This document shows, one piece after another, positions 1 through 64,000 of a stretch of DNA of 64,000 nt (position 1 is the stretch's first letter; each line of letters begins with the position of its first letter). The stretch comes from Gibbsiella quercinecans (lineage in GTDB: Bacteria; Pseudomonadota; Gammaproteobacteria; Enterobacterales; Enterobacteriaceae). The DNA lies in the NCBI RefSeq assembly GCF_002291425.1, contig NZ_CP014136.1, forward strand, positions 2,976,001 to 3,040,000, written 5' to 3'. Below the pieces are notes generated by a model. The model worked only from the letters and a program-made list of their open reading frames with translations, ran no database searches and was not told the origin of the DNA. Position numbers and translations under genes: made by a program.

Positions 1-1
1 T

Positions 2-502
2 TTGGAGGGCACGCTCAAGCTGACGCCGGCGCTGGGGCAACGGCAGATTTACCTGCTGGTTTACACCACCCGCCAGGATGTGGGCAAAAGTACCCGCCTG
101 ACCAACCCGGCGAAAGCCTATGCGCAAGGGGTGGGCAACGCGGTGCCGGACATTCCCGATCCGATCGCCAGCCACAGCAATAGCGGGCTGCTGAAGCTGA
201 AAGTGACGGCGGAACAGGGCAGCGGCAACGTGATGATCGGCATGTTGCAACCAGCGCCGGCCACCACGCCGGTGGTGGTGGGGGCCAATGCGCCAACGGC
301 AGCGCCTGCGCCGCGACCGGCCGCGGCGAAACCCGCCGAGCCGATGTTGAATGACACTGAGGCCTACTTCAATAACGGTATCAAACAGGCGGTTAAGGCC
401 GGAGATATCGATAAAGCGCTGAAACTGATGAATGAAGCGGAAAAACTGGGTTCCACCACTGCGCGTGAAACGTTTATCAGCAGCGTGAAAGGCAAGGGCT
501 AA
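2..502 (+). CDS. malM: Maltose operon periplasmic protein MalM, C-terminal part (5' end outside window)
   Basis: The reading frame is open from the left edge, so the start codon and signal peptide lie outside the window and the first codon shown is not a real start. The 166 visible residues match the C-terminal part of MalM: a beta-rich segment with IYLLVYTT, an Ala/Pro-rich linker around residues 84-113, and a helical tail with LNDTEAYFNNGIKQAVKAGD. MalM is a periplasmic protein encoded last in the malK-lamB-malM operon; its molecular function is not established. Its place directly before ubiC is the usual enterobacterial order. A strong terminator follows 33 bases after the stop. Confidence 0.9.
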   Translation: MEGTLKLTPALGQRQIYLLVYTTRQDVGKSTRLTNPAKAYAQGVGNAVPDIPDPIASHSNSGLLKLKVTAEQGSGNVMIGMLQPAPATTPVVVGANAPTAAPAPRPAAAKPAEPMLNDTEAYFNNGIKQAVKAGDIDKALKLMNEAEKLGSTTARETFISSVKGKG

Positions 503-534
503 TACCCCGCGCTGCCGATGCTGGCTGGAGGGTT

Positions 535-558
535 GGTGCGCCGTGGCGCACCTTTTTT
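535..558 (+). terminator. Rho-independent terminator after malM
   Basis: GGTGCGCC and GGCGCACC form a perfect stem closed by a very short loop and followed by six T residues. It ends the maltose operon. Confidence 0.85.
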
Positions 559-561
559 CAT

Positions 562-754
562 GCGCGGGCGAGTTGGCTGGCGATCAGCGCCAGCAGGCGC
601 GAGCGTGATATTGGCGCGGCTGTTCAACACCAACTGCACGGCCTTGGGATCCAGGCCGAAGTGGGTGTCTTGATATACCCTTCCACCGCGGGCACCCCGC
701 CCATGATCACGATGGCTTTTACCGCTTCCGGCCTGGCCAGCGTTGTCTCGTTCA
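562..754 (-). pseudogene. Decayed fragment of an inosine-uridine nucleoside hydrolase family gene
   Basis: Read on the minus strand, one frame gives EAVKAIVIMGGVPAVEG. After a one-base shift the next frame gives FGLDPKAVQLVLNS followed by ANITLAPAG. In order and spacing these resemble the core of nucleoside hydrolases (IVVMGG, then DPEAA..V, then ITL.P), but the metal-binding N-terminus, the catalytic histidine region and all remaining sequence are missing. I read it as a frameshifted, truncated remnant. The assignment is by motif recall only; a chance match is possible. The rest of the malM-ubiC gap (755-901) presumably holds the ubiC promoter, and I see nothing else there. Confidence 0.45.
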
Positions 755-901
755 TCGTGTTATGCCCTCGTTATTGGCCTGGGGGAGATGATGATGAATC
801 CGCCTGCCGCTTTTAGATTTCTGCGTTACAATGGCTTCCTGTTAACAGTTTGTGGTGCCGAGGAGTTGCCTGGCGCGTCTCTTTAGCATGGAGTAAAGGT
901 A

Positions 902-1426
902 ATGTCTGGCAATAGGGGTTCCATCCTGCCACCCATCACGTGGTTGTCTGAACAACATCCTCCGGTGCCTGCTGGCATCAGCGACTGGCTGATGGAGTTG
1001 GGATCGATGACCCGCCGCTTTGAACGCCACTGTGCGTGCGTGCACGTTGAGCCGCAGCGTGAGTGTTTCGTCACGCGTGCCGAACTGGGGGAAGAGGCGC
1101 AACATCTGCCCGCGAGTCCGCGTTACTGGCTGCGTGAAATCATTCTGTTGGGGGACAATGAGCCCTGGCTGATCGGCCGCACGGTGATCCCGCAGGAAAC
1201 CCTGACGGGTGAGGATCAGGCATTGGTGGATCTGGGTACCGTGCCGCTCGGCCGTTACCTGTTCAACAACGGCGCCCTGACGCGGGATTACATTCATATT
1301 GGCCGGCACGGCGCGCAGTGGGCGCGGCGTTCCCGTTTGCGCCTGGCGGGCAAGCCGCTGCTATTGACCGAGCTGTTTTTACCGGCGGCGCCTGTGTATA
1401 ACGCGGGCAATAGCGCACCGGCATGA
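902..1426 (+). CDS. ubiC: Chorismate pyruvate-lyase UbiC
   Basis: Converts chorismate to 4-hydroxybenzoate plus pyruvate, the first committed step of ubiquinone synthesis, in the cytoplasm. The 174-residue product is slightly longer than the 165 of E. coli. It carries the family landmarks WLREIILLG with the substrate-binding arginine, [21 protein letters not shown] and the C-terminal LLLTELFLP with the conserved glutamate. The ATG is preceded by AAAGG. It lies 16 bases upstream of ubiA, so the two form one operon, as in E. coli. Confidence 0.97.
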
Positions 1427-1442
1427 TGAGGGAGGAAAAACG

Positions 1443-2315
1443 TTGGAGAGTAGCGTGACTCAAAGCAAATGGCAGGCTTATAGCCATTTGATGCGCATCG
1501 ATAAACCTATCGGCAGCTTGCTGTTGCTGTGGCCGACGCTATGGGCCTTGTGGCTAGCAGGGCAAGGGGTGCCTTCATGGCCGGTGCTGGCGGTATTTGT
1601 GCTGGGGGTCTTCCTGATGCGCGCCGCAGGCTGCGTGGTGAATGATTACGCCGATCGCGCCTTTGACGGCCATGTGAAAAGAACCGCTAACCGCCCGCTG
1701 CCGAGCGGCCGGGTCAGCGAGAAAGAAGCCAAGATCCTGTTTGTGACGCTGGTGCTGCTGTCGTTTCTGCTGGTGCTGACGTTGAACGCCATGACCATCT
1801 GGCTATCGCTGGCGGCGCTGGCGCTGGCATGGATGTACCCGTTTATGAAGCGCGTCACCCATTTGCCGCAGGTGGTACTGGGGGCTGCGTTTGGCTGGTC
1901 GATCCCGATGGCCTACGCGGCGGTCAGCGAGGCGTTGCCGCTGAGCTGCTGGCTGTTGTTGCTGGCTAATATTTGCTGGACGGTGGCTTACGACACGCTG
2001 TACGCCATGGTCGATCGCGATGACGATGTGCGGATTGGCATCAAATCCACGGCGATTCTGTTTGGCCGCCATGACAAGCTGATCATCGGCCTGCTGCAAT
2101 TTGCCACGTTGCTGTTGCTGCTGTGGGTGGGCTACCTGTCGCAACTGAGCGGCGCCTATTACTGGTCACTGCTGCTTGGCGGCGCGCTGTTTATTCATCA
2201 ACAGCGCCTGATCGCCACCCGCGAGCGCGACGCCTGCTTCCAGGCGTTTCTCAATAACAACTATGTCGGCCTGGTGCTGTTTATCGGCATCGCCCTAAGC
2301 TACTGGCAAGCCTGA
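1443..2315 (+). CDS. ubiA: 4-hydroxybenzoate octaprenyltransferase UbiA
   Basis: Integral membrane prenyltransferase that attaches the octaprenyl chain to 4-hydroxybenzoate in ubiquinone synthesis. The 290 residues equal the E. coli length and are highly similar throughout. The two Asp-rich Mg-prenyl-diphosphate motifs are NDYADRAFD near residue 67 and [13 protein letters not shown] near residue 190, and several hydrophobic helices separate them. The start is TTG, chosen because MESSVTQ aligns with the E. coli N-terminus and GGAGGAAAAA lies just upstream. A TTG start may keep expression low. Confidence 0.97.
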
Positions 2316-2427
2316 ATAGAAGCTCAAAGCCGGCATCGCATCGGTGTCGGCGAGAGTTTTTCCCAACAATCTACGCACTCACAGAGTTCGAGAGTTAATC
2401 GCTTAATTTGATTACGACTCAGGGCTG

Positions 2428-2463
2428 CTCCCTCTCCCGACGGGAGAGGGTTGGGGTGAGGGG
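2428..2463. repeat. Dispersed CCCTCTCCC hairpin repeat, copy 1
   Basis: CCCTCTCCC and GGGAGAGGG form a stem with a two-base loop, followed by TTGGGGTGAGGGGA. It ends at the plsB stop codon, so it is part of the plsB 3' end. Two more copies lie at 60322-60358 and 60441-60476. Confidence 0.7.
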
Positions 2464-2464
2464 A

Positions 2465-4897
2465 TTACTCGCCCTTCGCCTCAGCCAGCATACTCACGCT
2501 TTCAATCGTCAGCTTGATTTCCGGGGTGATCAGATCGCTCAACATGGTGTAAACCTCCATGGTGTGCTCACGGATCGCGTCGCCGCTGTCGCTGATATAC
2601 CCCTCTTCGCGCAGCGTTCCCACCAGGGTGGCAAATACCGCTTTATCGAAGAACTCCGGTGCGTTGATGCCGTGCAGCACCGACAGGCGCTGGGCCATGA
2701 TGCGGCTTTCTTTTTCCAGCGCACCGCGGTTGATGCTTGGGTTGGCGCTGAGAATCGACATGGTAATCGCATAGCGTTGCAGCGTTTCACGCACTCCGGC
2801 GGCCAGCAACTGCAGCGGGCGAATGCGCGCCGGGTTCAGTTGCAGCTCGTCATCGCTATAGCTGATTAACTGTTGGCGCGCCAACTCGTCGATCATCGGC
2901 TGCAGCACCTCCGGCAGCTGTTCCTTACCGTAATGCAGGAACAGTTCCGCTTTCAGCATTGGATAAATCAGGCCGATCTGGCGCAGTAGTTCGCTGCGCG
3001 ACACGCGGCGGTGATGCATTACGATGGTGGCGATCAGCGAAGGCAGCACCAACATATGGTGGATATTGTTACGGTAATAGGTCATCAGCACCGCCTGCTC
3101 GCGCGGCAGGATGATGATGTCGCCGATGTTATCCTTTTCCACCCCGAACTTATCCATGCCCAGCGCGTGATCCAGCAATTCTTTCGCAGTTTGAGCCGGT
3201 ACGGTGGCGTCGGCGGCGTAAGGCACGTTACGCATCAACTGCAGGTAGCAATCCAACTGTTCGATCAACTGCTCACGGGTCAGCGAACGTTGGCGCGAAG
3301 CCAGCAGGGCGGTGGCGCACAGGTTCATGGCGTTGGCGGCGGCGGCATTGTTGATGCGCACCATGATTTTGCCGGCAAGATCGTTCACCGTTGGCGTCAG
3401 CCAGCTTGGGCGCTGGGCTTCGATCGGATCGATAGCGTCACGCCACTGAGGCACATGCTGGTTGAGATAGGTGGTCAACGGCAGCGGTTCGCCGAAGTTG
3501 ACGTAGCCCAGGCCAAGATTGCGCAGTTTGCGCAGGCCACGCAGCATTTGCAGCAGGTTTTCTTTTTCTTTGGTGGCGCCGCGCAGCTCTTTGGCGTAGG
3601 TGCCCACTTCCATCACGTGCTCGTAGCCGATGTAGATCGGCACCAGCGTGATTGGGCGTGTGCCGCCGCGCAGCATCGCCTGGATGGTCATCGCCAGCGT
3701 GCCGGTTTTCGGCTCCAGCAGGCGCCCGGTGCGGGAGCGGCCGCCTTCGACAAAGTATTCCACCGAGTAGCCGCGGGTAAACAGTTCGCCCAGGTATTCA
3801 CGGAACACCGTGGAATACAGCTTGTTGCCTTTGAAGGTACGGCGAATGAAAAAGGCGCCCAGGCGGCGGAAAATCGGCCCGGCCGGCCAGAAATTCAGGT
3901 TAATGCCGGCGGCGATGTGCGGGGGCACCAGCCCCTGGTGATACAGCACGTAGGACAGCAGCAAGTAGTCCATGTGGCTGCGGTGGCAGGGAACATAGAC
4001 GATTTCGTGGCCGTCCTGCGCCAGTTGGCGCACGCGTTCGGCGTTGGTAACGTTGATCCCTTGATACAGGCGGTTCCAGGTCCAGCCCAGCACGCGGTCT
4101 GACAGGCGCACGGTTTCGTAGGAGAAATCGGCGGCGATCTCTTCCATCAGCGCAATGGCGTTCTGCTGCGCTTTTTCGTGAGAGATTTTTTTGCTGCGCG
4201 CTTCGTCCTCAACGGCTTTTTCAATCGCCTTGGAAGCCAGCAGCTTGTTGAACAAGTCCTGGCGCGCCGGCAGGCTCGGGCCGACCGCGGCCAGGCGCTG
4301 GCGGGCGAAATGCATGCGCGCCACGCGTGCCAGTTTCTGCGCAATGGTTTGATCGGTGCCGTGTTCGTTCGCCATATGGCGCAGCGAAACGGTATTGGAG
4401 AAGCGGACGAAGCTGTCGCGCCCCAGCCACAGCACGGCGAAGAACTTCTGTATGCCGTTCAGCAGACGCAGGTGCGGGGTGCCGTGGCCTTCCCGGCCGG
4501 GGGAGCGGCCGAACATGACGGAAACCGGCAGCATCTGGATATCGAGATCCGGATTGTTGCGGTGCAGATCCAGATAGTCATGAAACAGCTTGACCGACTC
4601 TTCTTTCGGCGTGTAGTACCGGAACACACGCGGGCCGTCGTGAATAAACACATAGCCGGGCAGTACGGTGCCGTCGATTTCCAGCGGAGTGAGCGGATCG
4701 GGCAGATCCTGCGCCAGACATTGGGCCCGCAGCGTGAGTAAATCCGCCTTCGAGTTATAAGGTAAAACGTACAAAATCGGCCGAGTGGGATCCAACCCTA
4801 ACTCCGCGACCGGATCTGACGGGATAACCTTACTTCTTACCAGCAGTTTTAGTAAAGAACTCAATAAGTTATAATAAATTTTACGCCAACTTGACAT
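2465..4897 (-). CDS. plsB: Glycerol-3-phosphate acyltransferase PlsB
   Basis: Inner-membrane enzyme that acylates position 1 of sn-glycerol 3-phosphate with acyl-ACP or acyl-CoA, the first step of phospholipid synthesis. The catalytic block [12 protein letters not shown] (HX4D) is near residue 305. Later blocks include [12 protein letters not shown] and [12 protein letters not shown]. Similarity to E. coli PlsB (807 residues) is very high through most of the length. I place the start at the internal ATG ([12 protein letters not shown], 810 residues) because it aligns with the E. coli start. An upstream in-frame codon at 4933 would add 12 residues with no counterpart. plsB and dgkA are divergent. 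Confidence 0.96.
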
Positions 4898-5022
4898 AAC
4901 AACGTGAAGCCTCTTGTTAGCAACGCGCCGCAAGCATACCAGAAACCGCTTTGCAGATCTGTGGTGTTAAAAAAGCCGATGCCGTTAAAATGATGTTTTA
5001 CCCCTGAAAAAGGCGCCCGTAA

Positions 5023-5391
5023 ATGGCAAATCAAGCAACCGGTCTAACGCGTATTATTAAGGCGGCAGGTTATTCCCGGCAGGGGTTTATTGCCGCCTGG
5101 CAAAATGAAGCGGCGTTCCGCCAGGAAACCCTCGCCGCCGTGCTCGCCATTATTTTGGCCGCCTGGCTGGACGTTGGGGCGATCGCCCGTATTTTACTGG
5201 TGGGTTCCGTGATCCTGGTGATGATCGTCGAGCTGCTTAACAGCGCAATCGAAGCGCTGGTCGATCGCGTGGGCACCGAGCACCACGTGCTTTCCGGCCG
5301 GGCAAAGGATATCGGTTCGGCGGCGGTGACGCTGGCGATCATACTGGCGCTGTTTGTTTGGGGCAGCGTGCTGTGGCAGCACTTTGCCTGA
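5023..5391 (+). CDS. dgkA: Diacylglycerol kinase DgkA
   Basis: Small trimeric inner-membrane kinase that phosphorylates diacylglycerol to phosphatidate, recycling lipid released by membrane-derived oligosaccharide synthesis. The 122 residues equal E. coli DgkA. Three membrane helices are visible, with the active-site segment ELLNSAIEALVDRVG carrying the conserved glutamates (E69, E76 in E. coli numbering). It is divergent from plsB, another phospholipid gene, and precedes lexA on the same strand. Confidence 0.97.
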   Translation: MANQATGLTRIIKAAGYSRQGFIAAWQNEAAFRQETLAAVLAIILAAWLDVGAIARILLVGSVILVMIVELLNSAIEALVDRVGTEHHVLSGRAKDIGSAAVTLAIILALFVWGSVLWQHFA

Positions 5392-5462
5392 ATAGCCGCC
5401 GCCATTAGGCTGTTTTTCGCCGGTTTTGCGCGCCTACTCCCTGATTTTTATTTATTCTGCGG

Positions 5463-5517
5463 TTCCCAATCCCCCCGCACCTGTATATACTCACAGCAAA
5501 ACTGTATAAACAAACAG
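5463..5517 (+). promoter_or_regulatory. lexA promoter with two LexA operators (SOS boxes)
   Basis: Two 16-mers of the form CTGT-N8-ACAG are present: CTGTATATACTCACAG at 5481-5496 and CTGTATAAACAAACAG at 5502-5517. A TTCCCA -35 at 5463 and TATACT -10 at 5486 are separated by 17 bases, so the first operator covers the -10. The tandem layout and spacing match the E. coli lexA promoter, giving autoregulation. Confidence 0.92.
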
Positions 5518-5525
5518 GGGGCGGG

Positions 5526-6134
5526 ATGAAAGCACTAACTACCAGGCAGCAAGAGGTCTATGACCTGATTCGCGATCATATTTCGCAGACGGGCATGCCG
5601 CCCACGCGTGCCGAGATCGCATTGCGTCTGGGGTTCCGCTCGCCGAATGCGGCTGAAGAGCACCTGAAGGCGCTGGCGCGCAAAGGGGTGATCGAGATCA
5701 TCTCCGGCGCCTCGCGCGGTATCCGCCTGCTGATGGAAGATGAAGACGGCCTGCCGCTGATTGGCCGCGTGGCCGCCGGTGAGCCGCTGCTGGCGCAGCA
5801 GCATATCGAAGGGCACTACAAGGTTGATCCTTCCCTGTTCAAACCCAACGCCGATTTCCTGCTGCGGGTAAAAGGGATGTCGATGCGCGACATCGGTATC
5901 CTTGATGGCGATCTGCTGGCGGTGCATAAAACGCAGGACGTGCGTAACGGCCAGGTCGTGGTGGCCCGTATCGAAGATGAAGTGACCGTCAAACGCCTGA
6001 AAAAACACGGCAACGTGGTTGAATTGCTGCCGGAAAACAGTGAATTCAAACCGATCGTCGTCGATCTGCGTGAGCAAAACCTCACCATTGAAGGGCTGGC
6101 CGTCGGCGTTATTCGCAACGGTGACTGGATTTAA
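5526..6134 (+). CDS. lexA: SOS repressor LexA
   Basis: Represses the SOS regulon and cleaves itself when RecA filaments form. The 202 residues equal E. coli LexA. The N-terminal winged helix ([20 protein letters not shown]) is followed by the cleavage site in VAAGEPLL (Ala84-Gly85). The catalytic Ser119 is in GMSMRDIG and Lys156 in [10 protein letters not shown]. The start ATG lies eight bases after the second SOS box, with GGGGGCGGG as ribosome binding site. dinF follows on the same strand. Confidence 0.98.
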
Positions 6135-6160
6135 CCCCCTGCGTTTCCCCCTGATGTAAA

Positions 6161-6180
6161 TCGCCCCTGTCCAGGGGCGA
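6161..6180 (+). terminator. Hairpin between lexA and dinF, possible partial terminator
   Basis: TCGCCCCT and AGGGGCGA pair around a four-base loop, followed by a broken T-rich stretch (TGCCTTTCTTGC). It may limit, not abolish, readthrough from lexA into dinF. Confidence 0.5.
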
Positions 6181-6227
6181 TGCCTTTCTTGCTTTTTCAA
6201 TACGCACTGCCACAGGAATAGGTTGCT

Positions 6228-7577
6228 ATGCGCTTGATTACCGCCTTCTTTAGTGACAACGACAAAGCGCTGTGGCGTTTGGCGTTGCCGATGATCTTTT
6301 CCAACATTACCGTGCCGTTGCTCGGTTTGGTCGATACGGCGGTGATCGGCCACCTCGACAGCCCCAGCTATCTTGGCGGCGTCGCCGTGGGTGCGATGGT
6401 CACCAGCTTCCTGTTCATGCTGTTCTTATTCCTGCGCATGAGCACTACCGGGCTGGCGGCTCAGGCGCAGGGCGCCGGCGATGCGCAGCGGCTGGCCCAG
6501 GCCTTTGTGCAGCCGTTGCTGCTGGCCGGGATTGTCGGCCTGGCGATACTGTTGCTGCGCCGGCCGCTGATCGGACTGGCGTTGCAGGTTGTCGGCGGCG
6601 ATGGCGAAGTCTTGCAGCAGGCGCGGCTCTTTTTGGATATCCGCTGGTTAAGTGCGCCGGCGGCGCTGGCCAACATGGTGCTGCTGGGGTGGCTGCTCGG
6701 CGTGCAGTACGTGCGTGCGCCGGTGCTGTTGCTGATCGCCGGCAACCTGCTGAATATTGTGCTGGATGTGTGGCTGGTGATGGGGCTTGGCTGGAATGTG
6801 CAAGGGGCTGCGCTGGCGACGGTGGTGTCCGAGTATGCCATGCTGCTGTTTGGGCTATGGCTCGCCTGGCGGGTGATGAGGCGGCGGGGCATTTCACTGC
6901 CGATCTTGCGCCAGGCCTGGCGGGGAAACCTGGGCCGTTTGCTGGCGCTGAACCGGGATATCATGCTGCGTTCCCTGCTGCTGCAGTTGTGCTTCGCCTC
7001 GTTGACCATTCTTGGCGCCCGGCTGGGCAGCGAAGTGGTGGCGGTTAACGCAGTGCTGATGAACCTGCTGACCTTTACTGCCTATGCGCTCGATGGTTTT
7101 GCCTATGCGGTGGAAGTGCACTCCGGCCATGCCTATGGCGCGCGCGACGATCGCAAGCTGCATCAGGTATGGCACGCCGCCTGCCGGCAGGCGGGCCTGG
7201 TCGCGCTGGGATTTGCGGCAATTTACGCCGTTGCTGGCCAACAGATTGTTGGCGCACTGACCTCCTTACCGGCGCTGCGTGAACTGGCAAACCACTACCT
7301 GGGCTGGCAGGTGGTGCTGCCGCTGGTCAGCGTGTGGTGCTACCTGATGGATGGCATGTTTATCGGCGCGACCCGCGGCGCGGAAATGCGTAATAGCATG
7401 GCGGTTGCCGCCGCCGGCTACGCGCTGGCGTTGCTTACTCTGCCGCTGCTCGGCAACCATGCGTTGTGGCTGGCGCTGTGCGTGTTCCAGATGCTGCGTG
7501 GCATTACGCTGGGGTGGCTTTGGCTGCGCCATAACCGGCAGGGCACCTGGTTTGCGCACGAGCGGGCCAGGGAGTAG
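6228..7577 (+). CDS. dinF: MATE-family efflux protein DinF
   Basis: Multidrug and toxin extrusion (MATE) family transporter with twelve predicted membrane helices. The 449 residues compare with 459 in E. coli. Recognisable blocks are DKALWRLALPMIFSNITVPLLG at the N-terminus (first 18 residues after the start differ), LNIVLDVWLVMGLG and ALDGFAYAVEVHSG. In E. coli it is SOS-induced as part of the lexA operon and linked to protection from oxidative stress and bile salts. Here the gap from lexA is 93 bases and contains a hairpin, so co-transcription is likely but attenuated. Confidence 0.95.
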   Translation: MRLITAFFSDNDKALWRLALPMIFSNITVPLLGLVDTAVIGHLDSPSYLGGVAVGAMVTSFLFMLFLFLRMSTTGLAAQAQGAGDAQRLAQAFVQPLLLAGIVGLAILLLRRPLIGLALQVVGGDGEVLQQARLFLDIRWLSAPAALANMVLLGWLLGVQYVRAPVLLLIAGNLLNIVLDVWLVMGLGWNVQGAALATVVSEYAMLLFGLWLAWRVMRRRGISLPILRQAWRGNLGRLLALNRDIMLRSLLLQLCFASLTILGARLGSEVVAVNAVLMNLLTFTAYALDGFAYAVEVHSGHAYGARDDRKLHQVWHAACRQAGLVALGFAAIYAVAGQQIVGALTSLPALRELANHYLGWQVVLPLVSVWCYLMDGMFIGATRGAEMRNSMAVAAAGYALALLTLPLLGNHALWLALCVFQMLRGITLGWLWLRHNRQGTWFAHERARE

Positions 7578-7868
7578 CCTCCCATTCATTGTGGTTTTTG
7601 TTAATATCATGTTACATCTTGCTGGGTAAAGAAAACCCTGGTTATCGGGTTGTTTTGTTGTTGTTTTTAACTAAAAAATCGCTTATTTATGGTGTTTATT
7701 GCTGGCTTTTATTTTTAATCCAGAATCTATAGCTAATATTAGTAATGTGGCTGGCTGATTAGGCAACGGCTTAATCCAGTGCAGATGAGGAAAATCTGTT
7801 ACTCACTTTGGTCAGTTAGGCCAGCCGGATTATCTGAAACTGACTCACTTTAGTTACGGAGAGAAATG

Positions 7869-8078
7869 ATGAACAAAGATCAAGCTGGCGGTAACTGGAA
7901 GCAGTTTAGAGGTAAGGTCAAAGAACAGTGGGGCAAGCTGACCGATGACGATATGACGGTCATCGAAGGGAAGCGCGAACAGCTGGTCGGCAAAATTCAG
8001 GAACGCTACGGCTACCAGAAAGAGCAGGCCGAAAAGGAAGTCAAATCCTGGGAAGACAGCAACAAATTCCACTGGTAA
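7869..8078 (+). CDS. yjbJ: CsbD-family stress protein YjbJ
   Basis: Small soluble CsbD-like protein of 69 residues, abundant in stressed and stationary E. coli; molecular role unknown. The sequence MNKDQAGGNWKQFRGKVKEQ and the tail EKEVKSWEDSNKFHW match E. coli YjbJ over the whole length. The second of two consecutive ATGs is chosen because it aligns with E. coli and sits seven bases after GGAG. The 291-base upstream gap from dinF is AT-rich and must hold the promoter; I see no gene in it. Confidence 0.93.
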   Translation: MNKDQAGGNWKQFRGKVKEQWGKLTDDDMTVIEGKREQLVGKIQERYGYQKEQAEKEVKSWEDSNKFHW

Positions 8079-8120
8079 CAGGCACCAGGTTTTACCTTTA
8101 CGGCAATCTAAAACGGTACA

Positions 8121-8155
8121 GGGACGTACCTGGTTATTTCCCCGCTGTACGTCCC
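8121..8155. terminator. Hairpin between convergent yjbJ and zur
   Basis: GGGACGTAC (8121-8129) and GTACGTCCC (8147-8155) are perfect inverted repeats around a 17-base loop. On the minus strand the stem is followed by TGTACCGTTTTAG, so it may end zur transcription. Confidence 0.5.
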
Positions 8156-8160
8156 GCCGG

Positions 8161-8670
8161 TTATTTCTTCTTCACTACAATGCTGTGATCGTGATCGCAA
8201 TCATGCGGATGCTTACAGGCTTCTACCTCTACGCAGTCAACGCACAGGCCGTGCGCTTCAACCACGCTGTGGCGCAGGGCAAAGCCGGACTCTTTCGCCA
8301 GCTTTTGCAGCGTTTCTTCGATGCCGTCGGTCGTGCGCTCGGTCACTTGCCCGCAGCGATCGCAGATAAACAGCGCTGAAGTATGCATCGGCTGTTCAAA
8401 GTGGTGACACAGCACATAGCTATTGGTGGACTCCACCCGGTGGATAAAGCCTTGCTCCAACAGGAAATCCAGTGCGCGGTACACCGTCGGCGGCTTGGCC
8501 TGCGGCTCGGCCACCCGTAGCAGATCCAACAGATCATAGGCGCTGATGGCACCGGGCTGTTGTGCCATCAGGCGTAACACTTCCAGCCGTTGCGGCGTCA
8601 GGCGCACATTGCGTTGCTGGCAAAGGTGCTCAGCCTGCGCGAGCAGCTTTTCCTGGTTGGTTGGGTTCAT
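8161..8670 (-). CDS. zur: Zinc uptake regulator Zur (Fur family)
   Basis: Zinc-sensing repressor of zinc uptake genes. The 169-residue protein matches E. coli Zur closely, with the winged helix RNVRLTPQRLEVLRLM and PPTVYRALDFLLEQGF. Zinc ligands lie in FICDRCG, EAHGLCVDC and the His/Cys tail CKHPHDCDHDH. I start at the ATG at 8670 (MNPTNQEKLLAQAEHLCQQ), which aligns with the E. coli protein. The frame stays open 77 codons further upstream, but that part has no family similarity. Confidence 0.95.
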   Translation of the reverse strand: MNPTNQEKLLAQAEHLCQQRNVRLTPQRLEVLRLMAQQPGAISAYDLLDLLRVAEPQAKPPTVYRALDFLLEQGFIHRVESTNSYVLCHHFEQPMHTSALFICDRCGQVTERTTDGIEETLQKLAKESGFALRHSVVEAHGLCVDCVEVEACKHPHDCDHDHSIVVKKK

Positions 8671-8901
8671 GGCAAATATCCCGGTACGTAAAAAGGCGAC
8701 TTTACCATGTTTAGGGGCAATAGCCGAGAGGTGCGCGCGTTTGCACGGGGTGAGGTTTCGCACTGCACTGGGCGCGGGTAATTTACGACACGATGACGAG
8801 TAAAAAACGGATTTATCTGGCTGTTGCAGATTCAAAAAATGGAGAATGCCAATCCAGAACGGGTAGTTGGCGATGCGCCGTTTTTGCTTGTCATAACACA
8901 T

Positions 8902-8918
8902 AGCCCGATCTTCGGGCT
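8902..8918. terminator. Hairpin after the toxin-antitoxin operon
   Basis: AGCCCGA and TCGGGCT pair around three bases, ten bases after the antitoxin stop on the minus strand. There is no clear T-run on either side, so termination strength is uncertain. Confidence 0.4.
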
Positions 8919-8928
8919 ATTTGGGGAA

Positions 8929-9246
8929 TCAGGCAAACACTACGGTCAAGCTGCCCGGTGTCCGGCGCGGCTTTCCTACCACGATTTGCACATCGCGCCC
9001 TAAGCGGGTCAGGCATTCCAGCATTTTGGCTTCACTGATGCCCCGGAACTGCCCACGCAGCATATTAGATACCTTGGGTTGCGTCATTCCCAGCAGTTTT
9101 GCAGCTTGTTCCTGTGTCAGGCGACGGCTTTTAATGATGTTGCCAATGGTGGTGGCAAGCTGGGCTTTTACCCGCATTTCCTCTGCGTCTTCTCTGCCAA
9201 TATCGGCATAAACGTTGCCGCTGCTGATTTCAATATCATGGCTCAT
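8929..9246 (-). CDS. higA: HigA-type antitoxin, XRE-family helix-turn-helix protein
   Basis: DNA-binding antitoxin that neutralises the toxin encoded just upstream and represses the operon. The helix-turn-helix is LTQEQAAKLLGMTQPKVSNML in the middle of the protein, followed by RGISEAKMLECLTRLGRDVQIVVGKP typical of this antitoxin type. The ATG at 9246 is preferred because AGAGGAG lies eight bases upstream and it begins just after the toxin stop. An alternative ATG at 9264 would overlap the toxin. Toxin-before-antitoxin order is the HigBA arrangement. It lies between zur and dusA, where E. coli has other genes. Confidence 0.85.
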   Translation of the reverse strand: MSHDIEISSGNVYADIGREDAEEMRVKAQLATTIGNIIKSRRLTQEQAAKLLGMTQPKVSNMLRGQFRGISEAKMLECLTRLGRDVQIVVGKPRRTPGSLTVVFA

Positions 9247-9247
9247 A

Positions 9248-9592
9248 TTATGCTCCTCTGGCATGGCTTTCTGCGGCTTTCAGCCGTTCACGGATTTTGT
9301 CCATATCGGGTTTCGGTGTGGCAACCCCTGATGAAGACTTTTTCTGGAATACGTGCAAAACATAGACGGCATCACCGAACTTAACGGTATACACCGCACG
9401 ATAAGTATCACTGAAAAAGTCTTCAACCACCTCAAGCGCGCCAGCGCCGCCAAACCCTTTCAGTGGCTTGGCCTGGGCATGTTTACCGCCTGCCTGCGCC
9501 AGATGCAGGGCATAGCCGAAAACATCCTGTACATCCTCGGGCAATGACTGGAGGTCTTTCTTGCTGCTGCCAACCCAATATAGTGGCTTCAT
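9248..9592 (-). CDS. higB: HigB-type toxin, RelE/ParE superfamily (Gp49-like)
   Basis: Predicted ribosome-dependent mRNA endonuclease toxin. The 114 residues show the Gp49/HigB-like pattern: MKPLYWVGSSKKDLQSLPEDV, then AKPLKGFGGAGALEVVEDF, DTYRAVYTVKFGDAVYVLHVFQKKS and the tail PKPDMDKIRERLKAAE. The first gene of a two-gene operon, it ends one base before the antitoxin ATG. A palindromic operator-like site lies 19-43 bases upstream. Family membership is seen in the sequence; mRNA cleavage is inferred from relatives. Confidence 0.85.
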   Translation of the reverse strand: MKPLYWVGSSKKDLQSLPEDVQDVFGYALHLAQAGGKHAQAKPLKGFGGAGALEVVEDFFSDTYRAVYTVKFGDAVYVLHVFQKKSSSGVATPKPDMDKIRERLKAAESHARGA

Positions 9593-9610
9593 CCGCGTTA
9601 TCCATGCGTT

Positions 9611-9635
9611 GAATTATATCCATTTGGGTATAATC
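9611..9635 (-). promoter_or_regulatory. Palindromic operator/promoter of the toxin-antitoxin operon
   Basis: On the minus strand GATTATACCC and GGATATAATTC form an imperfect inverted repeat around AAAT. TATAAT-like hexamers lie within both arms, and TTGACC at 9649-9654 could be a -35. This is the expected place for autorepression by the antitoxin-toxin complex. Confidence 0.55.
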
Positions 9636-9639
9636 TAAC

Positions 9640-9957
9640 ATGGCTAACGGTCAATGTGTAGTCAAGAACGGAGAGGCATATATTTGATTCGTTTGTGGAG
9701 ATGATACTGGCGATGTCGCAGTCAACCGGCATATTCAGTCCGTCACTTTTAGTACCATCGGCTTTGCCTCCAGGGTGAACGGTTTTCCCGATAGCGGTGA
9801 TTTTTCCCTTGGCGCCTACGGTGCGGCGGCAGCGCAATGTACCCTCTGCGCGCTGGCGCTTGCCTATGCTATAGTAAGTCAAATTCCATTCTTTTCCACA
9901 GCACCCCATCTTTGAACTGGGGGCTAAGAATGCCAAAACACCCTGAAAAATTTAAAA
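9640..9957. other. Intergenic stretch between higBA and dusA with no recognised gene
   Basis: A minus-strand frame of 112 codons (9936 to 9598) is open here, with a start-like [17 protein letters not shown], but I recognise no family. It overlaps the toxin promoter and its composition gives no clear coding signal. It may be a remnant of the DNA that brought the toxin-antitoxin pair. The dusA promoter must lie at the right end, near the A/T-rich AAAAATTTAAAAATG. Confidence 0.4.
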
Positions 9958-11007
9958 ATGCATCAAAATAAAGAATCGCAAAACGCGGTGCAAACTCGTG
10001 TGCTGCCTGAAGAATCGGCTAAATTTCCGCCGCACCGTTTTTCCATCGCGCCGATGCTCGACTGGACCGATCGCCATTGCCGTTACTTCCACCGTCTGCT
10101 GTCCAGGCAGGCGCTGCTGTACACCGAAATGGTCACCACCGGCGCCATTATCCATGGCAAAGGCGACTATCTGGCGTACAACCAGGAAGAACACCCGCTG
10201 GCGCTACAACTGGGCGGCAGCGATCCGGCGGCGTTGGCGCACTGCGCCAGGCTTGCTGAACAGCGGGGCTATGATGAAATCAACCTCAACGTGGGTTGCC
10301 CGTCCGATCGGGTGCAGAACGGTATGTTCGGCGCCTGCCTGATGGGCCAGGCGGCGTTGGTGGCGGACTGCGTGAAAGCGATGCGTGATGCGGTATCCAT
10401 CCCGGTGACGGTAAAGACGCGCATCGGCATTGACGATCAGGACAGCTACGCTTTCCTGTGCGATTTTATTTCGACGGTGGCCGGGCGCGGCGAATGCGAG
10501 ATGTTTATTATTCATGCCCGGAAAGCCTGGCTTTCCGGGCTAAGCCCGAAAGAGAACCGCGAAGTGCCGCCGCTGGATTACCCGCGGGTCTATCAGCTCA
10601 AGCGTGACTTCCCGGCGCTGACCATCGCCATTAACGGCGGCGTGAAAACGCTGGCCGAAGCGCAGCAGCATCTGCAACATGTTGATGGCGTGATGATGGG
10701 GCGTGAAGCCTATCAAAACCCAGGCGTGCTGGCGCAGGTGGACCGCGAGTTGTTTGGTGCCGAAACGCCGGCAATCGACAGCGTGGCGGTGGTCGAGGCG
10801 CTTTATCCCTATATTGAGCGTGAGCTGGCCAACGGTACCTATCTCGGCCATATCACCCGTCACATTCTGGGCCTGTTCCAGGGCGTGCCGGGCGCGCGGC
10901 AGTGGCGCCGCCACCTGAGCGAAAATGCCCATAAGCCGGGGGCGGATGCGCGAGTGGTCGAGCAGGCGCTGAGCCTGGTACGGCAACCGCGGGCTGATGT
11001 GGCGTAA
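9958..11007 (+). CDS. dusA: tRNA-dihydrouridine synthase A
   Basis: FMN- and NADPH-dependent enzyme that reduces uridines 20 and 20a in the tRNA D-loop. Blocks [51 protein letters not shown] (active cysteine in NVGCPS region), [11 protein letters not shown] and [19 protein letters not shown] are nearly identical to E. coli. The length is 349 residues. The first 20 or so residues vary between species, so the exact start is less sure than the rest. The 5' end of dusA is a known integration hotspot for genomic islands. Confidence 0.96.
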
Positions 11008-11109
11008 TTCACTATTGTTCTGACTAACAGTTGGCGATTTTCACCCGGCTGGCGGCCGCAGTGAATATCACTTACGCGTAAAATCAAGCCGTTAGCATTG
11101 CGTGCGGCT

Positions 11110-11125
11110 TGGCACGCTTCTTGTA
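11110..11125 (+). promoter_or_regulatory. Sigma-54 promoter of pspG
   Basis: TGGCACGCTTCTTGTA fits the -24/-12 consensus TGGCAC-N5-TTGC with one change (GT in place of GC at -12). It lies 40 bases before the pspG ATG. In E. coli pspG is driven by sigma-54 with the enhancer protein PspF; the PspF sites would lie upstream in 11008-11109. Confidence 0.88.
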
Positions 11126-11164
11126 ACTGACAGGTGAGATACCGTGTTTTGCCAAGGAGCAATC

Positions 11165-11383
11165 ATGTTGGAACTTTTCTTTATCATTGGCTTCGTCGTC
11201 ATGCTGTTGGTGACCGGCGTTTCTTTACTGGGGGTGATCGCCGCCCTGTTTGCGGCCGCGGCGTTTATGCTGCTCGGCGGCCTGTTCGCCATGATGTTCA
11301 AACTGCTGCCGTGGCTGGTGCTGGCGGTGGTTTGCGTGTGGATCTACCGTGCGGTGCAAAAGCCGCAGATACGCCGTTATTGA
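11165..11383 (+). CDS. pspG: Phage shock protein G
   Basis: Small inner-membrane protein of the phage shock response. The 72 residues form two long hydrophobic segments: MLELFFIIGFVVMLLVTGVS, then a stretch through LLGGLFAMMFKLLPWLVLAVV. The sequence matches E. coli PspG, with a shorter tail. The ATG at 11165 follows AAGGAG; an in-frame codon at 11144 would add residues without a counterpart. It is monocistronic and is the sigma-54 dependent outlier of the Psp regulon. Confidence 0.93.
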   Translation: MLELFFIIGFVVMLLVTGVSLLGVIAALFAAAAFMLLGGLFAMMFKLLPWLVLAVVCVWIYRAVQKPQIRRY

Positions 11384-11664
11384 GCGGGCATTGTGTTGAA
11401 TTATCAGGCACTCCCTCAAAAGAGGGAGATTCATGCCGGCCGAATGCGGCAGAGATCACACCTTGGAAGTTTAGCGGCACGTAAGCATGTTTTTTATGTT
11501 GAAGGGCTGCTAGGATAGCCGCCGAATCGCCGATGCGAATGATTTCATCACCGTTGGGAATAAACCGATAATTCGTGTTGCACAAGCAACCCCCGTTCCC
11601 GGCGGACTCTGCTCCACCCCTACGACAACCCTGCAGTAATAAAAACAGAAAGCCCCTTGTGGGA
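11384..11664. other. Intergenic region between pspG and qor without a recognised gene
   Basis: CTCCCTC and GAGGGAG (11411-11428) form a seven-pair hairpin with an AAAA loop, perhaps the pspG transcript end. A minus-strand frame starting at 11585 (MCNTNYRFIPNGDEIIRIGD) runs into the pspG antisense strand. I recognise no family in it and do not call it a gene. Confidence 0.4.
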
Positions 11665-11699
11665 AAATGCCAGCCAGCTAATCCCTGGCTGGCATTTTT
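11665..11699. terminator. Bidirectional rho-independent terminator after qor
   Basis: AAAATGCCAGCCAG and CTGGCTGGCATTTTT pair over at least 13 bases with a six-base loop. T-runs occur on both strands. It lies 27 bases beyond the qor stop. Confidence 0.88.
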
Positions 11700-11725
11700 A
11701 TTGCTGCGCTTAATCAGCCGGCCGT

Positions 11726-12709
11726 TCAGGGGATCAGCAAACTGGAACCAACCGTTGCGCGGCTCTCTAACACCTGGTGCGCCCGCTGCGCATCCCCCAG
11801 CGCAAACTTCTGCTCATCGCGCACATCCACATTGATCGCCCCACTGCTAATCTGCGCAAACAGCGCATCGCTGGCTGCCTGCAGCTCTTCACGGTTCGTC
11901 ACATAGCCGTTCAGCGAAGGGCGCGTCACGTAGAGCGAGCCTTTCTGGTTCAGGAGCGCCAGATCCACCCCGGTCACCGGGCCGGAGGCATTACCAAAGC
12001 TGACCATCAGCCCGCGGCGTTTCAGGCTGTTGAGCGAAGCCAACCAGGTATTTTTGCCCACCGAGTCATACACCACGCCGACTTTGGCGCCATCGGTCAG
12101 TTCCGCCACGCGCTGGGCGATATCCTGGGTGTTGTAGTTAATGGTGGCCCAGGCGCCGGCCTGCTGCGCCAGCTCGGCCTTGACATCTGAACCGACGCTG
12201 CCGATCAGCCGGGCGCCCAACGCTTTTGCCCACTGGCAGGCGATCAGCCCAACGCCGCCGGCGGCGGCATGGAACAGAAAGATTTCGCCCGGCTGCACCA
12301 CGTGGGTCTGGCGCAGCAGATAATGGACCGTCAGGCCTTTAAGGAACGATGCCGCGCCCTGTTCGAAGCTGAGCGCATCAGGCAGCAGCGCCACTTTGGC
12401 GGCCGGCACGTTGTGGATTTCGCTGTAGGCGCCCAGCGGCGCCTGGGCATACACAACCCGATCGCCGGGCTTGATGCCGCTGACGCCGGTGCCCACTTTG
12501 CTGACCACGCCGGCCGCTTCGGTGCCCAGCCCGGACGGCAACTGCGGCGGCGCATACAGGCCGCTGCGCACATAGGTGTCGATATAGTTGATGCCGATCG
12601 CCTTGTTGGCAATCTGTACTTCGCCCGCCGCAGGATCGCGCGGGGTAAAATCAACGTATTGCAGCACGTCCGGCCCGCCGGTCGCGGCGAATTGAATGCG
12701 TTTAGCCAT
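11726..12709 (-). CDS. qor: NADPH-dependent quinone oxidoreductase Qor
   Basis: Cytoplasmic zeta-crystallin-like member of the medium-chain dehydrogenase superfamily, reducing quinones with NADPH and lacking catalytic zinc. The 327 residues equal E. coli Qor. The dinucleotide-binding motif AAAGGVGLIACQWAKALGA is near residue 150. Other shared blocks are KAIGINYIDTYVRSGLY and GLGTEAAGVVSKVG. GAGGAGCG precedes the ATG. It is divergent from dnaB, as in E. coli. Confidence 0.95.
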   Translation of the reverse strand: MAKRIQFAATGGPDVLQYVDFTPRDPAAGEVQIANKAIGINYIDTYVRSGLYAPPQLPSGLGTEAAGVVSKVGTGVSGIKPGDRVVYAQAPLGAYSEIHNVPAAKVALLPDALSFEQGAASFLKGLTVHYLLRQTHVVQPGEIFLFHAAAGGVGLIACQWAKALGARLIGSVGSDVKAELAQQAGAWATINYNTQDIAQRVAELTDGAKVGVVYDSVGKNTWLASLNSLKRRGLMVSFGNASGPVTGVDLALLNQKGSLYVTRPSLNGYVTNREELQAASDALFAQISSGAINVDVRDEQKFALGDAQRAHQVLESRATVGSSLLIP

Positions 12710-12821
12710 GATCGCTCCTCAGGTAACCTATTCAGCCCGTGGCCCAATTGTTGGGGCATGGGGATTTATCATTATGTATACTGACGCGTCGTCACTTGAT
12801 AACAGGTAATTTATTCCCACT

Positions 12822-14237
12822 ATGGCAGGAAAGAAACCCACCAACAAATCTTACGAGGCCCAGGCACCCCGCGATCGCCAGATGGAAGGGCTGAAGATGC
12901 CGCCGCATTCGCTGGAGGCGGAGCAATCCGTGTTGGGCGGTTTGATGCTGGACAACGAGCGCTGGGACAATGTGGCCGAGCGCGTGGTGGCCGGCGATTT
13001 CTTTAGCCGCCCGCACCGGTTGATCTTCACCGAGATGCAGCGCCTGCTGGAGATGAGCAAGCCGATCGATCTGATCACCCTGTCTGAATCTCTGGAGCAA
13101 AAAGGGGAGCTGGATTCCGTCGGCGGCTTTGCCTACCTGGCGGAACTGTCCAAAAACACCCCCAGCGCGGCCAACATCGCGGCCTATGCAGACATCGTGC
13201 GCGAGCGCGCAGTGGTGCGGGAAATGATCTCGGTTGCCAATGAGATCGCCGATGCCGGTTATGATCCCCAGGGGCGCAGCAGTGAGGATCTGCTCGATCT
13301 GGCGGAATCGCGCGTGTTCCAGATTGCTGAAAACCGCGCCAATAAAGACGAAGGGCCGAAAAGCATCGATCAGATCCTGGAAGCCACGGTGTCGCGCATC
13401 GAATCGCTGTACCAGACGCCGCATGACGGCGTGACCGGGGTGGACACCGGCTATAACGATCTGAACAAGAAAACCGCCGGCCTGCAGAAATCAGATTTGA
13501 TCATTGTGGCGGCCCGTCCGTCGATGGGTAAAACCACCTTCGCCATGAACCTGTGTGAAAACGCCGCCATGCTGCAGGAAAAACCGGTGCTGATTTTCAG
13601 CCTGGAGATGCCCGGCGAGCAGATTATGATGCGTATGCTGGCTTCGCTATCGCGTGTGGACCAGACGCGGATTCGTACCGGCCAGCTTGACGATGAGGAC
13701 TGGGCGCGCATTTCCAGCACCATGGGGCTGCTGCTGGAAAAACGCAACATGTATATCGATGACTCTTCCGGCCTGACGCCAACCGAAGTGCGTTCCCGCG
13801 CGCGGCGTATTTTCCGCGAGCATGACGGCCTGAGCCTGATCATGATCGACTACCTGCAATTGATGCGTGTGCCGTCCCTGTCGGATAACCGTACGCTGGA
13901 GATCGCCGAGATTTCCCGCTCGCTGAAGGCGCTGGCCAAAGAGCTGCAGGTGCCGGTGGTGGCGCTGTCGCAGCTTAACCGCTCGCTGGAGCAGCGCGCC
14001 GATAAACGCCCGGTTAACTCGGATCTGCGTGAATCCGGCTCGATCGAGCAGGACGCCGACCTGATCATGTTTATTTACCGTGATGAGGTCTATCACGAGA
14101 ACAGCGATCTGAAAGGTATCGCTGAAATTATTATCGGTAAGCAGCGTAACGGCCCGATCGGCTCCGTGCGGCTTACCTTTAACGGCCAGTGGTCGCGTTT
14201 TGATAATTACGCTGGGCCACAGTATGACGAAGAATAA
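12822..14237 (+). CDS. dnaB: Replicative DNA helicase DnaB
   Basis: Hexameric 5'-3' helicase that unwinds DNA at the replication fork and recruits primase. The 471 residues equal E. coli DnaB. The N-terminal domain begins near PPHSLEAEQSVLGGLMLDN. The RecA-like motor has Walker A in ARPSMGKTTFAMN near residue 230, Walker B in LIMIDYLQLM, and the DnaB signature SRSLKALAKELQVPVVALSQLNR. It ends with the usual DNYAGPQYDEE-like acidic tail. No intein or insertion is present. Confidence 0.98.
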   Translation: MAGKKPTNKSYEAQAPRDRQMEGLKMPPHSLEAEQSVLGGLMLDNERWDNVAERVVAGDFFSRPHRLIFTEMQRLLEMSKPIDLITLSESLEQKGELDSVGGFAYLAELSKNTPSAANIAAYADIVRERAVVREMISVANEIADAGYDPQGRSSEDLLDLAESRVFQIAENRANKDEGPKSIDQILEATVSRIESLYQTPHDGVTGVDTGYNDLNKKTAGLQKSDLIIVAARPSMGKTTFAMNLCENAAMLQEKPVLIFSLEMPGEQIMMRMLASLSRVDQTRIRTGQLDDEDWARISSTMGLLLEKRNMYIDDSSGLTPTEVRSRARRIFREHDGLSLIMIDYLQLMRVPSLSDNRTLEIAEISRSLKALAKELQVPVVALSQLNRSLEQRADKRPVNSDLRESGSIEQDADLIMFIYRDEVYHENSDLKGIAEIIIGKQRNGPIGSVRLTFNGQWSRFDNYAGPQYDEE

Positions 14238-14252
14238 TTAACCGAGCCGATC

Positions 14253-14285
14253 TCAATAGCCCTTGTGCCTTCAGGCACCTATTGA
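14253..14285. other. Extended inverted repeat between dnaB and alr
   Basis: TCAATAG and CTATTGA form the outer stem, and GTGCC and GGCAC the inner stem with a TTCA loop. There is no following T-run. It could stabilise the dnaB 3' end or attenuate readthrough into alr, which starts 22 bases later. Confidence 0.5.
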
Positions 14286-14307
14286 ACCCAGGCTTTAAGG
14301 AACTGAA

Positions 14308-15387
14308 ATGAAAGCGGCAACCGCTGTAATCGACCGCCGCGCTCTGCGACACAACCTGCAACAGGTGCGCCGTTTGGCGCCACAAAGCCGCCTGATCGCC
14401 GTTGTGAAAGCAAACGCTTATGGCCACGGCCTGCTGGATACGGCACACACCCTGCAAGACGCAGACTGCTACGGCGTGGCGCGCCTGAGCGAAGCGCTTA
14501 CGCTGCGCGCCGGCGGCATCGTTAAACCCATTCTGCTGCTGGAAGGCTTTTTCGCCGCCGAGGACTTGCCGCTGCTGGCGGCCAACAATATTGAAACCGC
14601 CGTGCACAGCAACGAGCAGTTGGCCGCGCTGGAGCAGGCCGACTTGCCGCGCCCGCTGCGGGTGTGGATGAAGCTGGATACCGGCATGCATCGGCTGGGC
14701 GTGCATCCTGAGCAGGCTGAAGCCTTCTACCAGCGCCTGTGCGCTTGCCGCAGCGTGGCGCAACCGGTGAACGTGATGAGCCATTTTTGCCGCGCCGACG
14801 AGCCGCAATTGGACGTAACGCCGCAGCAAATCGCCTGTTTTGAACAGTTCACGCAAGATAAACCGGGGTTGCGGTCTATCTCTGCCTCCGGCGGCATTCT
14901 GCTCTGGCCGCAGGCGCACTACGACTGGGTGCGCCCAGGGATTATTATGTACGGCGTCTCGCCGCTGGCGGAGCCTTATGGCGAGAGCTTCGGCCTGCAG
15001 CCGGCGATGGCGCTGACCTCCAGCCTGATTGCGGTGCGCAGCCATAAGGCCGGCGAGCCGGTGGGCTATGGTGGCACCTGGGTGAGCGAGCGCGACACGC
15101 GGCTTGGCGTGGTGGCGATTGGCTACGGCGACGGTTACCCGCGCAGCGCCCCCTCCGGCACGCCGGTGTGGATCAACGGCCGAGAAGTGCCGATCGTCGG
15201 GCGGGTTTCGATGGATATGATGTCGGTCGATCTGGGGCCAGACAGCACCGACAGCGTCGGGGATGAAGCGCTGCTGTGGGGCAAACCGTTGCCGGTTGAG
15301 CGTATCGCCGCCTTTACCGGCATCAGCGCCTATGAGCTGATCACCAAACTGACGGCGCGCGTGGTGACGCAATACCTCGGCGAATAA
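14308..15387 (+). CDS. alr: Alanine racemase, biosynthetic (Alr)
   Basis: Pyridoxal-phosphate enzyme interconverting L- and D-alanine for peptidoglycan. The PLP lysine is Lys34 in [11 protein letters not shown]. Downstream blocks are [31 protein letters not shown] and the catalytic-tyrosine region PVGYGGTW, followed by GYGDGYPR. The length of 359 matches E. coli Alr. The adjacent dnaB gene supports alr over the catabolic dadX. In E. coli tyrB follows directly; here about 12.8 kb of other genes intervene. Confidence 0.97.
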
Positions 15388-15396
15388 ACCCTTCTT

Positions 15397-15437
15397 GCCG
15401 CCGGTATGGCCGGCGGCGCAGCGCGGGTACCGTTGCC
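15397..15437. terminator. Two hairpins between convergent alr and rhaM
   Basis: GCCGCCGG and CCGGCGGC (15397-15417) form the first stem. GCGGG and CCCGC, a few bases further, form the second. Neither has a strong T-run. They are the only candidates for separating the two convergent transcripts. Confidence 0.45.
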
Positions 15438-15441
15438 CGCG

Positions 15442-15756
15442 TTATTCCAGATAAAACACTGCTTTGAGTTCCTGGCTGATCGGGCTGTTGTCCGGGTTGC
15501 TCGGCATCAATGCACACATGGACGCCCACCAGCGCTGGCACACTTCGGTGCCGGCCACTGCGGCCCAGCGCGCCTCGGACTCAATCTCTACCGTAGCAAA
15601 CAGCAGGTGGCGATCGGCGTCGAGATAAATAGCATAGTGATGAGCACCGTGCTGTTTAAGAACCGCCGCCAGTTCCGGCCAAATCGGCGTATGGCGGCGC
15701 TGATATTCTTCATGCGCATCGGGGTTCACCTGCATCACAAAGGCTTTGCGGATCAT
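15442..15756 (-). CDS. rhaM: L-rhamnose mutarotase RhaM
   Basis: Interconverts alpha and beta anomers of L-rhamnose. The 104 residues equal E. coli RhaM, with the start [19 protein letters not shown], the HTPIWPEL motif containing the catalytic histidine, HYAIYLD and the end ELKAVFYLE. The ATG overlaps the fucO stop by four bases (ATGA), so it is translationally coupled as the last gene of rhaBAD-fucO-rhaM. Confidence 0.95.
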
Positions 15757-16901
15757 AGCGCCTCCAGGTACATCTCACGCACCTCTTCACGGGAAGCGCT
15801 GCGTGGGTTGCAGGGCGCGCACGGATCGGCCAGCGCCTTATCCAGCCAATTTTCAATATCGGCCTGCGATATCCCCAGCTGTTGAAACCCGTCGGGAATG
15901 CCGACGCGGCGCGACAGTTGGCGGATTGCGGCAATCGCCTGCTGGCTGGCCTGCTCGTCGCTCATGCCCTGACGATCCACGCCCATCGCTTCGGCGATAC
16001 GCGCAAAGCGCGCCACCGCCTGCGGCCGGTTAAATGCTTCGACGATCGGCAGCAAAATGGCGTTGCAGACGCCGTGCGGCAGATTGTGCGTGGCGCCCGG
16101 CTGGTGCGCCAGGGCGTGCACCAGCCCCAGGCCGGCGCTGTTAAACGCCATGCCCGCCAGATATTGGCCGTAGGCCATGTATTCACGCGCCTGCAGATTG
16201 TGCCCGTCGTCCACCGCTTTCGGCAGCCACTGGCAAATCAAGCGGATGGCCTCCAACGCGGAGGCGTCGGTCAACGGGTGCGCGCCGACGGAAACATAGG
16301 CTTCAATCGCGTGGGTGAGCGCATCCATGCCGGTGGCGGCGGTGACGCTGGCCGGGATCTCCAACATGACACTGGGATCATCAACCGCGATATCAGGAAT
16401 AATATTCGGATCGATGATCACCTCCTTGACCTGGCGCCCGCTGTCGATAATCACCGCGTTGCTGGTCATCTCGGCGGCGGTGCCCGCCGTGGTATTGATC
16501 GCCACCAACGGCACGCCGGCATGGGCCACTTTGCCCACCCCAGCGTAAGCGGTGGAAGGGCCGGGGTTGGCGGTGAGGATTTTGATGGCTTTGGCGGTGT
16601 CGATCGGGCTGCCGCCGCCAAAGGCGATGATGTAGCTGCAATTGGCGGCGCGGTAGGCCGCCAGCCCCTGCTGCACCAGTTCTTCGGTTGGGTTGGGGAA
16701 CACACGGTCGAACAGGGTATAGGGGAGCTGCGCGCTATCCAGGTTGGTGAACAGCGTGTCCAGCAGCCCTAACTGTACCAGTTGGCCGTCGGTGACGATC
16801 AACGCCTTGCCCCATTGTTTGCCCGCCAGCAGTTTCACCATATCGGCGATGGCGCCTGCGCCATGCAGGCTGATTTTCGGTAGTGCCAACATAAAGCTCA
16901 T
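15753..16901 (-). CDS. fucO: Lactaldehyde reductase (iron-dependent group III alcohol dehydrogenase)
   Basis: Reduces L-lactaldehyde, formed by RhaD, to L-1,2-propanediol with NADH under oxygen limitation. It belongs to the iron-dependent alcohol dehydrogenases: [16 protein letters not shown] binds the cofactor, and the iron ligands lie in [15 protein letters not shown] and [16 protein letters not shown]. The 382 residues equal E. coli FucO. The ATG at 16901 follows AAGGAAC; a longer reading to 16949 lacks support. In E. coli fucO is in the fucose regulon, whereas here it is embedded in the rhamnose operon. Confidence 0.9.
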
Positions 16902-16911
16902 GATCTGTTCC

Positions 16912-17736
16912 TTATATCTTGAGTGCGGCGGCCATCGGCGTGACGCCAAAACGCTCGCCCAGGGCGATCAGTTGTTCGGTGGTGATGGTTTGCCGCATGC
17001 CGCCCATGGCGATCACTTTCACCAGCACTTCCGAGGATTTTTCCGCCGTGTCGATCAGGCCGAACGCTTCATCCAGCGTTGGGCCGGTGGCGAAGATGCC
17101 GTGATGCGGCCATAGCACCAGGCTGTGCGCGCGCATCTGTTCTGCGGTGGCGGCGCCGATGCCGTCGGTACCCGGCACCATCCACGGCACGATGCCTATA
17201 CCGTCGGGGAACACCACCAGGCATTCGGTGCTGCCTTCCCACAGCTTGCGGGTGAAGCTGATGCTATCCAGTTCCAGCACGTAGCTCAGGGCGATCAGGT
17301 TGGTGGCGTGGCAGTGCATGATGACGCGGTCCGCCCCGCCGGCGAGTTGTTTGCGCACCGCGTGGGATTGCAGATGCGCCGCCAGTTCAGAGGTTGGCAA
17401 GCCGCCGTTCACCAGCCCCCAGTGAATGTGGTAGGCCATGCCGTCGTCGTTGATTTGCAGCAGCGCCAGGCTATCTGCCGGATCGAGCTGCACGTTGCGG
17501 AAAAACTTGCCGGAGCCGGTAACGATAAACCAGCATCCGGCCAGCGCCGGCGCCGGCTGGCTCAGTTCGACGCAGCGTGGTTCGGCGGCAAATTCATCGC
17601 GGTAGGGGGCGATATCTTCGGCATCCAGCCGCAGGCTGACATTGCCGCCGTTGCGCTCGTCCCAGCCTTTCAGCCACATATCGCTGGTGGCTTTCACCAT
17701 GCCCTGAACAAACCATGAAGAGAGAATACGTTGCAT
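16912..17736 (-). CDS. rhaD: Rhamnulose-1-phosphate aldolase RhaD
   Basis: Zinc class II aldolase that splits L-rhamnulose 1-phosphate into dihydroxyacetone phosphate and L-lactaldehyde. The 274 residues equal E. coli RhaD. Key blocks are [13 protein letters not shown], the phosphate-binding [10 protein letters not shown], the zinc ligands in [13 protein letters not shown] and the later [11 protein letters not shown], and the acid glutamate in [14 protein letters not shown]. It lies nine bases after rhaA in the operon. Confidence 0.97.
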
Positions 17737-17745
17737 AGGGGTTCC

Positions 17746-19002
17746 TTAGCGTTGGGCCAAAATTTGTTGTTCATAACGGCGGACGGTGGCGAGCCAGGAG
17801 GCATCCGCCGGGGTATCGTTGCGCAGGCAGTACATTTCCCACACGGCCTGCCACGGCAGGGATTTTTGCTCTTCCAGCAGCGCCAGGCGGGCGGTGTAAT
17901 CCCCATCGTGCTCCAATTGGCGCAGTTGTGCGGTCGGTTCCAGCAGCGCGCGCAGCAGGGCTTTTCGCATGTTGCGGGTGCCGATCACCCAGGCGGCGAT
18001 GCGGTTGATGGAGGCATCGAAGAAATCAAGGCCGATATGCACCCGGTCGAACAGATCGTGGCGCACGATTTCATTGGCGATGGCCTGGGTTTCGTCATCC
18101 AGCAGCACCACGTGATCGCTGTCCCAGCGCACCGGGCGGCTGACGTGCAGCAGCAGGCGGGGGATATACAGCATGGCGCTGGAGATCTTGTCGGAAATCA
18201 CTTCGGTCGGGTGGAAGTGGCCGGCATCCAGGCATAGCGCGGTCTGGCGGCTGGTGGCGTAGCCGAAGTAGAACTCATTGGAGCCGACGGTGTAGCTTTC
18301 CGCGCCGATGCCGAACAGCTTGCTTTCCACCGCGTCGATATGGTGCGCCGGGTTGAGCTTTTCGGCGATCACGTCATCCAGCGCGGCCAGCAGGCGCTGG
18401 CGCGGCGCCAGGCGATCGACGGTAATGTCTTTCATGCCGTCCGGGATCCAGATATTCATCACCGACGGCGTGCCCAACTGTTCGCCAAAATAGGCCGAGA
18501 CGCGGCGGCTGGCCTGGCAGTGTTCGATCCAGAACTGGCGGATTTCATCGTTGGCGTGCGACAGGGTAAAGCCGTCGGCGCTCAACGGATGCGAGAAGCA
18601 CGATGGGTTGAAGTCCAGCCCCAGTTGGTTTGCCTTGGCCCATGCCACCCAGTTTGTGAAGTGCTCCGGTTTGATTTCGTTGCGCGGCACCTGGGTGTCG
18701 GCTTCAAGATAAATGGCGTGCAGGTTCAGGCGTTTGGGGCCGGGGATCAGGCTGAGTGCCTGTTCCAGATCGGCGCGCAGTTCGCCGGCGGTGCGCGCTT
18801 TGCCGGGGTAGTTGCCGGTGGCCTGAATGCCGCCGCTCAACTCGCCATCCGGGTTCTCGAAGCCCGCCACGTCATCGCCCTGCCAGCAGTGAATGGAGAT
18901 CGGTAAACGATCGAGCTGGCGCAGGGCCTGTTCGACATCGACGCCAACGGCGGCAAAGCGTTGTTTTGCCAGCTCCCAGGCCTGATTGATTTGTGTAGTC
19001 AT
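17746..19002 (-). CDS. rhaA: L-rhamnose isomerase RhaA
   Basis: Metal-dependent isomerase converting L-rhamnose to L-rhamnulose. The 418 residues match E. coli RhaA almost throughout: [89 protein letters not shown] and [10 protein letters not shown] contain the metal and substrate ligands. The ATG at 19002 overlaps the rhaB stop (ATGA) and follows AAGGAG by eight bases. A TTG two codons upstream is less likely. Confidence 0.97.
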
Positions 19003-20471
19003 GCGCAAAGCTCCTTACGTGATTGACGATTTTGCAGAATCTGCGCGACGAAGCGGGCAGTTTCGCTATTTGAATCGGGGGTGAACTGTTGCAGCTCGCT
19101 GTTGCGGCCGATCAGCGCCCGGAAGGCATCGACGTCGGCGATTTCGTCCAGCGCCATCAGCTGGCAGCCAACGTTGCCCAGTGTCGAGGCTTCGATCGGC
19201 CCGGCGATCACCGTGATGCCGCAGGCGTCGGCGCACAGTTGGTTAAGAAAGTGGTTCTGGCTGCCGCCGCCGACGATATGCAGGCGGGTGAACGGCCGGC
19301 CGCGCAGCTCGCTAAGCTCCAGCAGCACCTGCGCATACAGCAGCGCCAGGCTGTCGAAGATGCAGCGCGCCAGTTCACCGGCGCCGGCAGGCACCGGCTG
19401 GCGGCTTTCGCGGCAGGCGGCCTGGAGCTCCTGGCTCATGTTCGCCGGGTTGATAAAGCGATCGTCGTTGGGGTTGATGATCGCGCGGCAGGCGGGGGCG
19501 GCCTGCGCCTGGCGGATCAGATCCGGCAGATCGTCGATCGCTTGCTCCTGAACGATGCGTTGCAGCAGCCACAGGCCCATGATGTTTTTCAAAACCCGGT
19601 AGCGCCCTTCCGCGCCGCCTTCGTTAGTGATATTGGCCGCCAGCGCGCGTTCATCGACATAGGGCGTTTTGCTTTCAAACCCCATCAGTGACCAGGTCCC
19701 GGACGAGAGATAAGCGGCATCGTCGCTGGCCAGCGGAGCGGCGATCACGGCGCTGGCGGTATCGTGCGTGGCGACGGAAACCACCGGAATGCGTTTTCCC
19801 TGCGCGCACACCCAGTGGCCGATAATGTTGCCCGGGTGGGTGGGCGTGCCCAGCCATTCGCGCGGCACCCCCGCCCAGTTCAGCAGGCGCTCATCCCAGT
19901 TATCGGTGTTGATGTTCACCATTTGCGTGGTGGTGGCGTTGGTGTATTCCCAGTTCAGCTTGCCGGTCAGGCGGTAATAGAGGTAATCCGGCATCAGCAG
20001 CGCGTGCGCCACCTGGCCCAGCAGTTCTGGCTGTTGTTCGGCCAGCGCGCGCAGTTGGTAGAGCGTATTGAACGGCAGAAACTGGATGCCGCTGCGCCGG
20101 TAGATCTCTTCGCGGCCCAATGCCTGCTGGGCGCGCGCCATGACGCCCTCGGTGCGGCCGTCGCGGTAAGCGATAGGCAGGCCAACGCGCTGGCCTTGTT
20201 TATCAATCAGTACATAGTCGACGCCCCAGGTATCAATGCCGATGGAATCGATGGCGGGCGCCTGGTCGCAGGCCTGTTGCAGCCCGAAGCGAATTTCGCT
20301 TTCCAGCGCATCCACGTCCCAGACGTCGTGGCCATCGATGCGCTTTAACCCGTTCTTAAAGCGGTGAACTTCACACAAGGCCAGGCTATGGTCCCGGTTG
20401 TCGTAACGCGCCAGCATCACGCGGCCACTGGAGGCGCCCAAATCAACGGCAACACTATGGCGGAGAGTCAT
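18999..20471 (-). CDS. rhaB: Rhamnulokinase RhaB
   Basis: Phosphorylates L-rhamnulose to rhamnulose 1-phosphate; FGGY-family sugar kinase. The 490 residues compare with 489 in E. coli. The ATP-site start [60 protein letters not shown] and the C-terminal [19 protein letters not shown] are visible. I start at [12 protein letters not shown] (20471), which aligns with E. coli; the frame is open further upstream through the promoter and its extra residues are not protein. First gene of the operon. Confidence 0.97.
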
Positions 20472-20503
20472 GGTAGGTGTCCTTATTTGTCTCATTGCCC
20501 ACC

Positions 20504-20573
20504 AGTCTAAGAAGTTCCCCGCGCGCCGACCTTCATGCCACTGACATCCGTAAGGGGCGGTTGGCAAAGAGAA
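20504..20573 (-). promoter_or_regulatory. rhaBAD promoter with RhaS-binding region
   Basis: Read on the minus strand, TTTGCCAACCGCCC, then GTCAGTGGCATGAAGGTCGG, then CTTAGACTGGTGG follow in the order and spacing of the E. coli rhaBAD promoter (TTGCCAATGGCCC, GTCAGTAACGAGAAGGTCG, TTTAGACTGGTCG). These are the two RhaS half-sites and the -10 region. Conservation implies rhamnose activation by RhaS. Confidence 0.85.
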
Positions 20574-20582
20574 AAAGGTGAG

Positions 20583-20598
20583 TGTGAGCAAGCTCACA
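20583..20598. promoter_or_regulatory. CRP site in the rhaB-rhaS intergenic region
   Basis: TGTGAGCAAGCTCACA is a perfect match to TGTGA-N6-TCACA. It lies just upstream of the RhaS site and can serve both divergent promoters, giving catabolite control. Confidence 0.92.
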
Positions 20599-20774
20599 GA
20601 ATGTAATTTGGTGCCCAAACGGCACTGCTTGTGATGCCAGTCGCATTTCTGAATGATTCCGCCGTGTTTCTTAAAAAATGCACGGGATTTGCGCGTTTTT
20701 TTGTCAAAAAATGAAGGTGGCGTTGAGAATCGTTCTCTACTATCAAACGACGTTACAACCGAGTGGGGATGACA

Positions 20775-21602
20775 ATGACCGTTTTACGCAGCGTTGATTT
20801 TTTCCCTTCCGAACACGCGTCGGTGGCGATCGAACCGCGTTTGCCGCAGCCGGAGTTTCCGGAGCATTACCATGATTTTTATGAGATTGTGGTGGTTGAG
20901 CACGGTACCGGTACGCATGTTTTCAATGGCCAGCCGTATACGCTCAGCGGCGGCTCCGTCTGCTTTGTGCGCGACCGCGATCGGCACCTGTTCGAGCATA
21001 CGGAAAACCTGTGCCTGACCAATGTGCTGTATCGGGCGCCGAACGGGTTCAACTTTCTGACCGGCCTGGAAAAGCTGTTGCCGCAGGAGCAAGACGGCAA
21101 TTATCTTTCCCATTGGCGGGTGAATCCGTGCATGTTGCAGCAGGTCAAACAGGTGATTGATCGCTTTGAAACCCTGGCGGATGATGCGGGGGCGCATGCC
21201 ATCGCCGCGCGCGAGATTTTGTTTATGCAACTGCTGGTGGTGCTGCGCAAGAGCACACTGGCCGAGTGCGGCGAAGGGGATGAGGGGCGGCTGAACCACC
21301 TGATCGTCTGGCTGGAGGCGCATTTTGCCGAGGAAGTGTGCTGGGAGCAGCTCGCCGATCGTTTTCGCCTGTCATTGCGCACCCTGCACCGGCAGTTGAA
21401 GCAGCAAACCGGGCTCACGCCCCAGCGTTACCTGAACCGGCTGCGGTTGATGAAAGCGCACCATTTATTGCGCCACAGCGATGACAGCGTGACGGATATC
21501 GCCTTCCAATGCGGTTTTAGCGACAGCAACCATTTTTCCACCCTGTTCAAGCGGGAGTTCTCCTGCTCGCCACGGACGATACGCCAGGGGATCAACGCCT
21601 GA
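20775..21602 (+). CDS. rhaS: L-rhamnose operon activator RhaS (AraC family)
   Basis: Rhamnose-responsive activator of rhaBAD and rhaT. The N-terminal cupin contains [21 protein letters not shown] and [23 protein letters not shown]. The C-terminal AraC DNA-binding domain contains [20 protein letters not shown] and [24 protein letters not shown]. The ATG at 20775 aligns with E. coli and follows GGGGAT; GTG and ATG codons just upstream are in frame but unsupported. In E. coli rhaS and rhaR form one operon. Here an opposing gene separates them. Confidence 0.95.
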
Positions 21603-21747
21603 AGGCCGCCGTCGGCATGGTCAATCAGCTTCCCCGTGAATCCGCCGATAAAAAAAGCCGCTCCGTTATCCGTTGCGGCCGTCATCAAACATTCACTGAT
21701 TAGGCTGCGTCTCGCTATTGCGGGACACAGCCTGGCATCGGCGCGGT

Positions 21748-23004
21748 TTAGCCGCATTGATAGGCGCTGTATTTTTGCTGCGTCGCTATATGGTCGGCGA
21801 TATATTTGGCGTCATGCCATACGCCCCAAATAAACGCCGAGCCACGGCGCGATAACCAGGGCAGCCCCAGGAAATACACGCCGGGTTCACTTGATACGCC
21901 GCGTTGATGTTTGGGGTTGTTGTTTTCATCGAAAGCATTCACGTCGAGCCAGCTGTAATCCGTCTTGTAACCGGTCGCCCAAATAATGGTGGTAACCCCG
22001 GCGGCGGCTAAATCCAGCTGTAACGTGGGGTGGGTCATACAGGGCGGATCGGGTAAAAATTTACGCGCCTGCGGCTCTTCAGGAAGAACCAAACCATTGC
22101 GGGCAATATATTCGTCGGCGGCATCCAGCAGCGACAAATAATTCTGGTCCCCGTTTTTGATGTTCTCGCTCAGATCCGGCTGAAACGTCACCACGCCGTT
22201 GTGGAAACTTTTGGTCAGGCCGACCAGGTGCACGCCCTGATTTGCCAGCGCGCGGAAATCCACGGTATGGCCGCCGCGTGCGCCGCTGACCGCAATCGTC
22301 ACGTGCTCTTTACCCGGTTGGTTTACCGTTGCATCCCACAGGCCAAGAACGCCTAACCACCAGCAAAAGTCACGGTTACGGTAGGCGCGCGGCGGGCGAT
22401 CGTGAGCGCCGATCGAAAGATAGACCTTTTTACCGGCGCGTTGCAGTTCATCAGCAATTTGCACGCCGGATGAACCCGCCCCGACAACCAGCACGGCCCC
22501 CTCCGGCAACTGCCCGGGGTTCTTGTAATGGGCGGAATGCATTTGCAGCAGGCGCGCATCCTCGGGGGCGACCACGGGGATCACCGGGCGCTGGAACGGC
22601 CCGGTGGCCGCGACGATGCGGGTTGCTTCAATGATCCCCGCCGTGGTTTCAACGCGGAAGCCGGGGCGGCCCGGGTTACGTGCGGCGTGTTTGACTTCAA
22701 CGCCGGTGCGAATGGGCGCCTGGTACTTTTCAGCATAATCGGCCAAATAGTCGGCGACCCGATCTTTCGGCACAAAATCGTCTTGGCCCATGCCTTTAAA
22801 TTGCATGCCGGGAAAACGGTCATGCCAGGCCGGGCCATTGGCGACCAGCGAGTCCCAACGCCCGCTGCGCCAGGCTTCGGCAACCCGGTTTTTTTCTAAT
22901 ACCAGATGCGGGATGTTCAGCGTTGTCAGGTGCTCGCTCATCGCAATGCCGGCCTGGCCGCCACCCACGATAAGCGTATCGGTTTTGATGATTTCGTCTG
23001 TCAT
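21748..23004 (-). CDS. Flavin-containing monooxygenase-like NAD(P)/FAD oxidoreductase
   Basis: The 418 residues show two dinucleotide-binding motifs: an FAD motif near residue 13 (LIVGGGQAGIAMSEHL) and an NADP motif near residue 170 (LVVGAGSSGVQIADEL). A late IIWATGYKTDYSWL is the ATG/GYxTD region of FMO and YUCCA-like enzymes, and VYFLGLPWLSRRGSAFIWG closes the fold. Substrate is unknown. It lies antiparallel between rhaS and rhaR and does not belong to any known step of rhamnose breakdown. Probably monocistronic. The gap 23005-23300 between it and rhaR is partly AT-rich and must hold both promoters; I see no other feature there. Confidence 0.85.
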   Translation of the reverse strand: MTDEIIKTDTLIVGGGQAGIAMSEHLTTLNIPHLVLEKNRVAEAWRSGRWDSLVANGPAWHDRFPGMQFKGMGQDDFVPKDRVADYLADYAEKYQAPIRTGVEVKHAARNPGRPGFRVETTAGIIEATRIVAATGPFQRPVIPVVAPEDARLLQMHSAHYKNPGQLPEGAVLVVGAGSSGVQIADELQRAGKKVYLSIGAHDRPPRAYRNRDFCWWLGVLGLWDATVNQPGKEHVTIAVSGARGGHTVDFRALANQGVHLVGLTKSFHNGVVTFQPDLSENIKNGDQNYLSLLDAADEYIARNGLVLPEEPQARKFLPDPPCMTHPTLQLDLAAAGVTTIIWATGYKTDYSWLDVNAFDENNNPKHQRGVSSEPGVYFLGLPWLSRRGSAFIWGVWHDAKYIADHIATQQKYSAYQCG

Positions 23005-23300
23005 GTCTGTGTCCTTTGAAGCGCGTAGGAGAGAGAAAATTCACCGACTGCGTAGACACTCAGACTATTGAACAGACTTACCCCGGTAAAATATTATAAA
23101 TCTGGTTACTAAACATATAATTTAAATGCTCTGCCACCGTAATTCCCTTGACCGGCGCTAATTGTTCGTTACCCGTGGGGCCACGCAATAGGCGATAGCG
23201 CAAGGATCGCCATTGGCAAGCAATAATGCGGGAACCGTCACCGTTTTTTTCGCCAGAAAAGCGGATATTTGCTGATGGTTTTTTTTCATGAGGCAGCGCT

Positions 23301-24188
23301 GTGGCCGATCAGTTAATCCTCAAAAAAGACGATTTCTTCGCTACTGCCACCCAGCCGGTGGCGGTGGCCGACCGTTATCCGCAGAATGTATTTGCCGAAC
23401 ACACCCATGAGTTTTGCGAAGTCGTGCTGATCTGGCGCGGCAACGGCCTGCACACCCTGAACGACCGGCCGTACCGGATAACCTGCGGCGATTTGTTCTA
23501 TATCCGGGCGGAGGACCGCCACAGCTATGAGTCCGTTGATAAGCTGATGCTGCATAATATTATCTACTGCCCGGAACGGCTGAAGTTGAACGTCGATTGG
23601 GGGGAACTGTTGCAGCAGCGCCAGCCGCCGGGCTGCAGCCCGCACTGGCGGCTCAGCAGCCACGGCATGGCGCAGGCGCGCCAGGTGATTGGCCAGCTTG
23701 AACATGAGAGCCAAAAGCGCGATCAACTGTCCTACTGTTTGGCGGAAAGCCTGTTTTTGCAGCTTGCCATCATTCTGCGCCGCCATCGCTACCAGCCGGC
23801 GAGCGCCAGCGGCTTAGAAAAGGGCGAAGGTATTGATCTGCTGTTGGCTACGCTCGGCAACAGCCTGGCCCGGCCGTTCAATCTGCAGCAATTTTGCCAG
23901 CGCCAACAGCTCGCCGAGCGCCCGCTGCGGGAACTGTTCCGCCAGCAAACCGGGATGACGGTCAACCAGTATCTGCGCCAGTTGCGTATCTGCCAGGCGC
24001 AGCATCTGCTGCGCCATAGCGACATGCTGATCAGCGATATTGCCGCCCGCTGCGGTTTTGAAGACAGCAACTACTTTTCGGTGGTATTCACGCGGGAAAC
24101 CGGGATGACGCCGCGGCTATGGCGGCAACGGTTCGGTGCCGCCACGGAACGGGAGAAAGCGCGCGCGCGTTCCGGTTCACTGTGCTAG
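23301..24188 (+). CDS. rhaR: Rhamnose regulator RhaR (AraC family)
   Basis: Activates rhaSR transcription in response to rhamnose. The N-terminal block [33 protein letters not shown] and [22 protein letters not shown] is E. coli-like. The C-terminal AraC domain has [26 protein letters not shown] and [20 protein letters not shown]. The start is GTG, with GAGG upstream, and [13 protein letters not shown] aligns with E. coli. It has a 13-residue longer tail. Because rhaS is not directly upstream, it needs its own promoter. It converges on rhaT with only three bases between stops. Confidence 0.94.
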
Positions 24189-24191
24189 CGC

Positions 24192-25226
24192 TTAGTTCGC
24201 CATACCCAGGCCAACGATGTTGGCGGCCAGAATAATCACGATGCAGCCAAGGCTCAGCACACCCACCGGGCGGCGGCCAACGTTTTTCCACTCCTTCAGC
24301 ACCAGCCCCACCAGGCCGCCGCACAGCACGTAGAAGCTCATGTGCAGCATCCAACTGACGTAATCATACTGGGCCGGGATTTTGGCGTGGCCCCAGGCGT
24401 AAAAGAAGAATTGCAGGTACCACATCAGGCCGCCGAGCGCGGAAAACAGCAGGTTGCTGATGATAAGCGGCCTGGCGATGGAAAAATCGGCCTTGAGCGA
24501 CAGCGTTTTTACCCTGGCCAGGCGGATAAAGCAGAAGCCAAGGTTAATCAGCGCGCCGCCGCCCATGATCACCACATAGCTTGGCAGCGCCACGTATAAC
24601 GGATCAACGCCCAGCGCCGCTGCCGCTTCATGCATCGGCTTGGCGGCATCCATGGCGAATGACATCCCGGCGGAGAAGATACCGCACATGACGGCCAGCA
24701 GCAGGCCCTTTTTCAGGTTGAACTCTTCCGCCTGAATGCCCATTTTGCGCTCTTTCAACTGCCCGGCCCGGGTGACGATGCCCACGCCGATCAGCGCGAC
24801 AAAGACGCCAAGCAGCGTCATCCTGCCGCCCGGCGTTCCGATCAGGACGTCAATTTTGCCGTTCAGGATCGGCGTCATCAGGGTGCCGACGATCAGCGTG
24901 ATACCGATGGCGATACCGATGCCCATCGACATGCCGAGATAGCGCATGGTCAGGCCATAGTTGATATTGCCGATCCCCCACATGGCGCCGAACAGGAATA
25001 CCGGCAGCAGGGTCGACAGGCTGAACGAACCGTAATAAGCCCAGAAATTGGGCAGCAGCGCGATGCTGACCGCCCAAGGGAGGATCAACCATGAAACCAT
25101 CCCGCCCAGCGACCACATGGTTTCCCACGACCAATTCCGCACTTTTTTGAACGGAGCATAAAAGCAAGCGGCGCTGGCTGCCCCGATCAAGTGCCAAACT
25201 ATCCCCATGGTTATTGCGTCACTCAT
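24192..25226 (-). CDS. rhaT: L-rhamnose/proton symporter RhaT
   Basis: Ten-helix inner-membrane transporter of the drug/metabolite superfamily that imports L-rhamnose with a proton. The 344 residues equal E. coli Rha[67 protein letters not shown] and the end [17 protein letters not shown] are recognisable. It is transcribed separately from rhaBAD. The 279-base gap 25227-25505 upstream must contain its RhaS-dependent promoter, which I could not pinpoint. Confidence 0.96.
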
Positions 25227-25505
25227 TTTTCACTCCTCATTTTTTGAGTTGGCGGGGGATAGCGCTTCCCCCAATAGCCATGAGTCTATGGGGGTGGCAA
25301 CAGGCCGACCTTCGGCGCAATGCCGCCGGTGGCATAAAGCTGGCAAAATTCAGTGGATGGGAAGGATGGCGATCACAGTTTGCCGTTTTTGGCGTGTAGG
25401 GCGGCGCTAAGCCGTGGGGGCGGGTGGTCAGGCAAGGGCGAGCGGTGTTACGGCAGCGGCGGCCAGGCTACCCGCCGCTGCTTATCGGGCATGGTTAACG
25501 GCGGT

Positions 25506-26273
25506 TTATTTCTTCGCGGCCAGCCACTGATCGAGCACGTGCTGGTATTCCCCGGTGGCTTTCGCCAGGTGCAGCCACTGATCGACATACAGCTTCCAGC
25601 TCATGTCGTCACGCGGCAGCATATAGGCCTTTTCGCCATACTGCATCGGCTGATCCGGGTTCACGGCGCACAGCTTGGGGTAGTGTTTTTGCTGATACAG
25701 GGCTTCGGAGGCATCGGTGATCATCACGTCCGCCTTGCGATCCACCAACTGCTGGAAAATCCCCATGTTGTCGTGGGACAGCGTTAAATCCGCTTTCGGC
25801 AGGTAGGCATGCACGAAGGCCTCGTTGGTGCCGCCCGCCGGCTCGATCAGGCGCACGCCGGGTTTATTGATTTGCTCGACGGTGCGGTATTTCTTCACAT
25901 CCGTACAGCGTACCAGTGGGATTTTGCCGTCCACATCCAATTTTTCGGCGAAAAACACCCGTTTTTGCCGTTCCAGCGTGACGGAAATCCCGCCCATGGC
26001 GATATCGCATTTGCCGGCGACAAAGTCCGTCATCAGGTTTTTCCAGGTGGTTTTCACCCACTTCACTTTGGCGCCCAGGCTGTTGGCCAGCGATTCGGCC
26101 ATCGCGATGTCGATCCCTTCATAGCTGCCGTCGTCCTTCAGGAAGGTATAGGGTTTGTAGTCGCCGGTGGTGCACACATCCAGCGTTTTTTGTTGCAGAA
26201 CTTTGTCCAGGCGCGATTGGGCGCTGGCGCTCCCGGCGGCGAGCAGCAGGGCAAGAGGCAGTATTCTTTTCAT
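25506..26273 (-). CDS. Periplasmic cyclohexadienyl dehydratase-like / solute-binding protein (PheC family)
   Basis: A signal peptide (MKRILPLALLLAAGSASA) precedes a type II periplasmic binding fold of about 237 residues. Throughout it resembles Pseudomonas aeruginosa PheC more than ordinary amino acid binding proteins: TTGDYKPYTF, GGISVTLERQKRVFF, PAGGTNEAFVHAYL, IFQQLVDRKADVMITDASEA, LCAVNP and GEKAYMLPRD. PheC converts prephenate or arogenate to phenylpyruvate or phenylalanine in the periplasm; its key glutamate corresponds to Glu190 here. No permease or ATPase gene is adjacent, which fits an enzyme. A solitary binding protein remains the alternative. Confidence 0.7.
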   Translation of the reverse strand: MKRILPLALLLAAGSASAQSRLDKVLQQKTLDVCTTGDYKPYTFLKDDGSYEGIDIAMAESLANSLGAKVKWVKTTWKNLMTDFVAGKCDIAMGGISVTLERQKRVFFAEKLDVDGKIPLVRCTDVKKYRTVEQINKPGVRLIEPAGGTNEAFVHAYLPKADLTLSHDNMGIFQQLVDRKADVMITDASEALYQQKHYPKLCAVNPDQPMQYGEKAYMLPRDDMSWKLYVDQWLHLAKATGEYQHVLDQWLAAKK

Positions 26274-26300
26274 GGAGTTCCCTTGTTACAAATGCATGGC

Positions 26301-26427
26301 TATACCCGTCATACTTCAAGTTGCAGGTGTGTTGGCTTTCCTTACTCACCCCAGTCACTTACTGGAGTAAGCTCCTGGGGGTTCGCAGCAAAGCCGCCTG
26401 CCTGCAACTCGAATTATTTTGGGTATA
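26301..26427. repeat. ERIC element, full length (127 bp)
   Basis: Begins TATACCCGTCATACTTCAAG and ends TTATTTTGGGTATA. The central dyad contains CACCCCAGTCACTTACTGGA and GTAAGCTCCTGGGGGTTCGC, the ERIC2 and ERIC1 signatures. It lies between the divergent PheC-like and Lrp-type genes. Confidence 0.93.
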
Positions 26428-26564
26428 AAAGTACTACATAGCCGTTAATTGTTGTTGATTTATCGGCATTAGCCGTTATTTATGCCATCAATGGGCCGTT
26501 TGCTGTTGTATCCCGCCTTTTCGGCGCCAGGGGGACTACAACGGCAAAAAAACTGATAGTCTGA

Positions 26565-26712
26565 TATCTCCATCATACGTCAAGTTGCTGCTGGATTGGG
26601 CCCATCTTTGGGCTTGCCCCAACGGGGCCGCTGCCGGGCGCCGTTACCAGCTCCCGCGCTGTTGAAAACGCCGGTAGCGTTTTGCCCTGCAACTCGAATG
26701 ATTTTGGGGATA
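26565..26712. repeat. Repeat with ERIC-like ends and a different core, copy 1
   Basis: The ends (CATACGTCAAGTTGC and CCTGCAACTCGAATGATTTT) resemble ERIC ends, but the core lacks the CCCCAGGAGCTTAC dyad. The core contains GTTGAAAACGCCGGTAGCGT and short GC palindromes, and in reverse complement resembles the core of the element at 48579-48704. Confidence 0.65.
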
Positions 26713-26747
26713 GCGTCGATATTTCTTAACACAGTTTATGGGTGGCT

Positions 26748-27215
26748 ATGTACAACATTGATGATTTTGATATGAAAATCCTGACGCTGTTACAGGCCAA
26801 CGGCCGTTTGACCAATCAGGAACTAAGCGATCTGGTGGGGTTGTCCGCCTCCCAGTGTTCACGGCGGCGTATCAGCCTGGAGCAGGCGCAACTGATTCGC
26901 GGTTACCATGCCCGCCTGGCGCCAGAAGCGGTGGGGCTTGGCATGGTGGGGCTGATCGAAGTCAGCCTGACACACCACGGGCATGAGCGGGTGGACAGCT
27001 TTCATGAGCTGCTGGAGCAGGCGGACGCGGTGCTGGATGCTTACAAGACCACCGGCGACGCCGACTATCTGCTGAAGGTGGCCGTGGCCGATCTGGCCGC
27101 GTTGAGCGATTTTATCAGCAAAACCCTATTGACCCACAGCAGCGTTGGGCATGTGAAAACCGCGGTGGTGCTTAACCGCATTAAAGAAAACGGCCTGCTG
27201 CCGGTGGCGCGTTAA
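26748..27215 (+). CDS. Lrp/AsnC-family transcriptional regulator
   Basis: The 155 residues have an N-terminal helix-turn-helix (DMKILTLLQANGRLTNQELSDLVGLSASQCSRRRISLE) and a C-terminal RAM ligand domain with DAVLDAYKTTGDADYLLKV. These proteins sense amino acids or related molecules. The ATG at 26748 is preferred over an in-frame GTG two codons upstream. It is divergent from the PheC-like gene across 474 bases containing two repeats, so it may control that gene, but this is inference from position only. Confidence 0.88.
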   Translation: MYNIDDFDMKILTLLQANGRLTNQELSDLVGLSASQCSRRRISLEQAQLIRGYHARLAPEAVGLGMVGLIEVSLTHHGHERVDSFHELLEQADAVLDAYKTTGDADYLLKVAVADLAALSDFISKTLLTHSSVGHVKTAVVLNRIKENGLLPVAR

Positions 27216-27232
27216 TCTGCCGCGCAGGGCGA

Positions 27233-27263
27233 CCTATTTTGGGGCGCAATGCACCAAAATAGG
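27233..27263. other. Perfect 10-bp inverted repeat after the Lrp-type gene
   Basis: CCTATTTTGG and CCAAAATAGG flank an 11-base loop, 17 bases after the stop codon. A T-run occurs only ten bases later (TTGCTTTTTT), so it may be a terminator or a protein-binding site. The remainder of the 27216-27498 gap shows no gene. Confidence 0.5.
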
Positions 27264-27498
27264 GAACATCTTGCTTTTTTGCGCCTGTTATTGTCCATAA
27301 TCGGTTTTGTTGTGCGTGATATGCCTTTTTTGTGCGTATATCGTGCATTTTCTTCTTGAGGGAAAACAGCGCATTAGCTAAGTTAACTACCGCCTTGCCG
27401 GTCAGCCTTCTCTCCCATGGTGCATTTCTTGCATTATTCAACGCCATAAGCCCGCAGTGCCGGGCGATGATGACTTCCTGACGTAGAGTAATTACCCC

Positions 27499-28116
27499 AT
27501 GGATAACTGCATTACCCCTGAAGAAAACCTTTCGCATAGTTGGTTGGAAGATGTGCTGGCGATCATTATCGGCACTCTGATGGTGTCGTTCGGCGTTATT
27601 TTATTGCGGCAAGTCGGCGCGTTGACCGGCGGTACCGCGGGCATGGCCTTCTTGATTAGCTACCTGACGCCGCTGTCTTTCGGCGTGGTCTTTTTCCTGC
27701 TGAACCTGCCGTTTTACTGGCTGGCGATCCGCCGCATGGGCTGGGCCTTTACCGTGAAAACGTTCTGTTCGGTGGCGCTGGTGTCGATCTTTTCCGATTT
27801 GCACCCCTACTTTATCCATTTTGACCGCCTGCAGCCGTTTTACGCGACGGTATTCGGTAGCGTGATTATGGGATTAGGGTTTATTGTATTGTTTCGCCAC
27901 AAGGCCAGCCTGGGCGGCGTCAACATCCTGGCGCTCTACCTGCAGGACAAATACGGCCTGCGCGCCGGCAAACTGCAGATGGGGGTTGATGTGGTCATCG
28001 TGCTGGCCTCATTATTCGTGGTGAGTATTCCCATGCTGATTGCGTCTATATTGGGCGCACTGGTGCTGAATTTGATTATCGCCATGAACCACCGGCCTGG
28101 CCGCTATGTCCACTAG
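27499..28116 (+). CDS. YitT family integral membrane protein
   Basis: The 205 residues contain about five or six hydrophobic helices, with GTLMVSFGVILLRQVGALTGGTAGMAFL near the N-terminus and FRHKASLGGVNILALYLQDKYG in the middle. The GGTAG and (A/S)(S/T)LGG motifs are typical of YitT/DUF161 proteins. The C-terminal DUF2179 domain found in some members is absent. Transport function is unproven. It stands 70 bases before tyrB on the same strand and could be co-transcribed with it. Confidence 0.82.
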   Translation: MDNCITPEENLSHSWLEDVLAIIIGTLMVSFGVILLRQVGALTGGTAGMAFLISYLTPLSFGVVFFLLNLPFYWLAIRRMGWAFTVKTFCSVALVSIFSDLHPYFIHFDRLQPFYATVFGSVIMGLGFIVLFRHKASLGGVNILALYLQDKYGLRAGKLQMGVDVVIVLASLFVVSIPMLIASILGALVLNLIIAMNHRPGRYVH

Positions 28117-28186
28117 ATAGCGATTGTGCGCGGCCGGCGAGTGGTAACCAGCGCCGCCGAATCACTGAACCAAGGAGAGCCATTAC

Positions 28187-29380
28187 GTGTTCCAAAATGT
28201 TGATGCCTATGCCGGAGATCCGATCCTGTCGCTGATGGAAACTTTCAAGCAGGATCCCCGTGAGCGCAAGGTGAACCTGAGTATCGGCCTGTACTATGAC
28301 GCGCAGGGTATCATCCCGCAGTTGCAGGCGGTCGCCAACGCGGAGGCGCAACTGAACGCGGCACCACAGGGCGCTTCGGTATATCTGCCGATGGAAGGGC
28401 TGCCGGCCTACCGCAGCGCTATCCAGCCGTTGCTGTTTGGCGCCGATCATCCAATGCTGCAGCAGAACCGCATCGCCACCGTGCAGACCGTCGGCGGTTC
28501 CGGCGCGTTGAAGGTCGGGGCGGATTTTCTGCACCACTATTTCCCGGATTCCCAGGTGTGGGTGAGCGATCCGACCTGGGAAAACCACGTTGCCATTTTC
28601 AGCGGCGCCGGTTTCACGGTGAATACCTATCCTTATTTCGATAACGCCAGCCTGGGCGTGAAGTTCGACGCCATGCTGGCGGCGCTGAAACAGTTGCCGG
28701 CGAAGAGCATCGTGCTGCTTCACCCGTGCTGCCACAACCCGACCGGTTCGGATCTGACCAACGCCCAGTGGGATGCGGTGGTGCAGGTGGTGGCCGAACG
28801 TGAGCTGATCCCCTTCATGGACATCGCATATCAGGGCTTTGGCGCCGGTATGGAGCAAGATGCCTACGCGATCCGTGCAATGGCCGCCGCCGGCCTGCCG
28901 TGCCTGGTGAGCAACTCGTTTTCCAAAATCTTCTCGCTGTATGGCGAACGCGTCGGCGGCCTTTCCGTGGTGTGCGAAAGCAGCGAAGCGGCCGGCCGTG
29001 TGCTGGGCCAACTGAAGGCCACCGTGCGCCGCAACTACTCCAGCCCGCCGAAGTTTGGCGCGCAGGTGGTGGCGACGGTGTTGCAAGATGCTGCCCTGAA
29101 GCAGCAGTGGCTGGATGAAGTGGAAGCCATGCGGGCGCGTATTCTGGCGATGCGTCATACCTTGGTCGATGCGTTGAAAAGCGCGCTGCCGCAGCGCAAC
29201 TTCGACTACCTGCTGCAACAGCGTGGTATGTTCAGCTACACCGGCTTTAGCGCGGCGCAGGTCGATCGCCTGCGTGATGAATTCGGCGTTTATCTGATCC
29301 ACAGCGGCCGTATGTGCGTGGCCGGCCTGAACCATAACAACGTGCACTTGGTGGCGGAGGCATTTGCCGCCGTGCAGTAA
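28187..29380 (+). CDS. tyrB: Aromatic-amino-acid aminotransferase TyrB
   Basis: PLP aminotransferase completing tyrosine and phenylalanine synthesis and also acting on aspartate and leucine. The 397 residues equal E. coli TyrB. Blocks include [45 protein letters not shown] and the PLP-lysine region [18 protein letters not shown] near residue 247. The start is GTG, aligned with E. coli [14 protein letters not shown] and preceded by AAGGAGAG. I did not find a convincing TyrR box in the 70 bases upstream. Confidence 0.97.
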
Positions 29381-29418
29381 ATGCTGTTAGGGTGAACTGC
29401 GGTTCGCTGTTATTTGAG

Positions 29419-29449
29419 AAAGGACGATAGCGATATCGTCCTTTTTTTT
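29419..29449 (+). terminator. Rho-independent terminator after tyrB
   Basis: AAAGGACGATA and TATCGTCCTTT pair perfectly around a four-base loop, with eight consecutive T residues. Confidence 0.93.
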
Positions 29450-29600
29450 CGCTGATATGCCGTCGCAATGCGTGAAACCGGGCCAGACAAGCAGCATGCC
29501 ATGCGCTTTCACGCACAATAATGGGATATCGCTTACAGGGGGCGGCGGCCAGAGTTGTCGCCGATTGGATAAATAATATACTGATTGAGGGAGCTCAGTT

Positions 29601-30017
29601 ATGTGGCATCAGCAAACGCTTATCCTCAGCGCAAAAGCGCGTGGTTTTCATCTGGTCACGGAAGAAATCACCGACCAGCTAACCCATTTGCATCGCGTGA
29701 AAATCGGCCTGCTGCACCTGTTGTTGCAGCATACCTCAGCCTCGCTGACGCTTAACGAGAACTGCGATCCCACCGTGCGGTTCGATATGGAACAGCACTT
29801 TCTGCGCCACGTGCCGGAAGATGCGCCCTATCAACACGACTATGAAGGGCCGGACGATATGCCTGCCCACATCAAATCTTCGCTGCTGGGCGTGTCGCTG
29901 TCTTTGCCCGTCAGCCACGGGCGGTTGATGCTGGGAACATGGCAGGGGATCTGGCTGGGGGAACACCGTAACCACAGCGGCGCACGCCGCGTCGTGGCCA
30001 CGTTACAAGGGGAATAA
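29601..30017 (+). CDS. yjbQ: YjbQ (UPF0047) family protein
   Basis: The 138 residues carry the family signatures [41 protein letters not shown]. The E. coli homologue has a weak thiamin phosphate synthase activity when overproduced; the physiological role is unknown. It lies three bases before yjbR, an operon conserved with E. coli. E. coli aphA, which lies between tyrB and yjbQ there, is absent. Confidence 0.93.
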
Positions 30018-30020
30018 CCA

Positions 30021-30374
30021 ATGAACCACTCAGCACTGCTGGAATACTGTATGGCCAAGCCGGGCGCGCAGCAAAGCGAACAGCCCCAATGGCAGGCCAG
30101 CCAGATCAAGGTTGGGGATGTGATGTTCGCCATGGTATGGGAAGTGGACGGGCGCCCGGCGTTGGCAGTAAAAAGCAGCCCGGAACTGGCGGAAAACCTG
30201 CGTGAGCTGCACCCGGAGATCGTGCCGTGCGAGCACCTGAATAAAGCGCACTGGAACGCAGTGTTTCTCGATGGCGAGCTGCCCAATTCGCAGTTTTATA
30301 CCTTGATCGACAGTTCATATCAGCTAGTGCTGGCGGGGTTACCGGAACAGGTGCGCCAGACGTTGCGTGCCTAA
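30021..30374 (+). CDS. yjbR: MmcQ/YjbR family DNA-binding-fold protein
   Basis: The 117 residues have the CyaY-like MmcQ/YjbR pattern: LLEYCMAKPGA, DVMFAMVWEVDGRPALAVKSSPEL, the His/Trp segment LNKAHWNAVFLDGELPNSQFYTLIDSSYQLV. Function is unknown, although the fold has been proposed to bind DNA. It forms an operon with yjbQ. Confidence 0.92.
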   Translation: MNHSALLEYCMAKPGAQQSEQPQWQASQIKVGDVMFAMVWEVDGRPALAVKSSPELAENLRELHPEIVPCEHLNKAHWNAVFLDGELPNSQFYTLIDSSYQLVLAGLPEQVRQTLRA

Positions 30375-30471
30375 GCGGTGTCTTGCCGTCGTGCGGCGAC
30401 GGCATCATGATCGATGGCGGCGCGCCGCTTGGTCATTCGGCTAAACAACATTAACAAGGGATGCTTCTAGC

Positions 30472-31038
30472 ATGGCGATCGGTGACGAAAAACGCAACAT
30501 GTTGGCCGGTGAATTTTACAATGCCGAGGACGAACAGCTGCGCCTCGAGCGCATGCGGGCGCGCCAACTACTACATCACTTCAATCACTCGGCGCCGGAT
30601 GAGGGCGCACTGCGTGCGCAATGGTTGGCGGAGCTGCTGGGGCGGTTCCAGGGCGGAACCATCGAACCGAACTTTCGCTGCGACTATGGCTACAACATCT
30701 ATCTGGGCAGCAACATCTACGTCAACTTCGATTGCGTCATGCTGGACGTGTGCGAAGTGCGCATCGGCGACAACTGCCTGCTGGCGCCGGGCGTGCATAT
30801 TTACACTGCCACGCATCCGTTAGAGCCGGAGCTGCGCGCACGCGGGGTGGAGTATGGCAAGCCGGTGACCATTGGCAATAACGTGTGGATTGGCGGCCGG
30901 GCGGTGATCAACCCTGGTGTCACGATTGGCGATAACGCGGTGGTGGCTTCCGGCGCGGTGGTGACCAAAGACGTGCCGGCCAACTGCGTGGTGGGCGGCA
31001 ACCCCGCCCGGCTGCTGAAAATGCTGCCGCAACAGTAA
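30472..31038 (+). CDS. maa: Sugar O-acetyltransferase, maltose acetyltransferase type (Maa/LacA family)
   Basis: Acetyl-CoA dependent acetyltransferase of the left-handed beta-helix family. The N-terminal Mac domain ([29 protein letters not shown]) is typical of maltose acetyltransferases. The hexapeptide repeats follow from [18 protein letters not shown], with the catalytic histidine in [12 protein letters not shown] and the end [20 protein letters not shown]. The 188 residues compare with 183 for E. coli Maa. Natural substrate is uncertain; LacA or NodL-like roles cannot be excluded. Confidence 0.85.
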
Positions 31039-31039
31039 A

Positions 31040-31061
31040 CAGGCGCCCGGAGGGGCGCCTG
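31040..31061. terminator. Hairpin between convergent maa and uvrA
   Basis: CAGGCGCC and GGCGCCTG pair around six bases. The T-rich tail is weak: GTTTACTG on the minus strand, none on the plus strand. Confidence 0.55.
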
Positions 31062-31069
31062 ATAACGGG

Positions 31070-33901
31070 TTATTTCTTCTCAAGCATCGGTTTAAGGAAG
31101 CGCGCGGTGTGCGAGGCTTCGCACTGCGCCACGGTTTCCGGCGTGCCGGAAACCAGGATCTCACCGCCGCCGCTGCCGCCTTCCGGCCCCAGATCGACAA
31201 TCCAGTCCGCGGTTTTAATCACGTCCAGGTTATGCTCAATCACCACGATGGTGTTGCCCTGATCGCGCAACTGGTGCAGCACCGAAAGCAACTGCTGAAT
31301 ATCGGCGAAGTGCAGGCCGGTGGTTGGCTCGTCAAGGATATACAGGGTTTGGCCGGTGCCGCGTTTTGACAGCTCACGCGCCAGTTTCACCCGCTGGGCT
31401 TCGCCGCCGGACAGCGTGGTGGCCGACTGGCCGAGGCGAATGTACGACAGGCCAACGTCGATCAGCGTTTGCAGCTTGCGCGCCAGCGCGGGAACGGCAT
31501 CAAAGAAATCGCGTGCTTCTTCGATGGTCATATCCAGCACTTCGTGGATACTTTTGCCTTTGTATTTAATCTCCAGCGTTTCGCGGTTATAGCGTTTGCC
31601 TTTGCACTGATCGCAGGGCACGTAAATATCCGGCAGGAAGTGCATTTCCACCTTGATCACGCCATCGCCCTGGCAGGCTTCGCAGCGGCCGCCGCGCACG
31701 TTGAAACTAAACCGCCCCGGGTTATAGCCGCGGCTGCGCGCTTCCGGCACGCCGGCGAACAGCTCACGCACCGGCGTGAAGATGCCGGTGTAGGTGGCCG
31801 GGTTGGAACGCGGCGTGCGGCCGATCGGGCTTTGATCGATATCGATAACTTTGTCGAAATGCTCAAGCCCGGTAATTTCACGGAACGGCGCCGGTTCGGC
31901 GAGGGTGGCACCGTTAAGCTGGCGCTGGGCGATCGGGAACAACGTATCGTTAATCAGCGTTGATTTGCCCGAGCCGGACACCCCGGTGATGCAGGTGAAC
32001 AGCCCGACCGGCAGCGTCAGCGTGACGTCCTTCAGGTTGTTGCCGCGTGCGCCGCTCAGCTTCAATACTTTGCTTGGATCGGCCGGGACGCGCTGCTGCG
32101 GAATGGCGATCTCGCGCTTGCCGCTCAGGAACTGCCCGGTGAGGGAATCCGGCTGCGCCATGATGTCGGCAACGGTGCCTTCCGCCACTACCTGGCCGCC
32201 GTGTACACCGGCGCCGGGGCCAATATCGATCACGTGGTCGGCGATGCGGATGGCGTCTTCATCGTGTTCCACCACAATCACCGTGTTGCCCAGGTTGCGC
32301 AGGTGGATCAGCGTTTCCAGCAGGCGCTCGTTATCGCGCTGGTGCAGGCCGATGGAAGGCTCATCCAGCACGTACATTACCCCCACCAACCCGGCACCGA
32401 TCTGGCTTGCCAGGCGGATACGCTGCGCTTCGCCACCGGACAGCGTTTCTGCCGAACGGGACAGTGACAGGTAGTTCAGGCCGACGTTCACCAGGAACTT
32501 CAGGCGATCGCCGATTTCTTTCAATACTTTCTCAGCGATCTTGGCGCGCTGGCCGCTCAGCTTCATGTTCTGGAAGAAGGTCAGCGCATGGCCGATGCTA
32601 AGATCGGAAATTTGCGGCAGCGTGGTGTCTTCAACAAACACGTTACGCGCTTCTTCACGCAGGCGCGTGCCGTTACAGGAAGCGCAGGGGCGGTTGCTGA
32701 TGAACTTCGCCAGTTCTTCGCGCACTGCGGTGGATTCGGTTTCCTTGTAGCGGCGCTCCATATTGTGCAGCACGCCTTCGAACGGGTGGCGGCGCACTGT
32801 GGTATCGCCGCGATCGTTGATGTATTTAAACTCGATCGATTCCTTGCCGGAGCCATACAACACGGCTTTTTGCACGTTGTCGCCCAGGCTGTTGAACGGC
32901 GCTTCGATATCAAAATTGTAGTGGTCCGCCAGCGAGCGCAGCATTTGGAAGTAGTAGAAATTGCGGCGATCCCAGCCGCGGATCGCGCCACCGGCCAGAG
33001 ACAGCTCGGGGTTTTGCACCACGCGGTCCGGATCGAAAAACTGCTGCACGCCCAGGCCGTCGCAGGTGGGGCAGGCGCCGGCCGGGTTGTTGAACGAGAA
33101 CAGGCGCGGTTCCAGTTCACGCATGCTGTAACCGCATTGCGGGCAGGCGAAGTTGGCGGAGAACAGCAACTCTGGCGCCTTGGCGTCGTCCATATCGGCG
33201 ACTACCGCCGTGCCGCCGGAAAGCTCCAGCGCGGTTTCAAACGATTCCGCCAGACGTTGGGCCAGATCCTCACGCACTTTGAAGCGATCGACCACCACTT
33301 CAATAGAGTGTTTTTTCTGCAGTTCCAGTTTCGGCGGATCGGAAAGATCGCACACTTCGCCATCGATACGCGCACGGATGTAGCCCTGGGTGGCCAGGTT
33401 TTCCAGCGTTTTGGTGTGCTCGCCTTTGCGATCTTTAATTACCGGCGCCAACAGCATCAGCCGTTTGCCTTCCGGCTGGCTGAGCACGTTGTCCACCATT
33501 TGGCTGACGGTCTGCGCCGCCAAGGGCACATGGTGCTCCGGGCAGCGCGGCTCGCCGACGCGGGCGAACAGCAGGCGCAGGTAATCGTGGATTTCCGTGA
33601 TGGTGCCCACGGTGGAACGCGGGTTATGCGACGTTGATTTTTGCTCGATCGAAATGGCCGGCGACAGCCCTTCGATATGATCGACATCCGGCTTTTCCAT
33701 CAGAGAAAGGAACTGGCGCGCATAGGCGGAAAGCGATTCAACGTAGCGGCGCTGCCCTTCGGCGTATAGCGTATCAAAAGCCAGTGAGGACTTGCCTGAT
33801 CCAGACAGACCGGTGACCACCACCAGCTTGTCGCGTGGGATAATCAGGTTGATGTTTTTGAGATTATGGGTACGAGCACCACGAACTTCGATATTGTCCA
33901 T
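31070..33901 (-). CDS. uvrA: Excinuclease ABC subunit A (UvrA)
   Basis: Damage-recognition ATPase of nucleotide excision repair. Two ABC modules are visible: Walker [15 protein letters not shown] near residue 30 and [14 protein letters not shown] near residue 640, with signatures [12 protein letters not shown] and [12 protein letters not shown]. Zinc fingers use [13 protein letters not shown] with CPTCDG, and CEACQGDG with CDQCKGKR. The 943 residues compare with 940 in E. coli. It is divergent from ssb across a region with a LexA box, so SOS control is expected. Confidence 0.98.
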
Positions 33902-34023
33902 TTACACTTCCCGTCTTGATGATACGCTGCGCCCGTTTGCACTTTTTGCGTGCATTCTTGTGACTTAACGCGCAAAAAAACAGTACAGCCAGTACGAAAC
34001 GCATAATTATGGCACAAAAAAAA

Positions 34024-34039
34024 CTGAATGGATATCCAG
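34024..34039. promoter_or_regulatory. LexA operator between uvrA and ssb
   Basis: CTGAATGGATATCCAG fits CTG-N10-CAG and matches the E. coli uvrA-ssb operator (CTGAATGAATATACAG) at 14 of 16 positions. It lies 123 bases from the uvrA start and 140 from ssb. Confidence 0.82.
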
Positions 34040-34178
34040 TATATGAATGCAACGTAGCCCGGTGTGGGAACACTTCTGGAACCCCATTCGCAGTTATTAA
34101 CGTAGGTGTGGTTTCGCGTCTGGCATGTTAAACTCACTCGTTTATACTGTGTAAAAATCATTCATCAGGAGAGTGCTC

Positions 34179-34718
34179 ATGGCCAGCCGAGGCGTAAACA
34201 AAGTAATTCTGGTCGGGAACCTGGGCCAAGACCCGGAAGTTCGTTACATGCCTAATGGGGGCGCAGTTGCCAACATTACTCTGGCAACCTCCGAAAGCTG
34301 GCGTGATAAGGCGACTGGCGAGCAGAAAGAAAAAACGGAATGGCACCGCGTAGTGCTGTTCGGCAAACTGGCGGAAGTGGCGGGCGAATACCTGCGTAAA
34401 GGCTCACAGGTTTATATCGAAGGCCAGCTTCAGACCCGTAAATGGCAGGATCAGAGCGGCCAGGATCGTTACACCACGGAAGTGGTGGTGAACATTGGCG
34501 GCTCCATGCAGATGCTGGGCGGCCGTCAGCAAGGGCAGGGCGGCGGCGCAGGCGCTGGCCAATCAGCCGGCGGCCAGGGCAACTGGGGCCAGCCACAGCA
34601 ACCCCAGGGTGGCAATCAATTCAGCGGCGGCCAGCAGGCGCGCCCGGCGCAGAATAGCGCCCCGGCGGCCAGCAGCAATGAACCGCCAATGGATTTTGAC
34701 GACGATATCCCGTTCTAA
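34179..34718 (+). CDS. ssb: Single-stranded DNA-binding protein SSB
   Basis: Coats single-stranded DNA in replication, repair and recombination. The OB fold runs from [20 protein letters not shown] to about residue 112 and is nearly identical to E. coli. It is followed by a Gly/Gln-rich linker ([20 protein letters not shown]) and the interaction tip [11 protein letters not shown]. The ATG at 34179 follows AGGAGAG; a GTG two codons upstream is in frame but unlikely. The 179 residues compare with 178 in E. coli. Confidence 0.98.
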
Positions 34719-34756
34719 CGCATGCATTTTTAGCATGCGTTCACGAAGAACGAATG

Positions 34757-34781
34757 AAACCCTGCTTCGGCAGGGTTTTTT
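34757..34781 (+). terminator. Rho-independent terminator after ssb
   Basis: AAACCCTGC and GCAGGGTTT pair around a TTCG tetraloop, with six T residues. A second smaller inverted repeat, GCATGC with GCATGC, lies just after the stop codon. Confidence 0.93.
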
Positions 34782-34839
34782 ATTGTTGCGTAAACACCAT
34801 TCGGGCTCCACATTTGGACGTTGCCCGCTGCCAACGCAG

Positions 34840-35181
34840 TCAGTGCGTTATATCGCTTTTTGACACCAGATAGCTGTTAACTTCGCTTATTGAACACTCG
34901 GTACTGGATGCATCGCTTTGCGTGATTACCTCGTAGCGTCCACCCGATTTATCATGGAAAACAAAATGATAAACCTGAGTATAGCGATCTTTTCCCTTCT
35001 TCTCCGAGGCCAGCCGGTTAATCTCCGTCTTCGATTCATCAAGATTAACAATATCGACAATCCCAGCATTCTTCATCCATGCTTCGGCCATATTCATTGG
35101 CCATGAATGGCAATCAGGAGAGGCGGCCATGGTTGATAATGGCGAGAATATAGCCAACAGAACGATGATATTTTTCTTCAT
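34840..35181 (-). CDS. Small secreted protein of unknown function
   Basis: The 113 residues start with a clear signal peptide (MKKNIIVLLAIFSPLSTMAA), leaving a periplasmic domain of about 93 residues with two cysteines (DCHSW and STECSIS) that could form a disulfide. The mature part contains AEAWMKNAGIVDIVNLDESKTEINRL and YHFVFHDKSGGRYEVITQS, suggesting a small alpha/beta fold. I do not recognise the family. It is monocistronic, on the strand opposite ssb, at the edge of an accessory block. Confidence 0.7.
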   Translation of the reverse strand: MKKNIIVLLAIFSPLSTMAASPDCHSWPMNMAEAWMKNAGIVDIVNLDESKTEINRLASEKKGKDRYTQVYHFVFHDKSGGRYEVITQSDASSTECSISEVNSYLVSKSDITH

Positions 35182-35323
35182 TTGACGACCTCAAGCAGTT
35201 TATCACCGCTGCTCCATATTTTTTGGCGAATAAACAAAGGCATAATAATACAGCCGTTAGAAGCACTTCCTGGTTGCTTTATACTATCACCGTGAATAAG
35301 AAAGCCAGAGCGGCGTGCCGCGG

Positions 35324-35351
35324 TGGCAAATCGGGGCGGGGGATTTGCCAC
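35324..35351. other. Perfect 10-bp hairpin beyond the ProC-like gene
   Basis: GTGGCAAATC and GATTTGCCAC pair around an eight-base G-rich loop, 26 bases after the stop of the ProC-like gene (minus strand). No T-run follows. It may protect the 3' end of the six-gene operon transcript. Confidence 0.5.
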
Positions 35352-35376
35352 ATATTACGTCTTGGGGTCTGCAAAC

Positions 35377-36180
35377 TTAGCCCAGATTCGCCAGTTCGGT
35401 GGTGCGCCGCACCGCGGCCAGAACGCTGCGCTGCAAGCCGGCGGCAAAGTCGCTGTTGTTCAGCTCGTACAGGCCGTGCATGCCCACCCCGGCGGGGGAG
35501 TTGTTGATATCCAGCAGTTGGCGGGGGTGTTTCTGGCTCAGGCGCAGCATTTCCACAGTCCCCTGCAGGTTTTCCAGTACGACCTCCGTTGCCTGGGCGC
35601 GCGGCAGCCCGGCAAGCACCCCGGCGTCGGTGAGCGATTCGATAAAGTAATAAATATAATTCGGCCCCGCTACGCCAAAGCCGGTAAAGACATCAATCAA
35701 CCGCTCCGGCAGATAGAGCACTTTGCCAAAGCCCTTGAGGAATGGGGTTACCTGCTCCTCGTGCGCATGCGCATTCAGCACCACGCCACTGTAGCCGAAG
35801 CCGGTATCGGTCAGGGTGTTGGGGATCACCCTAGCGATAGGCGTTTCTTCACCAAACAGCGCTTCCAGGCGCGCCAGCGTCACCCCGGCAATCAGGGAAA
35901 CCAGCGTAGCCCCGGGCGCCAATTGCCCCTGCAGGCGCTGTGCTACGCCGGCCAGATCATCCTGCGGGCGAATACCCAGCACCACCAACTGCGCGCTGCG
36001 TAACCCCTTATCGCCGGGCTGTGTGGCGGATAAACCGTAGCGTGCGGCCAGAATGGCGACACGCTGGGCATCAATATCCTCGAGTGAAACGGCATCAGGC
36101 GCCAGCGTGTCGGCGTTTAGCGATGCGCGCAAAATTGCCTCCGCCATTTGTCCGGCCCCGATAAAATGTACGTTAGCCAT
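35377..36180 (-). CDS. Pyrroline-5-carboxylate reductase-like protein (divergent ProC family)
   Basis: The 267 residues follow the ProC plan: N-terminal Rossmann motif VHFIGAGQMAEAILRA, LVVLGIRPQDDLAGVAQRL where ProC has a conserved V(K/R)P, IARVIPNTLTDTGFGYSGV where ProC has R.MPNTPA, and the dimer domain FGVAGPNYIYYFIESLTDAGVLAGLPRAQA with HPRQLLDINNSPAGVGMHGL. Divergence at MPNTP and at the SPGGTT loop suggests a substrate other than pyrroline-5-carboxylate, perhaps another cyclic imine. It is the last gene of an ABC importer operon, so it probably acts on the imported compound. Confidence 0.82.
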   Translation of the reverse strand: MANVHFIGAGQMAEAILRASLNADTLAPDAVSLEDIDAQRVAILAARYGLSATQPGDKGLRSAQLVVLGIRPQDDLAGVAQRLQGQLAPGATLVSLIAGVTLARLEALFGEETPIARVIPNTLTDTGFGYSGVVLNAHAHEEQVTPFLKGFGKVLYLPERLIDVFTGFGVAGPNYIYYFIESLTDAGVLAGLPRAQATEVVLENLQGTVEMLRLSQKHPRQLLDINNSPAGVGMHGLYELNNSDFAAGLQRSVLAAVRRTTELANLG

Positions 36181-36193
36181 ATTTGCTACTCCT

Positions 36194-36946
36194 TCAGATA
36201 AAGTGATAACGCCCCTGGCCGATACGCAGCGTCTGGCCTTTCAGCGCCGGGTTGGCGGTGGAAAACTCCAGCGCCGCCAGCCCGTTGGCCGTGCCCTGGC
36301 GGAAGACAAACTGCTGCTCACCAATGTTCAGCGTTTCTGCCTGCCCGGTTAACCCAAACAACGTTTGCCAGTGCGCCGCCACGCTGGCCGGCTCTGCAAC
36401 TTCAAACACGGCGCGTTGCAGGGTGATTGGGCCGGCGGGGTGCGGGCGGTCAAGCCCCCGCGCCTGCAGTGTGGCGAGCCGCTGGCGATCGCTTTCGTCC
36501 CATTGCAGGACAAACGGATAGACCACTCCCTGATAGTCGCCATCAATCGTGAAAATACGCCAACTGATCAGGTTGCCTTGCGGATCCTTGCGCTGCCCGT
36601 CGAGGATGGCGGATACGGCCAGCCCACGATCGCGCAGGGCGGCGTGGGTTTGCGCAATGTTATCGCTGCGCAAGGCAACCCGGTACAAAGCCTGGCGCTG
36701 TGGTAACAGGTGCGCCGCGTCGCGTGCGAGCAGAAAGTGTGATTGCGCTGCCGCCAGCTCTGCAGCATCGGCGATCGCCAAAAATTCAATGTAGGTTAGG
36801 CCAAAATAGCTTAGTGCATTATAGGTGCCCCAGCCGGGGTGCTTGCCACCCGCTACGGCTAACAATTGGTGCGCGGCGAAAGTCTCGATCGCCGCCTGTG
36901 GCGCGTTAACAAAGTGCACCGCGTGGTCCCAACGTAACGTTGCCAT
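36194..36946 (-). CDS. VOC superfamily (glyoxalase-like) protein
   Basis: The 250 residues begin TLRWDHAVHFVNAP and include GGKHPGWGTYNALSYFGLTYIEFLAI, the pattern of the glyoxalase-like domain whose first histidine and later glutamate are metal ligands. A second half (residues 165-250) repeats the fold with ITLQRAVFEVAEPASVAAHWQTLFGL and LAALEFS. Substrate is unknown; such proteins include dioxygenases, lyases and binding proteins. It lies 13 bases before the ProC-like gene and 52 after the binding-protein gene, clearly in the same operon. Confidence 0.8.
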   Translation of the reverse strand: MATLRWDHAVHFVNAPQAAIETFAAHQLLAVAGGKHPGWGTYNALSYFGLTYIEFLAIADAAELAAAQSHFLLARDAAHLLPQRQALYRVALRSDNIAQTHAALRDRGLAVSAILDGQRKDPQGNLISWRIFTIDGDYQGVVYPFVLQWDESDRQRLATLQARGLDRPHPAGPITLQRAVFEVAEPASVAAHWQTLFGLTGQAETLNIGEQQFVFRQGTANGLAALEFSTANPALKGQTLRIGQGRYHFI

Positions 36947-36998
36947 ACATGCCTCGCTAATCGTCTTCAGGGTTTATCAACTGCCGCCCGGCAGGCCG

Positions 36999-37844
36999 CT
37001 ATTCCCAGTCGGTGTTTACCTTAACCGCACTGGCTCCCGGCAGTTGGTACACATCCTCGTTGTACCATTTCTTGGACAGCGCCGAGAGTGTGCCGTCGTT
37101 CTTCAACGCCACCAGCACGTTATCCACGGCTTCAATCAATTTCGGATCGGTATTTTTACGGTACAGGAACACATTAGGGAATAACCCGACGGAATCAGAG
37201 GCTTTCAGGTTCAAGTTCAATGATTTGTTTAGCGCCAGCAGTGCGCCAATCGGGTAAATAGCTGCGTCATACTCGCCGGAGGCGACGGAGCGGAAGATAT
37301 CCGCCGCCGACTGTTCGCCATTGGGCTGAAGATTGATCGGTTTGGCGGCGTGCTTTTGGTTGTAGTTTTCAATCACCGTATAGCGGGCATCATTGGTGTG
37401 GATCGGCACCAATTTTTTATTGCCGTTGGCCAGATCGTCCAGGTTATGAATGCCGTTTTCATCGTTACGGACAATCAGGCGTAAATCGCTGATGCCGGAT
37501 GGTTGGTGGGAATAGTCATACTGCGCGGCACGCTCCTTGGTCAGGTAGAAATGATCCGCCGCCAGGCTATAGGCGCCGGTAGAGAGCCCGACGATCATGG
37601 CATCGCGCGAGACCGCGCTGAAATGGAATTGATAATCCGGCAAGCGTTCATCAACGATTTGCAGCAGCTCGCCGTCATAGCCGGAAAGTTTATTGTTATC
37701 ATCGATAAAGCTAAACGGAAAGCCATTGGCGTTAACCACCACTTCCACCGTTTGCGGCGCCGCGCTGCTTTGCGCTGCCCATGTGGCGCTGATACCGGCC
37801 AGTAATGCCAGCGCGGCAACGCGTAATTTTTTACTTGTAACCAT
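36999..37844 (-). CDS. ABC importer periplasmic binding protein, polar amino acid family
   Basis: A signal peptide (MVTSKKLRVAALALLAGISATWA) precedes a family 3 solute-binding fold of about 255 residues: NGFPFSFIDDNNKLSGYDGELLQIV, AVSRDAMIVGLSTGAYSLAADHFYLTKERA and ALKNDGTLSALSKKWYNEDVY. It is closest in general pattern to cystine/cysteine-type binders, but the ligand cannot be assigned. The ATG at 37844 starts the signal peptide and follows GGGGGTC; a longer reading to 37904 would overlap the upstream permease. Confidence 0.85.
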   Translation of the reverse strand: MVTSKKLRVAALALLAGISATWAAQSSAAPQTVEVVVNANGFPFSFIDDNNKLSGYDGELLQIVDERLPDYQFHFSAVSRDAMIVGLSTGAYSLAADHFYLTKERAAQYDYSHQPSGISDLRLIVRNDENGIHNLDDLANGNKKLVPIHTNDARYTVIENYNQKHAAKPINLQPNGEQSAADIFRSVASGEYDAAIYPIGALLALNKSLNLNLKASDSVGLFPNVFLYRKNTDPKLIEAVDNVLVALKNDGTLSALSKKWYNEDVYQLPGASAVKVNTDWE

Positions 37845-37876
37845 TGTGACCCCCAACGAGTGCATCATCATTATTA

Positions 37877-38590
37877 TTAAGCTGGCTGCGCATGCGTGGC
37901 CCATTTACGGCTCAAAAACCCTTCCAGGCGCCGTAGCGCCCCTGCGATAGCCAGGCACAGCAGAATGTAAACCAGCAACACCACGCAATACGCCTCCACG
38001 AAATGGAACCCACGTGCGGCGGCCATATTGGCCTTCGCCATCAAATCCACCACGGTAATGGTGTAGACCAGCGAGGTATCTTTAATCAGATCGATCACAA
38101 TGCTGGTCATGTTAGGCAGCGCCGATACCGCTGCCTGTGGCAGAATAATGCGCCGCAGCCGCGTAAAACCGGTTAACCCGACGGACCAGGCGGCCTCGCG
38201 TTGGCCTTTCTCTACCGCATTCCAGGCGGCGCGAAACGCCTCGGCGAAATAGGCGCTAAATACCACCGAAAAAGCAATGACAGCGGCTACCATCGGTGCG
38301 AGCTTGTAATGGAAGATGGGCGTGTTCGGCCCGCTAAACAGGGCGCTGGCGCCCCATGGCCAGACGTAAAACACGAAATACAGCATCACCAGCATGGGGA
38401 TTGAACGGCCGAAAGAGATAAATACCTTAACCAGATATTTCACACCCGGGGTGTTGCGAATCATCACCGATGCCAGCAATCCGCCCAGCAGTAGCGAGAA
38501 TACCAATGACAACCCAGTAATACTGAGCGTCACCGGCAGCGCGCTTAAAATAAAACCACAGTTGTTGATAATAAACTCAATGCTAAACAT
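37877..38590 (-). CDS. ABC importer permease, polar amino acid family (first of two)
   Basis: The 237 residues show about five membrane helices and the cytoplasmic EAA loop AWNAVEKGQREAAWSVGLTGFTRLRRIILPQA that contacts the ATPase. The pattern is the HisM/GltK-type permease. It pairs with the permease encoded nine bases upstream to make a heterodimeric channel. Confidence 0.9.
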   Translation of the reverse strand: MFSIEFIINNCGFILSALPVTLSITGLSLVFSLLLGGLLASVMIRNTPGVKYLVKVFISFGRSIPMLVMLYFVFYVWPWGASALFSGPNTPIFHYKLAPMVAAVIAFSVVFSAYFAEAFRAAWNAVEKGQREAAWSVGLTGFTRLRRIILPQAAVSALPNMTSIVIDLIKDTSLVYTITVVDLMAKANMAAARGFHFVEAYCVVLLVYILLCLAIAGALRRLEGFLSRKWATHAQPA

Positions 38591-38599
38591 GCCGGTGGT

Positions 38600-39295
38600 T
38601 TACTCCAATAAATAGCGATAGCGTTTTTCTATCTGCTGCGTCAGAAAATAAATGGCAACGTTCAGTGCCCAATAAATAATAATTACGCTGATAAATGCAG
38701 AGACTTGTTTAGCGCCGTAGCTGTTTTGCGCTATTTTTTGCGCCCGGCCGAAGATATCTACAATGCCGATAATATTGACCAGCGACGTCATCTTAATCAG
38801 GTTGATTAATAAATTGCCGAAGTTAGGCAACGCGATAATTAACCCTTGTGGGAAGATAATACGCAGCACGCCGATCGGGTAGGGGATATTCAAACTTTGG
38901 ATCGCCTCTTTTTGCCCCCGATCCACGGCGTTCCAGGCGGAGCGCAGCATTTCTGCAAAGTACGGGCTCATACCCACCGCGATGGACAACACGGCGAAAG
39001 TGGTGTCGCTGATGCTGCGCGGCTCAAACCCGGCGGCGTTCAACAGCAGCTTGCCGCCATAGAAAAACAATAAAATCAGCAGCGCCAGCGGCGCACCGCG
39101 CATGATATCGGTATACGCCTTGGCAAATTTGCGCAGCCACCGGCGTTTGTTGAATTGCAATATCGCGGTAGCCAGGCCAAGAGCCAGGCCAATCACCAGA
39201 GAAGCGCCGGTAATGCCCAAGGTAATCGGCAGGTTCTCAAGCAGTTTTGGGACAATCTGGTACAGATCATCAAGGCTGAATAATGACGTGTTCAT
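38600..39295 (-). CDS. ABC importer permease, polar amino acid family (second of two)
   Basis: The 231 residues contain LPITLGITGASLVIGLALGLATAIL in the first helix region, YTDIMRGAPLALLILLFFYGG, and the EAA loop AWNAVDRGQKEAIQSLNIPYPIGVLRIIFPQG. It differs from its partner in the outer helices, as expected for a heterodimer. It lies nine bases after the ATPase gene. Confidence 0.9.
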   Translation of the reverse strand: MNTSLFSLDDLYQIVPKLLENLPITLGITGASLVIGLALGLATAILQFNKRRWLRKFAKAYTDIMRGAPLALLILLFFYGGKLLLNAAGFEPRSISDTTFAVLSIAVGMSPYFAEMLRSAWNAVDRGQKEAIQSLNIPYPIGVLRIIFPQGLIIALPNFGNLLINLIKMTSLVNIIGIVDIFGRAQKIAQNSYGAKQVSAFISVIIIYWALNVAIYFLTQQIEKRYRYLLE

Positions 39296-39304
39296 CGCGG
39301 CGCC

Positions 39305-40045
39305 TCAACGCTGGAACTGTAGGCGGGCGAGAAACGCGTTGGTGCGGGCCTGCTTGGCCGCCGCAAAAATTTGTTCTGGTGGCCCCTGCTCAATGATTTT
39401 CCCCTCTTCCATAAAAATCACGCGGTCCGCAACCTGGCGGGCAAACGCCATCTCATGGGTAACGATAATCATGGTTTGCCCTTCCGCGGCGATCTCCTGA
39501 ATCAGGCTCAATACTTCGCCTACTTTTTCAGGATCGAGCGCGGAGGTTGGCTCATCAAGCAACAACAATGCGGGGTTCATTGCCAGCGCGCGGGCGATGC
39601 CAACGCGTTGCTTTTGCCCGCCGGATAGGCTATTGGGATAGTGATCTTTCCTGTTCCATAACCCCACGCGTGTGAGCAGGCGTTCGGCCAGTTTAAGGGC
39701 GTCACGGCGCGGCATCTTTTTCGCGTAAATCAAACCTTCCGTGATATTTTCCAGCGCCGTACGGTTATGGAATAAATTCCAGGATTGAAATACCATCGCA
39801 GTTTTCGCCCGCAGCCGATTAATTTCTTTTTTATTAGCACTGGCGCAGTTTACCTGCACATCGTTAATCTTGATGGTGCCGCCATCGGCGGGATCTAAAA
39901 AATTAAGGCTGCGCAACAGGGTTGTTTTACCAGAGCCGCTGGGGCCTATAATGCAAATGACCTCTCCTTGGTTAATATCCAGGGATACGCCTTTTAATAT
40001 TTTTTCGTCTGAATAATGCTTGATAATATCCCTGATTATTACCAT
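39305..40045 (-). CDS. ABC importer ATPase, polar amino acid family
   Basis: The 246 residues carry Walker A GPSGSGKTTLLRSLN near residue 34, the Q-loop in AKTAMVFQSWNLF, signature LSGGQKQRVGIARAL, Walker [15 protein letters not shown] and the switch histidine in IIVTHEMAFARQV. It is the first gene of the operon. The ATG at 40045 is chosen; a GTG three codons upstream is possible. It energises the two downstream permeases. Confidence 0.9.
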   Translation of the reverse strand: MVIIRDIIKHYSDEKILKGVSLDINQGEVICIIGPSGSGKTTLLRSLNFLDPADGGTIKINDVQVNCASANKKEINRLRAKTAMVFQSWNLFHNRTALENITEGLIYAKKMPRRDALKLAERLLTRVGLWNRKDHYPNSLSGGQKQRVGIARALAMNPALLLLDEPTSALDPEKVGEVLSLIQEIAAEGQTMIIVTHEMAFARQVADRVIFMEEGKIIEQGPPEQIFAAAKQARTNAFLARLQFQR

Positions 40046-40054
40046 TGCCAACAC

Positions 40055-40280
40055 ACCATAAAGATCAACAAGTTCTGAAAATATAATGTTCTTATGAGAT
40101 ATTTTTGCAACTTACAAAATGTTATATTTATTTGACATATATGGTATATACGCGGTTGTTAATTTATTTTAAATTTATGTTGCTTAGTCGTTGAGTTTTT
40201 ATCGTGGGATATTTGAGCCGTGCTTCCGCCACGTGAATTATCGGGCTCTGCCTGGCAATAGATCAGCCTGCCGTCGGGGC
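40055..40280 (-). promoter_or_regulatory. Promoter region of the ABC/VOC/ProC-like operon
   Basis: This AT-rich stretch upstream of the ATPase gene holds no gene. On the minus strand, TTGCAA followed after about 18 bases by TTATAT could be the promoter nearest the gene. A dyad ATATATGGTATATA lies further upstream (near 40137-40152) and could be an operator. No regulator gene is adjacent. Confidence 0.4.
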
Positions 40281-40305
40281 AAAAGGCCCAGAGTAGAGTG
40301 GGCCT
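40281..40305 (-). terminator. Terminator after the galactan importer ATPase gene
   Basis: On the minus strand AGGCCCA and TGGGCCT pair around eight bases and are followed by TTT, giving four T residues in all. It lies 57 bases after the ganK stop. Confidence 0.65.
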
Positions 40306-40361
40306 ATGTTTAATAGACGTTCCCCTCACCAACGCGTTAGCCTGATGAGTTTGGCCTTGCG

Positions 40362-41471
40362 TTAATGCTCATCTGGCAGCGGAATATCCGCACTAATTCG
40401 TACCCCATGCTTATCGAAGATCATGCAGTGCCTGGCGGCAAAGGCCACGTTAATTTTTTGCCAAGGGCGGAAACGCACGTCACCGGGCAATAATACTTTC
40501 ACGTTGTCATGGCCATAGCATTGGCCGAACAGATAGGTGTTGTTTCCCAGCCGTTCCACCACTTCACACTGGAACTCCATGCCCGGCCCGGTTGTGGCTT
40601 CCGTCGACAGGTGCTCTGGGCGAATCCCCAGCGTGATGTCCTCACCGGCTTTTAACGGTGTGGTATCTATCGCCAGGGTGACGGTATGATCTTGCGCCAG
40701 GCTGACGCTGAGTTCACCCGGCTGCCAGGCGGTTACCGTCGCCGGCAGCAAGTTCATTTTGGGGGAACCGATAAAGCCGGCGACGAATTTGTTTATCGGG
40801 TTGTAGTATAGGCTCATCGGTGAGCCCATTTGCTCAACCTGGCCGTAGTTCATAACCACGATTTTATCGGCAAGCGTCATTGCTTCAACCTGATCGTGGG
40901 TGACATACACCATGGTGGTTTTCATTTCCTGATGCAGTTTTGCGATATGCAGGCGCATTTCAACGCGCAATTCGGCATCCAGATTGGATAGCGGTTCATC
41001 AAACATAAATACGCGGGGATTGCGCACAATCGCGCGCCCAATAGCGACGCGTTGCCGCTGGCCGCCGGAAAGCTGCTTCGGTTTTCTGTCCAGCAACTGC
41101 GACAGTTGCAAGGTTTTAGCCACCATTTCAACCTGGTGGCGTATTTCTTCTTTGGGGACTTTATTCACCTTCAACCCATAGCCCATGTTTTCTGCCACCG
41201 TCATATGCGGGTACAGCGCATAGGATTGAAACACCATAGCTACCCCACGGTGCGCCGGAGCGACATCGTTCATCACTTCATCGCCAATCAATACTTCACC
41301 ACCACTGACCTCTTCCAATCCGGCAATCATCCGCAGCAGCGTAGATTTACCGCAGCCCGATGGGCCGACAAATACCGCAAATTCGCCATTTTCAATATAA
41401 AGATCAACGTTATGTAGCGTTACCGTATTGTCAAACCGCTTAGTGACATTTCTCAGTCGTATGCTGGACAT
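40362..41471 (-). CDS. ganK: Galactan oligosaccharide ABC importer ATPase (MalK/MsmX type)
   Basis: The 369 residues have Walker A VGPSGCGKSTLLRM near residue 38, Q-loop in AMVFQSYALYPHMTVAENMGYGLKV, signature LSGGQRQRVAIGRAI, Walker B VFMFDEPLSNLD and a C-terminal TOBE domain from about residue 240. It is a MalK/UgpC-type ATPase for sugar importers. It is transcribed divergently from ganEFG, as the Dickeya gan ATPase. The start is the ATG at 41471 after GAGGAGC; the preceding in-frame TTG is unlikely. It would bind the EAA loops of GanF and GanG. Confidence 0.88.
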   Translation of the reverse strand: MSSIRLRNVTKRFDNTVTLHNVDLYIENGEFAVFVGPSGCGKSTLLRMIAGLEEVSGGEVLIGDEVMNDVAPAHRGVAMVFQSYALYPHMTVAENMGYGLKVNKVPKEEIRHQVEMVAKTLQLSQLLDRKPKQLSGGQRQRVAIGRAIVRNPRVFMFDEPLSNLDAELRVEMRLHIAKLHQEMKTTMVYVTHDQVEAMTLADKIVVMNYGQVEQMGSPMSLYYNPINKFVAGFIGSPKMNLLPATVTAWQPGELSVSLAQDHTVTLAIDTTPLKAGEDITLGIRPEHLSTEATTGPGMEFQCEVVERLGNNTYLFGQCYGHDNVKVLLPGDVRFRPWQKINVAFAARHCMIFDKHGVRISADIPLPDEH

Positions 41472-41536
41472 CAACGCTCCTCGAACTAGTTAGCCGCTGT
41501 TTGCCGTTGGGTTTCTTAGCGTGCTGAAATGATTTT

Positions 41537-41552
41537 TGTATTACGTATAACA
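41537..41552. promoter_or_regulatory. Candidate GanR operator upstream of ganK
   Basis: TGTATTACGTATAACA reads TGT-NN-TACGTA-NN-ACA, a dyad. The segment TTTGTATTACGT (41535-41546) is identical to 12 bases upstream of the porin gene ganL (50549-50560). It is 66 bases before the ganK start. Confidence 0.55.
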
Positions 41553-41640
41553 TTCCAGAAAAGCGATGCTCAACAGCACTGAATTCATGTATTGACTATA
41601 ACTTCCCGTGTTTTTGCGCCCTATCGTGATGTTTCATTTC

Positions 41641-41656
41641 TGTAGCCATGATCACA
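41641..41656. promoter_or_regulatory. Candidate CRP site between ganK and ganE
   Basis: TGTAGCCATGATCACA matches TGTGA-N6-TCACA at nine of ten positions. Its central place between the divergent genes would let it act on both. The rest of the 41472-41828 gap shows no gene. Confidence 0.6.
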
Positions 41657-41798
41657 CAATGAGCAGTTTTTTGTAGTTTTATTCCTGCCTGCAGCGTAGC
41701 GTATAACAAAATGACGCGGCCAGAGGGAATGGCATGAAATCAAGGTATAGCAACAATTCCTGGGCGTCTAAAAACGGTGATGCACAATAATAATCATT

Positions 41799-41818
41799 AA
41801 ATTGTTATACCTTCACAT
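41799..41818. promoter_or_regulatory. Candidate GanR operator at the ganE start
   Basis: AAATTGTTATACCTTCACAT in reverse complement has TGTGA-N4-ATAACAATT, the layout of the E. coli lac operator. It shares TTGT-NN-TAC-N-TTCACATG with the site before ganL. It ends about ten bases before the ganE ATG, so binding would block transcription or translation start. Confidence 0.62.
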
Positions 41819-41828
41819 GAGGTTGATA

Positions 41829-43061
41829 ATGAAAAAGAACATACTTGCTGCACTTATCCTCTCTGGCCTGGCCGTTGGGCAGATAATGAGTCTGCCGGCG
41901 CATGCCGCGCAACAGCTCAATGTCTGGGAAGACATCAAAAAATCCGTCGGCATCCAAGATGCGATTAGCGACTTTGAAAAACAGTACAACGTAAAAGTTA
42001 ACGTACAAGAGATGCCTTATGCACAACAGTTGGAAAAGCTACGCCTGGATGGCCCGGCAGGGATTGGCCCGGACGTGTTGGTTATCCCTAATGATCAGTT
42101 GGGCGGGGCCGTTGTTCAGGGGTTATTGGCGCCGTTGGATGTTGAAAAAACCAAGATGGATGGATTCACGCCGGCAGCGGTGAAGGCGTTCCGTATGGAC
42201 AATACGTTGTACGGCGTGCCGAAAGCGGTGGAAACGCTGGTGCTGATTTACAACAAAGACCTGATTGAACACCCGCTAAGCAACCTGCAGGAATGGTACG
42301 ACTTCTCTAAAAAGCAGCGAGAACAGGATAAATACGGTTTGCTGGCCAAGTTTGACCAGATTTATTACAGCTGGGGTGTGATTGCCCCCATGGGCGGCTA
42401 TATCTTTGGCGACAACGGCAAGGGCGGGCTTAATCCGCAGGATGTGGGGTTAAATAAACCCGGCGTGGTTGAAGCCGTGACTTTCCTGAAGAAATTCTAT
42501 GCCGATGGCGTCTTCCCTGCCGGGATCATCGGCGATAACGGCCTGAATGCCATTGACTCATTATTTACCGAGAAAAAAGCCGCCGCGGTGATTAACGGCC
42601 CCTGGGCATTCCAGCCTTATGAAGCCGCCGGTATTAATTACGGCGTGGCGCCTATGCCCAATTTGCCCGATGGCAAACCGATGGGCTCTTTCCTTGGCGT
42701 GAAAGGCTATGTCGTTTCTACCTGGAGCAAAGATAAACAGCTGGCGCAGCGGTTTATCGAGTTTATTAACCAGCCGCAGTATGTGAAAGCCCGCTATATC
42801 GCGACGCGCGAAATCCCGCCGCTGACGGCGATGATGAATGATCCGCTGATCAAGAATGATGAAAAGGCCAACGCGGTGGCGGTGCAATCAACGCGCGCGG
42901 CCGCGATGCCCGGCATTCCGGAAATGGGGGAGGTCTGGGGGCCGGCCAATGCGGCGCTGGAACTTAGCCTGACCGGTAAGCAGGCGCCGAAAGACGCGCT
43001 TGATAACGCAGAAAAACAGATCAATATGCAAATTGAAGCCATGCAGGCCAGCAATCAGTAA
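41829..43061 (+). CDS. ganE: Galactan oligosaccharide-binding protein (MalE type)
   Basis: Periplasmic receptor of the importer. The signal peptide MKKNILAALILSGLAVGQIM ends near AHA at residue 26. The mature protein follows the MalE fold: LNVWEDIKKSVGIQDAISDFEKQYNVKVNV, AGIGPDVLVIPNDQLGGAVVQGLLAPL, GVPKAVETLVLIYNKDLI and AAAVINGPWAFQ. The 410 residues exceed E. coli MalE (396) slightly. B. subtilis calls its equivalent GanS. The ATG at 41829 starts the signal peptide and follows GAGG. Confidence 0.88.
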   Translation: MKKNILAALILSGLAVGQIMSLPAHAAQQLNVWEDIKKSVGIQDAISDFEKQYNVKVNVQEMPYAQQLEKLRLDGPAGIGPDVLVIPNDQLGGAVVQGLLAPLDVEKTKMDGFTPAAVKAFRMDNTLYGVPKAVETLVLIYNKDLIEHPLSNLQEWYDFSKKQREQDKYGLLAKFDQIYYSWGVIAPMGGYIFGDNGKGGLNPQDVGLNKPGVVEAVTFLKKFYADGVFPAGIIGDNGLNAIDSLFTEKKAAAVINGPWAFQPYEAAGINYGVAPMPNLPDGKPMGSFLGVKGYVVSTWSKDKQLAQRFIEFINQPQYVKARYIATREIPPLTAMMNDPLIKNDEKANAVAVQSTRAAAMPGIPEMGEVWGPANAALELSLTGKQAPKDALDNAEKQINMQIEAMQASNQ

Positions 43062-43078
43062 TGACTTTGCCGTAGCGG

Positions 43079-43100
43079 AACGGGGAGCTTTCCCCGTTTT
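43079..43100 (+). terminator. Intercistronic attenuator between ganE and ganF
   Basis: AACGGGGA and TCCCCGTT pair around four bases and run into TTTT. It lies between the binding-protein gene and the permeases, a position where partial termination keeps the receptor in excess. Confidence 0.75.
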
Positions 43101-43115
43101 CAGAAGGAGCCGTAT

Positions 43116-44423
43116 GTGATTATCAGTCCCAGCGAGAATTTTGCTAAGGCGCATGGCGCGGGGCGCCATGCCTGGTGTGGCCTGTTGTTGGCTATTGTGC
43201 CGGGCTTCGGTCAGTTTTATCACCGCCAGTGGTTAAAGGGGGGGATCTTTCTGGTTCTATTGGGCAGTTTTATCGGCATTTTTTATGATTTTCTGCGCGA
43301 AGGGTTATGGGGGCTGTATACCTTAGGTGAGCAAGTACCGCGTGATAACTCCATCTTTTTGCTGGCGGAAGGGATCATCAGCGTGCTGATTATTGCCTTT
43401 GGCGTCACTATCTATTACCTCTCCCTGCGGGATGCCTGGCTGAACGGGAAAAAACGCGATGAAGGGTTGCAGCTAAACAGCGTGCGTAAGCAATATCAGA
43501 TGTTGTTAAGCGAAGGTTTCCCGTATCTGATGATTACGCCCGGCTTTATTCTGCTGGTCTTCGTGGTGATATTTCCGATTCTGTTCGGCTTTGCCATTGC
43601 CTTCACCAATTATAACCTCTACCACACGCCGCCGGCGAAGCTGGTGGATTGGGTGGGGATTAAAAACTTCATCAATATTTTTACCCTGTCGATTTGGCGC
43701 TCCACGTTTCTGGATGTTTTGCAGTGGACGGTCGTCTGGACGTTGCTGGCGACCACCTTTCAGTGCAGCGTCGGGGTGCTGTTGGCGATCCTCGTCAATC
43801 AGAAGGATTTACGTTTCAAGCCGTTAATTCGAACCATTTTTATCCTGCCGTGGGCGGTGCCGGGGTTCGTGACGATTCTGGTGTTTGCCGGCATGTTTAA
43901 TGATTCCTTTGGCATCATTAACAATGCCATTCTGGCGTTTATCGGTATTAGCCCCAAGGCCTGGATGACCGATCCATTCTGGACCAAAACGGCGCTGATC
44001 ATGATGCAGACCTGGCTTGGCTTCCCGTTTGTTTTCGCCATGACGACCGGTGTGTTGCAGGCGATCCCAGAAGATCTTTATGAGGCGGCGACGATGGACG
44101 GCGCCAGCAGTTGGACCAAACTGCGCACCATCACTTTGCCGCTGGTGCTGTACTCGATCGCGCCCATCATCATTACCCAGTACACCTTCAATTTTAACAA
44201 CTTCAATATCATCTATTTGTTTAACAACGGGGGGCCGGCGGTGGCGGGGTCTAACGCAGGGGGGACCGATATTCTGGTGTCGTGGATCTACAAACTGACC
44301 ATGTCCTCTTCGCAGTACGCCATTGCGGCAACCATTACCATACTGCTGTCTGTCTTTGTCGTCGGCCTGGCTCTGTGGCAATTCCGCGCCACGAAATCAT
44401 TTAAAAATGATGACATGGCCTAA
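43116..44423 (+). CDS. ganF: Galactan oligosaccharide ABC importer permease (MalF type)
   Basis: The 435 residues begin with an N-terminal membrane region (WCGLLLAIVPGFGQFYHRQWLKGGIF), then the MalF-like core with FPYLMITPGFILLVFVVIFPILFGFAIAFTNYNLY and the EAA loop PEDLYEAATMDGASSWTKLRTITLPLV. It lacks the long P2 periplasmic loop of E. coli MalF and resembles Bacillus GanP. The start is GTG after AAGGAGC; an overlapping ATG is followed at once by a stop. It pairs with GanG. Confidence 0.9.
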   Translation: MIISPSENFAKAHGAGRHAWCGLLLAIVPGFGQFYHRQWLKGGIFLVLLGSFIGIFYDFLREGLWGLYTLGEQVPRDNSIFLLAEGIISVLIIAFGVTIYYLSLRDAWLNGKKRDEGLQLNSVRKQYQMLLSEGFPYLMITPGFILLVFVVIFPILFGFAIAFTNYNLYHTPPAKLVDWVGIKNFINIFTLSIWRSTFLDVLQWTVVWTLLATTFQCSVGVLLAILVNQKDLRFKPLIRTIFILPWAVPGFVTILVFAGMFNDSFGIINNAILAFIGISPKAWMTDPFWTKTALIMMQTWLGFPFVFAMTTGVLQAIPEDLYEAATMDGASSWTKLRTITLPLVLYSIAPIIITQYTFNFNNFNIIYLFNNGGPAVAGSNAGGTDILVSWIYKLTMSSSQYAIAATITILLSVFVVGLALWQFRATKSFKNDDMA

Positions 44424-44433
44424 AGGAAGCAAA

Positions 44434-45285
44434 ATGGCTAAATCACAAAGTATTAAACGTGAAAAATGGGTGCGCCTGTCGTTATCGTGGCTGATTATCG
44501 TGCTGGTATCGCTCATTATTATTTACCCGTTGGTTTGGACGGTGGGCGCATCGCTGAATGCCGGCAATAGCCTGCTGAGTACCTCTATTATTCCGGAGAA
44601 TCTTTCTTTCCAGCATTACGCCGATCTTTTTAATGGCCAGGTTAATTACGTGACGTGGTACTGGAACTCGATGAAAATCAGTTTTCTGACCATGGTGCTG
44701 ACTTTAATTAGCGTCAGCTTTACCGCCTATGCCTTTTCCCGTTTCCGTTTTAAAGGGCGGCAAAACGGCCTGATGCTGTTCCTGTTGCTGCAGATGATCC
44801 CGCAGTTTTCGGCATTGATTGCGATTTTCGTGCTGTCACAGCTGCTGGGCCTGATTAATAGCCATCTGGCGCTGGTGTTGATTTATGTCGCCGGGATGAT
44901 CCCGATGAACACTTATCTGATGAAGGGCTACCTGGACGCGATCCCCAAAGATCTGGATGAGTCGGCGCGCATGGACGGCGCCAGCAACTTCCGCATCTTT
45001 ATTGAGATCATCATGCCGTTGTCGAAGCCTATCGTGGCGGTCGTCGCGCTGTTTTCCTTCACCGGCCCGCTGGGGGATTTCATTCTCTCCAGTACCATCT
45101 TGCGCACCCCAGATAAATACACCTTGCCGATCGGGCTTTATAACCTGGTGGCGCAAAAAATGGGCGCCAGTTACACCACCTACGCCGCAGGCGCCGTGTT
45201 GATCGCGATTCCGGTGGCGATCCTCTATCTGGCGCTACAGAAATACTTTGTTTCCGGCCTCACCTCCGGCAGTACAAAAGGATAA
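44434..45285 (+). CDS. ganG: Galactan oligosaccharide ABC importer permease (MalG type)
   Basis: The 283 residues have six membrane helices and match MalG/GanQ: VRLSLSWLIIVLVSLIIIYPLVWTVGASLN, FRFKGRQNGLMLFLLLQMIPQF, and the EAA loop PKDLDESARMDGASNFRIFIEIIMPLSKPI. The ATG at 44434 follows AAGGAAGC ten bases after the ganF stop. GanF, GanG and two GanK subunits would form the importer. Confidence 0.92.
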   Translation: MAKSQSIKREKWVRLSLSWLIIVLVSLIIIYPLVWTVGASLNAGNSLLSTSIIPENLSFQHYADLFNGQVNYVTWYWNSMKISFLTMVLTLISVSFTAYAFSRFRFKGRQNGLMLFLLLQMIPQFSALIAIFVLSQLLGLINSHLALVLIYVAGMIPMNTYLMKGYLDAIPKDLDESARMDGASNFRIFIEIIMPLSKPIVAVVALFSFTGPLGDFILSSTILRTPDKYTLPIGLYNLVAQKMGASYTTYAAGAVLIAIPVAILYLALQKYFVSGLTSGSTKG

Positions 45286-45289
45286 CCGC

Positions 45290-46492
45290 ATGAAAAGATT
45301 CACACCTGCTCTGCTTGCCGTGTGTCTGAGCTGTAGTTTTTCCGCCAGCGCGTATGCGGCGGAAGCGATCGCCACGCGGCCATTTGCCAATATGCCCGCC
45401 GATTTTATTAAGGGGGCGGATATTTCCACCTTGCTGGATGCGGAAAAGCACGGCGCGAAATTTTATGACGAAAATCATCAGCAACGGGATGCGATCGCTA
45501 TTTTGCGCCAAAACGGCGTGAACTATGTCCGTTTGCGCCTGTGGGTGGATCCGCAAGATGCGGCGGGGCAAGGTTATGGCGGCGGCGATAACGATCTGGC
45601 GACCACGCTGGCCCTGGCAAAACGGGCCAAGGCACAGGGCATGAAGCTCTTGCTGGATTTTCATTACAGCGATTTCTGGACCGATCCCGGCAAGCAATTT
45701 AAACCGAAAGCCTGGGCCAACATGGATTATGCACAGTTGAAAACGGCAATCCATGATTATACCCGCGCGACCATCGCCCAATTTAAACAACAGGGCATGC
45801 TGCCGGATATGGTGCAGATCGGCAATGAAATCAACGGCGGTATCCTGTGGCCGGAAGGCAAAAGCTGGGGGCAGGGCGGGGGGGAGTTTGATCGCGTGGC
45901 TGGCTTGCTTAATGCCGCCATTGCCGGCCTGAAAGAGAATCTTACCGGCGGTGAGCAGGTGAAAATTATGCTGCACTTGGCGGAGGGCACTAAAAACGAT
46001 GTTTTCCGCTGGTGGTTCGATGAAATTACCCGCCGCAATGTACCGTTCGATGTGATCGGCCTTTCCATGTACACCTATTGGAACGGCCCAATTAGCGCGT
46101 TGAAGGCCAATATGGACGACATCAGTAAACGCTATAACAAAGATGTTATCGTCGTTGAAGCGGCCTATGGTTATACGCTGGAAAATTGCGACAACGCGGA
46201 AAACAGTTTTCAACAAAAGGAAGAGAAAGAGGGGGGATATCCGGCAACGGTGCAGGGCCAATATGATTATATTCACGATCTTATGCAGGCCGTTATCAAT
46301 GTTCCCGGCCAGCGCGGCAAAGGGATTTTTTATTGGGAGCCTACATGGATAGCGGTGCCGGGGAATACCTGGGCCACGCCGGCCGGTATGAAATATATTG
46401 ATGACCAATGGAAAGAGGGCAATGCCCGGGAAAATCAGGCGCTTTTTAATTGCCAGGGGAAAGTGCTGCCATCGGTAAAAGTATTTAATTAA
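45290..46492 (+). CDS. ganA: Arabinogalactan endo-beta-1,4-galactanase, GH53
   Basis: Cleaves beta-1,4-galactan into short oligogalactans. A signal peptide (MKRFTPALLAVCLSCSFSASAYA) sends it to the periplasm or outside. The GH53 TIM barrel shows FIKGADISTLLD, NYVRLRLWVDP, KLLLDFHYSDFWTDPGKQ, the acid/base Glu180 in VQIGNEINGGILWP and the nucleophile Glu290 in VIVVEAAYGY. The 400 residues are of family length. In Dickeya the GH53 enzyme is GanA; in B. subtilis it is GanB. The ATG follows the ganG stop by four bases. Confidence 0.94.
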   Translation: MKRFTPALLAVCLSCSFSASAYAAEAIATRPFANMPADFIKGADISTLLDAEKHGAKFYDENHQQRDAIAILRQNGVNYVRLRLWVDPQDAAGQGYGGGDNDLATTLALAKRAKAQGMKLLLDFHYSDFWTDPGKQFKPKAWANMDYAQLKTAIHDYTRATIAQFKQQGMLPDMVQIGNEINGGILWPEGKSWGQGGGEFDRVAGLLNAAIAGLKENLTGGEQVKIMLHLAEGTKNDVFRWWFDEITRRNVPFDVIGLSMYTYWNGPISALKANMDDISKRYNKDVIVVEAAYGYTLENCDNAENSFQQKEEKEGGYPATVQGQYDYIHDLMQAVINVPGQRGKGIFYWEPTWIAVPGNTWATPAGMKYIDDQWKEGNARENQALFNCQGKVLPSVKVFN

Positions 46493-46518
46493 TTGTCGTA
46501 AGTCTTAGGGTTTTCATT

Positions 46519-48576
46519 ATGAATAAATTTTTGCCTTTAAGTTTGAAGGTCAATGCCTTATTGCATGGCGCAGACTATAACCCTGAACAATGGGAAGACT
46601 ATCCGGATATTATTGATAAAGACATTGCGATGATGCAGCAGGCAAATTGCAACGTCATGTCCGTGGGGATTTTTAGCTGGGCAAAGCTTGAACCGCAGGA
46701 AGGCGTATTTGAGTTTGCGTGGTTGGATACCATTTTGGATAAGCTCTATCAGGCCGGTATTCACGTGTTTCTTGCCACGCCAAGCGGCGCCCGGCCAGCC
46801 TGGATGTCGCAGAAATACCCCGAGGTGTTGCGGGTGGGCCGCGATCGCGTGCCCGCCTTGCACGGCGGGCGCCATAATCACTGTATGAGCTCGCCGGTTT
46901 ATCGTGATAAAACATTAAAAATCAACAGCCTGTTGGCGGAACGCTATGCGCATCATCCCGCCGTGTTGGGTTGGCATGTTTCCAATGAATATGGCGGCGA
47001 ATGCCACTGCGAACGCTGCCAGGCGCAGTTCCGTGGCTGGCTGAAGGCGCGCTATCAGACGCTGGATACGCTTAATCATGCCTGGTGGAGCACCTTCTGG
47101 AGCCATACCTACAGCGATTGGCAGCAGATTGAATCGCCGGCGCCGCAGGGCGAAATTTCCATTCATGGCTTGAATTTGGACTGGCGCCGTTTCAATACCG
47201 CCCAGGTCACCGATTTTTGCCGGCATGAGATCGCCCCGCTGAAAGCCGCCAATGCCGATTTGCCGGTGACCACCAACTTTATGGAGTATTTCTACGACTA
47301 CGACTATTGGAAGCTGGCGGAGCCGTTAGATTTTATTTCCTGGGACAGTTACCCCATGTGGCATCGCGACAAGGACGAAACCACCCTTGCCTGCTATACC
47401 GCCATGTATCATGACCTGATGCGCACCCTGAAACAGGGCAAGCCGTTTGCATTGATGGAGTCGACGCCCAGCGTGACCAACTGGCAACCGACCAGTAAGT
47501 TGAAAAAACCGGGTATGCACATTCTCTCATCGCTGCAGGCGGTGGCGCACGGCGCGGATACGGTGCAGTATTTTCAGTGGCGTAAAAGCCGGGGTTCGGT
47601 AGAGAAATTCCACGGCGCGGTGGTTGATCATGTGGGCCATATCGATACCCGCACCGGGCGGGAAGTCAGCAAACTGGGCGACATACTGAGCCGGCTACAA
47701 GGGGTTGTCGGCTGCCGTACCGAAGCCAAAGTGGCCGTTATTTTCGATTGGGAAAACCGCTGGGCGATGGATGATGCGCAGGGGCCGCGCAATTTGGGGC
47801 TGGAGTATGAAAACACGGTCGTCGAACACTATCGGCCATTCTGGGAACAGGGCATTGCCGTTGACGTGATCAATGCCGATTGCGATCTGGCCAACTATCA
47901 GCTGGTGATCGCTCCGATGCTGTATATGGTGCGCGATGGCTTTGCCGAACGCGCGGAAGCCTTTGTCGCCGCCGGCGGCCACTTTGTGGCGACTTACTGG
48001 AGCGGGATCGTGAATGAATCAGATCTTTGCCATCTCGGTGGCTTCCCGGGGCCGCTGCGCAATTTGTTAGGGATCTGGGCGGAAGAGATTGACTGCCTGG
48101 GCGAGGGGGAACACAACCTGGTTCAGGGGCTGGCAGGCAATACCGCCGGCCTTCAGGGGCCGTATCAGGCCCGCCATCTGTGTGATTTGATTCATACGGA
48201 AGCCGCCCAGGCGCTGGCAACGTACCGTTCGGATTTTTATGCCGGCCAGCCGGCGGTGACTGTGAACCTCTTTGGCAAGGGCAAAGCCTGGTATGTGGCT
48301 TCACGCAACGATTTGGCCTTCCAGCGTGATTTCTTCGGCCACATCATTGATGCGCTTCGGCTGCCGCGCGCGGTGGAAAGCCACTTCCCGCCTGGCGTGG
48401 TCGCCACCGCGCGTACCGATGGTGAAACGGCGTTTGTCTTTATCCAGAATTTTACCGTACAACCACAAACGCTCACGCTGCCGGCGGGGTACACGGATTG
48501 TATTGATCGGCAAGCCATTAGCGGAGAGGTGGTTCTGGCGCCCTGGGGCTGCCGGATTGTTAGCCGTAAAGCATAA
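46519..48576 (+). CDS. ganB: Beta-galactosidase, GH42 (exogalactanase)
   Basis: Cytoplasmic enzyme, no signal peptide, releasing galactose from imported oligogalactans. GH42 features are GADYNPEQWED at residue 17, HNHCMSSPVYRD, the acid/base Glu157 in GWHVSNEYGG, zinc-site cysteines in ECHCERCQ with Cys122 upstream, and the nucleophile Glu314 in ALMESTPSVTNWQP. The 685 residues are of family length. Dickeya calls it GanB, B. subtilis GanA. It closes the ganEFGAB operon before a repeat and a terminator. Confidence 0.94.
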   Translation: MNKFLPLSLKVNALLHGADYNPEQWEDYPDIIDKDIAMMQQANCNVMSVGIFSWAKLEPQEGVFEFAWLDTILDKLYQAGIHVFLATPSGARPAWMSQKYPEVLRVGRDRVPALHGGRHNHCMSSPVYRDKTLKINSLLAERYAHHPAVLGWHVSNEYGGECHCERCQAQFRGWLKARYQTLDTLNHAWWSTFWSHTYSDWQQIESPAPQGEISIHGLNLDWRRFNTAQVTDFCRHEIAPLKAANADLPVTTNFMEYFYDYDYWKLAEPLDFISWDSYPMWHRDKDETTLACYTAMYHDLMRTLKQGKPFALMESTPSVTNWQPTSKLKKPGMHILSSLQAVAHGADTVQYFQWRKSRGSVEKFHGAVVDHVGHIDTRTGREVSKLGDILSRLQGVVGCRTEAKVAVIFDWENRWAMDDAQGPRNLGLEYENTVVEHYRPFWEQGIAVDVINADCDLANYQLVIAPMLYMVRDGFAERAEAFVAAGGHFVATYWSGIVNESDLCHLGGFPGPLRNLLGIWAEEIDCLGEGEHNLVQGLAGNTAGLQGPYQARHLCDLIHTEAAQALATYRSDFYAGQPAVTVNLFGKGKAWYVASRNDLAFQRDFFGHIIDALRLPRAVESHFPPGVVATARTDGETAFVFIQNFTVQPQTLTLPAGYTDCIDRQAISGEVVLAPWGCRIVSRKA

Positions 48577-48578
48577 TT

Positions 48579-48704
48579 ATATCCAGAATAATTCGAGTTG
48601 CAGGACAAAAACGCAAAAGCGTTTTTGAACAGCGCTAGCGCTGGCCCCGTAGATGGGCCGAGTAACCAAGCCAACACACCTGCAACTTGAAGTATGAGGG
48701 TATA
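48579..48704. repeat. Repeat with ERIC ends and a different core, copy 2
   Basis: Ends AATAATTCGAGTTGCAGG and CCTGCAACTTGAAGTATGAG are ERIC ends. The core has AACGCAAAAGCGTT, GAACAGCGCTAGCGCTGG and GGCCCCGTAGATGGGCC, not the ERIC CCCCAGGAGC dyad. It resembles the reverse complement of 26565-26712. Confidence 0.7.
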
Positions 48705-48714
48705 GCGCATTTGT

Positions 48715-48742
48715 ACGCCTGTTTTTATAACAGGCGTTTTCT
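48715..48742 (+). terminator. Rho-independent terminator between ganB and the EIIB gene
   Basis: ACGCCTGTT and AACAGGCGT pair around five bases and are followed by TTTCTT. It should end the ganEFGAB transcript, leaving the next gene with only a short space for its own promoter. Confidence 0.85.
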
Positions 48743-48768
48743 TATCTGAAGAAAATGAGGAGTTAATT

Positions 48769-49080
48769 ATGGTCAGTGTTAAATCATTTCTGCACTATTT
48801 TTCACCGGCTAAACCGGCGGTAAAACTTAGCGAATCGGAGCAGCAACAGATCCAGCGATTGGTCACCGCATTCGGCGGCGATGCGAATATCGAAAACGTC
48901 GATGCCTGTATTACCCGCCTGCGGGTAACGGTGAAAAATCTTTCCCTGGTAAATTCGGCGGCGTTGCAGACAGAAGGGGCATTGGGCGTGATTATTCTTG
49001 GCCAACAGGTGCATGCTATTTTTGGTAAACAATCTGATGCGTTGCGTAAATTATTGGAAGAGCATTTTTCCGCAAGCTAA
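48769..49080 (+). CDS. Stand-alone PTS EIIB domain, glucose/sucrose family
   Basis: The 103 residues form a single EIIB domain: EQQQIQRLVTAFGGDANIENVDACITRLRVTV contains the phosphorylated cysteine (Cys47), followed by GVIILGQQVHAIFGKQSDALRKLLEE. No EIIC channel or EIIA domain is present in the window. A phosphotransfer partner or regulatory role is likely, but sugar transport alone is impossible. AATGAGGAG precedes the ATG. A terminator lies just upstream, another downstream, and ERIC-type repeats flank both sides, so it is isolated from the gan genes. Confidence 0.88.
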   Translation: MVSVKSFLHYFSPAKPAVKLSESEQQQIQRLVTAFGGDANIENVDACITRLRVTVKNLSLVNSAALQTEGALGVIILGQQVHAIFGKQSDALRKLLEEHFSAS

Positions 49081-49085
49081 TAAAG

Positions 49086-49124
49086 AATACGGGATAACCG
49101 CTAATGGGTTAGCCCGTATTGTTT
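49086..49124. terminator. Rho-independent terminator after the EIIB gene
   Basis: AATACGGG and CCCGTATT form the outer stem, and TAACC and GGGTTA extend it inward; GTTT follows. It separates this gene from the converging porin gene. Confidence 0.82.
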
Positions 49125-49170
49125 CCCTAAATGACCAGGCGGCGAGGAAATAGCGTTCCGATGTGTAGCA

Positions 49171-49236
49171 ATATACCCAAAATAATTCGATTCGCAGGAA
49201 AGCCAACACACTTGCAATTTGAAGTATGAAGGGTAT
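49171..49236. repeat. ERIC element with internal deletion (66 bp)
   Basis: Begins TATACCCAAAATAATTCGA and ends TTTGAAGTATGAAGGGTAT, both ERIC ends, but the central dyad is missing (CGCAGGAAAGCCAACACAC joins the halves). Internally deleted ERICs of this type are known. Confidence 0.85.
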
Positions 49237-49271
49237 CAACGTATGCCATGAATGAGACTAATGCAGAACAA

Positions 49272-50534
49272 TTACCACCATGCTTCAACCTGTACGCCAA
49301 AGTTCCAGGTGTTATTGGCGGTGCCGTCCTGGAACGACTTGCCATTTTCCGAATCATTCAGATAAGACGCGAACACGCGCAGTTCTGGGCGCGACATAAA
49401 CTCCGGCCCGTCAGCCAAGCCTAAGGCAATGGTATATTTCTCGCCGCTTTGTTTGTAGTGCGAGCCATCTTTATTGGTATCTTTTTGGTAAAAACCGCCG
49501 GCTTCACCAATCAGGCGCACATAATCGGTAAATTGATATTGTGCCCGCCCGACCAGCGAGATTAAGCGCGATTTGTCTGTATCCTGCGTGATATTGTCAG
49601 CCGAGCCCCAGGTCAAGACATGGTTGAATGACAGCCGGTCTGTAATGGGAATCAAGCCGGTGTTGATAACACGGTAGCCTGTCGCATCATTGACATAGTT
49701 CCACATGTCGTACCAGCCGCCACCCTGCGAAACCATGTTTTGTGCCAGCCCTTTGTTCGCATACTGTAGAACCAGTTTGTTGTAACCGCCCAGCATATCC
49801 TGGCTGATTTCGCCGGTCAGCATCACGCCATTGTCGGCATCATAAAGCCCGCCGTAGGCTTTTTGTTTATTGGTCGGGTTCGGCATGGCGTAATCAATGC
49901 CGAATTCCGTCCAGGCGCCATTCCAGGGTTTCCAACCCGCATAGCGCAGATCGATGTAGTTGATATTGACATTGCTATCGCCATCAACGCGGTAGTCGAC
50001 GTCATTGGCATCGCCACGGATCCAGGCCACGGAAATGGCACCGGGGCCGAACGTGTAGTTTTCTATCCCGGCGCCGGAACCTGAAATGTTCCAGTATTTG
50101 GTATCAATAATGTGCAGATCGTGGCGTTGATAGTAGCGTTTCCCGCCCCAAATCACCGCGTTGGGATCGCCGGGGATCAGCCCTTTGATTTGCAGATTCA
50201 ACTGGCGCAGGCCGAATTCGGCATCATCCCCGAACGTGGTTTCGTTATCGTTCGAGCCGTCGGACACCATGCTGACCATACTGTCGAGATAAAAACTGAC
50301 ATCGTTTTTCTTATACACCTCGGAGCCCAGCTCCAGTTCGCCATAGGTATCCGCTTCATTGCCCAGCCGGCCAAGCTTATTTTTTTGCCACTCTTCCATA
50401 CCGCCATCGCGTGAGACGCCGACGCCGGAGCGCAGGTAACCATGAAAATCGATAGGGTTTGCGGCAGCGAGCAGTGAAGGTGAAGCCAGTGTAGTCGCTA
50501 ACGCAATGGATGCGGCGCGTAGGGTTGTGTTCAT
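49272..50534 (-). CDS. ganL: Oligogalactan outer-membrane porin (LamB family)
   Basis: The 420 residues start with a signal peptide (MNTTLRAASIALATTLASPSLLAA) and continue with the LamB opening DFHGYLRSGVGVSRDGG, RLGNEADTYGELELG, WGGKRYYQRHDLHIIDTKYWNISGSGAGIE and NRLSFNH-like barrel strands. It ends with an aromatic residue (VQVEAWW), as outer-membrane barrels do. By context it passes oligogalactans, as GanL of Dickeya. It is transcribed away from the regulator ganR. Confidence 0.9.
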   Translation of the reverse strand: MNTTLRAASIALATTLASPSLLAAANPIDFHGYLRSGVGVSRDGGMEEWQKNKLGRLGNEADTYGELELGSEVYKKNDVSFYLDSMVSMVSDGSNDNETTFGDDAEFGLRQLNLQIKGLIPGDPNAVIWGGKRYYQRHDLHIIDTKYWNISGSGAGIENYTFGPGAISVAWIRGDANDVDYRVDGDSNVNINYIDLRYAGWKPWNGAWTEFGIDYAMPNPTNKQKAYGGLYDADNGVMLTGEISQDMLGGYNKLVLQYANKGLAQNMVSQGGGWYDMWNYVNDATGYRVINTGLIPITDRLSFNHVLTWGSADNITQDTDKSRLISLVGRAQYQFTDYVRLIGEAGGFYQKDTNKDGSHYKQSGEKYTIALGLADGPEFMSRPELRVFASYLNDSENGKSFQDGTANNTWNFGVQVEAWW

Positions 50535-50547
50535 AGTAGCCTCTTAT

Positions 50548-50568
50548 CGTTTGTATTACGTTCACATG
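50548..50568. promoter_or_regulatory. Candidate GanR operator upstream of ganL
   Basis: CGTTTGTATTACGTTCACAT plus a G shares TTGT-NN-TAC-N-TTCACATG with the site at ganE (15 of 21 bases identical) and 12 consecutive bases with the site before ganK. It is 14 bases before the ganL ATG (minus strand). Confidence 0.6.
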
Positions 50569-50800
50569 ATTGATGACATAGAATGCCTAATTGTAAAAAC
50601 AGGCAAATTGATGATTAAGATATTGTGATTAAGTGCAAATAAATGCGTCGATTTTGTCAGGATTAGCGAGTTTGTTCGTGAATTATCGAAATGTGAGCGT
50701 AGTACTTTTGTGTCTGATTTTTGCCACTGGAACGGGCAGTGAGCGTTTTTTTTAATGGCCCCTGTTACAATCAATGCATGACAACACAAGGAACCGGATC

Positions 50801-51874
50801 ATGAAGTCTAAAAGCGCAACATTAGAAGATGTGGCCCGTCATGCGGGTGTGTCCTACCAGACGGTATCCAGGGTGCTTAATAAATCGGCGAATGTGTCGG
50901 AAGCCACGCGTCGCAAGGTCGAGAAATCCATAGAGCTATTGCGCTATGTGCCAAACCGCCTGGCTCAGCAACTGGTCGGCAAGCAAAGCCAGACCATTGG
51001 CCTGGTGACGACATCGCTGGCGCTGCATGCGCCTTCGCAGGTCGCCGCGGCGATAAAGCGTTATGCGAACATTGAAGGATACGAGGTGCTTATTTCGATG
51101 ATTGATGAGAGCGTCAATCAAAATATCCAAAAATCAATCAACAAACTCAAGTCTCAGCTGGTTGATAAGGTTATCATTAACGTCCCGCTAGAGACGAATT
51201 TGGCGCAAAAAATCGCCACCGATAACGACGATATTGTCTGCCTGTTCCTCGACGTTGATCCTTATAGCGCCGTGTTTAATGTCTCTTTCAATCCTGCGGA
51301 CGGCACGCGTGCCAGCGTCAAGTACCTTTATGATCTGGGGCACCGCGATATCGCTCTGCTGGCGGGGCCGGAAAGCTCCGTGTCGGCGAAGTTAAGGCTC
51401 AAAAGCTGGCTGGAAACGCTGGCCGGTTACGGCCTGGAACCGGCCAGCGTGGTATACGGGAATTGGGACGCGCAGAGTGGCTACGTTGGGGCGTTGCAGA
51501 TGCTGCGGGAAACCCCCGGTTTTAGCGCCGTACTGGTGGCGAACGATCAAATGGCGCTCGGCGTGCTCAGCGCGTTCCACCAGCACCAAATTTCAATACC
51601 GGGCGAAAAGTCCATCGTGGGGTATGACGGCACCTATGAAAGCTCTTTTTTTCACCCGGCGCTGACCACAGTCTCCTTGGATCTGGATTTGCAGGGAAAA
51701 GAAGCGGTGCGCCGTATTCTTGATTCCAACGAGAATGAAGTGTCGAGAAGCTCTTCGATCCTGCCGGCCCAGCTGATTGTGCGCCAATCAACCGGCCCAA
51801 AACGGGAGTCCGGCAACAATCTGCAGGCGATTGCCGAACAGTTGCAGGCGATTGCGCATCAACTTAGCCGGTAA
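50801..51874 (+). CDS. ganR: LacI-family transcriptional regulator of the galactan locus
   Basis: The 357 residues have the LacI helix-turn-helix TLEDVARHAGVSYQTVSRVLN; its recognition helix is nearly that of E. coli LacI (SYQTVSRVVN). The periplasmic-binding-like core follows with TIGLVTTSLALHAPSQVAAAIKRYA and FSAVLVANDQMALGVLSAFHQH. The end IAEQLQAIAHQLSR resembles the LacI tetramerisation helix. It is divergent from ganL and probably represses ganL, ganK and ganE until a galactan product binds. The ATG at 50801 follows AAGGAA; an upstream in-frame ATG at 50774 is less likely. Confidence 0.88.
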   Translation: MKSKSATLEDVARHAGVSYQTVSRVLNKSANVSEATRRKVEKSIELLRYVPNRLAQQLVGKQSQTIGLVTTSLALHAPSQVAAAIKRYANIEGYEVLISMIDESVNQNIQKSINKLKSQLVDKVIINVPLETNLAQKIATDNDDIVCLFLDVDPYSAVFNVSFNPADGTRASVKYLYDLGHRDIALLAGPESSVSAKLRLKSWLETLAGYGLEPASVVYGNWDAQSGYVGALQMLRETPGFSAVLVANDQMALGVLSAFHQHQISIPGEKSIVGYDGTYESSFFHPALTTVSLDLDLQGKEAVRRILDSNENEVSRSSSILPAQLIVRQSTGPKRESGNNLQAIAEQLQAIAHQLSR

Positions 51875-51966
51875 AAGCCGCGCCGCATGGTCTTCGCCAA
51901 AGGGAATGGCGCACCTCAATGACAGGGTCCCTGGCTGAAAGCGGCCCACCGTGGTGACGCACAGCG

Positions 51967-51982
51967 CTGTAAGCGATTACAT
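51967..51982. promoter_or_regulatory. GalR/GalS-type operator upstream of galE
   Basis: The inner 14 bases TGTAAGCGATTACA fit the gal operator core TGTAANCGNTTACA exactly. The site lies 78 bases before the galE ATG. It differs from the candidate GanR sites, so galE is likely under galactose control. Confidence 0.75.
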
Positions 51983-52059
51983 TAATATCGTCAGCTTCAC
52001 ACTTTTTACCTGCCGACCATGCTATTTTTAGCGCATTAAATACGCTAAAGGAGTACCTT

Positions 52060-53076
52060 ATGAAGGTGTTGGTTACGGGTGGTATCGGTTACATAGGGAG
52101 CCATGCCTGCGTACAATTATTGCAGCAGGGCCACGACGTTATCATTCTTGATAATCTTTCCAACAGTAAACGCAGCGTGTTGCCGGTCATCGAGCGCCTC
52201 GGCGGCAAACGGGCCATCTTTGTGGAAGGCGATATTCGTCACCAAGCCTTGGTGGCGGAAATGCTGGGTGATTATGCCATTGAGGCGGTGATCCATTTTG
52301 CGGGCCTTAAAGCGGTGGGCGAGTCGGCCGTCAAGCCGCTGGAGTACTACGATAACAATGTTAACGGTACGCTGCGCCTGCTTTGCGCGATGCGCGCCGC
52401 CAACGTCAACAACCTGATTTTTAGCTCTTCCGCCACAGTGTACGGCGATCAGCCGAACATTCCCTATGTTGAAAGCTTCCCGACCGGCACGCCAACAAGC
52501 CCCTACGGCAAAAGCAAGCTGATGGTGGAGCAGATACTGGCCGATCTGCACCACGCCCAGCCAGCCTGGAGCATTGCCATCTTGCGTTATTTCAACCCAA
52601 TTGGCGCGCACCCTTCGGGCGATCTGGGGGAAGATCCGCAGGGCATTCCGAATAACCTGATGCCCTATATCGCACAGGTTGCCGTAGGCCGCCTGGCGTC
52701 GCTGGCGGTGTTCGGCAATGACTATCCCACGCCGGACGGCACCGGTGTGCGTGATTATATTCATGTGATGGATTTGGCTGACGGCCACGTTATCGCGATG
52801 CAGCAACTGGCGGGTAAACCCGGCGTGCATATTTATAACCTGGGCGCCGGGGTCGGCAGCAGCGTTCTGCAGGTGGTTAACGCGTTCAGCAACGCCTGCG
52901 GTAAACCCATCAGTTACCATTTTGCTCCGCGTCGCGAGGGCGATCTGCCTGCCTATTGGGCGGATGCCAGCAAGGCCGAGAGGGAGCTGAATTGGCGGGT
53001 AACCCGTAATCTTGACGACATGGCGCGGGATACCTGGCGTTGGCAGTCCCGTCACCCGCAAGGTTACACCCAGTGA
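52060..53076 (+). CDS. galE: UDP-glucose 4-epimerase GalE
   Basis: NAD-dependent epimerase interconverting UDP-galactose and UDP-glucose. The 338 residues equal E. coli GalE and are about as similar as the backbone genes here. The nucleotide motif is VLVTGGIGYIGSHACVQLL (E. coli has GGSGYIGSH). The catalytic Tyr-Lys pair is in SPYGKSKLM near residue 149, and SSSATVYGDQP holds the serine/threonine. No galT, galK or galM is adjacent, so it may be a second copy serving galactan breakdown. AAGGAG precedes the ATG. Confidence 0.95.
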   Translation: MKVLVTGGIGYIGSHACVQLLQQGHDVIILDNLSNSKRSVLPVIERLGGKRAIFVEGDIRHQALVAEMLGDYAIEAVIHFAGLKAVGESAVKPLEYYDNNVNGTLRLLCAMRAANVNNLIFSSSATVYGDQPNIPYVESFPTGTPTSPYGKSKLMVEQILADLHHAQPAWSIAILRYFNPIGAHPSGDLGEDPQGIPNNLMPYIAQVAVGRLASLAVFGNDYPTPDGTGVRDYIHVMDLADGHVIAMQQLAGKPGVHIYNLGAGVGSSVLQVVNAFSNACGKPISYHFAPRREGDLPAYWADASKAERELNWRVTRNLDDMARDTWRWQSRHPQGYTQ

Positions 53077-53134
53077 GAGGCAACATGGCGCCGCTGTTTT
53101 TGAGGCGATGACCGGCAGGTGGGGTGAGCTAAAG

Positions 53135-53171
53135 AAAATGCCAGGCAGGCGGCGCTGGCTGGCATTTTTTT
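53135..53171. terminator. Terminator after galE
   Basis: AAAATGCCAG and CTGGCATTTT pair around a GC-rich loop of 14 bases and run into seven T residues. T-runs on both strands let it serve the converging small gene too. Confidence 0.85.
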
Positions 53172-53194
53172 GAATAACCTGGCGGGGTTAGTCA

Positions 53195-53455
53195 TTAGTT
53201 GAAGATTTCTGCGGTGCCGTACAGTTTGTTCTGGCCGCCGACAGCGGTGATGCGGTAGGCGCTGGCGCCGGATGCGGCGGCTTTGCTGGCCAGTTCGCTT
53301 TCCAGTGAGCTCAGGCTGGAGGCGCCGGTGACGGAAATCACGCCGATTTTTTGCGCGCCTTCAGCCGGTTGGCTGCTGATGTGGTCGGCGGCGACAGTGG
53401 CAAAAGAAGCGGTGGTCAGCAGCAGTGTGGTAACAAAAATTTTGATGCTTTTCAT
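53195..53455 (-). CDS. YdgH/BhsA/McbA-like (DUF1471) small periplasmic protein
   Basis: The 86 residues begin with a signal peptide (MKSIKIFVTTLLLTTASFATVA) and continue with the DUF1471 domain: QKIGVISVTGASSLSSLESELASKAAASGASAYRITAV and the end LYGTAEIFN. Members such as BhsA, McbA and YhcN affect stress and biofilm traits in E. coli. Monocistronic. The exact paralogue cannot be named. Confidence 0.88.
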   Translation of the reverse strand: MKSIKIFVTTLLLTTASFATVAADHISSQPAEGAQKIGVISVTGASSLSSLESELASKAAASGASAYRITAVGGQNKLYGTAEIFN

Positions 53456-53735
53456 GATAAATTCCTTGGCTTGTTTGTTAGATGAGAGGGCGTTTCCTCT
53501 CGATGTGTTGAATAATAGCCCTCTGGCTGGGCGGAGGAAATCGGAGAGTTTTGAGTTAATTTGTCAAATTAATTGACTGATTAATGCGCATTGGGCTTTG
53601 ATCATGGCGGGATACCGGGATCGCCACTACGCTTACAACTGGCGGGCGCCTGCTGCCCGTAATTCACTGGCGCCGCGTTATACCCCGGCCCTATCACCAC
53701 GTCTCGCCGGGGCGGCAACTAACCGGAGTGTCGCT

Positions 53736-54404
53736 ATGATTATTGTCCACCACCTGAACAACTCGCGTTCGCAGCGTATTCTGTGGTTCCTGGAAGAATT
53801 GAACGTGCCGTACCAGGTGCAGCGCTATCAGCGCGATAGCGTGACCATGCTGGCGCCGCCGGCGCTGAAAAAGGTGCACCCGCTGGGCAAGTCGCCCGTG
53901 ATTGAGGATGGCGATTTGGTGCTGGCGGAATCGGGCGCCATCATTGAATACCTGCAAGAGGCCTATGATGCGCAGGGCCTGTTTATGCCCACCGACTTTC
54001 ACGCGCGCCAGCAGCACCGCTACTGGCTGCATTATGCTGAAGGGTCGTTAATGCCGCTGCTGGTGATGAAACTGGTGTTCGGCCGTTTGGATCACCCGCC
54101 GATGCCTTGGCTGATGCGCCCGCTGGCGGGCGCTATCGGCAAAGGGGTTCAGCGTGAATACCTGGATAAACAGATTGCCGGCCACCGCGCTTATCTTGAA
54201 CAGCACCTGGCCAAAAGCGCCTGGTTTGTCGGCAATGACTTCAGCGCCGCCGACATCCAGATGAGCTTTCCTATCGAAGCGATGGCGGCGCGCGGCGGCC
54301 TGAACGGTTGCCCGCAGTTGAGCGATTTCTTGCAACGCATCCATGCCCGCCCCGCTTATCAACGCGCCCTGCAACAGGGCGGCCCGTTTGAATTGCCGCG
54401 TTAA
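53736..54404 (+). CDS. Glutathione S-transferase family protein
   Basis: The 222 residues have an N-terminal thioredoxin-like domain: MIIVHHLNNSRSQRILWFLEELNVPYQV, the cis-proline in LGKSPVIEDGDLVLAESGAIIEYLQE (ESGAI binds glutathione), and an all-helical C-terminal domain with WFVGNDFSAADIQMSFPIEA. The substrate is unknown. The ATG at 53736 starts the domain; the frame is open further upstream but without family sequence. CGGAG is found 11-15 bases upstream. Confidence 0.9.
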   Translation: MIIVHHLNNSRSQRILWFLEELNVPYQVQRYQRDSVTMLAPPALKKVHPLGKSPVIEDGDLVLAESGAIIEYLQEAYDAQGLFMPTDFHARQQHRYWLHYAEGSLMPLLVMKLVFGRLDHPPMPWLMRPLAGAIGKGVQREYLDKQIAGHRAYLEQHLAKSAWFVGNDFSAADIQMSFPIEAMAARGGLNGCPQLSDFLQRIHARPAYQRALQQGGPFELPR

Positions 54405-54749
54405 CCCAACATTGCCAACGCCAATCCTTTATCCCGAGATGGGCGTTGGAAGGGGCGCGTTTCAGGCTGCTATCCATCGATTATTTATGTGACAAAGCCC
54501 ACATTTTCGCTGATGATTAGCATTAATGCCTTTGTGCCTATTTTGTCGCTGTTTTTCATTGATTAGACGGTGCGGAAGGTTGGATAATCGTTTGCTTTGC
54601 ATAAAACATCATAAATGACGCGCACCAGGCGTTAAACGCTAAAACGTTTGCTTTTTTCGCGCTGCATGTTGCGGCGTTAGGGAAAAGTGTGGGGTGAAAC
54701 CTGGCAACGGCGGTTCGCCATGGCTCAACGCGGAAACAATAAGGCCATA
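54405..54749. other. Intergenic stretch after the GST gene
   Basis: CCAACGCC (54415-54422) and GGCGTTGG (54442-54449) form a hairpin just after the stop that may end transcription. The rest is AT-rich at first and shows no gene. An ERIC element follows at 54750. Confidence 0.45.
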
Positions 54750-54876
54750 TATACCCAAAATAATTCGAGTTGCGGGAAGGCGGCAACGCAGCGAATCCCC
54801 AGGAGCTTACTGGAGTAAGTGACTGGGGTGAGCAAGGAAAGCCAACATACCTGCAACTTGAAGTATGAAGGGTATA
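54750..54876. repeat. ERIC element, full length (127 bp)
   Basis: Begins TATACCCAAAATAATTCGAG and ends AAGTATGAAGGGTATA. The core contains GAATCCCCAGGAGCTTACTG and AGTAAGTGACTGGGGTGAGC, the ERIC signatures. It ends 33 bases before the ghxP ATG, so it is likely in or next to the ghxP leader. Confidence 0.95.
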
Positions 54877-54909
54877 ACAATGGTCGGGATGACTACAGGG
54901 GATAAGCAT

Positions 54910-56253
54910 ATGTCGAATTCTCAGCCGAAAGGCGGGCTTGACGCATTTTTTAAACTTTCAGAACGGGGCAGTAACGTGCGTCAGGAAGTGGTGGCCGGGT
55001 TAACCACCTTTCTGGCGATGGTCTACTCGGTGATCGTGGTGCCGAGCATGCTTGGCAAGGCGGGTTTTCCCCCCACGGCGGTGTTTGTCGCCACCTGTCT
55101 GGTCACCGGTTTTGGTTCGCTGTTGATGGGGCTGTGGGCCAACCTGCCGATGGCGATTGGCTGTGCCATTTCGCTGACGGCGTTTACTGCCTTCAGCCTG
55201 GTGCTGGGCCAACATATCAGCATTCCGGTAGCGCTGGGCGCGGTGTTCCTGATGGGGATTTTGTTCACCGTGATTTCGGTGACTGGCATCCGTGCCTGGA
55301 TCCTGCGTAACCTGCCGATGGGCGTGGCGCATGGCACCGGCATCGGTATCGGCCTGTTCCTGCTGCTGATCGCCGCCAACGGCGTTGGCCTGGTGGTAAA
55401 AAATCCGCTGGACGGGCTGCCGGTGGCGCTCGGCGCCTTTACCTCTTTCCCGGTGGTGATGACGTTGCTGGGGCTGGCGGCGATCTTCGGGCTGGAAAAG
55501 CGGCGGGTGCCTGGCGGCATCCTGCTGGTGATTATCGCGATTTCAATTATCGGCTTGATCTTCGATCCGGCGGTGAAATATCAGGGGCTGTTTGCGATGC
55601 CGAGCCTGGCGGATGCCAACGGTAACTCGCTGATCTTCAGCCTGGACATCATGGGGGCGTTGCAGCCGGTGGTGTTGCCGAGCGTGTTGGCGCTGGTCAT
55701 GACGGCGATATTTGACGCCACCGGCACGATCCGCGCCGTGGCGGGGCAGGCGAACCTGCTGGATAAAGACGGGCAGATCATCAGCGGTGGCAAGGCGCTG
55801 ACTTCCGACTCCCTAAGCAGCATATTCTCCGGCCTGGTGGGGGCTTCGCCGGCAGCGGTGTACATCGAATCCGCCGCGGGCACCGCAGCGGGCGGCAAAA
55901 CCGGCCTGACGGCCACCGTGGTTGGCATCCTGTTCCTGCTGATCCTGTTCCTGTCGCCGCTCTCTTATCTGGTGCCAGCCTATGCGACGGCGCCTGCGCT
56001 GATGTACGTGGGCCTGTTGATGCTGAGCAACGTAACCAAGCTGGATTTCAACGACTTTGTGGATGCGATGGCCGGCCTGCTGTGCGCGGTGTTTATCGTA
56101 CTGACCTGCAATATCGTTACCGGCATTATGCTGGGCTTTAGCGCGCTGGTGATTGGCCGCATCTTCGCCGGCGAGTGGCGCAAGCTGAACATCGGCACGG
56201 TGTTGATCGCGGTGGCGCTGGTGGCATTCTATGCCGGCGGCTGGGCGATCTGA
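54910..56253 (+). CDS. ghxP: Guanine/hypoxanthine permease GhxP
   Basis: Inner-membrane proton symporter of the NCS2/AzgA-like family importing guanine and hypoxanthine. The 447 residues match E. coli GhxP (YjcD, 449) closely: [81 protein letters not shown]-like region and [16 protein letters not shown]. The ATG at 54910 ([19 protein letters not shown]) aligns with E. coli and follows GGGGAT; a longer reading begins inside the ERIC element. Confidence 0.93.
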
Positions 56254-56264
56254 GTTTGCTTTTC

Positions 56265-56284
56265 CCCCGCCGTTCCCGGCGGGG
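56265..56284. other. GC-rich hairpin after ghxP
   Basis: CCCCGCCG and CGGCGGGG pair around a four-base loop 12 bases after the stop codon. There is no T-run, so termination is uncertain. Confidence 0.4.
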
Positions 56285-56457
56285 CAACCCGGCGGCGGCA
56301 CATTATCCTTGATATGCGCCGCCGCCGTGGCGTATTTCCCCTCAGGCCTTTCTGAAAGGCACAACAAGTTTTATCCACTGTAAAAAAAGTGATCTATCAT
56401 CGGCAGATACTTTGGTAACACGCCTTGGTAGTTTGAACCGTAGAGTCTAAGGAAAGC

Positions 56458-58107
56458 ATGGAAATCTTTTTTACAATCCTCATTTTGATCCTGGTGGTTT
56501 CGCTGTCTGGGGTGGTAACGCGCATGTTGCCGTTCCAGGTGCCGTTGCCGTTAATGCAGATTGCGATTGGGGCCCTGTTGGCCTGGCCACATTTTGGGCT
56601 GCATGTCGATTTCGATCCCGAGCTGTTTTTAGTGCTGTTTATCCCGCCCCTGTTGTTTGCCGACGGCTGGAAAACCCCAACGCGTGAATTTATTCACCAC
56701 GGCCGGGAGATCCTTGGGCTGGCGCTGGCCTTAGTGCTGGTGACGGTGGTTGGCGTGGGCTACCTGATTTATGCGATGGTGCCGGGCATCCCGCTGGTGG
56801 CGGCGTTTGCGCTGGCTGCCGTGCTCTCACCGACCGATGCCGTGGCGCTGTCCGGCATAGTCGGCAAAGGGCGTATCCCGAAAACCATCATGGGCGTGCT
56901 GGAAGGCGAAGCGTTGATGAACGACGCGTCGGGCCTGGTTTCGCTGAAGTTTGCCATTGCGGTGGCGATGGGCACCATGGTGTTTACCGTCGGCGGCGCC
57001 ACGCTGGAATTCTTAAAGGTGGCGATTGGCGGCCTGCTGGCTGGGGTTGCGGTCACCTGGACCTACAGTAAATCGCTGCGCATGATGAGCCGCTGGAGCG
57101 GGGACGATCCGGCGACGCAGATCGTGTTCCTGCTGCTGCTGCCGTTCGCCTCCTATCTGATAGCGGAACATATCGGCGTATCCGGCATCCTGGCGGCGGT
57201 GGCGGCAGGGATGACCATCAGCCAGTCTGGCGTTATCCGCAATGCGCCGCTGGCGATGCGCCTGCGCGCCAACAGCGTATGGGCGATGTTGGAGTTTGTC
57301 TTCAACGGCATGGTGTTCATCATGTTGGGGCTGCAGTTGCCGGGCATTCTGGAAACCTCCATCCTGCAGGCCGAACTCGATCCGACGATTGAAACCTGGT
57401 ACCTGTTTACCGATGTGGCGGTGATCTACGCCGCGCTGTTGCTGCTGCGTTTCAGCTGGCTCTGGTTGATGAAGGGGGCCAGCCGGCGTTTTCTGAAGAA
57501 ACGCCCGCTGCTGTTCGGCAGCTATACCACCCGTGAGCTGTGGGTAGCGTCATTTGCCGGCGTACGCGGCGCCATCACGCTGGCGGGTGTGCTTTCTATC
57601 CCACTGCTGTTGAGCGACGGCTCGGCGTTCCCGGCGCGTTACCAACTGGTGTTTATCGCCGCCGGCGTGATCCTGCTGTCGTTGGTGATCGGCGTGCTGG
57701 CGCTGCCGTTGCTGTTGCGCGGCGTGCAGGTGGCGGACGTTAGCGTCAGCAAAGGCGAAGAACGTATGGCGATCGCCATGGCGGCGGAAGTGGCGATTGA
57801 GAGCATTCACAAAATGGAAGAGCGGCTGGCGGCCGACAGCGAAGAGAATATCGACCCGCAGATCCTAAAAGAGATCAGTTCACGGGTGATTGGTACGCTG
57901 CGGCGGCGTATCGCCAGCAAGGACGATATCGAAAATGCGCTGGCGCTGGAGAATCTGGAGCGGCGTTTCCGCCTGACGGCGCTGCGTGCAGAGCGCGGCG
58001 AGCTGTATCACCTGCGCGCCACGCAGAAGATCAGCAATGAAACGCTGCAAAAACTGCTGCACGATCTAGATCTACTCGAAGCGCTGCTGGTAGAGCGCGA
58101 AGGGTAG
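56458..58107 (+). CDS. yjcE: CPA1-family Na+(K+)/H+ antiporter YjcE
   Basis: The 549 residues equal E. coli YjcE. Twelve or so membrane helices occupy the first 420 residues, with LLFADGWKTPTREFIHHGREI, the antiporter motifs LSPTDAVALSGIVGKGRIP and EGEALMNDASGLVSLKFA, and WVASFAGVRGAITLAGVLS. A charged cytoplasmic tail of about 120 residues follows with ERLAADSEENIDPQILKEIS. It presumably exchanges sodium or potassium for protons. It follows ghxP, as in E. coli. Confidence 0.93.
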   Translation: MEIFFTILILILVVSLSGVVTRMLPFQVPLPLMQIAIGALLAWPHFGLHVDFDPELFLVLFIPPLLFADGWKTPTREFIHHGREILGLALALVLVTVVGVGYLIYAMVPGIPLVAAFALAAVLSPTDAVALSGIVGKGRIPKTIMGVLEGEALMNDASGLVSLKFAIAVAMGTMVFTVGGATLEFLKVAIGGLLAGVAVTWTYSKSLRMMSRWSGDDPATQIVFLLLLPFASYLIAEHIGVSGILAAVAAGMTISQSGVIRNAPLAMRLRANSVWAMLEFVFNGMVFIMLGLQLPGILETSILQAELDPTIETWYLFTDVAVIYAALLLLRFSWLWLMKGASRRFLKKRPLLFGSYTTRELWVASFAGVRGAITLAGVLSIPLLLSDGSAFPARYQLVFIAAGVILLSLVIGVLALPLLLRGVQVADVSVSKGEERMAIAMAAEVAIESIHKMEERLAADSEENIDPQILKEISSRVIGTLRRRIASKDDIENALALENLERRFRLTALRAERGELYHLRATQKISNETLQKLLHDLDLLEALLVEREG

Positions 58108-58125
58108 ACGCCGGGTATTATCGCA

Positions 58126-58153
58126 GGGGCCGCCGTGAGCGGCCCTTGTTGTT
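58126..58153. terminator. Terminator between convergent yjcE and the LysR gene
   Basis: GGGCCGC and GCGGCCC pair around five bases and are followed by TTGTTGTTT on the plus strand. Confidence 0.75.
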
Positions 58154-58162
58154 TGCGCCGGG

Positions 58163-59050
58163 CTATTTGGCCAGCGGGTAGATATCGCGGCAGCAGGCGA
58201 TCCACGCTTGTGCGCTGTGGGAAAGGTAGCTGCCCTGGCGCCAGATCAGCCCCACGCTCCAGGCCATACGCGGCGCCAGCGGCAGCCAAAGCAGGCTGTC
58301 TTTATCCAGCCACCGGCACACCGGCTCCGGCAGCATGGCGATGCCCACGCCGGCCTGCACCATGGAAGCCAAAAAATCCCACTGGCCGCTGCGTACGGCG
58401 ATTTGCGGCTCGATCCCGGCCCGCCGGAACGCCGCCATCAGCATCTTGTACAGCACGAAGTCTTCGTTATAAATCAGGATCGGCGAGTTGGCCAATTCGC
58501 TAATATCAATGGCGGTGCGCTTTTGCCAGTGCGCGGTGCGCGGCACCACGACGCACATCGGGTGTTCCAGCAGGGGGAGAAAGGTGAGCGGTTGTTCGGA
58601 ATCGGGTGAGTAGGCGGTCAGTGCCAGATCCAGCTCGCCGGCGATGACTGCCTGCTCGCCTGACAGGCCACCCAGTTCGGAAATACGCAGCTCAATGCCG
58701 GGGTAACGCTGGCGAAACTGGCGGATTAAATCGGCGATCTGCCGGCCCACCATCGGCGGAATGCCTAGGCGCAACACGCCTTTTTTGACCGCGCTGATAT
58801 CGTCCAGCTCGGTTTCTAACTGGCGGAACTCATCCAGGATCGCCAGCCCACGCTGATACACTGCCTGGCCGCTGTCGGTCAAACGCAGCCTGCGCCCTTC
58901 GCGGATCAACAATGTGCATTCCAGCTCTTCTTCCAGGTGGCGCAGCATCTTGCTGATGGTCGGCTGGGTCACAAACAGCTTTTCCGCCGCGTGGGTAAAG
59001 CTCTGCTGGCGGACCACTTCAACAAAATAGCGCAGGGTGCGGACATCCAC
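58163..59050 (-). CDS. LysR-family regulator, CidR-like
   Basis: The 295 residues begin with the LysR helix-turn-helix (MDVRTLRYFVEVVRQQSFTHAAEKLFVTQPTISKMLRHLEEELE) followed by the effector-binding domain with LRLGIPPMVGRQIADLIRQFRQRYPGIELRI. It is divergent from cidAB across 145 bases. In Gram-positive bacteria CidR activates cidABC in response to acetate; the arrangement here suggests the same kind of control, by analogy only. Confidence 0.88.
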   Translation of the reverse strand: MDVRTLRYFVEVVRQQSFTHAAEKLFVTQPTISKMLRHLEEELECTLLIREGRRLRLTDSGQAVYQRGLAILDEFRQLETELDDISAVKKGVLRLGIPPMVGRQIADLIRQFRQRYPGIELRISELGGLSGEQAVIAGELDLALTAYSPDSEQPLTFLPLLEHPMCVVVPRTAHWQKRTAIDISELANSPILIYNEDFVLYKMLMAAFRRAGIEPQIAVRSGQWDFLASMVQAGVGIAMLPEPVCRWLDKDSLLWLPLAPRMAWSVGLIWRQGSYLSHSAQAWIACCRDIYPLAK

Positions 59051-59195
59051 GGTAGGTTCTCCTGATGGGCAATACCGGTGAGAAACTATTCCCGTCCGGC
59101 ATGATGTTGATAATTTTAATTCATTTCATCTCTGGTTTCTTGGCTACGTATACTGTTATTTCTGATTTTTTCGATGGAATTTGAGGTGGTTTGCC

Positions 59196-59612
59196 ATGTC
59201 TTTGGCGTTACGCCCAGCGGCGCCTTCCCTGTTGAGCCGCCTGCAGGTGCCGGTTCAGGTGGTGCTGTACGCGGTGCTGTTTGTGATCGCCGATCGGTTG
59301 GTGCAGCACTTTCATCTGCCGCTGCCGGCCAACATCATCGGCATGATGCTGTTGCTGGCGTTGATTCTGCTGCGCATTTTGCCGTTGAACTGGGTGAAAG
59401 CCGGCTCACGCTGGCTGCTGGCGGAAATGCTGCTGTTCTTTGTCCCGGCGGTGGTGGCGGTGGTGAATTACGCGCAGTTGCTGATGGTGGAAGGCTGGAA
59501 GATTTTTCTGGTGATCGCCGTCAGCACCATGTTGACGCTGGGCGCCACCGGGCTGGTGGTCGATCGGGTGTATCGGTTTGAAATCTGGCTACAGAGGCGT
59601 AAACGGCAATGA
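59196..59612 (+). CDS. cidA: CidA/LrgA family holin-like protein
   Basis: The 138 residues contain four hydrophobic helices: VQVVLYAVLFVIADRLVQHFHLPLPANIIGMMLLLALIL with the family PANIIGM motif, MLLFFVPAVVAVVNYAQLLMVEGW and VIAVSTMLTLGATGLVVDRVY. These proteins are holin-like or export small molecules such as pyruvate. The ATG at 59196 follows GAGGTGG; the in-frame TTG at 59181 is unlikely. It overlaps cidB by four bases. Confidence 0.88.
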   Translation: MSLALRPAAPSLLSRLQVPVQVVLYAVLFVIADRLVQHFHLPLPANIIGMMLLLALILLRILPLNWVKAGSRWLLAEMLLFFVPAVVAVVNYAQLLMVEGWKIFLVIAVSTMLTLGATGLVVDRVYRFEIWLQRRKRQ

Positions 59613-60298
59613 GTGATTTTATGATCAGCCTGGCCTGCTTTGCGCTAACGCTGGCACTGTATTTCGCCAACAAGGTGCTGTACCGCCGCCGCCGGAACTT
59701 GTTGCTGATGCCGTTGGTACTGACGCCGCTGGTGTTGGTTTTGCTGCTGGTGATCACCCATGTCTCCTACCAGGATTACCTCGGGGAAACCCACTGGCTG
59801 CTGTGGCTGCTTGGCCCGGCCACCATTGCCTTTGCGGTGCCAGTGTATGAAAACCTGCATATTATCCGCCGCCATTGGCTGTCGCTGAGCGTTGGCGTGG
59901 TCACTTCCATGCTGGTGGCCGTTTACAGTTCGGTGTGGCTGGCGCGTTTGATGACGCTGCCCGAAGCGGTGCAGCGCAGTTTGGCGGTGCGCTCGATTAC
60001 CACGCCGTTCGCGCTGGAAGCGGCCAAACAGATGGGGGGCCAGCCGGATTTGGTGGCGCTGTTTGTGGTGATCACCGGGGTGTTCGGCATGGCGGTGGGG
60101 GATCTTCTGTTCCTGCGGCTGATGGTGCGCAGCCGCCTGGCGAAAGGCGCCGGGCTGGGGGCGTCTTCGCACGGCGCGGGCACTGCCAGGGCCTATGAAA
60201 TGGGGCCGGAGGAGGGCGTGGTGTCCAGCCTGGTGATGATGCTGGCCGGGATTATCACCGTGGTTTCCGCACCGATGATTGGGCAATTGATGTGGTGA
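59609..60298 (+). CDS. cidB: CidB/LrgB family protein
   Basis: The 229 residues form a polytopic LrgB protein with WLLWLLGPATIAFAVPVYENLHIIRRHWLSLSVGV, the conserved RSITTPFALEAAKQMGGQPDL and the C-terminal GTARAYEMGPEEGVVSSLVMMLAGI. It acts with CidA. Start and stop overlap as ATGA with cidA, so the pair is translationally coupled. Confidence 0.93.
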   Translation: MSDFMISLACFALTLALYFANKVLYRRRRNLLLMPLVLTPLVLVLLLVITHVSYQDYLGETHWLLWLLGPATIAFAVPVYENLHIIRRHWLSLSVGVVTSMLVAVYSSVWLARLMTLPEAVQRSLAVRSITTPFALEAAKQMGGQPDLVALFVVITGVFGMAVGDLLFLRLMVRSRLAKGAGLGASSHGAGTARAYEMGPEEGVVSSLVMMLAGIITVVSAPMIGQLMW

Positions 60299-60321
60299 CG
60301 GGGTTGCTCGCCTTCGCCCCT

Positions 60322-60358
60322 GCCCTCACCCTAACCCTCTCCCACAGGGAGAGGGGAG
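60322..60358. repeat. Dispersed CCCTCTCCC hairpin repeat, copy 2
   Basis: CCCTCACCCTAACCCTCTCC then GGGAGAGGGG form the hairpin. It is inverted relative to copy 3, and the pair lies between convergent cidB and yhdZ. Confidence 0.7.
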
Positions 60359-60440
60359 AGATCGCGCACGTTGGCAGTACGCAGTTATTCTGCGGCAGCC
60401 CAGAGCAGGCGCTCGTGGCTGGCAGCGCGCACGGAATTAA

Positions 60441-60476
60441 GCCCTCTCCCATTGGGAGAGGGTTGGGTGAGGGGAG
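60441..60476. repeat. Dispersed CCCTCTCCC hairpin repeat, copy 3
   Basis: CCCTCTCCC, ATT, GGGAGAGGG, then TTGGGTGAGGGGAG. Same orientation as copy 1 and only two bases from the yhdZ stop, as copy 1 is from plsB. Confidence 0.7.
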
Positions 60477-60477
60477 A

Positions 60478-61236
60478 TTAGTGAATCACCTGCGCCAGGA
60501 ACGCTTGGGTGCGTTCTGATTTCGGATTGCTGAAGAACTCCAGTGGCGGTGCCTGTTCCACGATCTCACCGCGATCCATAAAGATCACCCGGTCGGCCAC
60601 GGTGCGGGCAAAACCCATCTCATGGGTTACGCACAGCATCGTCATACCGTCGTTAGCCAGCCCAATCATGGTATCCAGCACTTCTTTCACCATTTCCGGA
60701 TCCAGCGCAGAGGTGGGCTCATCAAACAGCATGATCTTCGGCTTCATGCACAGTGAACGGGCAATCGCCACACGTTGTTGCTGGCCGCCGGACAGCTGCC
60801 CTGGGAACTTCATCGCATGCTCGGCAATCCGCACCCGCTCCAGATAATGCATCGCCAGCTCCTCCGCCTCTTTCTTCGGCATATTGCGCACCCAGCATGG
60901 CGCCAGCGTGCAGTTTTGCAACACCGTCAGGTGCGGGAACAGGTTAAAGTGCTGAAACACCATGCCGACCTCGGTACGCACCCGCTCGATGTTGCGCAGA
61001 TTGCCGTCCAACGTGATCCCATCCACGGTGATCTTGCCCTGCTGGTGCTCTTCCAAATGGTTGATGCAGCGGATAGTGGTGGATTTGCCCGAGCCGGATG
61101 GCCCGCACAGCACGATGCGCTCGCCGGGGCGCACCTGCAGGTTAATGTCTTTCAATACGTGGAACTGCCCGTACCACTTGTTGACGTTGTCCAGCGTGAT
61201 CATCATTTTTTCGCCGGCGGTAGTAGTGTTATTCAT
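60478..61236 (-). CDS. yhdZ: General amino acid ABC importer ATPase (YhdZ/AapP)
   Basis: The 252 residues equal E. coli YhdZ. Walker A is [16 protein letters not shown] near residue 46, signature [15 protein letters not shown], Walker [15 protein letters not shown], switch [17 protein letters not shown]. It energises a broad-range L-amino acid importer of the AapJQMP type. GAGGT precedes the ATG. It is the last gene of the yhdWXYZ operon. Confidence 0.94.
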
Positions 61237-61244
61237 GCTTGACC

Positions 61245-62345
61245 TCAGTGGTTGGAACGTCCGGTATTAAAGCGTTTTTCCAAATGCTGGCTGTAACGCG
61301 ACATGCTGAAACAGAAAACCCAATAGATGGCGGCGGCAAACACGTAGCCTTCGGTCGACATGCCCAGCCAGGCCGGATCGACCGTTGCCTGCTGCACGCT
61401 GCTGAACAGATCGAACAGGCCGATAATGATCACCAGGCTGGTGTCTTTAAACAGCGCGATGATGGTGTTGACCAAGCCGGGGATCGTCAGCTTCAGCGCC
61501 TGCGGCAGGATCACCAGCCCCTGGGTTTTCCAGTAGCCCAGCCCAAGCGATTCCGCGGCTTCGTATTGCCCCTTCGGCAGCGCCTGCAGCCCACCGCGCA
61601 CCACTTCCGCCACGTAGGCGGACTGGAACATGATGACCCCGACCAGCGCCCGCAGCAGCTTATCGATATTGGTGCCTTCGGCCAGGAACAGCGGCAGCAT
61701 CACCGAGGACATAAACAGCACGGTAATCAGCGGCACGCCACGCCAGAATTCGATAAACACCACCGACAGCACGCGCACGATGGGCAGCGTTGAGCGGCGC
61801 GCCAATGCCAGCAGGATCCCCAGCGGCAGCGCGCCGGCAATGCCGACCGCGGCGATGATCAGCGTTAACGTCAGGCCGCCCCATTGGCGCGTCTCAACCA
61901 GCGGCAGGCCGAACAGACCGCCATACAGCAGCACCCACACCACAATCGGGTAAGCCACCACCCAGCAGGCGATATAGCGCCCACGGCGCGGCATGGCTTT
62001 CCAGAACATCGGGGCAATGGAAAGCAGCCCGATCAGCAGGGCCAGGTTGATGCGCCAACGTTCATCGGTGGGGTACAGGCCATACATAAACTGGCCGAAA
62101 CGGGCATGAACGAACACCCAGCAGGCACCGTCCCGGGTGCAATCCGTGCGGCTGTTACCCAGCCAGTTGGCGTCGAAGATCGTCCAGTTGAGCAACGGCG
62201 GGATCAGCACCCACATCAGCCACAGGCAGAACAGCGTCAGCAGGCTGTTCGCCCAACTGGAGAACAGGTTGCGGTGCGCCCAGGCGATCGCCAATTGCAG
62301 GCGGTTGGGCGGAACGGCGGTATGGGAATGCAGTGTCATCGTCAT
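61245..62345 (-). CDS. yhdY: General amino acid ABC importer permease (YhdY/AapM)
   Basis: The 366 residues compare with 367 in E. coli YhdY. Helices precede the permease core [55 protein letters not shown] and the EAA loop [33 protein letters not shown]. The long N-terminal part with two extra helices is typical of AapM. It lies eight bases before yhdZ. Confidence 0.94.
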
Positions 62346-62354
62346 GAAGTTCCC

Positions 62355-63533
62355 TTAGCGCTCAACCAGCGCGATACGCCGGTTATAAATATTCATCAGC
62401 AACGAAATCGTCAGGCTGATAATCAGATAGACCGACATGGTGATGGCGATGGTTTCTATCGCTTGGCCGGTTTGGTTCAACACCGTGCCGGCGAACAGCG
62501 ACACCATATCCGGGTAGCCGATGGCGGCTGCCAGGGATGAGTTCTTCACCACGTTCAGGTATTGGCTGGTCAGCGGCGGGATAATCACCCGCAGCGCCTG
62601 CGGCAGGATCACCTGGCGCAGCGTGACGGGGTTGGGCAGCCCGAGCGAGCGCGCCGCTTCATGCTGGCCAGAAGGCACCGACTGAATACCGGAGCGGATC
62701 ACTTCGGCGATGAACGATGAGGTGTAGACCGACAGCGCCAGCGTCAACGCCGCCAGCTCCGGGATCAGCACCAGGCCGCCGCGGAAGTTAAAGCCGCGCA
62801 GTTCCGGTATATCCCAGTGCAGGGCCGCGCCAAACAGCAGGTGGGCCAGCGCCGGCAGGCCGATCAGCAGTAGCAGGGCATAGGGCCAGGTGTGCCGGAT
62901 CTTCCCGGTGTGGATCTGGCGGTGGTGGTTGTAGCGGCGCAGCGCCAGGATGGCGACAATGGCCACTGCTACCGCCGCCAGGAAGGCGTATATGCCTTCA
63001 CCGGCGATCGGCGCCGGGATATACAACCCACGGTTGCTCAGGAACAGGCTGCCGAACACATCAATGCTCTGGCGCGGGCCGGGCAGGTTGCGCAACACGG
63101 CGAAATACCAGAAAAAGATCTGCAGCAGCGGGGGAATATTGCGGAAGGTTTCAATGTAGATGGTAGAAAGTTTGCGCAATAGCCAGTTGTCGGACAGGCG
63201 GCCAAGGCCGACGAAAAACCCCAGCAGCGAGGCGAAAACGATACAAAGCGCAGAAACCAACAGCGTGTTCATCAGCCCGACCAGGAACACCCGGCCATAG
63301 CTGTCGCCCTGTTGGTAGTCGATCAGGCTCTGCACGATGCCGAAGCCGGCGGGGTTATCCAGAAAGGCGAAACCAGAGGTAATCCCGCGATGGGATAAGT
63401 TGGTCACTGTGTTGTGAATTAAATAGCCGCCGAAGGCGACTAAAGCCACCAGAGCAATGATCTGGTAGAGCCAGGCGCGAACCGCGGGATTAGTCAGCGA
63501 CAGGTCGCTTTTAACGGTTGGGCGTGGGGACAT
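62355..63533 (-). CDS. yhdX: General amino acid ABC importer permease (YhdX/AapQ)
   Basis: The 392 residues compare with 393 in E. coli YhdX and align over nearly the full length: NTVTNLSHRGITSGFAFLDNPAGFGIVQ, YGRVFLVGLMNTLLVSALCIVFASLLGFFVG, TIYIETFRNIPPLLQIFFWYF, ELAALTLALSVYTSSFIAEVIRSGIQSVPSGQHEAARSLGLP. It forms the channel with YhdY. AGAGG precedes the ATG. Confidence 0.95.
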   Translation of the reverse strand: MSPRPTVKSDLSLTNPAVRAWLYQIIALVALVAFGGYLIHNTVTNLSHRGITSGFAFLDNPAGFGIVQSLIDYQQGDSYGRVFLVGLMNTLLVSALCIVFASLLGFFVGLGRLSDNWLLRKLSTIYIETFRNIPPLLQIFFWYFAVLRNLPGPRQSIDVFGSLFLSNRGLYIPAPIAGEGIYAFLAAVAVAIVAILALRRYNHHRQIHTGKIRHTWPYALLLLIGLPALAHLLFGAALHWDIPELRGFNFRGGLVLIPELAALTLALSVYTSSFIAEVIRSGIQSVPSGQHEAARSLGLPNPVTLRQVILPQALRVIIPPLTSQYLNVVKNSSLAAAIGYPDMVSLFAGTVLNQTGQAIETIAITMSVYLIISLTISLLMNIYNRRIALVER

Positions 63534-63562
63534 GATATAAACCTCTGTTAACCAGGACTGTG

Positions 63563-63587
63563 CCGGCAGGGGTTTCCCCCCTGCCGG
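63563..63587 (-). other. Intercistronic hairpin between yhdW and yhdX
   Basis: CCGGCAGGGG and CCCCTGCCGG pair perfectly around five bases. No T-run follows. Its place after the binding-protein gene suggests 3'-end stabilisation that favours yhdW mRNA. Confidence 0.6.
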
Positions 63588-63609
63588 GCGCTACACGCTA
63601 AGCGGGGAA

Positions 63610-64000
63610 TTAACGCACTGGCGGTGCGTACTGGATGCCGCCCTGGTTCCACAACGCGTTCTGGCCGCGTTTGATTTTCAGCTCGCTACCCATGCCGACG
63701 TTGCGTTCGAACACTTCGCCATAGTTGCCGACCTGTTTAACGATTTTGACCACCCAGTCGTTAGGCAGCTTCAGATCTTTGCCGTAGGTGCCTTCATGCC
63801 CCAGCAGGTGCGACATATCCGGCGTGGTGGGCTTGGCGGCCAGTTGGTCGACGTTTTTCGACGTGACGCCCATCTCTTCGGCGTTCAGCATGGCGAACAG
63901 CGTCCAGCGCACGATCGACAGCCAGTCTTCGTCACCGCGGCGCACCACCGGCCCCAGCGGCTCTTTAGAAATCACTTCCGGCAGTACGATAAACTCATCC
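63610..64000 (-). CDS. yhdW: General amino acid ABC importer binding protein (YhdW/AapJ), C-terminal part
   Basis: The frame stays open to the right edge, so the start and signal peptide lie outside; the 129 visible residues are the C-terminal part. EFIVLPEVISKEPLGPVVRRGDEDWLSIVRWTLFAMLNAEE, then GTYGKDLKLPNDWVVKIVKQVGNYGEVFERNVG and the end NALWNQGGIQYAPPVR are the AapJ/YhdW pattern. This periplasmic receptor is the first gene of the operon and delivers amino acids to YhdX-YhdY. Confidence 0.93.
   Translation of the reverse strand, partial: DEFIVLPEVISKEPLGPVVRRGDEDWLSIVRWTLFAMLNAEEMGVTSKNVDQLAAKPTTPDMSHLLGHEGTYGKDLKLPNDWVVKIVKQVGNYGEVFERNVGMGSELKIKRGQNALWNQGGIQYAPPVR

Follow-up and report, generated by a model that had tools for sequence, protein, structure and literature searches.

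A ProC-like and Glyoxalase_3 enzyme pair in a candidate amino acid uptake and catabolism operon of Gibbsiella quercinecans

The Gibbsiella quercinecans genome holds a six-gene operon in which genes for an amino acid importer are followed by genes for a VOC protein and a ProC-like protein, which raises a key question: are uptake and processing of one compound joined here, and if so, which compound is it? The window analysed is a stretch of 64,000 nucleotides of contig NZ_CP014136.1 and lies in a single-contig genome of 5.55 Mb, in which housekeeping ProC is encoded elsewhere. Inspection of the window revealed six intact open reading frames (ORFs) that run on the minus strand from position 40045 to 35377 (Table 1), in the order and with the spacing described by an earlier sequence-only reading. 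The ATPase gene starts with the ATG at 40045, whereas the mechanically defined ORF begins with a GTG at 40054. The intergenic gaps are 9, 9, ~32 (with the binding protein counted from its likely signal-peptide Met), 52 and 13 bases. The region upstream of the operon contained no MetJ box, the matches of a promoter scan in it were at chance level, and its alignment with Klebsiella-type loci revealed no clear regulator site in common.

Table 1 Features of the operon and its upstream region (window positions)
Feature	Position	Strand	Domains and closest models
ABC importer ATPase, PAAT type	39305-40045	-	ABC_tran; closest NCBIfam model TcyN (L-cystine importer ATPase), below cut-off
ABC importer permease 1	38600-39295	-	BPD_transp_1; HEQRo_perm_3TM above cut-off
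ABC importer permease 2	37877-38590	-	BPD_transp_1; HEQRo_perm_3TM above cut-off; best model cystine permease, below cut-off
Periplasmic binding protein	36999-37904	-	SBP_bac_3; likely signal-peptide Met at 37844
VOC metalloenzyme candidate	36194-36946	-	Glyoxalase_3 PF13468
ProC-like dehydrogenase/reductase, distinct clade	35377-36180	-	P5CR_dimer + F420_oxidored
Upstream region, between operon and UgpC/MalK-like neighbour gene	40046-40361	-	

The binding protein, the pair of HEQRo_perm_3TM permeases and the matching ATPase place the importer in the PAAT family. Its components stay below the curated cystine cut-offs of the FliY and TcyJ-TcyN models (316.9 vs 406 bits for the ATPase, 124.4 vs 300 for the permease and 64.5 vs 312 for the binding protein), and the ATPase is 73-76% identical to that of the Raoultella, Klebsiella and Kosakonia operons. 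The nearest solved relatives of the binding protein are Lmo2349 and YtmK. The carboxylate-Arg motif TKER is kept in nine window-type binding proteins, which carry DAAIYP in place of the DAVVTD of the amino-acid-binding relative AncQR, so that the Asp after DAVV is replaced. In many members, the Asp at this position binds the alpha-ammonium group. A ligand lacking a free primary amine would be in keeping with its loss; this is a weak hint, because YtmK and Lmo2349 lack that Asp as well.

Another important question is whether the ProC-like protein could be housekeeping ProC. It carries Rossmann and P5CR dimerisation domains (PF03807, PF14748), its AF2 model matches P5CR structures, best of all Medicago P5CR (5bse), and its identity to P5C reductases is ~30%. 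Its score of 186.3 bits is nevertheless below the curated TIGR00112 cut-off of 196.75; members of its clade reach ~170-205 bits, some of those from Bacilli slightly exceeding the cut-off. A scan with the family alignment over one genome per species recovered 117 relatives in Enterobacterales and Bacilli, and 80 loci were kept. In a tree of 33 clade members and 25 other ProC-family proteins, most of which came from clade-carrying genomes, the 33 members all fell on one side of a branch with an SH-aLRT of 100 and a length of ~4 changes per column. Moreover, at least one further, better-scoring ProC above the TIGR00112 cut-off was present in 18/18 genomes tested. On sequence grounds, the protein is not housekeeping ProC, and the tree places it outside the housekeeping clade, as the sequence-only reading had supposed.

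The substrate pocket was compared with those of characterized enzymes. The substrate residues of E. coli ProC are Met119, Gly173, Ser174, Val229, Ser231, Thr235 and Thr236 (PMC12899673); the carboxylate is held by Thr238 in human PYCR1, whose thiazolidine complexes show an additional contact of Thr238 to the amine and one of Ser233 to the carboxylate (PMC7939384). In 72/72 clade members (window numbering), Met119 of ProC is replaced by Ile119, Gly173 by Val/Ile170, Ser174 by Ala/Cys171, Val229 by Asn226, Thr235 by Val232 and Thr236 by Gly233, with Ser228 (ProC Ser231) being the sole substrate-contact residue retained, again in 72/72. The Met, the Gly and the second Thr are kept in 27/27 comparison ProC proteins. 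Four features, Asn174, Arg220, Asn204 and the string PNTLTDT, are invariant among clade members and rare or lacking elsewhere, and the motif departures noticed earlier in the window protein (PNTLTD, and GVG for GTT) proved to be real and fixed across the clade. The protein thus appears clearly to be a repurposed relative of the proline-making enzyme, with its substrate pocket rebuilt. Asp35, which is present in 72/72 clade members, lies just after strand beta-2 in the structure model. In Rossmann enzymes, an Asp at the end of beta-2 generally favours NAD over NADP, and by this rule, Asp35 suggests that the clade prefers NAD. Such a preference would suit oxidation in a catabolic route, and we judge NAD+-dependent oxidation likelier than the reduction that had been proposed from the window alone.

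The VOC protein matches PF13468 with 132.2 bits (gathering score 25.1; E 2.7e-38), and its AlphaFold2 model (pLDDT 96.4) displays the VOC fold. Among solved structures, only the S. aureus protein 3p8a is close to it (Z 29.6). At Z 15-17, HPPD and extradiol dioxygenases share the fold; the conserved residues of the VOC protein lie mostly in its N-terminal half, in contrast to the metal site in the C-terminal half of those enzymes. D7, H8, H36, G40, E54, R119, F145 and H169 are invariant in 51/51 VOC relatives of three subtypes. The protein is likely a metal enzyme, since H8 and E54 occupy what we take to be the usual VOC metal positions. Our literature search returned no function for PF13468.

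These data raise the further question of whether the genes are associated by chance or form a module. Among 89 loci, which were picked by ProC-like similarity and include many close kin within Paenibacillus, so that the fractions are not independent counts, a PF13468 gene lies no more than 9 kb from the ProC-like gene in 82 and is its immediate same-strand neighbour in 61, and 86 loci have importer genes (MetNIQ 46, LIV 21, Dpp 10, PAAT 9, with four Klebsiella loci counted as PAAT, not as MetNIQ, as their MetNIQ genes form a second, divergent operon; the script had returned MetNIQ 50 and PAAT 5). The copy at the ProC-like locus is the sole strong PF13468 match in 10/11 genomes searched (those ten being of 3.4-8.1 Mb), and the eleventh carries a solitary ProC-like gene and no strong PF13468 match. 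A search of Enterobacterales genomes with one VOC protein was almost empty, the sample being thin, and it was the ProC-like alignment scan that revealed the relatives. Judged by its recurrence in more than 80 related loci, the association of the ProC-like gene, the VOC gene and the importer is not due to chance.

The ProC-like tree displays at least four changes of importer class (PAAT, LIV, Dpp, MetNIQ). The enzyme pair is kept together while the importer class changes, and the enzymes are thus the stable part of the system and the importer its exchangeable part; comparison of the loci shows the VOC and ProC-like proteins as a conserved two-enzyme core, to which importers of four or more classes have become joined in the course of evolution. 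Hence, the two enzyme genes do stay with transporter genes in relatives, and the main interpretation of the sequence-only reading, linked uptake and processing, is upheld; its enterobacterial scope was too narrow, since the system is also found in Bacilli and therefore in two phyla. The module is well supported, and its substrate is what we infer below.

Pieces of the Raoultella-type operon were also identified on Klebsiella, Enterobacter and E. coli plasmids and on one E. coli chromosome. The K. quasipneumoniae plasmid piece (1894 bases, 87% identical) begins inside the binding-protein gene, spans the PF14196 and VOC genes and breaks off after the first codons of the ProC-like gene. That the VOC gene belongs, on the plasmids of Klebsiella and E. 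coli, to an Amadori-type (SIS/PfkB) operon was considered and rejected, because these plasmids hold an operon fragment that ends inside the binding-protein and ProC-like genes. The sugar genes are thus a chance junction outside the system, and such truncated pieces account for isolated VOC matches.

Which compound, then, is taken up? The window operon comprises importer, VOC and ProC-like genes only, with M20 homologues elsewhere in the Gibbsiella genome; the loci of relatives carry further genes. An M20 aminoacylase gene lies near the ProC-like gene in Bacilli and LIV loci, and an aminothiazoline-carboxylate-hydrolase-like gene (PF14196) occurs in 7/9 PAAT loci and is missing in the window and in Phytobacter. 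The breadth of the PF14196 family weakens the hydrolase reading of the copies at these loci, and a literature search on ATC hydrolase clusters returned no function. Other neighbours encode PLP enzymes of Cys/Met metabolism (Cys/Met lyase), MetE-like and URO-D-like proteins, RidA, GntR regulators and, at some loci, a second ProC.

One additional piece of evidence was provided by Rfam scans of 29 Bacilli loci, six of which (L076, L090, L095, L098, L101 and L084) have SAM riboswitches. In Amphibacillus, Natronobacillus and Bacillus sp. V3-13, the riboswitch is located upstream of the gene string, and in Paraliobacillus, it is close by. At L076, L090, L095 and L098, it precedes Cys/Met PLP and MetE-like genes, and the importer, ProC-like and VOC genes come next on the same strand; at L101, two other genes stand between, and at L084, an inserted TnpB-type gene and a truncated MetQ precede the ProC-like and VOC genes. 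The Cys/Met PLP and MetE-like genes are separated from the importer genes by ~300-700 bases at the riboswitch loci, and the riboswitch may control those genes alone; at L076, no terminator-like site was found on the coding strand between the two parts, and the gap contained no second riboswitch or T-box. Sulfur amino acids are suggested by the accessory genes and by the SAM riboswitches present at a part of the Bacilli loci, and likewise by the importers, with cystine as the nearest model in the window and MetNIQ in Bacilli.

We therefore favour, tentatively and with rather less than even confidence, a role of the operon in the uptake and catabolism of a cyclic or N-substituted amino-acid-like compound, most likely one containing sulfur (a thiazolidine- or thiazoline-carboxylate or a homocysteine analogue). 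The importer would take in such a compound, for example, the adduct of cysteine and an aldehyde, and the ProC-like enzyme, with NAD+, would oxidise the C-N bond, in the ring or in a secondary amine, to give an imine. The VOC enzyme, with the PF14196 hydrolase where present, would open the ring or rearrange the oxidised product, and the M20 aminoacylase, in genomes having one, would remove an N-acyl group and release free cysteine or homocysteine for use. That these steps make up a widespread new salvage pathway, in which a ProC-fold NAD+ dehydrogenase for a thiazolidine-type amino acid acts with a Glyoxalase_3 metalloenzyme, is a more doubtful proposition, with perhaps a third of our belief behind it. 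Parts of the chemistry have precedents: E. coli ProC oxidises thioproline (PMC12899673), and bacteria convert thioproline to N-formylcysteine (PMC9814826). Among the cyclic imine, opine-like and thiazolidine candidates suggested by the sequence-only reading, the PF14196 neighbours, the M20 aminoacylase and the sulfur-amino-acid genes would favour a compound of the thiazolidine or thiazoline type. Against the thiazolidine reading counts the loss in the clade of the residue equivalent to PYCR1 Thr238, which contacts thiazolidine-4-carboxylate; the substrate thus cannot be bound just as thioproline is in PYCR1. A simple thiazolidine leaves the URO-D-like genes and the LIV and Dpp importers unexplained.

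The same module could instead handle a substrate without sulfur, such as a plant imino acid, an opine-like N-carboxyalkyl amino acid or another cyclic or N-alkylated amino acid, with the ProC-like enzyme oxidising the C-N bond and the VOC and M20 proteins finishing the breakdown. Many of the hosts live in association with plants (Pantoea, Kosakonia, Dickeya, Pectobacterium, Brenneria, Lonsdalea, Rahnella), LIV and Dpp importers have no sulfur specificity, and a second carboxylate could be bound by Arg220, an additional invariant residue close to the substrate loop. We regard this as unlikely, if worth serious attention, as it leaves the sulfur-amino-acid genes, the SAM riboswitches and the PF14196 neighbours unexplained. 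Detoxification or damage repair, in which the pair would clear a harmful adduct formed between an amino acid and an aldehyde or dicarbonyl, the VOC protein serving as an isomerase in the manner of a glyoxalase and the ProC-like protein reducing or oxidising an imine, would agree with the invariant H8/E54 pair of this VOC family and with RidA, an imine hydrolase, whose gene follows the ProC-like gene in several LIV loci; we consider it improbable, because a dedicated importer in 86/89 loci argues for nutrient capture and not for internal repair. A duplicate P5C reductase feeding or sparing proline synthesis would account for the overall fold and the ~30% identity and is scarcely credible given the separate clade, the normal ProC in every genome tested and the replacement of every substrate-contact residue but one Ser in all members. 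Equally hard to credit is an importer of an ordinary amino acid behind which the VOC and ProC-like genes are carried as downstream passengers: the window importer by itself does resemble a standard PAAT system, but the enzyme pair stays joined through the importer-class changes.

The sulfur-compound reading, if true, would give a first role to the ProC-fold clade and the Glyoxalase_3 group alike and may reveal how plant-associated and gut bacteria regain sulfur from cysteine-aldehyde adducts or related compounds. The annotation of the clade as P5C reductase is probably wrong in at least 100 genomes, since the proline pocket is, by sequence, lost uniformly across two phyla. The fixed pairing gives the Glyoxalase_3 family a testable partner, and the importer swaps delimit a compact gene set for a substrate search by a small ligand screen.

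How does the module compare with known systems? The literature searched contained no published description of this combination of importer, VOC and ProC-like genes. The mlp clusters, which contain homologs of corrinoid (SCMT, URO-D-type) methyltransferases (PMC10418091), have a URO-D-like protein and a methyl-sulfur theme in common with it; as a parent system they were rejected, the main text of PMC10418091 containing no VOC, MetQ, M20, riboswitch or Paenibacillus. The oxidation of thioproline to N-formylcysteine by ProC or proline dehydrogenase (Deutch; Mackenzie and Harris, cited in PMC9814826 and PMC12899673) resembles the proposed ring oxidation, ring opening and N-acyl removal that would yield cysteine; in the available parts of these papers, it is a reaction of proline enzymes with no dedicated gene set named, whereas the genes here are dedicated and their substrate is putative. 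Housekeeping ProC/PYCR1 (TIGR00112, EC 1.5.1.2) has the Rossmann and P5CR dimer fold in common with the ProC-like protein at ~30% identity, but the latter differs in its separate clade, the replacement of Met119, Gly173, Ser174, Val229, Thr235 and Thr236, Asp35 and the TIGR00112 score below the cut-off. The uncharacterised S. aureus PF13468 protein 3p8a matches the VOC fold over the whole length at 20% identity, with the H8, H36 and E54 positions conserved, but lacks the H169 stretch. Among importers, the closest to the window binding protein are those for cystine and S-modified cysteine of the Bacillus YtmK type, with Lmo2349 and YtmK as its nearest relatives. YtmK-type salvage operons of Bacillus join uptake to processing enzymes, including flavin monooxygenases. 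The window operon and its relatives likewise combine uptake with processing enzymes, including an M20 deacylase in relatives, but have the ProC-like and VOC core in place of the flavin monooxygenases. The system would thus be of a recognisable kind, yet undescribed: a catabolic importer operon around a repurposed ProC clade.

Between ssb and the operon lies the gene of a small protein, and a separate sugar-type importer adjoins the operon in the window.

Coordinates of features in the window and at loci of relatives (L numbers)
Feature	Location	Strand	Remark
Small protein, 113 residues, apparently secreted	window 34840-35181	-	no Pfam match
UgpC/MalK-like ATPase gene and divergent SBP_bac_8 binding-protein gene	window 40362-43061		
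SAM riboswitch/TnpB-type gene and putative Cas-like ORFs	L084:548-2338 and 5163-9908		
Klebsiella pneumoniae segment	L007:3643-8756		
Extra ProC-family gene	L034:9140-9961		also L039, L040
Partial PAAT operon	L006:6943-8835		also L009

Among the relatives, some Dpp-type loci have an additional ProC-family gene between the VOC and ProC-like genes; the protein it encodes shows the usual SPGGTT motif. At L084, the SAM riboswitch is followed by an inserted TnpB-type gene and then MetQ, and putative Cas9-like and Cas1/Cas2-like ORFs, assigned by eye, lie directly beyond the VOC gene. The K. pneumoniae segment retains the window-type VOC gene alone, near a MetNIQ importer, an isopenicillin-N-synthase-like oxygenase and a nitronate monooxygenase; it lacks the ProC-like and PAAT genes, both of which are present at the K. 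oxytoca locus L026.

Partial PAAT operons were also found on plasmids (L006, L009 and the E. coli hits H41-H45), comprising, in order, the end of the binding protein, the PF14196 (aminothiazoline-carboxylate-hydrolase-like) gene, VOC and the ProC-like start. In L006, an IS26 transposase gene is situated ~0.5 kb ahead of the fragment, which shows 87% identity to the Raoultella operon.
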